Shown here piece by piece: positions 1 to 33,593 of a stretch of 33,593 nt of DNA. Position numbers and translations under genes: made by a program. Position 1 is the first letter of the stretch, and each line of letters starts with the position of its first letter. The notes under the pieces are model-generated. The model worked only from the letters and a program-made list of their open reading frames with translations, made no database searches and was not told the origin of the DNA. This stretch comes from Flavobacteriaceae bacterium. GTDB taxonomy: Bacteria; Bacteroidota; Bacteroidia; Flavobacteriales; Flavobacteriaceae. The DNA lies in the NCBI GenBank assembly GCA_018608725.1, contig JABAZA010000037.1, positions 1 to 33,593 of the forward strand, in the 5' to 3' direction.

Positions 1-1
1 A

Positions 2-217
2 GAATATTCTCAACAAGAACGAAAAATTTTCTTAACAAAACTAAATATTCCTGAAAATTTAAAGTCTGATGAATTTATCGAAGACTTTTTAAAAATCGTT
101 TTAGAGAATATTGTTGAGAAAAATATTAGTGTGGTTCCTACAAGCCCACCAGTAGCAAAATTTATACGAAGAAATCGTCGTTACAAAAAAATGCTTCCTG
201 TAGGGATTCGTATTTAA
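2..217 (+). CDS. C-terminal fragment of a GNAT-like (NATD1/YjdJ type) N-acetyltransferase
   Basis: An open frame enters from the left edge and ends at TAA 215-217, giving 71 residues. It reads through KIFLTKLNIPENL, then a helix, then KNISVVPTSPPVAKFIRRN. This follows the layout of the small YjdJ/NATD1 acetyltransferases, where an 'IFLTHTEVP' strand precedes the acetyl-CoA loop and a 'GLKVvPlCPFVaayirrhPey' segment closes the fold. The match is by memory of the family pattern, not by search. The glycines normally found in the acetyl-CoA loop are replaced by a KSDEFIEDF stretch, so enzymatic activity is doubtful. The C-terminus is more basic than usual (RRNRRYKK). The gene converges on mtaB with a 4-base gap. 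Confidence 0.5.
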   Translation, partial: EYSQQERKIFLTKLNIPENLKSDEFIEDFLKIVLENIVEKNISVVPTSPPVAKFIRRNRRYKKMLPVGIRI

Positions 218-221
218 ATTC

Positions 222-1550
222 TTAGGCGAATACTTGTTCAAATTCAAACCTTACCAATCCATCTGAATCAATTTCAGTAAGTGTTATTTCATGCAAGGTG
301 TTTACAAGCTCTGGATTCCACGGTGCTTTTACTTTGACATAATTTTCTGTAAAACCATGAATATAGCCTTCTTTATTTTCTCCTTCAAATAACACGGTTC
401 GCTTCCTCCCTATCTGACTTTCATAAAATGCCCGTCGTTTTTTGGCAGACAACCCTCTGAGCATTTTACTGCGTTTCGAACGCACGGATTTTGGCACAAC
501 TCCAGCAAGCGTTGCAGCATGGGTGTTTGTACGTTCGGAATACGTAAATACATGTAAATAAGAAATATTTAATGCATTTAAAAAATTATATGTTTCTAAA
601 AATAAATCGTCTGTTTCCCCTGGAAAACCAACAATGACATCTACCCCAATACAAGCATCTGGCATTACGCTTTTGATATGCTCGACTCGATCTTGATAAA
701 GTTCTTTCATATAACGTCTTCGCATCGCTTTGAGCATTACATTACTTCCACTTTGTAAAGGAATATGAAAATGAGGTACAAAAGAATTGCTTTGTGATAC
801 AAAATTAATAGTACTGTCTTTTAATAAATTAGGTTCAATAGATGAAATTCGGAGGCGGTGAATTCCTTCAACAGTATCCAATGCTTGAACCAATTCAAAA
901 AAGGTGTGTTCGTGCTTTTTATTTCCAAATTCGCCTTTTCCGTAATCTCCAATATTGACTCCGGTTAAAACAATTTCTTTAATTCCCTGTTCTGCTATTT
1001 TTTGGGCATTATCCAACACATTCTGAAGCGTGTCAGATCGTGAAATTCCACGCGCCAACGGAATAGTGCAGTACGTACATTTATAATCGCACCCATCTTG
1101 AACTTTCAAAAAAGCACGTGTACGATCGCCAATCGAGTAACTACTTACATAAAAATCGGCATCTTCAATCTCACAAGAATGAATCGCAGCTGTTTCATTT
1201 TTGGTAAGTTCATTTAAATAATCGGTTATTTTAAACTTTTCAGTCGCTCCTAGTACCAAATCAACTCCATTGACAGCTGCCAATTCTTCGGGTTGTAATT
1301 GTGCATAGCAACCCACTGCGACAACAAATGCTTCCGGATTTGAACGTTGAGCTTGTTTTACAATCGTTTTAAAACGTTTGTCAGCATTCTCGGTTACAGA
1401 ACATGTATTAATGACGTAAACATCCGCAAATTCAGAAAACTCAACACGATTAAAACCTTCATCTTGAAAGTTTCGTGAAATTGTTGCTGTTTCGGAAAAA
1501 TTTAATTTACACCCTAAAGTATAAAAAGCGACTTTTTTTCTATCAATCAT
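222..1550 (-). CDS. mtaB: tRNA (N6-L-threonylcarbamoyladenosine(37)-C2)-methylthiotransferase MtaB
   Basis: This radical-SAM methylthiotransferase converts t6A37 to ms2t6A37 in ANN-decoding tRNAs. The 442 residues have the full family layout. The N-terminal UPF0004 domain carries C14 (TLGCKLN), C50 (NTCSVT) and C81 (VGCYAQ), which bind the auxiliary iron-sulfur cluster. The radical-SAM motif is C154-x3-C158-x2-C161 in GCDYKCTYC. A TRAM-like RNA-binding segment follows at about residues 375-440 (GRKRTVLFEGENKEGYIHGF). The 'GCKLN' start and the absence of RimO features place it with MtaB rather than MiaB or RimO. It is divergent from the SBP lipoprotein gene, and its promoter overlaps that gene's start codon. 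Function is inferred from the family; all key cysteines are visible. Confidence 0.93.
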   Translation of the reverse strand: MIDRKKVAFYTLGCKLNFSETATISRNFQDEGFNRVEFSEFADVYVINTCSVTENADKRFKTIVKQAQRSNPEAFVVAVGCYAQLQPEELAAVNGVDLVLGATEKFKITDYLNELTKNETAAIHSCEIEDADFYVSSYSIGDRTRAFLKVQDGCDYKCTYCTIPLARGISRSDTLQNVLDNAQKIAEQGIKEIVLTGVNIGDYGKGEFGNKKHEHTFFELVQALDTVEGIHRLRISSIEPNLLKDSTINFVSQSNSFVPHFHIPLQSGSNVMLKAMRRRYMKELYQDRVEHIKSVMPDACIGVDVIVGFPGETDDLFLETYNFLNALNISYLHVFTYSERTNTHAATLAGVVPKSVRSKRSKMLRGLSAKKRRAFYESQIGRKRTVLFEGENKEGYIHGFTENYVKVKAPWNPELVNTLHEITLTEIDSDGLVRFEFEQVFA

Positions 1551-1572
1551 TCTTGTACTTTTACCAAGTGGA

Positions 1573-1602
1573 CAAATTTACAATTATCATCTATAATGAC
1601 AA
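1573..1602 (-). promoter_or_regulatory. Bacteroidetes-type promoter for mtaB
   Basis: On the minus strand there is TTG (1602-1600), a 19-base spacer, then TAAATTTG (1580-1573). This matches the Bacteroidetes primary sigma pattern of TTG at -33 and TAnnTTTG at -7. The -7 box lies 23 bases upstream of the mtaB ATG. The -33 box lies inside codons 2-3 of the divergent lipoprotein gene. Confidence 0.65.
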
Positions 1603-3218
1603 AACAAGCTTCTAATTACTTCTGGCTACGAATCGGAGGTCTTCTATTATTTAGCACTTTATTTTTAGGGTGCAACACAAGTACTAATGAAGCTAGAAAC
1701 AAGCAGGTGTTTCGATACAACGAACATAAAAATATTGGCTCTTTAGATCCCGCATTTGCAAAAGACAACGCAGATATTTCGGCAGTCAATCAATTATTTA
1801 ACGGCTTGGTTCAGATGGATTCTTTAATGAATGTGGTGCCCGCCATTGCGAATTCGTGGCAAATTTCAGAAAATGCGAAAGTATATACCTTTGAGCTTAG
1901 ATCTGATGTGTATTTCCATACGCATGAATTATTTGGAACAGAGCAAACACGTACGGTCACTGCTCATGATTTTGTCTTTAGTTTTGATCGTTTAAGAGAT
2001 CCTAAATTAGCATCCCCAGGAGGTTGGGTGCTTCAAAATGTAGAGTCCTACAAAGCCTTGAGTGAACAACGTTTTCAAATCACTTTAAAATCGCCTTTTC
2101 CTGCCTTTTTAGGGCTTTTAACAATGAAGTATTGCAGTGTAGTGCCCAAAGAAATTATAGCGCACTATGGAGCTGATTTCAGATCAAACCCGATTGGAAC
2201 TGGTCCTTATAAATTTAAACGTTGGGAAGAAAATATTAAATTAATCTTTAGAAAAAACAACCGCTATTTTGAAACCAATCGTAAAGGGGATAAACTCCCT
2301 TATTTGGAAGCGGTATCTATTACGTTTTTGGCAGACAAACAGAGTGAATTTCTTCAATTTATCCAAGGGAATATTGACTATATCTCTGGTTTAGACGCTT
2401 CTTATAAGGATGATATTTTACGCGCTGATGGGATGTTGAAACCAAGGTATGCCTCAAGTGTAAGGATGCTAAGAGCCCCTTATTTAAATACTGAATATTT
2501 AGGGTTTTATATGGATTCAGAAGTTTCTGAATACCAAAGTGAACTCATTCGACAAGCTGTGAATTACGGCTTTGATCGCTCCAAAATGATGAAGTACTTA
2601 AGAAACGGTATTGGAATTCCTGCAGTAGGCGGTTTTATTCCAAAGGGGCTTCCAGGACACAATAAAAATGTTGGCTATGACTATCAACCCGAAAAAGCAA
2701 AACAACTTTTAGAAACCTATCGAATTGAATCAGGGAATCCACAACCAATTATCACATTAACAACCACTTCAAATTATCTGAGTTTTAGTGAATTTATTCA
2801 ACGTGAATTACAATCTATGGGGTTGACCATTCAAATTGACGTGATGCCACCATCCTCTTTAAAATCTGCTAAATCAAATGGAAAAGTCGATTTATTTCGA
2901 GCGAGTTGGGTGGCAGATTACCCCGATGCTCAGAATTATTTATCTCTATTTTACAGTGGAAATTTTGCGCCTAACGGTCCAAATTACACTCACTTTAAAA
3001 ATGCACAATTTGACATCTGGTATGAACAAGCAATGCTTGAAACAGATCAAACAAAACGCATTAATCTCTATCAAAAAATGGATGCATTAGTGATCGAAAA
3101 AGCGCCAGTAGTCGTGTTGTTTTACGATGAAGTGATTCGATTTACAGGAATGGGTGTTACAGGATTGGGTATTAATCCTACAAATTTACTAGAACTAAAA
3201 AACGTTCAAAAGAATTAA
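1596..3218 (+). CDS. ABC transporter peptide/dipeptide-binding lipoprotein (SBP family 5)
   Basis: This is a 540-residue extracytoplasmic solute-binding protein of the OppA/DppA family (SBP_bac_5). The N-terminus is hydrophobic and ends in a lipobox, F-L-G-C26, so the mature protein should be a lipid-anchored lipoprotein. Family hallmarks are 'SLDPAFAKDNADISAVNQLFNGLV' near residue 50, 'TAHDFVFSFDRL' near 125, 'NPIGTGPYKF' near 200 and 'VDLFRASWVADYPDAQNYLSLF' near 435. It probably captures oligopeptides or dipeptides. No permease or ATPase gene is adjacent, so the partner transporter must be elsewhere, or the protein acts alone. The stop overlaps the 3' end of the convergent GlmU-like gene by 4 bases. 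Confidence 0.9.
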   Translation: MTKQASNYFWLRIGGLLLFSTLFLGCNTSTNEARNKQVFRYNEHKNIGSLDPAFAKDNADISAVNQLFNGLVQMDSLMNVVPAIANSWQISENAKVYTFELRSDVYFHTHELFGTEQTRTVTAHDFVFSFDRLRDPKLASPGGWVLQNVESYKALSEQRFQITLKSPFPAFLGLLTMKYCSVVPKEIIAHYGADFRSNPIGTGPYKFKRWEENIKLIFRKNNRYFETNRKGDKLPYLEAVSITFLADKQSEFLQFIQGNIDYISGLDASYKDDILRADGMLKPRYASSVRMLRAPYLNTEYLGFYMDSEVSEYQSELIRQAVNYGFDRSKMMKYLRNGIGIPAVGGFIPKGLPGHNKNVGYDYQPEKAKQLLETYRIESGNPQPIITLTTTSNYLSFSEFIQRELQSMGLTIQIDVMPPSSLKSAKSNGKVDLFRASWVADYPDAQNYLSLFYSGNFAPNGPNYTHFKNAQFDIWYEQAMLETDQTKRINLYQKMDALVIEKAPVVVLFYDEVIRFTGMGVTGLGINPTNLLELKNVQKN

Positions 3219-4387
3219 TCGGTTCTGTAAGTTGCTGACCGTTTAAAGACATGCTCTAAGATTGCGGACTCTTGTGCTGTAAATTCCATTCCTCGGCGTT
3301 TCATCACAACTTCAGCTACTTCTAAAGCTTTTGAAGTTAAATAGGTTGTAAACCCTTTAGACCCTCCCCAACTGAAACTAGGAATAAAATTTCGAGGAAA
3401 ACCACTGCCAAAAATATTGGCACTCACTCCTACAACAGTCCCCGTGTTGAACATCGTATTAATGCCACATTTACTATGATCCCCCATCATTAATCCACAA
3501 AATTGAAGCCCTGTTTTAGCAAAATTTTCAGTTTCATAGCTCCACAATCGTACCTCAGCATAGTTGTTTTTAAGGTTTGAATTATTGGTATCTGCTCCCA
3601 AATTACACCATTCTCCAATCACAGAGTTTCCTAAAAACCCATCGTGAGCTTTATTGGCATACCCAAAGAATACAGAATTATTGACTTCACCACCAACTTT
3701 GGAATGAGGTCCAACAGTCGTTGGTCCATAAATTTTAGTTCCCATTTTAAGGGTTGAGCCTTCACAAAGTGCAAAAGGGCCTCTTACCATACTGCCTTCC
3801 ATAATTTCGGAGTTTTTACCAATATAAATGGGACCATCAGTGGCGTTAAGGACACAAAGCGGTAATTTAGCACCTTCTTCAATAAATATAGCTTCTGGAT
3901 TAAAAGCTACTGTTTTTTCAGGAATTGATGCCGATGTTCTCTCGGCTGTTATCAGATTAAAATCTGCTTGTATAGCTGCTCCGTTTTTGGAAAAAATATC
4001 CCAAGTAGTTTCAACTTTTAACGGAGGTTCTTCAGATTGAAGTACTTCCAACGAATTCACATCTATTTCTTGATCTTCCAAGCTAAAAAAAGCAACCATT
4101 GTATCGCCATCGTAAATAGCCTGATTTTCTTTTAGATTTTTAATTTGAGTTACTAAAACTTTAGATGGCAAATACGACGCATTGATCATGACGTTCTGCT
4201 CCATTTCAACCATCGGATATTTATCAGAAAGGTAATCCTCCGTTACTGTGGTGGTGGTCGCTCCTAAAGATAATTCCCATTTTTCACGAATTGTCAAAAT
4301 CCCAATACGGATATCTGCAACAGGGCGTGTATAGGTAAATGGCAATAATGCATCTCTATGTTCTCCGTCAAAAAGTATATAATTCAT
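3215..4387 (-). CDS. GlmU-like bifunctional sugar nucleotidyltransferase/acetyltransferase (Bacteroidetes type)
   Basis: This 390-residue protein matches the alternative Bacteroidetes GlmU family (a TIGR03991-like pattern). The N-terminus, NYILFDGEHRDALLPFTYTRP, belongs to a divergent nucleotidyltransferase domain covering about residues 1-175. A left-handed beta-helix of hexapeptide repeats follows at about 180-330 (GPIYIGKNSEI, VRGPFALCEG, IYGPTTVGPHSKVGG, GNSVIGEWCNLGADT). The family is thought to supply UDP-GlcNAc for peptidoglycan and LPS in organisms that lack classical GlmU. The exact substrate cannot be read from the sequence; annotation as glucose-1-phosphate thymidylyltransferase is the usual alternative. 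It lies downstream of rpmE2 behind a terminator, and its 3' end overlaps the convergent lipoprotein gene. Confidence 0.82.
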   Translation of the reverse strand: MNYILFDGEHRDALLPFTYTRPVADIRIGILTIREKWELSLGATTTTVTEDYLSDKYPMVEMEQNVMINASYLPSKVLVTQIKNLKENQAIYDGDTMVAFFSLEDQEIDVNSLEVLQSEEPPLKVETTWDIFSKNGAAIQADFNLITAERTSASIPEKTVAFNPEAIFIEEGAKLPLCVLNATDGPIYIGKNSEIMEGSMVRGPFALCEGSTLKMGTKIYGPTTVGPHSKVGGEVNNSVFFGYANKAHDGFLGNSVIGEWCNLGADTNNSNLKNNYAEVRLWSYETENFAKTGLQFCGLMMGDHSKCGINTMFNTGTVVGVSANIFGSGFPRNFIPSFSWGGSKGFTTYLTSKALEVAEVVMKRRGMEFTAQESAILEHVFKRSATYRTD

Positions 4388-4411
4388 ACAATAGCTTTGT
4401 GTAAAAATAAG

Positions 4412-4440
4412 AAAAGCCTTTCAATAGATGAAAGGCTTTT
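4412..4440 (-). terminator. Intrinsic terminator after rpmE2
   Basis: A perfect 11-bp stem (AAAAGCCTTTC at 4412-4422 with its complement at 4430-4440) surrounds a 7-base loop. Read on the minus strand, a T-rich run follows. It sits between the rpmE2 stop and the GlmU-like start, so it would end or attenuate rpmE2 transcription before the next gene. Confidence 0.75.
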
Positions 4441-4464
4441 GCAGTATAATTAAAATAAATGTAA

Positions 4465-4716
4465 TTATTTTTTGAATTTTGCGTATTTAGTTTTGAACTT
4501 ATCGATACGTCCTGCTGTATCTACTAATTTAGATTTACCAGTGTAATAAGGGTGTGATGTTCTAGATATTTCCATTTTAATTAATGGATATTCTACACCG
4601 TCAACTTCTAAAGTTTCATTAGTGTCTGCAGTTGACTTTGTTAAAAACACATCGTCGTTTGACATGTCTTTAAATGCTACTACTCTGTAATTATCTGGGT
4701 GTATATCTTTTTTCAT
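4465..4716 (-). CDS. rpmE2: 50S ribosomal protein L31 type B
   Basis: The 83-residue product begins KKDIHPDNYRVVAFKDMSN and contains 'EVDGVEYPLIKMEISRTSHPYYTGK', diagnostic of L31 type B. It has no cysteine, so it lacks the zinc site of L31 type A. I start at the ATG at 4716. An in-frame GTG directly upstream (4719) would add one residue, but the family usually begins M-K-K. A strong promoter lies about 30 bases upstream and an intrinsic terminator follows. No zinc-repressor (Zur) box was evident by eye. Confidence 0.95.
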   Translation of the reverse strand: MKKDIHPDNYRVVAFKDMSNDDVFLTKSTADTNETLEVDGVEYPLIKMEISRTSHPYYTGKSKLVDTAGRIDKFKTKYAKFKK

Positions 4717-4749
4717 CACTTAAACTATTAAATTCGATTTTTCGAGTTG

Positions 4750-4779
4750 CAAATTTATATATTTTTTACAAAACTACAA
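4750..4779 (-). promoter_or_regulatory. Bacteroidetes-type promoter for rpmE2
   Basis: The minus strand has TTG (4779-4777), a spacer of exactly 19 bases, and TAAATTTG (4757-4750). This is the flavobacterial -33/-7 consensus. The predicted leader before the ATG at 4716 is about 25-30 bases. Confidence 0.65.
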
Positions 4780-4818
4780 CAGTTTATTAATTTTATTTTT
4801 TTTATTAAAAATGTAACA

Positions 4819-4826
4819 TATCTTTG
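4819..4826 (+). promoter_or_regulatory. Candidate -7 element for the DUF4199 gene
   Basis: TATCTTTG matches TAnnTTTG and lies 45 bases upstream of the ATG at 4872. There is no clear TTG at the -33 position, only a T-rich stretch, so this is a weaker call. Confidence 0.4.
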
Positions 4827-4871
4827 AGGTCTGAGTCTTATAATTATAACTTAACTTAAAACAAAAAAACA

Positions 4872-5402
4872 ATGGAACCAACAACAAAATCATCTGCAAT
4901 TAATAATGGGCTTTACTTAGGCGCTATTTTATCTCTTGTCTCTGTACTAATTTACGCTGTCAATCTGGATTTATTCACCGAGTGGTGGCTAGGAATTATT
5001 TTATTTGTTGTCGTTGTCGCATATGGCGTCATTTCTGCTGTAAAATCTAGAAGAATTTTGAACGGATTTATTAGCTTCAAACAAGCCTTTACTTCTTATT
5101 TTATTACTACAGCTATTGGAACATTGATTGCTACCGTCGTAGGAATCGCTATTTTTACGTTTATTGATCCTGAAGCGGCTACTTATTTAAACGAGCAAAT
5201 ATTACTAGTCACCAAACAAGCCATGGAACGTTTTGGAATGCCTCAAGAAGCAATGCAAGCAGCCTTGGATGAAGCTGCAAAAAAAGATAACTTTTCATTG
5301 GGAATGCAAAGTCAAGCATTTGTTTTCAGACTTGCTTTTTACGCGGTTGTTGGACTAATTGTTGCATTAATCGTTAAGAAAACTGACAATAAAGAAGCTT
5401 AA
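4872..5402 (+). CDS. DUF4199 domain-containing membrane protein
   Basis: This 176-residue membrane protein has predicted transmembrane helices at about residues 13-30, 38-57, 72-98 and 148-168. The pattern 'GLYLGAILSLVSVLIYAV', 'SFKQAFTSYFITTAIGTLI', then a soluble loop with an EA/Q-rich helix (ERFGMPQEAMQAALDEAAKK), then a last helix, is typical of DUF4199 proteins of Bacteroidetes. Their function is unknown. The gene lies 33 bases upstream of a DPM1-like glycosyltransferase, an arrangement often seen in flavobacteria, which suggests one transcript. A perfect inverted repeat fills the gap between the two genes. Confidence 0.85.
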   Translation: MEPTTKSSAINNGLYLGAILSLVSVLIYAVNLDLFTEWWLGIILFVVVVAYGVISAVKSRRILNGFISFKQAFTSYFITTAIGTLIATVVGIAIFTFIDPEAATYLNEQILLVTKQAMERFGMPQEAMQAALDEAAKKDNFSLGMQSQAFVFRLAFYAVVGLIVALIVKKTDNKEA

Positions 5403-5406
5403 ATTC

Positions 5407-5431
5407 GTTACTTTTGACTTTCAAAAGTAAC
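5407..5431 (+). repeat. Perfect 11-bp inverted repeat (hairpin) between DUF4199 gene and glycosyltransferase gene
   Basis: GTTACTTTTGA (5407-5417), loop CTT, and the exact complement TCAAAAGTAAC (5421-5431) occupy most of the 33-base gap and end 4 bases before the next ATG. No T-run follows on the plus strand, so it does not look like an intrinsic terminator. It could be an RNA structure affecting translation initiation, or an operator. Confidence 0.7.
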
Positions 5432-5435
5432 TGAG

Positions 5436-6383
5436 ATGGATATATCAGTAGTTATACCACTACTTAACGAACAAGATTCCTTAGAAGAATTACACGATTG
5501 GATTGTGTCTGTGATGCAGTCCAATCAATTTTCATATGAACTTCTTTTTATAGATGATGGTAGTTCTGATTATTCTTGGGAAGTTATCCAAAAACTTTGT
5601 ACTAAAAACACAGCAGTAATAGGTCTTCGATTTTCTAAAAACTTTGGAAAGTCTCAAGCCCTACACGCTGGGTTTGCAAAAGCCACAGGAACTGTTGTCA
5701 TCACTATGGATGCCGATTTACAAGACAGTCCAGATGAAATCCCTGAACTCTATCAACTTATCAAAGAGCAAAATCACGACATTGTGTGTGGTTGGAAAAA
5801 GAAACGCTACGATTCATTTTTCGCGAAAAATTTACCTTCAAAATTATTTAATTGGGCTGCCAGAAAAATATCTGGACTGACACTTCATGACTTTAATTGT
5901 GGCTTAAAAGCCTACAGTAATGAGGTTGTAAAAACCATTGAGGTTTATGGTGAAATGCACCGTTATATCCCCGTGTTAGCAGTCAATGCAGGGTTTACGG
6001 ACATCGTAGAAAAAGTGGTTATTCATCAAGCAAGAAAATATGGAAAAACAAAATTTGGCATGGAACGATTTATAAATGGGTTTTTAGATTTGATTACAAT
6101 ATGGTTTACCTCCAAGTTTGGAAGACGCCCAATGCACTTTTTTGGATTCTTAGGGGTTGTCATGTTTATGATTGGCTTGGGATTTGCATCCTATCTAGGA
6201 ATTGATAAATTATTCCTGAATCCATCAGGTCGTTTGATTGCAAGCAGACCTGAATTTTTCATCGCCTTAACAACTATGGTGATTGGAACACAGTTTTTTG
6301 TAGCAGGATTTTTAGGTGAGATTGTCCTCCAATCCCGACAAAACAAAGAGCGCTACCTAATATCTGAAGCAACTGACGCTTAA
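5436..6383 (+). CDS. Family 2 glycosyltransferase, DPM1/GtrB-like, with C-terminal membrane anchor
   Basis: The 315-residue enzyme starts with the GT2 fold: ISVVIPLLNEQDSL at residues 3-16, IDDGSSD near 39-45, and the DXD metal site D92-A93-D94 followed by LQDSPDEIP. This last segment is typical of dolichol/undecaprenyl-phosphate sugar synthases. 'HRYIPVLAVNAGF' near residue 175 is also characteristic. Two hydrophobic helices at about 228-252 and 273-300 anchor the protein in the inner membrane. The likely reaction is transfer of a hexose from a nucleotide donor to a polyprenyl phosphate, as in GtrB or ArnC. Donor and acceptor cannot be read from the sequence. It is probably cotranscribed with the DUF4199 gene. 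Confidence 0.88.
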   Translation: MDISVVIPLLNEQDSLEELHDWIVSVMQSNQFSYELLFIDDGSSDYSWEVIQKLCTKNTAVIGLRFSKNFGKSQALHAGFAKATGTVVITMDADLQDSPDEIPELYQLIKEQNHDIVCGWKKKRYDSFFAKNLPSKLFNWAARKISGLTLHDFNCGLKAYSNEVVKTIEVYGEMHRYIPVLAVNAGFTDIVEKVVIHQARKYGKTKFGMERFINGFLDLITIWFTSKFGRRPMHFFGFLGVVMFMIGLGFASYLGIDKLFLNPSGRLIASRPEFFIALTTMVIGTQFFVAGFLGEIVLQSRQNKERYLISEATDA

Positions 6384-6435
6384 AATATATCCCTAAAAAG
6401 CCTTTAAAAACAATTCATAAATGTTAGCAAATATT

Positions 6436-6443
6436 TACATTTG
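6436..6443 (+). promoter_or_regulatory. Candidate -7 element for phosphohexomutase/ABC exporter pair
   Basis: TACATTTG matches TAnnTTTG and lies 17 bases before the ATG at 6461. No TTG is present at the expected -33 distance. Confidence 0.4.
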
Positions 6444-6460
6444 CACAAACTATCTTTTAA

Positions 6461-8194
6461 ATGTCTAAAACAGATTTACAAATTCAAGAAAATTTAACCA
6501 CATGGTTATCCCCTTTTTTTGATGCTGATACCAAAAAAACTATTGAACAACTTCAATCCACGAACCCAAAAGAGCTAAACGATAGTTTTTATAAAAATTT
6601 AGAATTTGGAACAGGCGGTATGCGTGGTGTGATGGGTGTTGGCACCAACCGAATCAATAAATACACTCTAGGAAAAAACACTCAAGGTCTTAGTGACTAT
6701 TTACATAAAACCTATACAAATCAACCCATAAAAGTGGTGATTGCTTTTGATTGCAGACACAACAGTCAATCTTTTGCTAAAGTTGTAGCCGATGTGTTTT
6801 CTGCGAATAATATCGAAGTATTTTTATTTGAAGACCTTCGTGCCACTCCAGAATTATCCTTTGCACTCAAACATTTAGGGTGTCAATGTGGAATTGTTTT
6901 AACAGCATCTCATAATCCCCCTGAATACAATGGCTATAAAGTGTATTGGGAAGACGGCGGACAACTGGTTCCTCCATTTGATGGCGAAATTATAACCCTT
7001 ATAAATGCTTTAGAATATACAGATATAAATTTTTCTGCTAAAGAAGAATTGATTCATACAATTGGAAAAGATGTAGATGATGTTTTTATAAATGCAGCTG
7101 TTAAAAACGGAAGCTTAGAAGCAAACTCTGCAACGACAAGAGAAAATGTGTCTGTTGTATTTACGGCCTTACATGGAACCTCAATCACAGCAGTTCCAGA
7201 AACTTTAAAACGTGCAGGCTATACAAACGTACATCTTGTAGAAGCACAATCCATTCCTGATGGTGATTTTCCAACAGTGAAATCTCCAAATCCTGAAGAA
7301 CCAGAAGCGTTAAAAATGGCATTAGAATTGGCGGAAAAAGTGAATGCCGACATTGTAATTGGAACCGATCCTGATTGTGACCGTCTTGGTATTGCAGTGC
7401 GTAATTTTGACAACAAAATGGTCATGCTCAATGGAAATCAAACCATGGTTATGATGACCAAGTTTTTATTGGATTTGTGGAAAAACAACGGTGCTATTAA
7501 TGGGAATCAATTTGTAGGATCTACCATTGTGTCCTCTCCGATGCTCCCCAAACTTGTAAAAGCATACGGAGTTGAATGTAAAATTGGACTGACTGGGTTT
7601 AAATGGATTGCTAAGATGATTAAAGATTTTCCCGAAATGGATTTTATTGGTGGTGGGGAAGAAAGTTTTGGTTTTATGGTTGGTGATTTTGTCCGCGATA
7701 AAGATGCAGTCACTTCTACCCTATTGGCTTGTGAAATTGCAGCCTACACCAAAGCAAATGACAGTTCTTTTTTCAATGAATTAGTCAACACTTATATTGA
7801 ACATGATTTTTATAAAGAACGCTTAATTTCGATCACCAAAAAAGGAATTGAAGGCAGCCAAGAGATTAAAAATATTATGGAGTCTGCTCGAAACAAACCA
7901 GTCGCTTCAATCAACGGTTCAAAAGTGGTTACTGTAGAAGATTTTAAACTTTCTATTTGTAAGAACTTAATTAAGAATAGTACAGAACCTATTTCAATAC
8001 CAAAAGCGGATGTTTTAATTTACACCACAGAAGATGGCAGTAAAGTAGCGCTACGCCCAAGTGGTACAGAACCTAAAATAAAGTTTTATATTAGCGTCAA
8101 TACTCGCTTATCCAGCTCAGAAGCGTTTTCACAAACAGAAAATGCACTGGATGCTAAAATTGATGCTATAATTAAAGACATGAAATTGATCTGA
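6461..8194 (+). CDS. Phospho-sugar mutase (phosphoglucomutase/phosphomannomutase family)
   Basis: This 577-residue enzyme of the alpha-D-phosphohexomutase superfamily interconverts hexose 1- and 6-phosphates. All four domain motifs are visible. The phosphoserine loop is [13 protein letters not shown] with catalytic S150. The magnesium loop is GTDPDCDR (D303, D305, D307). The sugar-binding loop GGGEESFG lies near residue 400, and the phosphate-binding loop RPSGTEPK begins at R532. The N-terminal '[15 protein letters not shown]' and the length match the PgcA/PGM2-like subgroup common in Bacteroidetes. It feeds nucleotide-sugar synthesis for envelope glycans. Whether it prefers glucose or mannose is not decidable here. 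The stop overlaps the ATG of the ABC exporter by one base, implying translational coupling. Confidence 0.92.
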
Positions 8195-10017
8195 TGAATT
8201 ATTTAAAACCGATTCTTCGCTATGCGATTCCTTATAAATTTTATGCGTTTCTGAATGTTATTTGCAACATCTTTTATGCATTTTTCGGTACCTTATCAAT
8301 GATTTCATTATTTCCAATGCTTAAAGTATTATTTGGAGATTCCGAAGCAATTTTTATAAAACCTAAATGGGAAGGGTTCAGTAATCTTACTTCTTATGCA
8401 GAAAACTATCTTAACTATTTTATTACGCTTAAAAAATCTGACGGAAATGATGATGTCCTTATTTTTATGGTAGGGTTTGTTATAGGCTCATTCTTATTAA
8501 AAAATCTTTTCAGTTACTTAGCTATGTTTTTTATCACCTTTTTAAGAAATGGTGTATTAAAAGATATGAGAAATGAATTGTATGATAAAATTACAAGTCT
8601 TCCTTTAGCTTTTTACTCTGAAAAAAGAAAAGGAGACACTATGTCTAGAATCTCATCAGATGTTTTAGAAATACAACATTCGTTTCTGTCTATTTTAGAA
8701 CTAATTGTAAGAGAACCTCTCACAATCGTATTCACGATTGTGTCTATGTTTATAATCAGTCCAAAACTTTCAATTTTTGTGTTGATTTTTATTCCGCTTT
8801 CTGGATTTGTTATTTCACTCATTGGAAAATCTTTAAAACGAAACTCTAATAAAGTTCAAAAAGAGCAAGGTTTTTTTCTATCAATTGTTGATGAAACCCT
8901 TTCAGGTCTTAAAGTCATTAAAGGGTTTAACGGAGAAAAGATTTTTAGTGATAAATTTCAATCCTCTACTACAAAGTTTTATAAATTTTCAAACAAATTA
9001 TTAAACAAACAAAACCTAGCAGGCCCAACCAGCGAATTTTTAGGCATTACTGTAATCGCCGTCTTGTTATGGTACGGAGGAAATATGGTGCTTAATGAAA
9101 AATCATTAGATGCCAGTTTGTTTTTAGTTTACATGGGATTAGCCTATAATATTTTGACCCCAGCCAAAGCAATTAGCAAGGCAAGTTATGGTGTTAAACG
9201 AGGGAATGCAGCTGCAGAACGAGTCATGGAAATTCTAAATTCAAAATCGCCTTTAAAAGATATCCCAAACGCACTAACTAAAACTAACTTTGAGACTGCT
9301 ATTGAAATAAAAAATATTAGCTTCAAATATGAGGATGATTTGGTTTTGAAAAACTTTTCTGTTTCAGTTCCTAAAGGAAAATCCGTAGCACTTGTGGGAC
9401 AATCTGGAAGTGGAAAAAGTACCATCGCCAATTTAGTGACTCGATTCTATGATGTCAATGAAGGACAGATAGAAATAGATGGTAAAGATATTCGTACCCT
9501 TACAAAACACTCCTTGCGGAACCTAATGGGCTTGGTTACACAAGACTCTATTTTATTCAATGATACCATCAAAAATAATGTGCGACTAGGCAAAGAAGAT
9601 GCAACTGATGATGAAGTTTTAAAGGCTTTAGAAATTGCAAATGCTTGGGAGTTTGTAAAAGACTTACCAAAAGGAATTGAGACGAATATTGGAGATTCTG
9701 GCAATAAACTATCTGGAGGTCAAAAACAACGTTTGAGCATTGCTAGAGCGGTATTAAAAAACCCGCCGATCATGATTTTGGACGAAGCAACCTCTGCACT
9801 CGATACAGAAAGCGAACGCTTGGTACAAGTCGCCCTAGAAAATATGATGAAAAACAGAACTTCTATTGTAATTGCGCACAGACTTTCAACCATTCAAAAT
9901 GCGGATGAAATTATCGTGATGCAAAAAGGGCAAATAGTGGAACAAGGAAAACACCAAGAATTGTTAGACAAAAATGGAATTTACAAAAACCTTGTTTCCA
10001 TGCAGTCGTTTGAATAA
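8194..10017 (+). CDS. ABC exporter, ATP-binding/permease fusion (MsbA-like)
   Basis: This 607-residue half-transporter fuses a six-helix membrane domain (about residues 1-340) to an ATPase domain (about 365-607). The ATPase has Walker A GQSGSGKS at 402-409, the signature LSGGQ at 506-510, Walker B ending in D530-E531, and the switch histidine in 'VIAHRLST'. It should work as a homodimer in the inner membrane. Flavobacterial proteins of this type are annotated as MsbA-like lipid A or multidrug exporters; the substrate is inferred only. The start overlaps the phosphohexomutase stop (TGATG), so the two are translated together. The extracellular loop after helix 1 is longer than in Escherichia coli MsbA. 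Confidence 0.9.
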   Translation: MNYLKPILRYAIPYKFYAFLNVICNIFYAFFGTLSMISLFPMLKVLFGDSEAIFIKPKWEGFSNLTSYAENYLNYFITLKKSDGNDDVLIFMVGFVIGSFLLKNLFSYLAMFFITFLRNGVLKDMRNELYDKITSLPLAFYSEKRKGDTMSRISSDVLEIQHSFLSILELIVREPLTIVFTIVSMFIISPKLSIFVLIFIPLSGFVISLIGKSLKRNSNKVQKEQGFFLSIVDETLSGLKVIKGFNGEKIFSDKFQSSTTKFYKFSNKLLNKQNLAGPTSEFLGITVIAVLLWYGGNMVLNEKSLDASLFLVYMGLAYNILTPAKAISKASYGVKRGNAAAERVMEILNSKSPLKDIPNALTKTNFETAIEIKNISFKYEDDLVLKNFSVSVPKGKSVALVGQSGSGKSTIANLVTRFYDVNEGQIEIDGKDIRTLTKHSLRNLMGLVTQDSILFNDTIKNNVRLGKEDATDDEVLKALEIANAWEFVKDLPKGIETNIGDSGNKLSGGQKQRLSIARAVLKNPPIMILDEATSALDTESERLVQVALENMMKNRTSIVIAHRLSTIQNADEIIVMQKGQIVEQGKHQELLDKNGIYKNLVSMQSFE

Positions 10018-10019
10018 TT

Positions 10020-10628
10020 TTAATACGGACAAAAACAGTTATCACCTTTGCTTCTAAACCTATATTTTAATCCCACAAAATATTGAAAATGATTTGAATT
10101 CAAATATTCATTTTCAACTCCAAATTTAGCAACTGAAGAAATTACAAAGTCTATATTTTCGGTTAAGCGTATAATTCCTCCTGCGCCAATATTTGCCGAA
10201 AAAACTAAAGACTCAACTTTAAAAACGCCGAATCCAACATTTGCAAATCCAACGACACTTGTTGTGAGAACATCAACTTCAAAAACAGCGTGCTTAACAC
10301 CAAAATCAATCGATAAATAATCATGTGTTTCATCTGAAGTTCTATAATCGATTACTTGATCACTAAGAAATTCGTTTGATGATCCTGACAAATACAATTC
10401 AAAAGTGTTGGTTAAAAGATAATCTATTTCTAATTTAAAAGGGAGATTAAACGCTATATCGGAATAATCTTTGAAGATGGTTAGTGGGTCTTGGTTTCCC
10501 GAGCTATCCACCCAATTTAAACCACATTCAATAGAAAGATTGTTTAAAAATTTTGACCGCTTTTGAGAATTTGCATTTAAAAATAGAACAAGTGAAATTA
10601 CTAAAAGGAATGTTTTTTTAGTTGTCAT
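10020..10628 (-). CDS. Exported protein of unknown function, probable beta-barrel-like fold
   Basis: The 202-residue product begins MTTKKTFLLVISLVLFLNANSQ, a clear signal peptide with cleavage after about residue 22. I chose the ATG at 10628. The longer frame starts at a TTG that lies inside a candidate -7 element, so it is unlikely to be translated. The mature part has alternating hydrophobic strands (VFEVDVLTTSVVGFANVGFGV, GAGGIIRLTENIDFVISSVAKFGV) ending in an aromatic strand, HFQYFVGLKYRFR, like small outer-membrane beta-barrel proteins. It ends in a Cys-x-Cys pair (NCFCPY), which is unusual. I do not recognise a named family. It converges on the ABC exporter gene with a 2-base gap. Confidence 0.7.
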   Translation of the reverse strand: MTTKKTFLLVISLVLFLNANSQKRSKFLNNLSIECGLNWVDSSGNQDPLTIFKDYSDIAFNLPFKLEIDYLLTNTFELYLSGSSNEFLSDQVIDYRTSDETHDYLSIDFGVKHAVFEVDVLTTSVVGFANVGFGVFKVESLVFSANIGAGGIIRLTENIDFVISSVAKFGVENEYLNSNHFQYFVGLKYRFRSKGDNCFCPY

Positions 10629-10646
10629 AAATAAGATTTGGGATGA

Positions 10647-10654
10647 CAAATATA
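10647..10654 (-). promoter_or_regulatory. Candidate -7 element for the exported protein gene
   Basis: On the minus strand TATATTTG matches TAnnTTTG, 18 bases before the ATG at 10628. It covers the upstream TTG codon, which argues for the ATG start. Confidence 0.4.
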
Positions 10655-10735
10655 TTAAAAATACAACTAAAATATTGACTTTATTGAAAATGATTACAAT
10701 TAAATCTTTAAAATTAAATGTAAAAAAACTATTCT

Positions 10736-11758
10736 CTAAAATGTCAATTTAGATAGTTTCCCCTTTCCAGCTGCAAAAGCTACACTATCATTTAAAAATC
10801 GTAACGTATAAAATCCTTCATCACTAAGGTGCTTCCAAGTATCCCCCGCATTTGGACTGTAATCAATACCCTCAAAGCCCACAGCGACCAACCCCTTAGC
10901 ATTGCTATTGGGTACATACTGTACACAACTTCTATAGCCTGGACTTTGATCTTGTGCTACCAACTGCCAAGTTTCACCACCGTCATTGGTACGAATTTTA
11001 TTTGAATGTTGATTTTTTGGTTTTGTATAATCCCCTCCAATAGCAAATCCATTTAAGGCATCATAAAAATCAAGAGAAAATATTCCAGTTGTTTCAAGCC
11101 CTTGAACAATTGGAGTCTCAAAAACACTCCAAGACCGCCCTTTATCCGAAGAATATAAAATACGGCTCGTAATTCCCCCAGTAGCAATCCACGTATGATC
11201 TCCTACAATAGCAATGTTTGTATCACTCGCTGCAAAAGCCGCTTCACCTTTCAATACCGGAGGTAATACTTCACAAGAAATTTTCTGCCATGTATTTCCT
11301 CCATCTCTAGTAATTACAACACTCATACAGGCGTCTGTAGGATCCCCTACTGCAATTCCTTCTTTAGAATTCCAAAAATGAAGAGCATCATAAAAAGCAA
11401 CGGAGTCTGTTTCTTTATAAACCAACTCTTGGTCTTTAAATAAATAGGCAGGACTGCCAATACTTAATGTAAAATAGGAATCATTAATAACTGCAGAGCT
11501 TCGAAAGTTAAGTGTATCCTCCGAAACCCTACCAACCACCGTTTGACCTGTTTTCATATCATAAGTAAAAACATCTCCAATAGAAGATACTGCCTTTAAT
11601 GTATGTTTATCAATTTCTAAAGCCCTTATGTTCAAAAGAGAATCTTCAATAATGGGCTCAATAATTACTTTAGAAAATGGGTTGGAAGGAACTTTTTTAG
11701 TGTGCTTACACCCCGTAAAAAAGAGGATTAACAATCCGATTGTGAGTGCATATTTCAT
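10736..11758 (-). CDS. BNR-repeat (Ycf48/sialidase-like propeller) lipoprotein
   Basis: The 340-residue protein has a short signal peptide with lipobox F-T-G-C17, so it is a predicted lipoprotein. At least four Asp-box (BNR) motifs are visible: TRDGGNTW, SSDKGRSW, RTNDGGETW and SPNAGDTW. These mark a beta-propeller like the photosystem assembly factor Ycf48 or sialidase-type propellers. Flavobacterial homologues are often loosely named oxidoreductase or glycosyl hydrolase, but no catalytic residues for either are evident. A role as an envelope-attached binding scaffold is inference. The gene is divergent from the rRNA methyltransferase gene, 98 bases away. Confidence 0.8.
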   Translation of the reverse strand: MKYALTIGLLILFFTGCKHTKKVPSNPFSKVIIEPIIEDSLLNIRALEIDKHTLKAVSSIGDVFTYDMKTGQTVVGRVSEDTLNFRSSAVINDSYFTLSIGSPAYLFKDQELVYKETDSVAFYDALHFWNSKEGIAVGDPTDACMSVVITRDGGNTWQKISCEVLPPVLKGEAAFAASDTNIAIVGDHTWIATGGITSRILYSSDKGRSWSVFETPIVQGLETTGIFSLDFYDALNGFAIGGDYTKPKNQHSNKIRTNDGGETWQLVAQDQSPGYRSCVQYVPNSNAKGLVAVGFEGIDYSPNAGDTWKHLSDEGFYTLRFLNDSVAFAAGKGKLSKLTF

Positions 11759-11828
11759 GATCCAAATTATTTAAAAAGAATGAATCCTCAATATACATAT
11801 TATCTGTAATAATTAGCATTTTTAAACG

Positions 11829-11836
11829 TAACTTTG
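11829..11836 (+). promoter_or_regulatory. Candidate -7 element for the RsmB-like methyltransferase gene
   Basis: TAACTTTG matches TAnnTTTG, 20 bases before the ATG at 11857. No TTG is visible at the -33 position. Confidence 0.45.
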
Positions 11837-11856
11837 CAGCCATAACTAATTCTCTT

Positions 11857-13068
11857 ATGCGTTTACACAGAAACTTATGTTTTGCGGTCATTGACGGGCT
11901 TTTATTAATATTTAATGAAGGGGAATATGCCGATAAAGTCATTCAAAAATTATTAAAACGTGATAAGCGTTGGGGAAGTCGCGACCGTGGCTTTGTCGCT
12001 GAAACCACTTATGACATTGTCCGCTGGAAACGTTTATATGCAGAAATTGCACAAATAAAGGAACCGTTTAGCAGAGACGACGCTTGGCGATTATTTGCCG
12101 TATGGGCAACGCTAAAAGGAATAAAATTACCCGATTGGAAATATTTTGAGGGGACCCCTACACGTAAGATCAAGGGACGTTTTGACGAGCTTTCTAAAGA
12201 CCGTAAGTTTCGTGAATCTATCCCAGATTGGATTGATGAACTGGGTGTTAAGGAGCTAGGTGAAGCTAAATGGACCAAGGAATTGGCCATGCAAAATAAA
12301 CAAGCGAATGTTATTTTAAGAGTCAATACTTTAAAAACATCTAAAGCAGATTTAAAATTAAAACTAGAATCTGAGAATATAGAAACTCTCGAAATAGAAG
12401 GCTATCCTTATGCCTTGCAGCTTAAAGAACGTGCCAATGTATTTACTACGGAAGCGTTTAAAGATGGATGGTTTGAAGTTCAAGATGCCTCATCACAATT
12501 AGTTGCTGATTTTTTAGATGTAAAACCAGGGATGAAAGTGGTAGATTGTTGTGCCGGTGCAGGAGGAAAAACCTTACACCTTTCAGCTTTAATGGAAAAT
12601 AAAGGCTCCGTAGTGGCGATGGATATTTACGAAAGTAAACTCAAAAAACTAAAAATTAGAGCCCGTCGAGATGGAGCTCATAATATTGACATGAAAGTGA
12701 TTGATTCTACAAAACCAATCAAAAAACTATACGGAAAAGCCGACCGCTTATTAATTGATGCACCCTGTTCTGGTTTGGGAGTATTAAGACGCAATCCAGA
12801 TTCAAAATGGAAACTAGAACCTGAATTTATAGACCGTATCCGTAAAACCCAACAAGACGTTTTACAACAATACTCTAAAATGGTAAAACCTCAAGGAAAA
12901 ATGGTGTATGCAACCTGTTCCGTATTGCCATCTGAAAATGAAGCTCAAATTAAAACCTTTTTAGAATCAGAATCTGGAAAAGATTTTACATTTGTAAAAG
13001 AAAAAAAAATACTGGCACATGAAACTGGATTTGACGGGTTTTATATGGCCTTACTAGAAAAAAAATAA
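11857..13068 (+). CDS. RsmB/NOP2/Sun-family RNA m5C methyltransferase
   Basis: The 403-residue SAM-dependent enzyme probably methylates a cytosine in ribosomal RNA. An N-terminal helical domain (about residues 1-130) precedes the Rossmann domain. The SAM-binding motif is VVDCCAGAGGKT near residue 230. The two cysteines of the mechanism are C304 in DAPCSGLG (motif IV) and C354 in YATCSVLPSENE (motif VI, the nucleophile). It has the core of RsmB/RsmF-type enzymes; the exact target base is not decidable. A secreted nuclease gene follows 26 bases downstream and may be read through from this promoter. Confidence 0.9.
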   Translation: MRLHRNLCFAVIDGLLLIFNEGEYADKVIQKLLKRDKRWGSRDRGFVAETTYDIVRWKRLYAEIAQIKEPFSRDDAWRLFAVWATLKGIKLPDWKYFEGTPTRKIKGRFDELSKDRKFRESIPDWIDELGVKELGEAKWTKELAMQNKQANVILRVNTLKTSKADLKLKLESENIETLEIEGYPYALQLKERANVFTTEAFKDGWFEVQDASSQLVADFLDVKPGMKVVDCCAGAGGKTLHLSALMENKGSVVAMDIYESKLKKLKIRARRDGAHNIDMKVIDSTKPIKKLYGKADRLLIDAPCSGLGVLRRNPDSKWKLEPEFIDRIRKTQQDVLQQYSKMVKPQGKMVYATCSVLPSENEAQIKTFLESESGKDFTFVKEKKILAHETGFDGFYMALLEKK

Positions 13069-13094
13069 GCCAATTGTTTTTAACTACATCTGTT

Positions 13095-14957
13095 ATGAAG
13101 AAATTATATATTTTATCCGTTCTTATTTCCACACTGTCTTTTGCACAAATTCCAGCAAATTATTACGATTCTGCAAACGGATTATCAGGTTACGCCTTGA
13201 AATCACAATTAAAAACAATTACAACCAACGGACATCAATCGCGTACTTATGACCAATTATATGATGGTGACGGCATAAGCGGATCTAACGGCTATATTGA
13301 TACGCACTCAGACATCGCAGTTGCTTCAGGAAATAATTATGAAAATGATGGAACTATTTTGGATATGTATTCAGAAAACCCATCGGGTTCGGATCCTTAT
13401 AACTTTACGCATGGAAACAACCAATGTGGAAATCAAAGTTCAGAAGGTGATTGCTATAACAGAGAGCACCTTGTTCCACAGTCCTCCTTTAACAGTGCTT
13501 TTCCCATGCAAAGTGATATTCATACCGTCATTCCATCAGATGGGCGAGTAAATAACTTTAGAGGTTCACTCGTTTTTGGAACTGTAAACTCCCCAAATTG
13601 GACTTCATTAAATGGTTCAAAAAGAGGCACAAGTGCAATGTCTGGTTATTCGGGAACTGTATTTGAACCCATCGATGAATTTAAAGGTGATATTGCAAGA
13701 GCGTTGCTCTACTTTGCTGTACGTTATGAAGACACTGTAAATGAATACACAAGTTTTGCAATGTTTGATGGCACTAATGATGCCGTATTTTTTCCTTGGG
13801 CAATTGAAGTGTTGTTAGATTGGCATAATAACATCGATCCGGTGGACCAGCGTGAGCGCGATCGAAATAATGCGGCCTACAATTTTCAAAACAATGCAAA
13901 TCCATTTGTGGATCACCCAGAATATGCGTCTATGATTTGGAACCCTATTACGGATACTGAAGCACCAACGGCCGCAACAAACCTAATCGCTTCTAATCCA
14001 ACAGTAAATTCAATCAATTTAAGCTGGACAGCCGGAACGGATAATACAGCTGTAACTTCTTATGATGTTTATGTAGATGGCATAAATACTGTAAGTACCT
14101 CAAATACTTCAATTACGGTCACTGGTTTGGCTGCAAATACAGAATTCTGTTTTACTGTTTTTGCAAGAGATGCAGCACTCAATACCGCACCAAGTAGTAA
14201 CGAAAGTTGTGAAACAACCGATCAAGGGACATCAACCCCTAATGAACTTTTTATATCTGAATATGTAGAAGGAAGTAGTAATAATAAAGCGATAGAAATT
14301 GCAAATTTCACTGGCAATTCTGTGAACCTTAGTGCATATACAATTGCAAGAGACGTGAATAGTAATGGTGCTTACGGCGTCGCCTTACAACTAACGGGTT
14401 CTATTTCGGATGGAAACGTACATGTTATTTCTAGAGGCAATGCTTCTGCGGAAATATTAGCAGTTGCGGATCAACTCTCTAGTGCAGATGCGATGTCGTT
14501 TAATGGCGATGACCCTGTTGGTCTTTTTAAAAATGGAACACTCATAGATATCTTTGGAAACTTTGGGGGGACTAATAATTTTGAAAACGCAACTTACAGA
14601 AGAAAATCAACGGTTATCAATCCAACCACTGCATTTGATTTAGTTGGGGAATGGGACGCCTACCCTCAAGATGATATAGACGACTTAGGAAACCATCAAG
14701 AACCACTCAATGTGAATACTATTTATAAAAACAGGGTCTCATTTTTTCCAAACCCTGTGAAATCAAATCAGATTTTTTTCAATTCCTTGCCCTCATTAAA
14801 AGTTGAAATTTATACACTTAAAGGGGAATTAATCATAGAAATGCTTCTAAAAAATTCCACAAAATCTATAGATATCTCAGCTTTAAATTCAGGTTTATAC
14901 ATCGTAAAAATGACAACTAATTTTGGTGTGAAGGTGAAAAAATTAATCCGTCAATAA
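13095..14957 (+). CDS. Secreted endonuclease I with fibronectin-III, lamin-tail and type IX secretion domains
   Basis: The 620-residue protein starts at the ATG at 13095, giving the signal peptide MKKLYILSVLISTLSFAQ; an earlier in-frame TTG would bury it. The order is as follows. The endonuclease I (EndA/NucM, His-Me finger) domain spans about residues 25-285, with catalytic H125 in NREHLVPQSSFN and metal-site N153/N154 in VNNFRG. A fibronectin type III domain spans about 289-372. A lamin-tail domain spans about 381-495 (ELFISEYVEGSSNNKAIEI). The Por secretion tail is at about 546-620, with FFPNPVKSN and ending GLYIVKM...VKKLIRQ. It should be exported by Sec, moved across the outer membrane by the type IX system, and degrade extracellular DNA or RNA for nutrients or biofilm turnover. 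Confidence 0.93.
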   Translation: MKKLYILSVLISTLSFAQIPANYYDSANGLSGYALKSQLKTITTNGHQSRTYDQLYDGDGISGSNGYIDTHSDIAVASGNNYENDGTILDMYSENPSGSDPYNFTHGNNQCGNQSSEGDCYNREHLVPQSSFNSAFPMQSDIHTVIPSDGRVNNFRGSLVFGTVNSPNWTSLNGSKRGTSAMSGYSGTVFEPIDEFKGDIARALLYFAVRYEDTVNEYTSFAMFDGTNDAVFFPWAIEVLLDWHNNIDPVDQRERDRNNAAYNFQNNANPFVDHPEYASMIWNPITDTEAPTAATNLIASNPTVNSINLSWTAGTDNTAVTSYDVYVDGINTVSTSNTSITVTGLAANTEFCFTVFARDAALNTAPSSNESCETTDQGTSTPNELFISEYVEGSSNNKAIEIANFTGNSVNLSAYTIARDVNSNGAYGVALQLTGSISDGNVHVISRGNASAEILAVADQLSSADAMSFNGDDPVGLFKNGTLIDIFGNFGGTNNFENATYRRKSTVINPTTAFDLVGEWDAYPQDDIDDLGNHQEPLNVNTIYKNRVSFFPNPVKSNQIFFNSLPSLKVEIYTLKGELIIEMLLKNSTKSIDISALNSGLYIVKMTTNFGVKVKKLIRQ

Positions 14958-15062
14958 ATAGGTTTAAACCCATTTTTAGCCCCCTATTTCTAGATGTTTA
15001 AAACTGGTGAATAACTCCATAAATTAGGAACTAAAATCATTCAAAATTCCTCTTAAAATCAT

Positions 15063-15070
15063 TAAATTTG
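15063..15070 (+). promoter_or_regulatory. Candidate -7 element for purL
   Basis: TAAATTTG matches TAnnTTTG, 30 bases before the purL ATG. The 143-base gap upstream shows no recognisable purine riboswitch; it holds only a GGTTTAAACC palindrome at 14961-14970 and a weak AAATAGG/CCTATTT inverted repeat. Confidence 0.45.
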
Positions 15071-15100
15071 TAGGATCGAATAATATCCAAAACACAACGA

Positions 15101-18100
15101 ATGATTCATTTCTTTGGAATCCCTGAAATAAAAGTGTTTGCAGTTCAAACTGTAAACGATTTAACCCCCGAAACGATTTCCAAACTACAATGGCTTTTTG
15201 GTGATCAACCAAAAATAGAACTCACAACACTGAATTCAAATTTTGTAGGACCACGAGCAGCCATGATTACCCCTTGGAGTACAAATGCTGTTGAGATTAC
15301 CCAAAACATGGGTATTGAAGGAATAATTCGAATCGAAGAATTTAAAGCTGTTGAAATTGATTTTTCAGACTTTGACCCTATGATCTCTGAAAAATTTGAA
15401 GGCCTCCATCAAAAGAGTTTTGACATTGACATCACTCCAGAACCCATTTTGGCGATTCATGACATTTCTGAATATAACCAACAAGAAGGATTGTCTTTAA
15501 ATGAAGAAGAAATTGAATACCTCAATCATGTTAGCAAAAAAATAGGACGCCCCCTCACCGACTCTGAAGTTTTTGGATTTTCGCAAGTAAATTCAGAACA
15601 TTGCCGCCATAAAATATTTAATGGAACTTTTATTATTGATGGGAAAGAAAAACCTACCTCCCTTTTCAAACTCATAAAAGAAACTTCCAAACAACATCCA
15701 AATAGCATCGTATCGGCCTACAAAGACAATGTTGCTTTTATCAAAGGTCCTGTTGTAGAACAATTTGCACCTAAAAGTGCTGATAAACCTGATTACTATA
15801 CCAAAGAAGATTTTGAATCTGTGATTTCCATCAAAGCTGAAACTCATAATTTTCCAACCACCGTTGAACCTTTTAATGGCGCTGCAACAGGATCAGGAGG
15901 TGAAATTAGAGACCGACTTGCTGGCGGAAAAGGATCACTCCCATTAGCTGGAACAGCGGTTTATATGACCTCCTACTCCCGATTAAATGAAAATCGACCT
16001 TGGGAAGCTGGATTTAAAGAACGAGACTGGCTCTATCAAACTCCCATGGATATTTTAATCAAAGCCTCTAATGGTGCTTCTGATTTTGGAAATAAATTTG
16101 GACAACCGCTAATCTGTGGTTCGGTACTCACTTTTGAACACAAAGAAGATGCTCAGCGTTTAGGATTTGACAAAGTCATCATGCAAGCAGGAGGTATTGG
16201 ATATGGGAAAGCCGATCAAGCACTCAAAGATACACCCGAAAAAAATGATAAAATCGTTATTCTAGGAGGAGAAAATTACCGCATTGGAATGGGTGGAGCC
16301 GCCGTATCCTCGGCGGATACAGGAGCATTATCCAGTGGAATTGAATTGAATGCCGTACAACGATCCAATCCTGAAATGCAAAAAAGAGCGGCTAATGCCG
16401 TTCGAGGTATGGTTGAAAGCCCACATAATTTTATTGTATCCATTCACGATCATGGAGCCGGAGGGCATTTAAACTGTCTATCCGAATTAGTAGAAGACAC
16501 AGGAGGACATATCGACTTAGATCAACTTCCTGTCGGCGACCCTACCCTATCAAATAAAGAATTAATAGGCAACGAATCTCAAGAACGAATGGGGCTTGTA
16601 ATTGCTGAAAAACATATTGAGACCTTACAAAAAATTGCCGATAGAGAGCGGGCTCCCATGTACACGGTAGGAAAGGTAACGGGAGATCAACGTTTTGTAT
16701 TTGAATCAAAATCTACAGGAAATACCCCTATGGATTTTAATTTAGAAGATATGTTTGGAAGTTCTCCTAAAACAATTTTAGAGGATCAAACGATTGTCCG
16801 AAATTACAAGTCTGCGGCTTACGACAGCAACTTATTTCAAACGTATCTTGAGGATGTGTTAAAACTTGAATCTGTTGCCTGTAAAGATTGGTTGACCAAC
16901 AAAGTGGACCGTTGTGTGGGAGGGAAAGTTGCTAAACAACAATGTGTAGGTCCGTTACAACTCCCCCTAAATAATGTAGGTGTGATGGCCTTAGACTATT
17001 CAAGTCAAGAAGGGATAGCCACTTCAATTGGACATGCACCTGTTGCTGCACTTATTGACCCAAAAGCTGGGAGTCGTGCTGCAATTACAGAAGCACTAAC
17101 CAATATTATATGGGCGCCTTTAAAAGACGGATTACAAAGTGTTTCTCTTTCTGCAAACTGGATGTGGCCTTGTAAAAATGAGGGCGAAGATGCACGTTTA
17201 TACAGTGCTGTTGAAGCCATTTCTGAATTTGCAATAGACTTAGGAATCAATGTCCCTACTGGAAAAGATTCGCTTTCAATGAAACAGAAGTATCCTGATG
17301 GTGATGTGGTTTCTCCAGGAACTGTTATTATTACAGCTGCAGGAAATTGTAATGCCATATCAAAAGTCGTTGAGCCGTTATTTAAGCGCAATGCAGGCCC
17401 TATTTATTACATTAATATCTCTCAAGATGCTTTCAAATTGGGAGGCAGTGCTTTTGGGCAAATTTTAAATACTGTTGGATCAGAAACGCCAAATGTACAA
17501 AGTGCTTCGTATGTGAAAACTGTATTTAATACCCTTCAAGAGTTAATTAAAAACAATAAAATTGTAGCAGGTCATGATGTGGCTTCTGGAGGATTGATTA
17601 CAACTTTATTAGAATTGTGTTTTTCAGACACTCATTTAGGAGCTGATTTGAATTTGGATACTCTTGAAGAAGCGGACAGCATCAAACTGTTGTTTTCTGA
17701 GAATTCAGGTATTGTATTTCAAGCAAAAGATGCCTCTGTAGCAGCCGAACTGTCCAAAGCATCCATTGCATTCCATGAACTTGGAACTGTGACAGATCAA
17801 CCTGTTTTAAACATTAAAAATGCGACTGATCATTTAACATTAAACATCAATAAATTAAGAGATGTTTGGTATGAAACGTCGTTTTTACTCGATCAAAAAC
17901 AAACCGCCAATGGATTGGCAAAAAAGCGATTTGAAAATTATAAAAACCAACCTCTTCACTATAAATTTCCACAACAGTTTACAGGGAAATTACCTAGTAT
18001 TAATCTGGAAAACAAGCCAAAAGCTGCTATCATAAGAGAAAAAGGCAGTAACTCCGAACGCGAGATGGCAAATGCCATGTATTTAGCAGGGTTTGATGTA

Positions 18101-18760
18101 AAAGATGTTCACATGACCGATTTGATTTCAGGGCGTGAGACTTTGGAAGATATTCAGTTTATCGGAGCCGTTGGTGGCTTTAGTAATAGCGATGTGTTGG
18201 GTTCTGCCAAAGGATGGGCAGGTGCGTTCAAATACAATGAAAAAGCCAAAATAGCACTCAAAAAATTCTTTGACCGTCCAGATACACTTTCTGTTGGAAT
18301 ATGTAATGGATGTCAACTTTGGATGGAATTGGATTTAATCAATCCCGAACATTCCGAACATGGAAAAATGACTTACAACGATTCTCAAAAACACGAAAGT
18401 GCTTTTACATCGGTTACCATTCAAAAAAACAATTCAGTGATGCTATCATCGCTTGAAGGAAGTACATTGGGAGTTTGGATTTCACATGGGGAAGGCAAAT
18501 TTAAATTGCCATATGAGGAATCAAACTATAACATTGTTGGTAAGTATGCCTATAATGCGTATCCGCACAATCCAAATGGCTCTGATTTTAATACAGCCAT
18601 GATGTGTGATCGTACAGGGCGTCACTTGGTCACAATGCCTCATATTGAACGTTCGACGTTTCAATGGAATTGGGCACACTACCCTGAAAATAGATCCGAT
18701 TCTGTATCGCCTTGGTTAGAAGGGTTTGTTAATGCAAGACGTTGGTTAGAGTCTTTGTAA
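15101..18760 (+). CDS. purL: Phosphoribosylformylglycinamidine synthase, single-chain
   Basis: This 1219-residue enzyme catalyses the fourth step of purine synthesis, FGAR + glutamine + ATP to FGAM. It is the large fused form. The N-terminal PurS-like region comes first, then the first AIRS-like ATP-binding half with FSQVNSEHCRHKIFNG near residue 165 and KAETHNFPT near 245, then the second half. The C-terminal glutamine amidotransferase domain (about 970-1219) has REKGSNSERE at its start and catalytic C1068 in GICNGCQ, with the histidine and glutamate of the triad expected in 'MPHIERSTFQWNW'. It is slightly shorter than the E. coli enzyme but intact. It stands alone, with no other pur gene nearby. 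Confidence 0.96.
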   Translation: MIHFFGIPEIKVFAVQTVNDLTPETISKLQWLFGDQPKIELTTLNSNFVGPRAAMITPWSTNAVEITQNMGIEGIIRIEEFKAVEIDFSDFDPMISEKFEGLHQKSFDIDITPEPILAIHDISEYNQQEGLSLNEEEIEYLNHVSKKIGRPLTDSEVFGFSQVNSEHCRHKIFNGTFIIDGKEKPTSLFKLIKETSKQHPNSIVSAYKDNVAFIKGPVVEQFAPKSADKPDYYTKEDFESVISIKAETHNFPTTVEPFNGAATGSGGEIRDRLAGGKGSLPLAGTAVYMTSYSRLNENRPWEAGFKERDWLYQTPMDILIKASNGASDFGNKFGQPLICGSVLTFEHKEDAQRLGFDKVIMQAGGIGYGKADQALKDTPEKNDKIVILGGENYRIGMGGAAVSSADTGALSSGIELNAVQRSNPEMQKRAANAVRGMVESPHNFIVSIHDHGAGGHLNCLSELVEDTGGHIDLDQLPVGDPTLSNKELIGNESQERMGLVIAEKHIETLQKIADRERAPMYTVGKVTGDQRFVFESKSTGNTPMDFNLEDMFGSSPKTILEDQTIVRNYKSAAYDSNLFQTYLEDVLKLESVACKDWLTNKVDRCVGGKVAKQQCVGPLQLPLNNVGVMALDYSSQEGIATSIGHAPVAALIDPKAGSRAAITEALTNIIWAPLKDGLQSVSLSANWMWPCKNEGEDARLYSAVEAISEFAIDLGINVPTGKDSLSMKQKYPDGDVVSPGTVIITAAGNCNAISKVVEPLFKRNAGPIYYINISQDAFKLGGSAFGQILNTVGSETPNVQSASYVKTVFNTLQELIKNNKIVAGHDVASGGLITTLLELCFSDTHLGADLNLDTLEEADSIKLLFSENSGIVFQAKDASVAAELSKASIAFHELGTVTDQPVLNIKNATDHLTLNINKLRDVWYETSFLLDQKQTANGLAKKRFENYKNQPLHYKFPQQFTGKLPSINLENKPKAAIIREKGSNSEREMANAMYLAGFDVKDVHMTDLISGRETLEDIQFIGAVGGFSNSDVLGSAKGWAGAFKYNEKAKIALKKFFDRPDTLSVGICNGCQLWMELDLINPEHSEHGKMTYNDSQKHESAFTSVTIQKNNSVMLSSLEGSTLGVWISHGEGKFKLPYEESNYNIVGKYAYNAYPHNPNGSDFNTAMMCDRTGRHLVTMPHIERSTFQWNWAHYPENRSDSVSPWLEGFVNARRWLESL

Positions 18761-18783
18761 TAAGTAGTATATAATTTTGAAAA

Positions 18784-18795
18784 ATCAAATTTGAT
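18784..18795. repeat. 12-bp perfect palindrome upstream of acyl-CoA ligase gene
   Basis: ATCAAATTTGAT is self-complementary and lies 50 bases before the ligase ATG, just after a TAATTTTG (18772-18779) that fits TAnnTTTG. Its position suits an operator, but such AT-rich palindromes also arise by chance. Confidence 0.35.
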
Positions 18796-18845
18796 ACTCT
18801 TTTAAAAATTAGTACTTTGCATGCTCACAAACTTATTACAATCCG

Positions 18846-20621
18846 ATGAAACCAATTACTCGACTTTTTGACTTCGCACATTACCAATTAGAGACTCATA
18901 ATTTAGATGCCGCATTAATCTCAAAGAAAGATGGTGAATGGGTTAAAACGTCCTCAAAAGAGTATCTTAACAAAGCAAATGCACTCAGTAGAGCCTTGCT
19001 TAAAATGGGCGTTCAAAAGAATGATAAAATTGCTGTCATTTCAACAACCAACCGAACGGAATGGTGTATTGTAGATATTGGAGTACTTCAGGTGGGAGCG
19101 CAAAATATCCCTATTTATCCGACAATTTCTTCAGAGGATTATGAATATGTTTTAAATCACAGTGAAGCGGTCTATTGTTTTGTGTCTGATGAAGAAGTTT
19201 ATAATAAAGTACTTAAAGTAAAAGACAACACAAAACTGAAAAACGTTTTTAGTTTTGATGAAATTGAAGGCTGTGAAAATTACACTACATTATTTGAACT
19301 TGGTGCCGATGAAAGCACACAATCCGACGTTGAAACTCGAAAATCAGAAGTTGTCCCTTCCGATTTAGCAACCATTATTTATACTTCTGGAACCACTGGA
19401 AAGCCCAAAGGTGTTATGTTATCTCATTACAATGTGGTAGAAAATATTTTAGCAAGTATGCCACGCCTCCCTTTAATGGAAGGTACAACTCGAGTTCTTA
19501 GCTTTTTACCACTGTGTCATATTTTTGAACGGGTCTTAATTTACATTTATCAATATGCCGGAATCAGTGTGTATTTTGCTGAAAGCATCGAAAAAATTGG
19601 CGAAAATGCTCAGGAGATAAAACCCAACCTTATGAGTGTGGTACCCCGTTTATTAGAAAAAGTATTCAATAAAATAAACGCTAAAGGCAGCGAATTAACA
19701 GGAATTAAAAGAGGGTTGTTTTTCTGGGCTATTCGACTCGGAGAAAGATATGAACCCTACAAAGCCAATGGATTTTGGTATGAGTTTCAGTTAAAAATTG
19801 CCCGTAAATTAATTTTCAGTAAATGGAAAGCTGCATTGGGCGGAGAATTACACACCATGGTTTCGGGAAGTGCAGCCCTACATCCTCGTTTGGCTCGTAT
19901 TTTTTGTGCCTCGGGAATGATGATTATGGAAGGTTATGGCCTTACAGAAACGTCTCCGGTTGTTTCGGTAGGAATGCATGCTGATCATCATTTTAAAATT
20001 GGAACGGTTGGTAAACCCATTTCTAACGTGGAAGTGAAAATTGCAGAGGATGGCGAAATCCTCATCAAAGGTCCAAATGTGATGGTAGGGTATTTTAAAG
20101 ATCCTGAAAAAACTGCGGAAGTTATGACTGGCGATTATTTTCACACAGGAGATAAAGGTGAAATTGATGCGGATGGATTTCTTAAAATTACTGGACGTAA
20201 AAAGGAAATGTTTAAAACCTCTGGAGGGAAATATATTATTCCAACGCTTATCGAAAATGATCTAAAAGAATCTAATTTTATTGAACAAGTGATGGTAATT
20301 GGGGAAAACCAAAAAATGCCAGCTGCTTTAATTCAACTAAATTTTGAATTTGTTAAAGAATGGATCGATCGCAAAAAAATAGATGTAGAAGCCACACCAG
20401 AAGCAATTTGCGCTTCAGAAGTTATAATAAATCGCATCCAAAAAGAAGTCGATACATGCAATCAACGTTTTGGGAGTTGGGAACAAATCAAACGTTTTGA
20501 GCTCACTCCAGACGTGTGGTGTATTGAAGGAGGACACCTTACACCTACCATGAAAATGAAGCGTAGTGTCATTTTTGACCTCTATAAAGGTTTGGTCTCT
20601 AAAATATACTCCGACAGTTAA
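18846..20621 (+). CDS. Long-chain fatty acid--CoA ligase (AMP-forming)
   Basis: The 591-residue enzyme of the ANL adenylate-forming superfamily activates fatty acids through an acyl-AMP. The P-loop motif Y179-TSGTTGKPKG and the motif 'MIMEGYGLTETSPVVS' near residue 360 are present. So are 'GDYFHTGDKGEIDADGFLKITGRKKEMFKTSGGKYIIP' segments (hinge and A8 region) near 430-465. The length and the TSGGKYI segment point to the FadD15/long-chain group of Bacteroidetes. It is probably membrane-associated, feeding beta-oxidation or lipid remodelling. The 3' end faces the M23-like gene with an 11-base gap. No other beta-oxidation gene is adjacent. Confidence 0.92.
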   Translation: MKPITRLFDFAHYQLETHNLDAALISKKDGEWVKTSSKEYLNKANALSRALLKMGVQKNDKIAVISTTNRTEWCIVDIGVLQVGAQNIPIYPTISSEDYEYVLNHSEAVYCFVSDEEVYNKVLKVKDNTKLKNVFSFDEIEGCENYTTLFELGADESTQSDVETRKSEVVPSDLATIIYTSGTTGKPKGVMLSHYNVVENILASMPRLPLMEGTTRVLSFLPLCHIFERVLIYIYQYAGISVYFAESIEKIGENAQEIKPNLMSVVPRLLEKVFNKINAKGSELTGIKRGLFFWAIRLGERYEPYKANGFWYEFQLKIARKLIFSKWKAALGGELHTMVSGSAALHPRLARIFCASGMMIMEGYGLTETSPVVSVGMHADHHFKIGTVGKPISNVEVKIAEDGEILIKGPNVMVGYFKDPEKTAEVMTGDYFHTGDKGEIDADGFLKITGRKKEMFKTSGGKYIIPTLIENDLKESNFIEQVMVIGENQKMPAALIQLNFEFVKEWIDRKKIDVEATPEAICASEVIINRIQKEVDTCNQRFGSWEQIKRFELTPDVWCIEGGHLTPTMKMKRSVIFDLYKGLVSKIYSDS

Positions 20622-20632
20622 ATTTCAATTTC

Positions 20633-21316
20633 TTAACACAACTTCAAAACCAAATTTGGATCGGGGCAATTTGCACTATAAAATGCCAAATTATTTTGTG
20701 AACAAACACCAGGATAATCGCCTTCGTAATCTTCAATATCTTTCATAATTTGAAAGTGTAAATGCGGGGCATAATCGCCGTTTACAGTAGAATCACCTAA
20801 ATAACCAATGCATTGATTTTTAGTTATTTGAGTGTTTTTATTTAAATCTTTAATTGATGGCCTAGATAAATGACCGTAAAGGGTGTAAAACTCCACTGTA
20901 TCAATACAATGTTTTAAGACCAGTGTAGGTCCATAGTCTCCATAATTTGTATTGTCTTTGAAGCTATGCACTTCCCCATCAAATGCAGCAAGCACAGGGG
21001 TTTCAGCAGCGCACCACAAGTCCATACCTAAATGGATGTTACGGTTCTCTAATGTATTATTTGCATTAAAATGATCGCTTCGATTGTAGATGGATCGCGA
21101 TTCTAAATAGCCTCCAAAAGCAATGGATTTATTTCGACTTTGTAGGTATTGGTCAATGTAACCAATCCATGACTGAGAACAACTGACATCAAAATTCTGA
21201 AGGGCTTTATTATGCAATGATAAATCTATAGAAACATAGTCGCTAAAATCAATCAAAGGTGCAATGACTTTGATTGGGGCTTCTGATAACCTAAATAAAA
21301 AAGTATTAAAATCCAT
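20633..21316 (-). CDS. M23-family metallopeptidase-like protein without signal peptide
   Basis: The 227-residue protein has a complete M23 (lysostaphin-like) zinc site. H95 and D99 (IHLGMDLW) and H187 of H185-L-H187-F are predicted ligands, and H149 (YGHLS) is the probable catalytic histidine. The motif order and spacing fit peptidoglycan endopeptidases. The start at ATG 21316 is chosen because the longer frame begins at a GTG inside a candidate -7 element. With either start, no signal peptide or membrane helix is visible, which is odd for a wall enzyme. The first 90 residues form an unrecognised domain. It may be cytosolic or act on another substrate. Confidence 0.8.
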   Translation of the reverse strand: MDFNTFLFRLSEAPIKVIAPLIDFSDYVSIDLSLHNKALQNFDVSCSQSWIGYIDQYLQSRNKSIAFGGYLESRSIYNRSDHFNANNTLENRNIHLGMDLWCAAETPVLAAFDGEVHSFKDNTNYGDYGPTLVLKHCIDTVEFYTLYGHLSRPSIKDLNKNTQITKNQCIGYLGDSTVNGDYAPHLHFQIMKDIEDYEGDYPGVCSQNNLAFYSANCPDPNLVLKLC

Positions 21317-21351
21317 TTCATGAAAATTTGAACTAAAGATACGGACAATCA

Positions 21352-21359
21352 CAAAAATA
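21352..21359 (-). promoter_or_regulatory. Candidate -7 element for the M23-like gene
   Basis: On the minus strand TATTTTTG matches TAnnTTTG, 35 bases before the ATG at 21316. It overlaps the upstream GTG codon and so argues against that start. Confidence 0.4.
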
Positions 21360-21405
21360 ATCCCATTATAAAAAATTAGATTAATTTAGCGTTAATACTA
21401 AGCAT

Positions 21406-22497
21406 GTGGTCAAAAAGCAATTAAATAAAACAGCTCTTCAAGAAAAAAAAGGGGTTTCAAACCAAGAATCCACGAGCGAACATGCGATTTCTAATTTAAA
21501 AAAGAAACGTCAGAAACACCCCTCAGCTGCAGCATTACTCGAAGGAATCCTAAACGGAAATACGGCTGCACTCAGTCGTGGTATTACACTCATTGAAAGT
21601 CATAATATTGCACACAAAGCCAAAGCAAACAGACTGATTGAAAGCTGCTTAGGACATCAAAAGCCATCTGTTAGGATTGGGATCACAGGAGTTCCCGGAG
21701 TTGGGAAAAGTACGTTTATAGAAACGCTTGGCACCTATTTAACCACACTTGGAAAAAAGGTTGCAGTATTAGCGGTGGATCCTAGTAGCAGCCTCAGTAA
21801 AGGAAGTATTTTAGGAGATAAAACTCGTATGGATGGGTTGGTCAAAAATCCAAACGCATTTATTCGTCCTTCTGCAGCTGGTGATTCTTTGGGGGGTGTG
21901 GCACGTCACACACGTGAAGCTATTACGCTTTGTGAAACAGCAGGCTACGATGTAATTCTGATTGAAACCGTCGGAGTTGGACAAAGTGAAACAGCCGTAC
22001 ATAGTATGGTTGATTTTTTCTTATTACTAAAAATTGCTGGTGCTGGAGATGAACTTCAAGGAATCAAACGAGGAATTATTGAAATGGCAGATGCTATTAT
22101 TATCAATAAAGCCGATGGAGACAACCTAACGGCTGCTAAATTAGCAAAGGAGGAATTTAACCGTGCGCTTCACTTCTACCCTGCTAAAGCCTCTGGATGG
22201 ACGCCTAGAGTGGTCTTGTGTAGTGCAGCTGAAAACACAGGTATCGATACTGCTTGGAATTTAATTACCGACTGTATAGACCACACAAATAAAGTGGGCT
22301 ATTTCTCAAAAAAGCGCCAAGAGCAAAATACATTTTGGCTACTTCAATCCATTGAAAACCAGTTAAAAGATCAGTTCTTTCAAGATGAAACAATCGCTAA
22401 AGAATTAAAAATACAGCTCGAATTAATTGCTAAAAACAAACGCTCTCCTTTTGCCGCAGCTGAATATTTACTAAACCTTCACAAAACGGGTTTGTAA
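21406..22497 (+). CDS. meaB: Methylmalonyl-CoA mutase-associated GTPase MeaB
   Basis: This 363-residue G3E-type GTPase protects and reloads the B12 cofactor of methylmalonyl-CoA mutase. The Walker A motif GVPGVGKST is at 95-103. 'AVDPSSSLSKGSILGDKTRM' and 'IETVGVGQSE' (switch and Walker B) follow, and 'IINKADGDN' is the base-recognition NKxD motif. Only GTG at 21406 fits as a start: the frame is closed by TAA at 21382, and no in-frame ATG occurs before residue 140. An out-of-frame ATG sits two bases upstream and makes a 6-codon overlapping reading frame. No mutase subunit gene lies in this window. The 3' end overlaps the convergent PAP2 gene by 27 bases. Confidence 0.93.
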   Translation: MVKKQLNKTALQEKKGVSNQESTSEHAISNLKKKRQKHPSAAALLEGILNGNTAALSRGITLIESHNIAHKAKANRLIESCLGHQKPSVRIGITGVPGVGKSTFIETLGTYLTTLGKKVAVLAVDPSSSLSKGSILGDKTRMDGLVKNPNAFIRPSAAGDSLGGVARHTREAITLCETAGYDVILIETVGVGQSETAVHSMVDFFLLLKIAGAGDELQGIKRGIIEMADAIIINKADGDNLTAAKLAKEEFNRALHFYPAKASGWTPRVVLCSAAENTGIDTAWNLITDCIDHTNKVGYFSKKRQEQNTFWLLQSIENQLKDQFFQDETIAKELKIQLELIAKNKRSPFAAAEYLLNLHKTGL

Positions 22498-23034
22498 ACG
22501 AGTGAAAATGTTGTAAAACAAATAGCCTGCGAATGCTCCAAAAGATAAACCGCATAAAATATCTAAAGGGTAATGAAGCCCTAAGTATATGCGACTGTAA
22601 GCCACAACAACACTCCAAACAATCATATAATAAATCACGTTTTTATAAATAGGTCGCAACATTAAACCTGTAAAAATTGCCGTTGCCATGGAATTGGAGG
22701 AATGTCCAGAGAAAAATCCAAAGCCCCAACACTCCCCTTGTCGGATGTATTCCAACACCCCTTCTTGGGCGCATGGACGAAGGCGTTCAAAAGTAAATTT
22801 AAATAGGTTTGTAATCTGGTCTGTAAATAAGATCATCCCAGCGATTGTAAGAACTAAAATGACAACCGCTTTAACTGTTAAACGTTTAGCCATCAGATAA
22901 ATCAAAACGAGATATAACGGAATAAATGTCAACTTATTAGTCACCACCACCCAAAACCCATCCCAGGAAGGGGTTCCTAAATTATTAAGATAAAGGAATA
23001 GTGAACGGTCAAATTCTAAAAGTTGATCTAACAT
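22471..23034 (-). CDS. PAP2-family membrane phosphatase
   Basis: The 187-residue integral membrane protein has about five helices. All three PAP2 phosphatase motifs are present: K79-x6-R86-P87, then S109-G110-H111, then S147-R148-x5-H154-x3-D158. H111 and H154 are the expected catalytic pair. Members dephosphorylate undecaprenyl diphosphate, phosphatidylglycerol phosphate or lipid A; the extended 'RPCAQEGVLEYIRQGECWGFGFFSGH' loop with two cysteines is seen in flavobacterial undecaprenyl-diphosphatase-like proteins. It is the last gene of a minus-strand trio, 2 bases after a small acidic protein gene, and overlaps meaB. Confidence 0.9.
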   Translation of the reverse strand: MLDQLLEFDRSLFLYLNNLGTPSWDGFWVVVTNKLTFIPLYLVLIYLMAKRLTVKAVVILVLTIAGMILFTDQITNLFKFTFERLRPCAQEGVLEYIRQGECWGFGFFSGHSSNSMATAIFTGLMLRPIYKNVIYYMIVWSVVVAYSRIYLGLHYPLDILCGLSFGAFAGYLFYNIFTRLQTRFVKV

Positions 23035-23036
23035 AA

Positions 23037-23264
23037 TTAATTGTCGTAAGTTGAAACTTCTGAGTCATAAAACGCAGTAGCTTCCTTAATAGCAGTTTCT
23101 GTTTCCGAAAGTAATTCTTCTTCATCTTGCTTATCAAAGTCTTCTAACCACTCCACCTCGTCCGTTTCTAAATTGATGATAAAACGTGGAAATTCCGTGT
23201 GTATCACATAAATTGCTGTTGGAAATTGAGTATTATCTCCGAGTATAAATTTTGGTAATTCCAT
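23037..23264 (-). CDS. Small acidic conserved hypothetical protein
   Basis: The 75-residue protein has no signal peptide and no membrane helix. The first half alternates hydrophobic residues (FPTAIYVIHTEFPRFIINLETDEVEWL), suggesting a small beta-sheet. The second half is a strongly acidic helix (EDFDKQDEEELLSETETAIKEATAFY). I do not recognise a named family. It sits 1 base after the MATE stop and 2 bases before the PAP2 start, so it is almost certainly translated as part of that operon. Confidence 0.75.
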   Translation of the reverse strand: MELPKFILGDNTQFPTAIYVIHTEFPRFIINLETDEVEWLEDFDKQDEEELLSETETAIKEATAFYDSEVSTYDN

Positions 23265-23265
23265 G

Positions 23266-24642
23266 TTAGTTGTTATGAGTTTGTATTAAACGGTTTGTTA
23301 GATATATAAATCGAAGATATAAAAAAATTGAAGCCGACCCTAATCCTACCAAAAGTCCAATCCAGATACCTGTACTTCCATATACGTCTTCCTTTCCAAG
23401 ATAATAACTCGTCGGAAAGCCAATGACCCAATACGATATAAAAGTCAACAAGGTTGGGATTTTTACATCTTGCAAGCCTCGCAACGCACCTAAAAACACC
23501 ACTTGAGTACTGTCGCTCAGTTGGAAAAGTGCCGCCACTAATAATAGTTTTGAAGCGATTGCGACCACTTCCTGATTGTCTAAATAGTTGTTTACATCTT
23601 TTAAATCCAGATATAGCGCTGGAAACTGCTTATGAAACACCAAGAAAAGAACTGCAAATACAGATGCGAATAGAATCCCCATCAAAAATATGGATTTGGC
23701 TATACGTTGAAGTTCCACATAGTTTTTCAATCCTTTTTGGTTTCCAACACGAATCATAGCAGTGACGCTTAACCCAATGGCGATCATAAAGGTCATAGAG
23801 GATAAATTCAATGCAATTTGGTTGGCTGCTTGTGCATTTTTACCCAAGGCACCACTCAACCATATTGCAGCCGTAAAAATAGCAACTTCAAATAACATTT
23901 GAAGGGCGCTTGGCAACCCTAGATTCATTATTTTTTTAAGCATATAACTATCCAAAACAAATAGTTTTATTTGGGTTACAAATGCTTGTGCTTTTTTATT
24001 GTTTTTGAGTAAAATCCAGATTAAAACGATCATGGCAACTCGAGAGATTAAAGTGCCAATGCCGGCGCCAACAATGCCCATTTTTGGAAATCCGAACGTT
24101 CCAAATATCAACAAATAATTTAATCCAACATTTAAAATATTAGCAATAAGGGTCGCATACATGGCGTGTTTTGTTAATGACAAACCATCGCTAAATTGTT
24201 TAAACCCCTGAAAAATAATTAGTGGAATTAATGATATCGCAACAATATTCAAATAAGGCATTGCTAAAATCACGACTTCTTCGGGTTGTTTCATGAAATA
24301 CATAAGCGGTTTGGCCAGTAAAATCATTCCGTACAACAAAAGACTCAAAATGATGCATAAAAACAAGCCATGCTTAAACGCTGACTTTCCTTTTTTAAAG
24401 TCGTTTTCAGAATCGGCCTCCGCAACCAGAGGGGTAATTGCCGTAGAAAAACCAATCCCAAACGCCATTGCTACAAAGAAAAAGCTATTTCCAAGTGAAA
24501 CTGCTGCCAATTCCGCAGCCCCTAATTGCCCTACCATGACGTTATCTACAAATCCAACAAACGTATGGCCAAGCATGCCCAAAATTACGGGGGCCGCTAA
24601 CTTCCAATTGTATCTAAATTCTTTTGTTAAATGTGCAAACAT
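23266..24642 (-). CDS. MATE-family multidrug efflux transporter (NorM-like)
   Basis: The 458-residue polytopic protein has 12 predicted helices in two homologous halves. The first half begins 'LAAPVILGMLGHTFVGFVDNVMVGQLGAAELAAVSLGNSF', the MATE signature. The second begins near residue 240 with 'GLPSALQMLFEVAIFTAAIWLSGALG'. It should export cationic drugs or metabolites against a sodium or proton gradient. It is the first gene of a trio with the small acidic protein and the PAP2 phosphatase. An intrinsic terminator ends only about 17 bases upstream of its ATG, leaving little room for its own promoter. Confidence 0.92.
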   Translation of the reverse strand: MFAHLTKEFRYNWKLAAPVILGMLGHTFVGFVDNVMVGQLGAAELAAVSLGNSFFFVAMAFGIGFSTAITPLVAEADSENDFKKGKSAFKHGLFLCIILSLLLYGMILLAKPLMYFMKQPEEVVILAMPYLNIVAISLIPLIIFQGFKQFSDGLSLTKHAMYATLIANILNVGLNYLLIFGTFGFPKMGIVGAGIGTLISRVAMIVLIWILLKNNKKAQAFVTQIKLFVLDSYMLKKIMNLGLPSALQMLFEVAIFTAAIWLSGALGKNAQAANQIALNLSSMTFMIAIGLSVTAMIRVGNQKGLKNYVELQRIAKSIFLMGILFASVFAVLFLVFHKQFPALYLDLKDVNNYLDNQEVVAIASKLLLVAALFQLSDSTQVVFLGALRGLQDVKIPTLLTFISYWVIGFPTSYYLGKEDVYGSTGIWIGLLVGLGSASIFLYLRFIYLTNRLIQTHNN

Positions 24643-24658
24643 TCTAAAATAGGGTGTT

Positions 24659-24687
24659 AAAAAAAGCAGCTCTTAGCTGCTTTTTTT
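24659..24687 (-). terminator. Intrinsic (bidirectional) terminator after the DUF5606 gene
   Basis: A 13-bp stem pairs A7GCAGCT (24659-24671) with AGCTGCT7 (24675-24687) around the loop CTT. T-runs exist on both strands. It begins right at the DUF5606 stop codon and precedes the MATE operon. Confidence 0.8.
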
Positions 24688-25106
24688 TATTCTTCTTCTT
24701 CTGAACTAGAAGCTTCGGATTTAAAATCGAGTAGCTGATGCTCCGTTAATAAATTGTACCAATTTAAAATCTTTTTGATGTCACTCGGGTACACACGGTC
24801 TTCATCGTAATCAGGAAGTACCGAGAAAAAATAAGCTTCTAAATCGTCTTTTGAGGCTTTATGACTGGTGCTGGTTTGAGCGCCTTTTTCTTTTTCAAAA
24901 ATCTTGAATAAGACATCTTTTAATGGCAATTCTTCACCAAGTGTATAGATTGCTATTTCACTTAATAAACTCACATTATTGCTAATGCTGACTGAAATTC
25001 GTTTTTGATCTAGTAAAGATTCTGCGATAAACCCACCACGAGATTGGGTGATTAATTTATATAAGCCTGGTTTTTTAGAAATGGCTAAAATTTTATCTAA
25101 CTCCAT
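24687..25106 (-). CDS. DUF5606 domain-containing protein
   Basis: The 139-residue soluble protein starts MELDKILAISKKPGLYKLITQSRGGFIAE, the recognisable opening of DUF5606 proteins, which are restricted to Bacteroidetes. A helical region with 'DLEAYFFSVLPDYDEDRVYPSDIKKILNWYNLL' follows, and an acidic tail ends EASSSEEEE. The function is unknown. The gene lies 20 bases downstream of def, and the order ruvX-def-DUF5606 is recurrent in flavobacteria, so an operon is likely. A strong terminator overlaps its stop codon. Confidence 0.87.
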   Translation of the reverse strand: MELDKILAISKKPGLYKLITQSRGGFIAESLLDQKRISVSISNNVSLLSEIAIYTLGEELPLKDVLFKIFEKEKGAQTSTSHKASKDDLEAYFFSVLPDYDEDRVYPSDIKKILNWYNLLTEHQLLDFKSEASSSEEEE

Positions 25107-25126
25107 TGATTGATATTATTATTGAT

Positions 25127-25720
25127 TTAAGATCGTTTTTTTGAACTATTTGGAAATCGCATACGGTAATCTACATTCGTTTTTCCTTTAGAAATATTGG
25201 TCAATTTTCCTTTTAACAAACGTTTTTTTAGAGACGATACTTTATCTGTAAACAACACACCTTCTATATGATCATATTCATGTTGAATCACTCTCGCAAT
25301 TAGGCCTTCAAATTCTTCAATATGTGTTTTAAAATCTTCGTCTTGATATTCAATTTTAATTTTTGGACATCTAGATACATCTTCGCGTACATTAGGAATG
25401 CTTAAACATCCTTCGTTAAAATTCCACTCTTCTCCTGATTCTTCAAGGATTTTGGCATTTATAAAGGTGCGTTTAAACGCATTTAATTCCGCTTGTTCTT
25501 CTGGAGTGTAGCTGTCATCATCTGAAAAAGGAGCTGTATCTACTAAAAACAAGCGTATTGAAAGTCCAACCTGTGGTGCAGCCAAGCCAACGCCATGAGC
25601 GCCATACATAGTCTCGTACATATTGGCAATAATTTGCTCTAAGTTCGGATAGTCTTTAGAGATTTCAGTTGCTCTTTTTTTAAGAACTGGATCTCCATAG
25701 GCCACAATTGGTAAAATCAT
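25127..25720 (-). CDS. def: Peptide deformylase
   Basis: This 197-residue metallo-hydrolase removes the formyl group from nascent proteins at the ribosome exit. The three motifs are intact: G43-VGLAAPQ (residues 43-50), E103-G-C105-L-S, and Q146-H147-E148-Y-D-H151. C105, H147 and H151 hold the metal, and E148 is catalytic. An insertion at about residues 63-82 (PFSDDDSYTPEEQAEL) between strands is typical of Bacteroidetes deformylases. It is preceded 61 bases away by ruvX on the same strand and has its own candidate -7 element. Confidence 0.96.
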   Translation of the reverse strand: MILPIVAYGDPVLKKRATEISKDYPNLEQIIANMYETMYGAHGVGLAAPQVGLSIRLFLVDTAPFSDDDSYTPEEQAELNAFKRTFINAKILEESGEEWNFNEGCLSIPNVREDVSRCPKIKIEYQDEDFKTHIEEFEGLIARVIQHEYDHIEGVLFTDKVSSLKKRLLKGKLTNISKGKTNVDYRMRFPNSSKKRS

Positions 25721-25739
25721 ATTACTAAATATAAGGGCT

Positions 25740-25747
25740 CAAAAATA
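25740..25747 (-). promoter_or_regulatory. Candidate -7 element for def
   Basis: On the minus strand TATTTTTG matches TAnnTTTG, 19 bases upstream of the def ATG at 25720. Confidence 0.35.
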
Positions 25748-25781
25748 CAATTTTTGGGATTATAAAATAATACTTCTATAA

Positions 25782-26192
25782 TTATTTATTATGAAGGTAG
25801 GATTGAAGAATGAGTGTGGCACTGATTTCATCGACAAGTGCTTTATTTTGACGTTGTTTTTTTTTGAGACCACTATCAATCATGGTTTGAAATGCCATCT
25901 TAGAAGTAAAACGTTCATCTACACGTTGAATATGAATATGTGGGATTTCTTTTTTTAAAATTTTAATGAATTTCAAAATTAAAGGCTCACTCTCAGAGAG
26001 TTCGTTATTCATTTGTTTTGGCAAGCCTATTAAGAACAAATCCACCGATTCATTTTTGCAATAGGTTTTCAGAAAGTTTATAATGTTTTTGGTATCAACT
26101 GTGGTCAGTCCTGAAGCAATAATTTGCATTTCATCCGTGACAGCGATCCCACAGCGTTTACTTCCATAATCTATTGCTAATAAGCGTCCCAT
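25782..26192 (-). CDS. ruvX: Holliday-junction resolvase-like RuvX (YqgF)
   Basis: The 136-residue RNase H-fold protein is implicated in 16S rRNA 5'-end maturation and possibly junction resolution. The catalytic acids are D8 in LLAIDYGSKRCGIAV, the glutamate in VDERFTS, and the aspartate in VDEISATLILQSYL. The start is the ATG at 26192; an upstream TTG at 26201 overlaps a candidate -7 element and would add only three residues. It heads the ruvX-def-DUF5606 group and is divergent from dapD. Confidence 0.93.
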   Translation of the reverse strand: MGRLLAIDYGSKRCGIAVTDEMQIIASGLTTVDTKNIINFLKTYCKNESVDLFLIGLPKQMNNELSESEPLILKFIKILKKEIPHIHIQRVDERFTSKMAFQTMIDSGLKKKQRQNKALVDEISATLILQSYLHNK

Positions 26193-26198
26193 ATCCCG

Positions 26199-26206
26199 CA
26201 AAAATA
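26199..26206 (-). promoter_or_regulatory. Candidate -7 element for ruvX
   Basis: On the minus strand TATTTTTG matches TAnnTTTG, just 6 bases before the ATG at 26192. If it is the true -7 element, the transcript would be nearly leaderless. Confidence 0.35.
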
Positions 26207-26244
26207 CAGTTTTATAACGAACTGTGTTTTGAATCTTTAGGTAG

Positions 26245-26267
26245 AAAATTAATATCTGATTAATTTT
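26245..26267. repeat. AT-only inverted repeat in the ruvX-dapD divergent gap
   Basis: AAAATTAAT (26245-26253) and its exact complement ATTAATTTT (26259-26267) flank a 5-base spacer. It sits in the middle of the gap between two divergent genes, a place where an operator could act on both. Confidence 0.35.
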
Positions 26268-26351
26268 TAATAGAAAATAGGCGAAATTTACTCAAATTGA
26301 CAAATTTTATTCAAAATGTATAAGCTGTTATAGATTCGTTTTTATTAAGCT

Positions 26352-26359
26352 TATATTTG
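26352..26359 (+). promoter_or_regulatory. Candidate -7 element for dapD
   Basis: TATATTTG matches TAnnTTTG, 16 bases before the ATG at 26375. It contains the TTG that begins the longer frame, so that start is unlikely. Confidence 0.45.
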
Positions 26360-26374
26360 ACAAAAAATTACGTC

Positions 26375-27190
26375 ATGGACAACTTAAAGTCACTTATTGA
26401 AACTGCTTGGGAAAATCGAGCACTCTTAGAAGAAAATACAACAAAAGAGGCGGTTAGAACAATCGTTGATTTATTAGATAAAGGAGACCTAAGAGTCGCT
26501 GAACCTACAACGGATGGTTGGCAAGTCAATGAGTGGGTTAAAAAAGCAGTTGTGATGTATTTTCCCATTCAAACAATGGAAACTATTGAGGTTGGACCCT
26601 TTGAGTTTCATGATAAAATTCCATTAAAAACAGGTTATGCCGAAAAAGGCATTCGTGTTGTGCCCCATGCTGTCGCGCGTCACGGTGCGTACATTTCAAA
26701 AGGGACGATCTTAATGCCAAGTTATGTAAATATCGGAGCCTATGTTGACGAAGGAACTATGGTTGACACTTGGGCTACTGTAGGAAGTTGTGCTCAAATA
26801 GGCAAAAACGTTCATCTTTCTGGGGGCGTTGGAATTGGCGGAGTTTTGGAACCGTTACAAGCAGCACCAGTGATTATTGAGGATAACGCCTTTATTGGTT
26901 CGAGATGTATTGTTGTGGAGGGAGTTCGTGTGGAAACTGAAGCTGTATTAGGTGCTGGAGTTGTACTAACGATGAGTACAAAAATTATTGATGTAACTGG
27001 TGATGAAAAAGTTGAATACAAAGGGGTTGTACCTGCACGTTCGGTTGTGATTCCAGGAAGTTACGTGAAAGAGTTTCCCTCTGGAAACTTCAATGTTCCT
27101 TGTGCATTAATTATTGGAAAACGAAAAGAAAGTACCAACAAAAAGACGTCTTTAAACGATGCATTAAGAACGCATAATGTTGCGGTTTAG
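26375..27190 (+). CDS. dapD: 2,3,4,5-tetrahydropyridine-2,6-dicarboxylate N-succinyltransferase
   Basis: The 271-residue trimeric enzyme acts in the succinylase branch of lysine and diaminopimelate synthesis, using succinyl-CoA. The short N-terminal helical domain (DNLKSLIETAWENR) leads into a left-handed beta-helix of hexapeptide repeats: VARHGAYISKGTILMPSYVNIGAYVDEGTMVDTW and the following coils, with VHLSGGVGIGGVLEPLQ as the family hallmark. The start ATG at 26375 gives the usual family length and excludes a TTG start within the -7 element. Its 3' end overlaps the convergent sugar kinase gene by 4 bases. Confidence 0.96.
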   Translation: MDNLKSLIETAWENRALLEENTTKEAVRTIVDLLDKGDLRVAEPTTDGWQVNEWVKKAVVMYFPIQTMETIEVGPFEFHDKIPLKTGYAEKGIRVVPHAVARHGAYISKGTILMPSYVNIGAYVDEGTMVDTWATVGSCAQIGKNVHLSGGVGIGGVLEPLQAAPVIIEDNAFIGSRCIVVEGVRVETEAVLGAGVVLTMSTKIIDVTGDEKVEYKGVVPARSVVIPGSYVKEFPSGNFNVPCALIIGKRKESTNKKTSLNDALRTHNVAV

Positions 27191-27960
27191 TTCGGCGTTT
27201 TAAAGGCCATTTTACGACCACTTCGTTTTAATTTTTTAGCATTAATTTTTTTCTGAAATTGACGGCTGTAACGAAGCATTTCGCTTTGAATTTTAGAAAA
27301 CGGGGTTTTGCTTAAAGCTGCATATTCTTTAGACATAATGTGTATCATTGTCTTTGACATCCAGAGGCGTCTAAAATTATGCATTCGTTTTTTTAAATTC
27401 ATCGTCTCAAAACGCATGCGATTCAAATCAATTAAATAAAAATCATAGTTATCTTCAGATGTTTTTACGATGAGTGTGTTTCCAGGTGAATGATCTAAAA
27501 AATTAACCTTTTGTTCGTGGAGTTTAAAGGTGAAAGCTGTAAACTGTTTAAGGATTTCAACTCTATTAGGGAACTTTAAATCGTGTATCAACACTCTAAA
27601 ATCAAAATCATAAGCGAGATGCTGACTGACATAGTAACTTTGTTTGAGACCAAACCACGAAAAGGTTTCAAAATATGCAATTGGAGTGGGTGTTAAAATA
27701 GATTTTTGAGTTAATATAGTTCCATACTCATAGGATCTTCGCGCTTTGGATTTACGAATGTATTTATAAATGAACGCATTGAAAAAATTTGGAGTTTTGA
27801 ATTGTTTAATATTCAAATGCAATCCCTCAATTTTTAGAGATTTTATGGTGTTTCGATTTCCTTTTAGCACGGTAACTCCCGAGGTTTCAAAATCACTTAT
27901 TGCCTTAGATATCGCTGCTGAATAAGAGATGAATTTGGAATGTACAATAATATTATTCAT
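27187..27960 (-). CDS. LPS core kinase-like protein (WaaP/InaA/KdkA superfamily)
   Basis: The 257-residue protein has the layout of small eukaryote-like kinases that phosphorylate Kdo or heptose in LPS. K52 in LNIKQF is the likely ATP lysine and E78 its partner. D156-HSPGN161 is the catalytic loop, and D178 in LIDLNRM is the metal-binding aspartate. All key residues are present, so activity is plausible. It lacks a signal peptide, which fits action at the inner face of the membrane on a lipid-linked core. The gene is divergent from a GT9 gene and opens the glycan cluster. A 6-bp TATCTT/AAGATA inverted repeat (27991-28005) lies in the gap between them. Confidence 0.82.
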   Translation of the reverse strand: MNNIIVHSKFISYSAAISKAISDFETSGVTVLKGNRNTIKSLKIEGLHLNIKQFKTPNFFNAFIYKYIRKSKARRSYEYGTILTQKSILTPTPIAYFETFSWFGLKQSYYVSQHLAYDFDFRVLIHDLKFPNRVEILKQFTAFTFKLHEQKVNFLDHSPGNTLIVKTSEDNYDFYLIDLNRMRFETMNLKKRMHNFRRLWMSKTMIHIMSKEYAALSKTPFSKIQSEMLRYSRQFQKKINAKKLKRSGRKMAFKTPN

Positions 27961-28019
27961 GTAAATTTTTAGTAACTTTAAAAAAAGTAATATCTTGCTA
28001 AGATAGTCTTTAGTAGTTA

Positions 28020-29078
28020 ATGAAAAAAATACTTGTAATTCAAAATAAGCGAATCGGCGATGTACTCATTGCCTCTTTAATCGCTGCTAATATTAAACAG
28101 TTATTCCCAAATTCTAGGGTTGACTATTTTGTTTATAATTATACAACAGGTGTCATTGAAAACAACCCCAATATTGACAGAATTATCCCAATTAATGAAA
28201 AGGAATTAAAGAAAATTCCAAACCTCGTCAAAAAAGCTGGGCATATAAGAAGAGAAAACTACGATATTATTTTTGATCCCTATTCAAAATTTCAAAGTAA
28301 ATTCATTTCATTTTTTTCAAAAGCAAGTATTCGTGTTGGGTATCAAAAAAAAGGTAAAACTTCTCTATTTAATTCTTACACTCATAACATACATCCTTTA
28401 GAGAAAAAAACAATGCCTTGTGGAAAATCTATTGAGCAAAGAGTACACCTAGTGGATTCCGTATTCCCTTTAGAAACTCCTATTTACACACCTAAACTCT
28501 ATTTAACAGATACTGAAAAAAAGTATTCTAAATTAAATAACTATTCTAAACCGGTGGTTATGGTTGGGGTTTTGGGAAGTACGCCTCAAAAATCTATGCC
28601 ATATTCGTATATCGTTGCACTCATTGATTATGTAACTTCAAATTTTGAAGTGAATATACTGTTCAACTATGCACCCAACCAAAAAGCAGAAGCTACTAAA
28701 ATTTATGAGGCCTGTAAGCACCAAGAGGCGATCATTTTTGATCTTTATGAATCGAATATCAGAGGTTTTATTTCTTTAATGAATCAATGTAAACTTCTGA
28801 TCGCAAACGAAGGCGGAAGTGTTCATATTGCAAAAGCACTTGATAAACCAACATTTACAATATTCTCACCTTATGTCTTAAAATCAGACTGGGCAAGTTT
28901 TGAAGATGGTGAGTTGCATACCTCAATACACTTATTAGATGAAAAACCCGATTTATTTTCCATTTCGAGAGAGGATCGCAAAAAAATCGAAAAAGATCCT
29001 ACAGTTTTATACAATCAACTGACCCCTAAAATTATTCTTAAAAAACTTATACCTTTTCTAAAACATCATATCAAATGA
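28020..29078 (+). CDS. Family 9 glycosyltransferase (heptosyltransferase-like)
   Basis: The 352-residue enzyme has the GT9 two-domain GT-B fold. The N-terminus KKILVIQNKRIGDVLIASLIAANIK is the classic GT9 start (IGDvl). The C-terminal donor site is represented by 'LMNQCKLLIANEGGSVHIAKALDKPTFTIFSPY', equivalent to the D/N-x-GGxxHlA heptosyltransferase motif. It probably adds a heptose or related sugar to the lipid A-Kdo core; donor identity is inference. It overlaps the next gene by 4 bases (ATGA). Confidence 0.88.
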   Translation: MKKILVIQNKRIGDVLIASLIAANIKQLFPNSRVDYFVYNYTTGVIENNPNIDRIIPINEKELKKIPNLVKKAGHIRRENYDIIFDPYSKFQSKFISFFSKASIRVGYQKKGKTSLFNSYTHNIHPLEKKTMPCGKSIEQRVHLVDSVFPLETPIYTPKLYLTDTEKKYSKLNNYSKPVVMVGVLGSTPQKSMPYSYIVALIDYVTSNFEVNILFNYAPNQKAEATKIYEACKHQEAIIFDLYESNIRGFISLMNQCKLLIANEGGSVHIAKALDKPTFTIFSPYVLKSDWASFEDGELHTSIHLLDEKPDLFSISREDRKKIEKDPTVLYNQLTPKIILKKLIPFLKHHIK

Positions 29079-29662
29079 GCAAACTAAGTCTAATAGATCA
29101 ATTTCATATATGGAGACGAAAAAATCGTTGGAATCGTCAGTACAAAAAAGGGCGATGGGAGTATCTTAAAAATGATGTTGAAGCACCTCGATATGCTAAA
29201 ATAGTAAAGGCTATAAAACATCATTCCAAAGCAAATCCTAGCATTTTGGATTTAGGCGCAGGCGAAGGAGTTTTAAGATTACGGTTAGACGAAGAAGCTA
29301 TTGGTTATTTTTTAGGGGTTGACTTTTCTAAAGTTTCAATTAAATCCGCCACTAAGTGTAATTTTAATAATGCAGATTTTCAGGTTGCAGATTTGCATTA
29401 CTACACGCCTCCTCAAGAATTTGATGTCATCGTGTTTAATGAAGCTTTTTATTATATTAATGACGCTGTTAGAGCTAAAGTTCTAAAGAGAATTTTAGGA
29501 AAATTAAAACAAGGTGGAATCTTAATCAACTCCATCTATAAAGAAGGTGTTGGATGTTGGGAATACTTTGATAATCCAGAATTAGAACAACTAGATTTTA
29601 CAACGGTTAAAACAAAAAAAGAAGGTACTTATTGGAAAGTAGGCGTTTATCGTAAACTTTAA
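29075..29662 (+). CDS. Class I SAM-dependent methyltransferase in glycan cluster
   Basis: The 195-residue protein has motif I SILDLGAGEG at residues 56-65, an acidic residue ending strand 2 (GVDFSKVSI), and the post-motif 'FDVIVFNEAFYYI' followed by 'KLKQGGILINSIY'. This is a Methyltransf_11/12 fold. The N-terminal 55 residues are strongly basic (FHIWRRKNRWNRQYKKGRWEYL), which could hold it at the membrane. The substrate is unknown; its coupling to a GT9 by a 4-base ATGA overlap suggests methylation of a core sugar or of a linked group. It is short for its class but appears complete. The gene converges on a GT2 gene with a 1-base gap. Confidence 0.82.
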   Translation: MSKLSLIDQFHIWRRKNRWNRQYKKGRWEYLKNDVEAPRYAKIVKAIKHHSKANPSILDLGAGEGVLRLRLDEEAIGYFLGVDFSKVSIKSATKCNFNNADFQVADLHYYTPPQEFDVIVFNEAFYYINDAVRAKVLKRILGKLKQGGILINSIYKEGVGCWEYFDNPELEQLDFTTVKTKKEGTYWKVGVYRKL

Positions 29663-29663
29663 A

Positions 29664-30491
29664 TTATTCTTCAGATTTAATAATCCCAAAATTAGTCCAT
29701 GTCCTTTTTTCGGCTTTCACAATTCGACGGATCTCTAAGTTTCGTTCTAAAGATTCTTTAGTTTTATATCCTCTAGGATGATCGAGATGCAAACAGATTG
29801 CTTTATGTCTGATTTGTTTTGGACGGATTTTAAAATTCACTAAGCGCTCCCCTATTTCACGATCTGGACCACCATATTTCATACGTTCATCATAGCCGTT
29901 AATCGCTATTAAATCGGATTTCCAAGCCGAGGAGTTACAGTTATTAAATGTAGCTGCTGTTGGAGTCAAAAAATCTAAAATTTTTGATAAAGTAGGGCCA
30001 GAAGAAATTTTCAAACCTTGCTTAAACCCTAAATCACCTTGTTTATTTAACCACTTTGTATCAAAACAATTGGCTGTAGCAATGTCATTTTGAGTGATTT
30101 TTTTACTCAAATCTATATTAAGTTTACAATATCCGCCAGAAAGGAAATATCCCTTTTGAGCATATTTTGCGTGTTCAGATACAAAGTCACATCTTGGAAT
30201 ACAATCTCCATCTGTAAATAAAATATAATCATGAGCAGCTTTAGTGATAGCAATATTTAAAATTCGTTGTCTTCTATACCCTTCATCTTCGTGCCATAAA
30301 TGACGCAAGGGTACTGGATAATCTGCTCTGAAGCTATCAATTAATTCCCTTGTAGTATCTTTTGAGCCATCATCAACAACAATGACTTCAAAAAAATCAT
30401 AGATTTGATGTTTATAGCCTTCTAGCACTTTACGAAGCCAATCCTCAGAGTTGTAAGTACTAACAATAACTGTTATGGGTAAATTTTTCAT
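29664..30491 (-). CDS. Family 2 glycosyltransferase with galactosyltransferase-type C-terminal domain
   Basis: The 275-residue enzyme has an N-terminal GT2 domain, ITVIVSTYNSEDWL, with V39-DDGSKD and the DXD site D94-G95-D96. The C-terminal segment, NCNSSAWKSDLIAINGYDERMKYGGPDREIGERL near residues 185-220, is the Glyco_transf_7C pattern found in chondroitin-synthase-like and beta-1,4-galactosyltransferase enzymes. It is cytosolic, with no anchor visible. It probably extends the outer part of the lipooligosaccharide. The gene has a candidate promoter with TAAATTTG at 30509-30516 (minus strand) and a TTG 22 bases further upstream. Confidence 0.88.
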   Translation of the reverse strand: MKNLPITVIVSTYNSEDWLRKVLEGYKHQIYDFFEVIVVDDGSKDTTRELIDSFRADYPVPLRHLWHEDEGYRRQRILNIAITKAAHDYILFTDGDCIPRCDFVSEHAKYAQKGYFLSGGYCKLNIDLSKKITQNDIATANCFDTKWLNKQGDLGFKQGLKISSGPTLSKILDFLTPTAATFNNCNSSAWKSDLIAINGYDERMKYGGPDREIGERLVNFKIRPKQIRHKAICLHLDHPRGYKTKESLERNLEIRRIVKAEKRTWTNFGIIKSEE

Positions 30492-30508
30492 CTGCTAAAA
30501 ATATGATA

Positions 30509-30516
30509 CAAATTTA
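30509..30516 (-). promoter_or_regulatory. Candidate -7 element for the minus-strand GT2 gene
   Basis: On the minus strand TAAATTTG matches TAnnTTTG, 17 bases before the ATG at 30491. A TTG lies 22 bases further upstream, slightly wider than the usual 19-21. Confidence 0.4.
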
Positions 30517-30580
30517 AACATATAAATTCATTTAAAATCAAAAAATGGACACAAACAAAACAAAATGAAAACAATTTTAG

Positions 30581-30588
30581 TAAATTTG
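30581..30588 (+). promoter_or_regulatory. Candidate -7 element for the plus-strand WaaE-like GT2 gene
   Basis: TAAATTTG matches TAnnTTTG, 14 bases before the ATG at 30603, giving a short leader. No -33 TTG is visible. Confidence 0.4.
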
Positions 30589-30602
30589 ATTTTTAAAATT
30601 CA

Positions 30603-31340
30603 ATGAAAAAATTAACTGTTATCATACCGACATTTAACGAAGAGTGCTACTTAGAGAAAGCTTTGTATTCGGTTAAGTTTGCAGATGAAATCATTGTTGT
30701 AGATTCTTTTAGTACGGACAAAACTCAGCACATAGCTAAAGCCTATAACTGTAAGTTTATTCAACGAAAATTTGATAATTTTTCGAATCAAAAAAATTAT
30801 GCTTTAGAATATGCTACTTCTGAATGGGTCTTATTTTTAGATGCTGATGAGCGTATCACGTTCCCACTTCAAAAAGAGATACTTGAGGCTATTGAAAATT
30901 CAAATTACCAGGGTTATAAGCTGAATTTTCCACATTTTTTTATGAATCGCTTTTTATTCAACCAAAGCAGCTCTGTGACACGATTGGTTGTTCGAGAACA
31001 ATGTTATTTTGAAGGGAGTGTTCATGAGAAGTTAATTGTAAAAGGGGGAATAAGTAGTTTAAAAAATCCTGTATTACATTACACCTATAAGGGGCTAGAA
31101 CATTATATTAAAAAGAAAGATACCTATGCTTGGTTTCAAGCTGAACAACTCTTACAAAAAGGTAAAAGTGTGACATTTTTTCAATTAATATTCAAACCTT
31201 TTTATCGTTTTTTTCACAGTTTCTTTATTAGGGGTGGTTTTAGAGACGGAATACCCGCATTGGCCATTGCTGGAGTAAATGCCTACGGAGTTTTTTCGAG
31301 ATACGCCAAAATGATGCTTCTTAAAAAAGGATTAAAATAG
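30603..31340 (+). CDS. Family 2 glycosyltransferase, WaaE/LgtF-like
   Basis: The 245-residue enzyme has all WaaE/KdtX-type motifs: LTVIIPTFNEE at 4-14, IIVVD34SFSTDKT, and the DXD-E site D80-A81-D82-E83 in LFLDADER. 'GSVHEKLIV' near residue 140 and a C-terminal amphipathic segment 'FKPFYRFFHSFFIRGGFRDG' follow. Members add glucose or another hexose to the inner-core heptose of LPS. It is probably membrane-associated through the C-terminal helix. Two similar genes follow downstream at 32134 and 32847. The 3' end overlaps the convergent deacetylase gene by 9 bases. Confidence 0.9.
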   Translation: MKKLTVIIPTFNEECYLEKALYSVKFADEIIVVDSFSTDKTQHIAKAYNCKFIQRKFDNFSNQKNYALEYATSEWVLFLDADERITFPLQKEILEAIENSNYQGYKLNFPHFFMNRFLFNQSSSVTRLVVREQCYFEGSVHEKLIVKGGISSLKNPVLHYTYKGLEHYIKKKDTYAWFQAEQLLQKGKSVTFFQLIFKPFYRFFHSFFIRGGFRDGIPALAIAGVNAYGVFSRYAKMMLLKKGLK

Positions 31341-32054
31341 GGATAGTTTTCCAAATTTTAATTTCATTTTGAATTTAAACAGACTATCTTCCCCTTTAAT
31401 ATCCAATCGATTTAACTCATAATTATTTTTCAAAGGCAATTTATTCAAACGGTTGCCAATACGTAAACCATAAGCAATGTTTTGTTTTACTAATTCTTCA
31501 AAAAACTGTGTTTTTTGAGGCTCTTTTCGGGGAAAATTCCCGTAGGGATATGCCAAAACATTAGATATATTAAGTTTGTGTTTGGAAACAAAATCATGGC
31601 ATTTTTTAAAATCTTCTTGTATTGATTCAAGTGACAATGAACTGTAGGGGCGGTGCGCAAAGGAGTGCAATCCAAGTTCGATGACAGATGGATCTAAATC
31701 CTTTAGCTGTGAAACTGACATGAGTTTTTCTGTTCCATTGTTCCATAAATCCGTGCCTCCCAAAAAAGAAAACGGGGCATAAAAACATGCTTTTAAATTG
31801 TACTTTTTAAGCAAAGGATAAGCAAATTCATATTGATTTACATAAACATCATCAAAGGTGATAATAATGGGTTTTTCAGGGAAATCATTTGTATGTTTAA
31901 ACTTTTCAATGTCTCTAAAATGTAAACTTGTGTAGCCTTGAGCTACTAAATATTTAAACTGTGCTTCCAATTTATCATAGGATAAAGTCAACCCTTTGCT
32001 ATTGGAGGAGTGGTTGCAAATAGTGTGGTACATTAAAATTGGTAAACGCGCCAT
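31332..32054 (-). CDS. NodB-type polysaccharide deacetylase without signal peptide
   Basis: The 240-residue protein has carbohydrate esterase 4 (NodB) features. 'PILMYHTI' opens the fold. T66-F-D68-D69 is the catalytic and metal-binding aspartate pair. LGLH130-SFAH134 supplies the metal histidines, and 'AYPYGNF' is motif 3. The usual glycine after the aspartate pair is valine (V70). It has no signal peptide, unlike most wall-acting deacetylases, so a cytosolic lipid-linked or core sugar substrate is more likely. It is embedded among glycosyltransferases on the opposite strand. Confidence 0.85.
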   Translation of the reverse strand: MARLPILMYHTICNHSSNSKGLTLSYDKLEAQFKYLVAQGYTSLHFRDIEKFKHTNDFPEKPIIITFDDVYVNQYEFAYPLLKKYNLKACFYAPFSFLGGTDLWNNGTEKLMSVSQLKDLDPSVIELGLHSFAHRPYSSLSLESIQEDFKKCHDFVSKHKLNISNVLAYPYGNFPRKEPQKTQFFEELVKQNIAYGLRIGNRLNKLPLKNNYELNRLDIKGEDSLFKFKMKLKFGKLSLF

Positions 32055-32075
32055 GGTTCAGTAGCTTATATTAGT

Positions 32076-32096
32076 TGTAAAATTATTACTTTTACA
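32076..32096. repeat. Inverted repeat in the divergent gap before the degenerate GT2 gene
   Basis: TGTAAAA (32076-32082) and its complement TTTTACA (32090-32096) flank a 7-base spacer, between the divergent deacetylase and GT2 starts. It resembles a two-fold operator, but the arms are short. Confidence 0.35.
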
Positions 32097-32133
32097 GCCG
32101 ACTACACAATTATTTTTAATTTGTTTTATTTTC

Positions 32134-32844
32134 ATGATTAGTGCCATTGTTATTTCATTTTATGACCACAACTACATTAAGGAGTGTATTTCCAGTCTCG
32201 CCTTTGTAGATGATATCATTATTGTCGGAAAAATTGATTCAGTGGTACTCTCAGAGATTGAACATAAAAATCCCGTTCAATTTATTGAATCTGAAACCCT
32301 TGATTTTGATTTTTTGTTTGAGAAAACATATTCAAAAGCAAGCCATGATTGGATTGTAGTATTAGAAGCGAACCATTGTATTCCAGTTCAGTTGGCAGAA
32401 GAAATTACTGAAATTGTCCTGAACACTGATTCCACAGGAAATTATAAAGTTAAAACACGCTTTATGTTTATGGGGAAATTCTTAAAATTTTCTGGATATA
32501 GAAGCTCCTATACTCCATTAATACTTCATAAAAAATCCATTAAAAATAAAATAACATCAAAAAAATTAAAACACTCTATTGAGGAACTTTATTTAGATTT
32601 TGATCGTTATAGTGAACGACAAACAATAAAAGCAAAGCAAAAAGCTCAACAATTATATATTAAAAATATACAACCCAATTTATTTCATTTCTTAGGAAAG
32701 CCTTTATGGAAGCTAAAAAAAATATTTTTACTAAAACTCGGGTTTTTAGATGGTAAAGAAGGATTTGTATTTGCTTATTTAAATGCTTTCAAAGAATTTA
32801 AAACGTATTTATTTCTTTGGTTAATGTATAGAAATATAGAATAA
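32134..32844 (+). CDS. WaaE-like glycosyltransferase family 2 paralogue lacking catalytic residues
   Basis: The 236-residue protein aligns by eye with both neighbouring WaaE-like enzymes along its whole length. It opens with 'ISAIVISFYDHNYIKECISSL', has 'DDIIIV' in the strand before the nucleotide site, 'HDWIVVLEANHC' at the DXD position, and the closing 'KIFLLKLGFLDGKEGFVFAYL'. The key residues are gone: the nucleotide-binding VVDS becomes VGKIDS (31-36), and LDADE/LDGDE becomes LEANH (77-81). The reading frame is intact, which suggests a maintained protein, perhaps a partner or a lectin-like subunit, rather than a decaying pseudogene. It lies 2 bases upstream of the next GT2 gene. Confidence 0.72.
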   Translation: MISAIVISFYDHNYIKECISSLAFVDDIIIVGKIDSVVLSEIEHKNPVQFIESETLDFDFLFEKTYSKASHDWIVVLEANHCIPVQLAEEITEIVLNTDSTGNYKVKTRFMFMGKFLKFSGYRSSYTPLILHKKSIKNKITSKKLKHSIEELYLDFDRYSERQTIKAKQKAQQLYIKNIQPNLFHFLGKPLWKLKKIFLLKLGFLDGKEGFVFAYLNAFKEFKTYLFLWLMYRNIE

Positions 32845-32846
32845 AC

Positions 32847-33593
32847 ATGATAAAACTATCAGGTGTCATCATAACGTACAACGAACAGGAGCATTTAAGA
32901 AAATGCTTATCTTCCTTAGTCGATATTGTGGACGAAATTATCGTTGTAGACTCCTACTCTACTGATAAAACAGAGGAAATTTGCAAGGAATTTAACGTAA
33001 CATTTGTTCAACAAAAGTTTCTTGGATATTTTGAACAGAAAAACTTTGCGGTAACACAAGCCAACCACGATTATATTTTGTCTTTAGATGGTGATGAAGC
33101 ACTGTCTGACAGATTAAAAACTTCTATTTTAGAACTCAAAAAGGAATGGAAGTACCCTGGTTATTATTGCAACAGAAGAAACAATTATTGTGGGAAATGG
33201 ATTCGTTTTTCGGATTGGTACCCTGATAAAAAATTAAGACTTTTCAAAAAAGATTCCGGGGAATGGAAGGGCATCAATCCACACGATACGTATAAATTAA
33301 AACTTAAGCTGAAAAGTGGCAAATTAAAAGGCGATATTTTACATTGGATTTACAGAGATTATGACGAACATAAAGAAAAAGTTGAACACTTTTCGACTAT
33401 TGGAGCTAAATCCTATTTTGAGTTAAACATTTCGGCCTCTCTTTTTAAGGTGTATTTTAGGCCTTCTTGGGCATTTTTTAAAGCTTATTTTTTAAGACTT
33501 GGAATTTTAGATGGTGTTTACGGATGGCGTATTTGCAAGCAAACATTCATAACTACCTACCTGAAATACAGTAAATTGAGACAACATTGGAAA
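32847..33593 (+). CDS. Family 2 glycosyltransferase, WaaE-like (runs off the right edge)
   Basis: An open frame starts at ATG 32847, 2 bases after the previous stop, and runs 249 codons to the window edge with no stop. It has LSGVIITYNEQEHL at 4-17, IIVVD35SYSTDKT, and the intact metal site D81-G82-D83-E84 in ILSLDGDEAL. 'WYPDKKLRLFKKDSGEWKG' near residue 130 and the closing 'FKAYFLRLGILDGVYGW' are typical of WaaE/LgtF-like enzymes. It is probably nearly complete; family members are about 250 residues. It likely adds a hexose to the lipooligosaccharide core and is cotranscribed with the degenerate paralogue. Confidence 0.88.
   Translation, partial: MIKLSGVIITYNEQEHLRKCLSSLVDIVDEIIVVDSYSTDKTEEICKEFNVTFVQQKFLGYFEQKNFAVTQANHDYILSLDGDEALSDRLKTSILELKKEWKYPGYYCNRRNNYCGKWIRFSDWYPDKKLRLFKKDSGEWKGINPHDTYKLKLKLKSGKLKGDILHWIYRDYDEHKEKVEHFSTIGAKSYFELNISASLFKVYFRPSWAFFKAYFLRLGILDGVYGWRICKQTFITTYLKYSKLRQHWK

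Follow-up and report, generated by a model that had tools for sequence, protein, structure and literature searches.

The open reading frame at positions 32134-32844 of the window (one entire contig, G000:C21, 33593 bases, of a draft flavobacterial genome) encodes what is, judging by its sequence and those of its orthologs, a real, conserved bacterial glycosyltransferase pseudoenzyme. We refer to this frame as the target, to GT2 genes of the type found at 30603 as DADE, and to GT2 genes of the type found at 32847 as DGDE. Our best explanation, to which we assign a probability of roughly 0.45, is that the target derives from a live GT2 and persists as a non-catalytic partner of DADE, its chemistry having been made redundant by DGDE.

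The target lies in an LPS-type sugar cluster spanning 26357-33593 of the window, with genes in the order DapD, Kdo/WaaP-like kinase, GT9, methyltransferase, GT2, GT2 (DADE), deacetylase, target, and GT2 (DGDE). The features on which the analysis turns are as follows.

30603..31340, + strand: DADE GT2, with DADE and VHE motifs; preferred candidate partner; 46/46 genomes also have the target
31332..32054, - strand: polysaccharide deacetylase (Polysacc_deac_1), divergent; between DADE and target in 42/48 DADE-bearing target loci
32134..32844, + strand: target pseudo-GT2, 236 aa; open frame with five active-site signatures gone
32215..32241, + strand: stretch where the nucleotide-binding Asp is lost; IIIVGKIDS vs IIIVDSxST of live orthologs
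32362..32376, + strand: lost DxD; LEANH vs F-D-[LP]-D-E
32701..32841, + strand: target C-terminal helical region, codons 190-236, ending in ...KLGFLDGKEGFVFAYLNAFKEFKTYLFLWLMYRNIE; omega 0.032; motif also in live orthologs
32847..33593, + strand: DGDE GT2, 2 bases downstream of the target, open at the window end; beside 14/14 dead orthologs

The target is an open GT2-like frame with altered active-site signatures

The target frame runs from ATG to TAA over 236 aa without an internal stop, and the DGDE open reading frame starts 2 bases past its stop codon, just as a sequence-only reading of this DNA had described. That reading had also reported that the nucleotide-binding aspartate and the DXD site are replaced in the target while both flanking paralogs keep them. 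Alignment with orthologs bears this out, with the VDS aspartate changed to Gly (IVGKID) and DxDE changed to E-A-N-H (LEANH), and adds three more losses, namely the QKN motif, VHE (through an 11-residue deletion), and the C-terminal His that precedes the TY motif. The flanking DADE retains VVDS/QKN/DADE/VHE, and the flanking DGDE retains VVDS/QKN/DGDE, with PHD near the position of VHE in DADE. From the general description of GT-A enzymes in the accessible part of PMC7185993, we infer that the base lies in VHE and that the lost His is the "C-His" of these enzymes.

Pfam recognizes PF00535 (GT2) in both neighbors (2e-25 and 7.6e-20, 72-90 bits). For the target, Pfam returned no GT2 family at E<=1 and no match reaching the gathering score, only a sub-threshold TOPRIM match (0.037), and NCBIfam returned no match. 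The sequence-only reading had called the protein WaaE-like and knew of no named family for it; none was found in the searches made, and no family named WaaE was among the Pfam and NCBIfam matches. Its description as a full-length GT2 relative held up, as the target is 27-28% identical to its two neighbors over most of its length (1.9e-15 and 8.0e-15), has seven open orthologs in its genus at 56-83% identity where compared, and is modeled with a GT-A fold, a combination that is more than a chance match to GT2. The target is also 34% identical to a live gene at the same locus in genome G029, with which it has its C-terminal motif in common, and these similarities point to descent shared with a live GT2.

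AlphaFold2 (21 sequences) predicted a GT-A fold for the target protein alone (pLDDT 86.8), ending in long helices at residues 156-176, 183-200, and 203-232, while the DGDE protein model had a pLDDT of 81.5. The closest solved folds to the two models include SunS, ThuS, SpsA, TarP/TarS, and WrtF. Foldseek matched the target model at 3.9e-07, and VIA aligned it with 7msk_B (Z 13.4, rmsd 4.7 over 188) and 9omh_A (Z 12.6, rmsd 2.5 over 145). Although the SunS/ThuS S-glycosyltransferases, WrtF, and SpsA are the closest solved GT-A folds to the target model, they differ from the target in being described as enzymes, and their identity to it is 12-15% in the rows quoted. A PDB sequence search with a profile of the dead copies gave partial matches, to GmaR (2.6e-8) and Tako8.

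Dead and live orthologs occupy the same locus in Flavobacteriaceae

We found 14 dead copies of the target, 8 in the window's genus and the remaining 6 spread over three further genera. In the window's genus, 8/18 genomes (the window's included) hold the target, and every copy is a dead, open frame of 236 aa; no ortholog was found in the remaining 10 genomes, which are mostly drafts, 73-90% complete. The DxD metal site and the nucleotide-binding Asp are absent from all 8 genus members, which have E-A-N or E-A-D (LEAN in seven copies, IEAD in one) and Gly in their place, so the LEANH replacement singled out by the sequence-only reading is conserved as a loss of DxD. That reading had held that orthologs keeping a DXD site would mark the target as a recent loss. 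Such orthologs exist, as the 48 live copies described below, but outside this group; within the genus, the loss is common to 8/8 members, which rules out a recent loss or a sequencing error.

Genus g66 holds the target in 3/11 genomes, all three copies being dead, and genus g176 holds it in 3/68 genomes, with two dead copies and one live (G460). In G106, the sole genome covered for its genus, the copy is dead, with VHE substituted rather than deleted. Each of the 14 dead copies is altered at all five signature sites, with the VDS Asp itself retained in G196, G471, and G106. VHE and the C-terminal His are gone from all 14 (the VHE region is deleted in 13), intact VDS, QKN, or DxDE occurs in 0/14, and 14/14 frames are open.

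Live orthologs total 48, located elsewhere in the family Flavobacteriaceae plus G460 of g176; they comprise 39 first counted, 4 below the cut-off, 4 from a second draw, and G460. The first count, in 397 family genomes at a cut-off of 4.9e-39, gave 39 live and 7 dead targets. We read 20 loci just under this value; the four live targets below the cut-off are those of G145, G233, G206, and G132, and more may sit among loci not read. A quick tree gave an SH-aLRT of 89 for a group of three of these within the live rows and 99 for G132 with G334. Every one of the 35 aligned live orthologs keeps the D of VDS, the Q and N of QKN, DxDE, the HE of VHE, and the C-terminal His, nine further live orthologs show FD[LP]DE and VHE, and three of the four below-cut-off targets show DPDE or DLDE plus VHE. 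In G145, the motif search at fixed positions found VHE alone because the frame begins further upstream. The live orthologs (FD[LP]DE ... VHE ... LDG..GF, 48 Flavobacteriaceae genomes) share with the target the DapD-Sua5/CCA locus and the C-terminal motif, but they differ from it in retaining the active-site signatures and in belonging to genomes without DGDE.

Several related loci were seen along the way. Live GT2 relatives occur singly where other types of cluster occupy the DapD-CCA site (loci L190, L192, L193, L201, and L198), and some of these are target orthologs without a DADE neighbor. A weak target relative (27%) with an in-frame TAA is present in another family of the order (L016, genome G045). 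A locus titled "uncultured Rhodobacteraceae bacterium" (L054, CALSPC010000007.1) has the flavobacterial target gene at 83% identity and probably comes from a mislabeled bin.

DADE and DGDE differ in their association with the target

The 46 target genomes were fixed beforehand, and the DADE profile was then run at E<=1e-100 on the 397 family genomes. It found 46 genomes, exactly those with the target (39 live, 7 dead). This exact pairing was undone by G145, G233, G206, and G132, which have a live target without DADE and fall outside both the 46 DADE genomes and the 70 DGDE genomes. The pairing is therefore one-way, in that DADE implies the target but the target can live without DADE. No dead target without DADE was found (7/7 in the genome draw and 14/14 loci have DADE), and at four loci of the genus with DGDE alone (G004, G013, G014, and G015) DADE and target are both missing. 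The deacetylase is missing in 6/48 target loci that show DADE.

The window's DADE (30603-31340) groups with that of g66, and the DADE genes of seven genus-mates group with those of G391/G218 (98/94, 95/89), whose own target is live. Synonymous distances separating G000 from G012 are 1.8 (DADE), 1.6 (DGDE), 0.28 (deacetylase), and 0.38 (target), a sign that DADE was replaced in the genus by recombination and the target was not. Since DADE was swapped alone, the dead protein copes with a DADE taken from a live-target lineage; this tolerance fits a conserved interface and equally fits no interface.

DGDE lies on the same strand behind 14/14 dead targets and behind 0/35 live loci, so the dead copies have a constant neighbor in an intact GT2, a point that the sequence-only reading had raised. 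The gap between target and DGDE in the dead loci is 2 bases in 11 and 3, 4, and 13 in the rest. In most live loci the next gene is one of ~355 aa, and in G196 and G471 the gene after DGDE is 357 aa long, as if DGDE had been inserted between it and the target. DGDE is present in 70/397 genomes, none of which has a live target (39 plus the four found later), and in all 7 of the 397 genomes with both DGDE and target, the target is dead. Among the first-counted 39 live-target genomes, DGDE occurs in 0 compared to 6.9 expected (P 3.4e-4, uncorrected for kinship). It is likewise missing from the four live-target genomes of the second draw, where the best DGDE-profile match is the target itself. Genus g176 has DGDE in 62/68 genomes, including its two dead-target genomes and not its live-target genome. 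The exclusion between live target and DGDE is partly expected because both cluster types sit near DapD and Sua5/CCA as alternatives; what is informative is the absence of a live target from every hybrid cluster found.

Most DGDE genomes (63/70) have no target above the cut-off. In the 39 DGDE-only genomes whose loci were read, no DADE or target ortholog lies within about 4 kb, and two weaker paralogs (28%, 33%) sit near DGDE. The DGDE of G013 (L090) is nearly identical to that of G001/G006/G009 (L095-L097), with a different upstream cluster that has no DADE, deacetylase, or target; this locus is apparently a cluster exchange. In L095 (G001), the GT9 frame is split in two, and 321- and 258-aa ORFs correspond to a 626-aa gene in its sisters, splits that are possibly assembly errors of the draft.

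The sequence-only reading had proposed that the target is a pseudoenzyme acting as partner of the 32847 product. The first half of this proposal stands, given the altered sites in 14/14 copies, the dN/dS, and the lack of a new acid (see below), while the second probably named the wrong neighbor (63/70 vs 46/46). We prefer DADE over DGDE as the partner because DADE was never found without the target, whereas DGDE is mostly without it. We consider it unlikely that the target serves DGDE, its immediate downstream neighbor, as a subunit or activator. The close downstream position of DGDE at all dead copies and its absence from live-target genomes speak for such a role, as do the exchange of DADE without the target in the genus and the ability of live targets to manage without DADE. 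However, most DGDE genomes have no target above the cut-off, G013 has its near-identical DGDE with no target in the genome draft, and the DGDE genes next to dead targets do not form a single clade.

A partnership with DADE faces evidence of its own. The divergent deacetylase gene separates DADE from the target, while DGDE is just 2 bases away, and the swap of DADE by recombination speaks against a closely co-adapted interface. The DADE-target rule may reflect only one cluster type at one chromosomal site, and the four live targets without DADE lowered our confidence in the best explanation and in its bolder version given below.

The target is under purifying selection, most tightly at its C-terminus

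In a one-ratio codon model of 8 genus members, the target had an omega of 0.180 (lnL -3418.5 vs -3571.3 at omega 1). The sequence-only reading had named a dN/dS near 1 as evidence against a functional pseudoenzyme; this value was rejected, omega 1 being worse by 152.9 lnL units. By part, omega was 0.236 for codons 1-130, 0.100 for codons 131-236, and 0.032 for codons 190-236, with similar tree lengths throughout. The neighboring genes gave 0.050 for DGDE, 0.053 for DADE, and 0.076 for the deacetylase (8 genomes each), 0.080 for GT9 (6 genomes), and 0.066 and 0.077 for the kinase and the methyltransferase (7 genomes each), and pairwise values for three dead-copy pairs, G196/G471 included, were 0.19-0.31. 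Selection on the former catalytic half is therefore relaxed, though still present, and the C-terminal part is constrained as tightly as an enzyme at work. C-terminal and N-terminal identities were 0.83/0.58 in the dead copies (24 pairs) and 0.74/0.61 in live pairs of similar overall identity (565 pairs). Since live orthologs are also best conserved at the C-terminus, the contrast in the dead copies has been shifted rather than created, and the tightness is partly inherited. Constraint on the C-terminal part at the nucleotide level was unsupported, as tree length there is not reduced. By these sequence measures, the target is no recent casualty, its active site having been lost while its frame was maintained by selection.

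Persisting purifying selection, together with the invariance of R123 of SGYR across the 8 genus members and the conserved C-terminal helices, would also suit a new job for the target, unrelated to either neighbor, in which it binds glycans or acceptors, acts as a regulator, or transfers sugars without metal by means of other residues; GT-A enzymes that lack DxD and need no metal are known, according to the accessible part of PMC7185993. We nevertheless regard such a job as distinctly improbable. No group-specific acid or His is invariant across the 14 dead copies, and the acids that are invariant in 14/14 (D157 and D206) are invariant in live enzymes too, so the substitute acid-based site that the sequence-only reading had allowed for did not appear. 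The deletion of the VHE region in 13 of the dead copies also counts against a new job. At D11, 13/14 dead copies have Asp where live enzymes have an invariant Glu.

It is more improbable that the target is a remnant heading for loss that has yet to be removed. Its omega is 2-4 times that of its neighbors, and most DGDE genomes lack it, as such a remnant would predict, but all 14 dead frames are open, omega 1 is rejected by 153 lnL units, the C-terminal omega is 0.032, and dead orthologs from two genera group together. Finally, maintenance of the frame solely to bring ribosomes to the DGDE start (translational coupling) would fit the stop-to-start gap of 2-13 nt in 14/14 loci, but this is very hard to credit, because the residues would then be unconstrained, whereas the low C-terminal omega and unreduced tree length there mean that synonymous sites vary freely.

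The number of losses

The target tree places all 14 dead copies on one side (96/99), albeit with a long-branch warning, and dead orthologs of two genera cluster together in it. In the DGDE tree, a single clade beside dead targets was rejected (AU p 1.8e-32; the 14 rows next to dead targets and 4 target-less rows of the genus were set against 39). A well-supported 28-row group (100/100), made up otherwise of solo DGDE genes, takes in the DGDE genes of G196, G471, and G106 but not those of g1/g66; DGDE thus arrived next to a target on at least two occasions, or else was replaced later. The lesions differ as well, since the VDS D is retained only in G196, G471, and G106 and VHE is deleted in 13 copies and substituted in G106.

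One clade of dead-target loci was borderline when DADE and deacetylase were used (p 0.0502) and was rejected with five flanking genes (p 5.6e-5), although flanking genes recombine. In tests with the target only, placing G196/G471 with the live G460/G108 was rejected (p 0.018), as was placing them with G460 alone (p 0.022). Placing G106 with the live G357/G137/G338/G180/G403 was not rejected (p 0.08), nor was placing all three with the live G137/G338/G357/G180/G403/G460 (p 0.10). When the g1/g66 rows were removed, the three dead rows still fell on one side (97/95), and three similar live groupings were not rejected (p 0.08-0.33). With the target tree uniting the dead copies and recombination blurring the flanks, the active site may have been lost once or several times.

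A candidate non-catalytic partner and its known counterparts

In our preferred explanation, retention as a DADE partner, the ancestor would have been a live GT2 of the Flavobacteriaceae LPS-type cluster between the dapD and Sua5/CCA genes. DGDE, the newcomer, would now perform the transfer that was lost, with the old protein retained as a non-catalytic partner of DADE, whether as a stabilizer, an allosteric subunit, or a membrane/acceptor platform, presumably acting via its C-terminal helical region. A bolder version, about which we are doubtful, is that a second GT2 inserted behind the old one repeatedly (two or three times) and left it dead yet indispensable as a subunit of the neighbor upstream, a bacterial GT2 counterpart of COSMC in marine Flavobacteriaceae.

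COSMC (C1GALT1C1) is described, in the accessible parts of PMC7185993 and PMC5493369, as the chaperone of T-synthase and a GT31 homolog without DxD and xED that is 27% identical to its client. The target resembles it as a GT-A homolog without DxD and in its 27-28% identity to the flanking GT2 proteins. The two differ in that COSMC is a eukaryotic ER chaperone, while the target is a bacterial GT2 with a live ortholog at the same locus in other genera. Judged against COSMC, the target appears to be a transferase homolog without DxD and the inferred base that is under purifying selection, and its putative client, DADE, was never found without it, for which shared cluster membership is an alternative reason. 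By analogy, the target would act like COSMC, in a bacterial LPS-type locus. In the Mnn9-Van1 complex (M-Pol I, GT62), the Van1 polymerase activity in vitro needs the Mnn9 protein but not Mnn9 catalysis; unlike the target, Mnn9 retains its own activity, which is needed in yeast (both points from the accessible part of PMC3787745).

No paper on the target gene was found in the open-licence literature among the matches listed, and in the accessible parts of that literature "pseudo-glycosyltransferase" refers to other enzymes only. The inactive glycosyltransferase partners found there in print are eukaryotic. Here, a live enzyme, a dead enzyme, and an apparent replacement occur at one locus in related bacteria, which makes the step from enzyme to partner directly testable. 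A gene such as the target can escape both Pfam and NCBIfam, and an LPS-type cluster may carry out fewer sugar transfers than a count of its transferase-like genes suggests.
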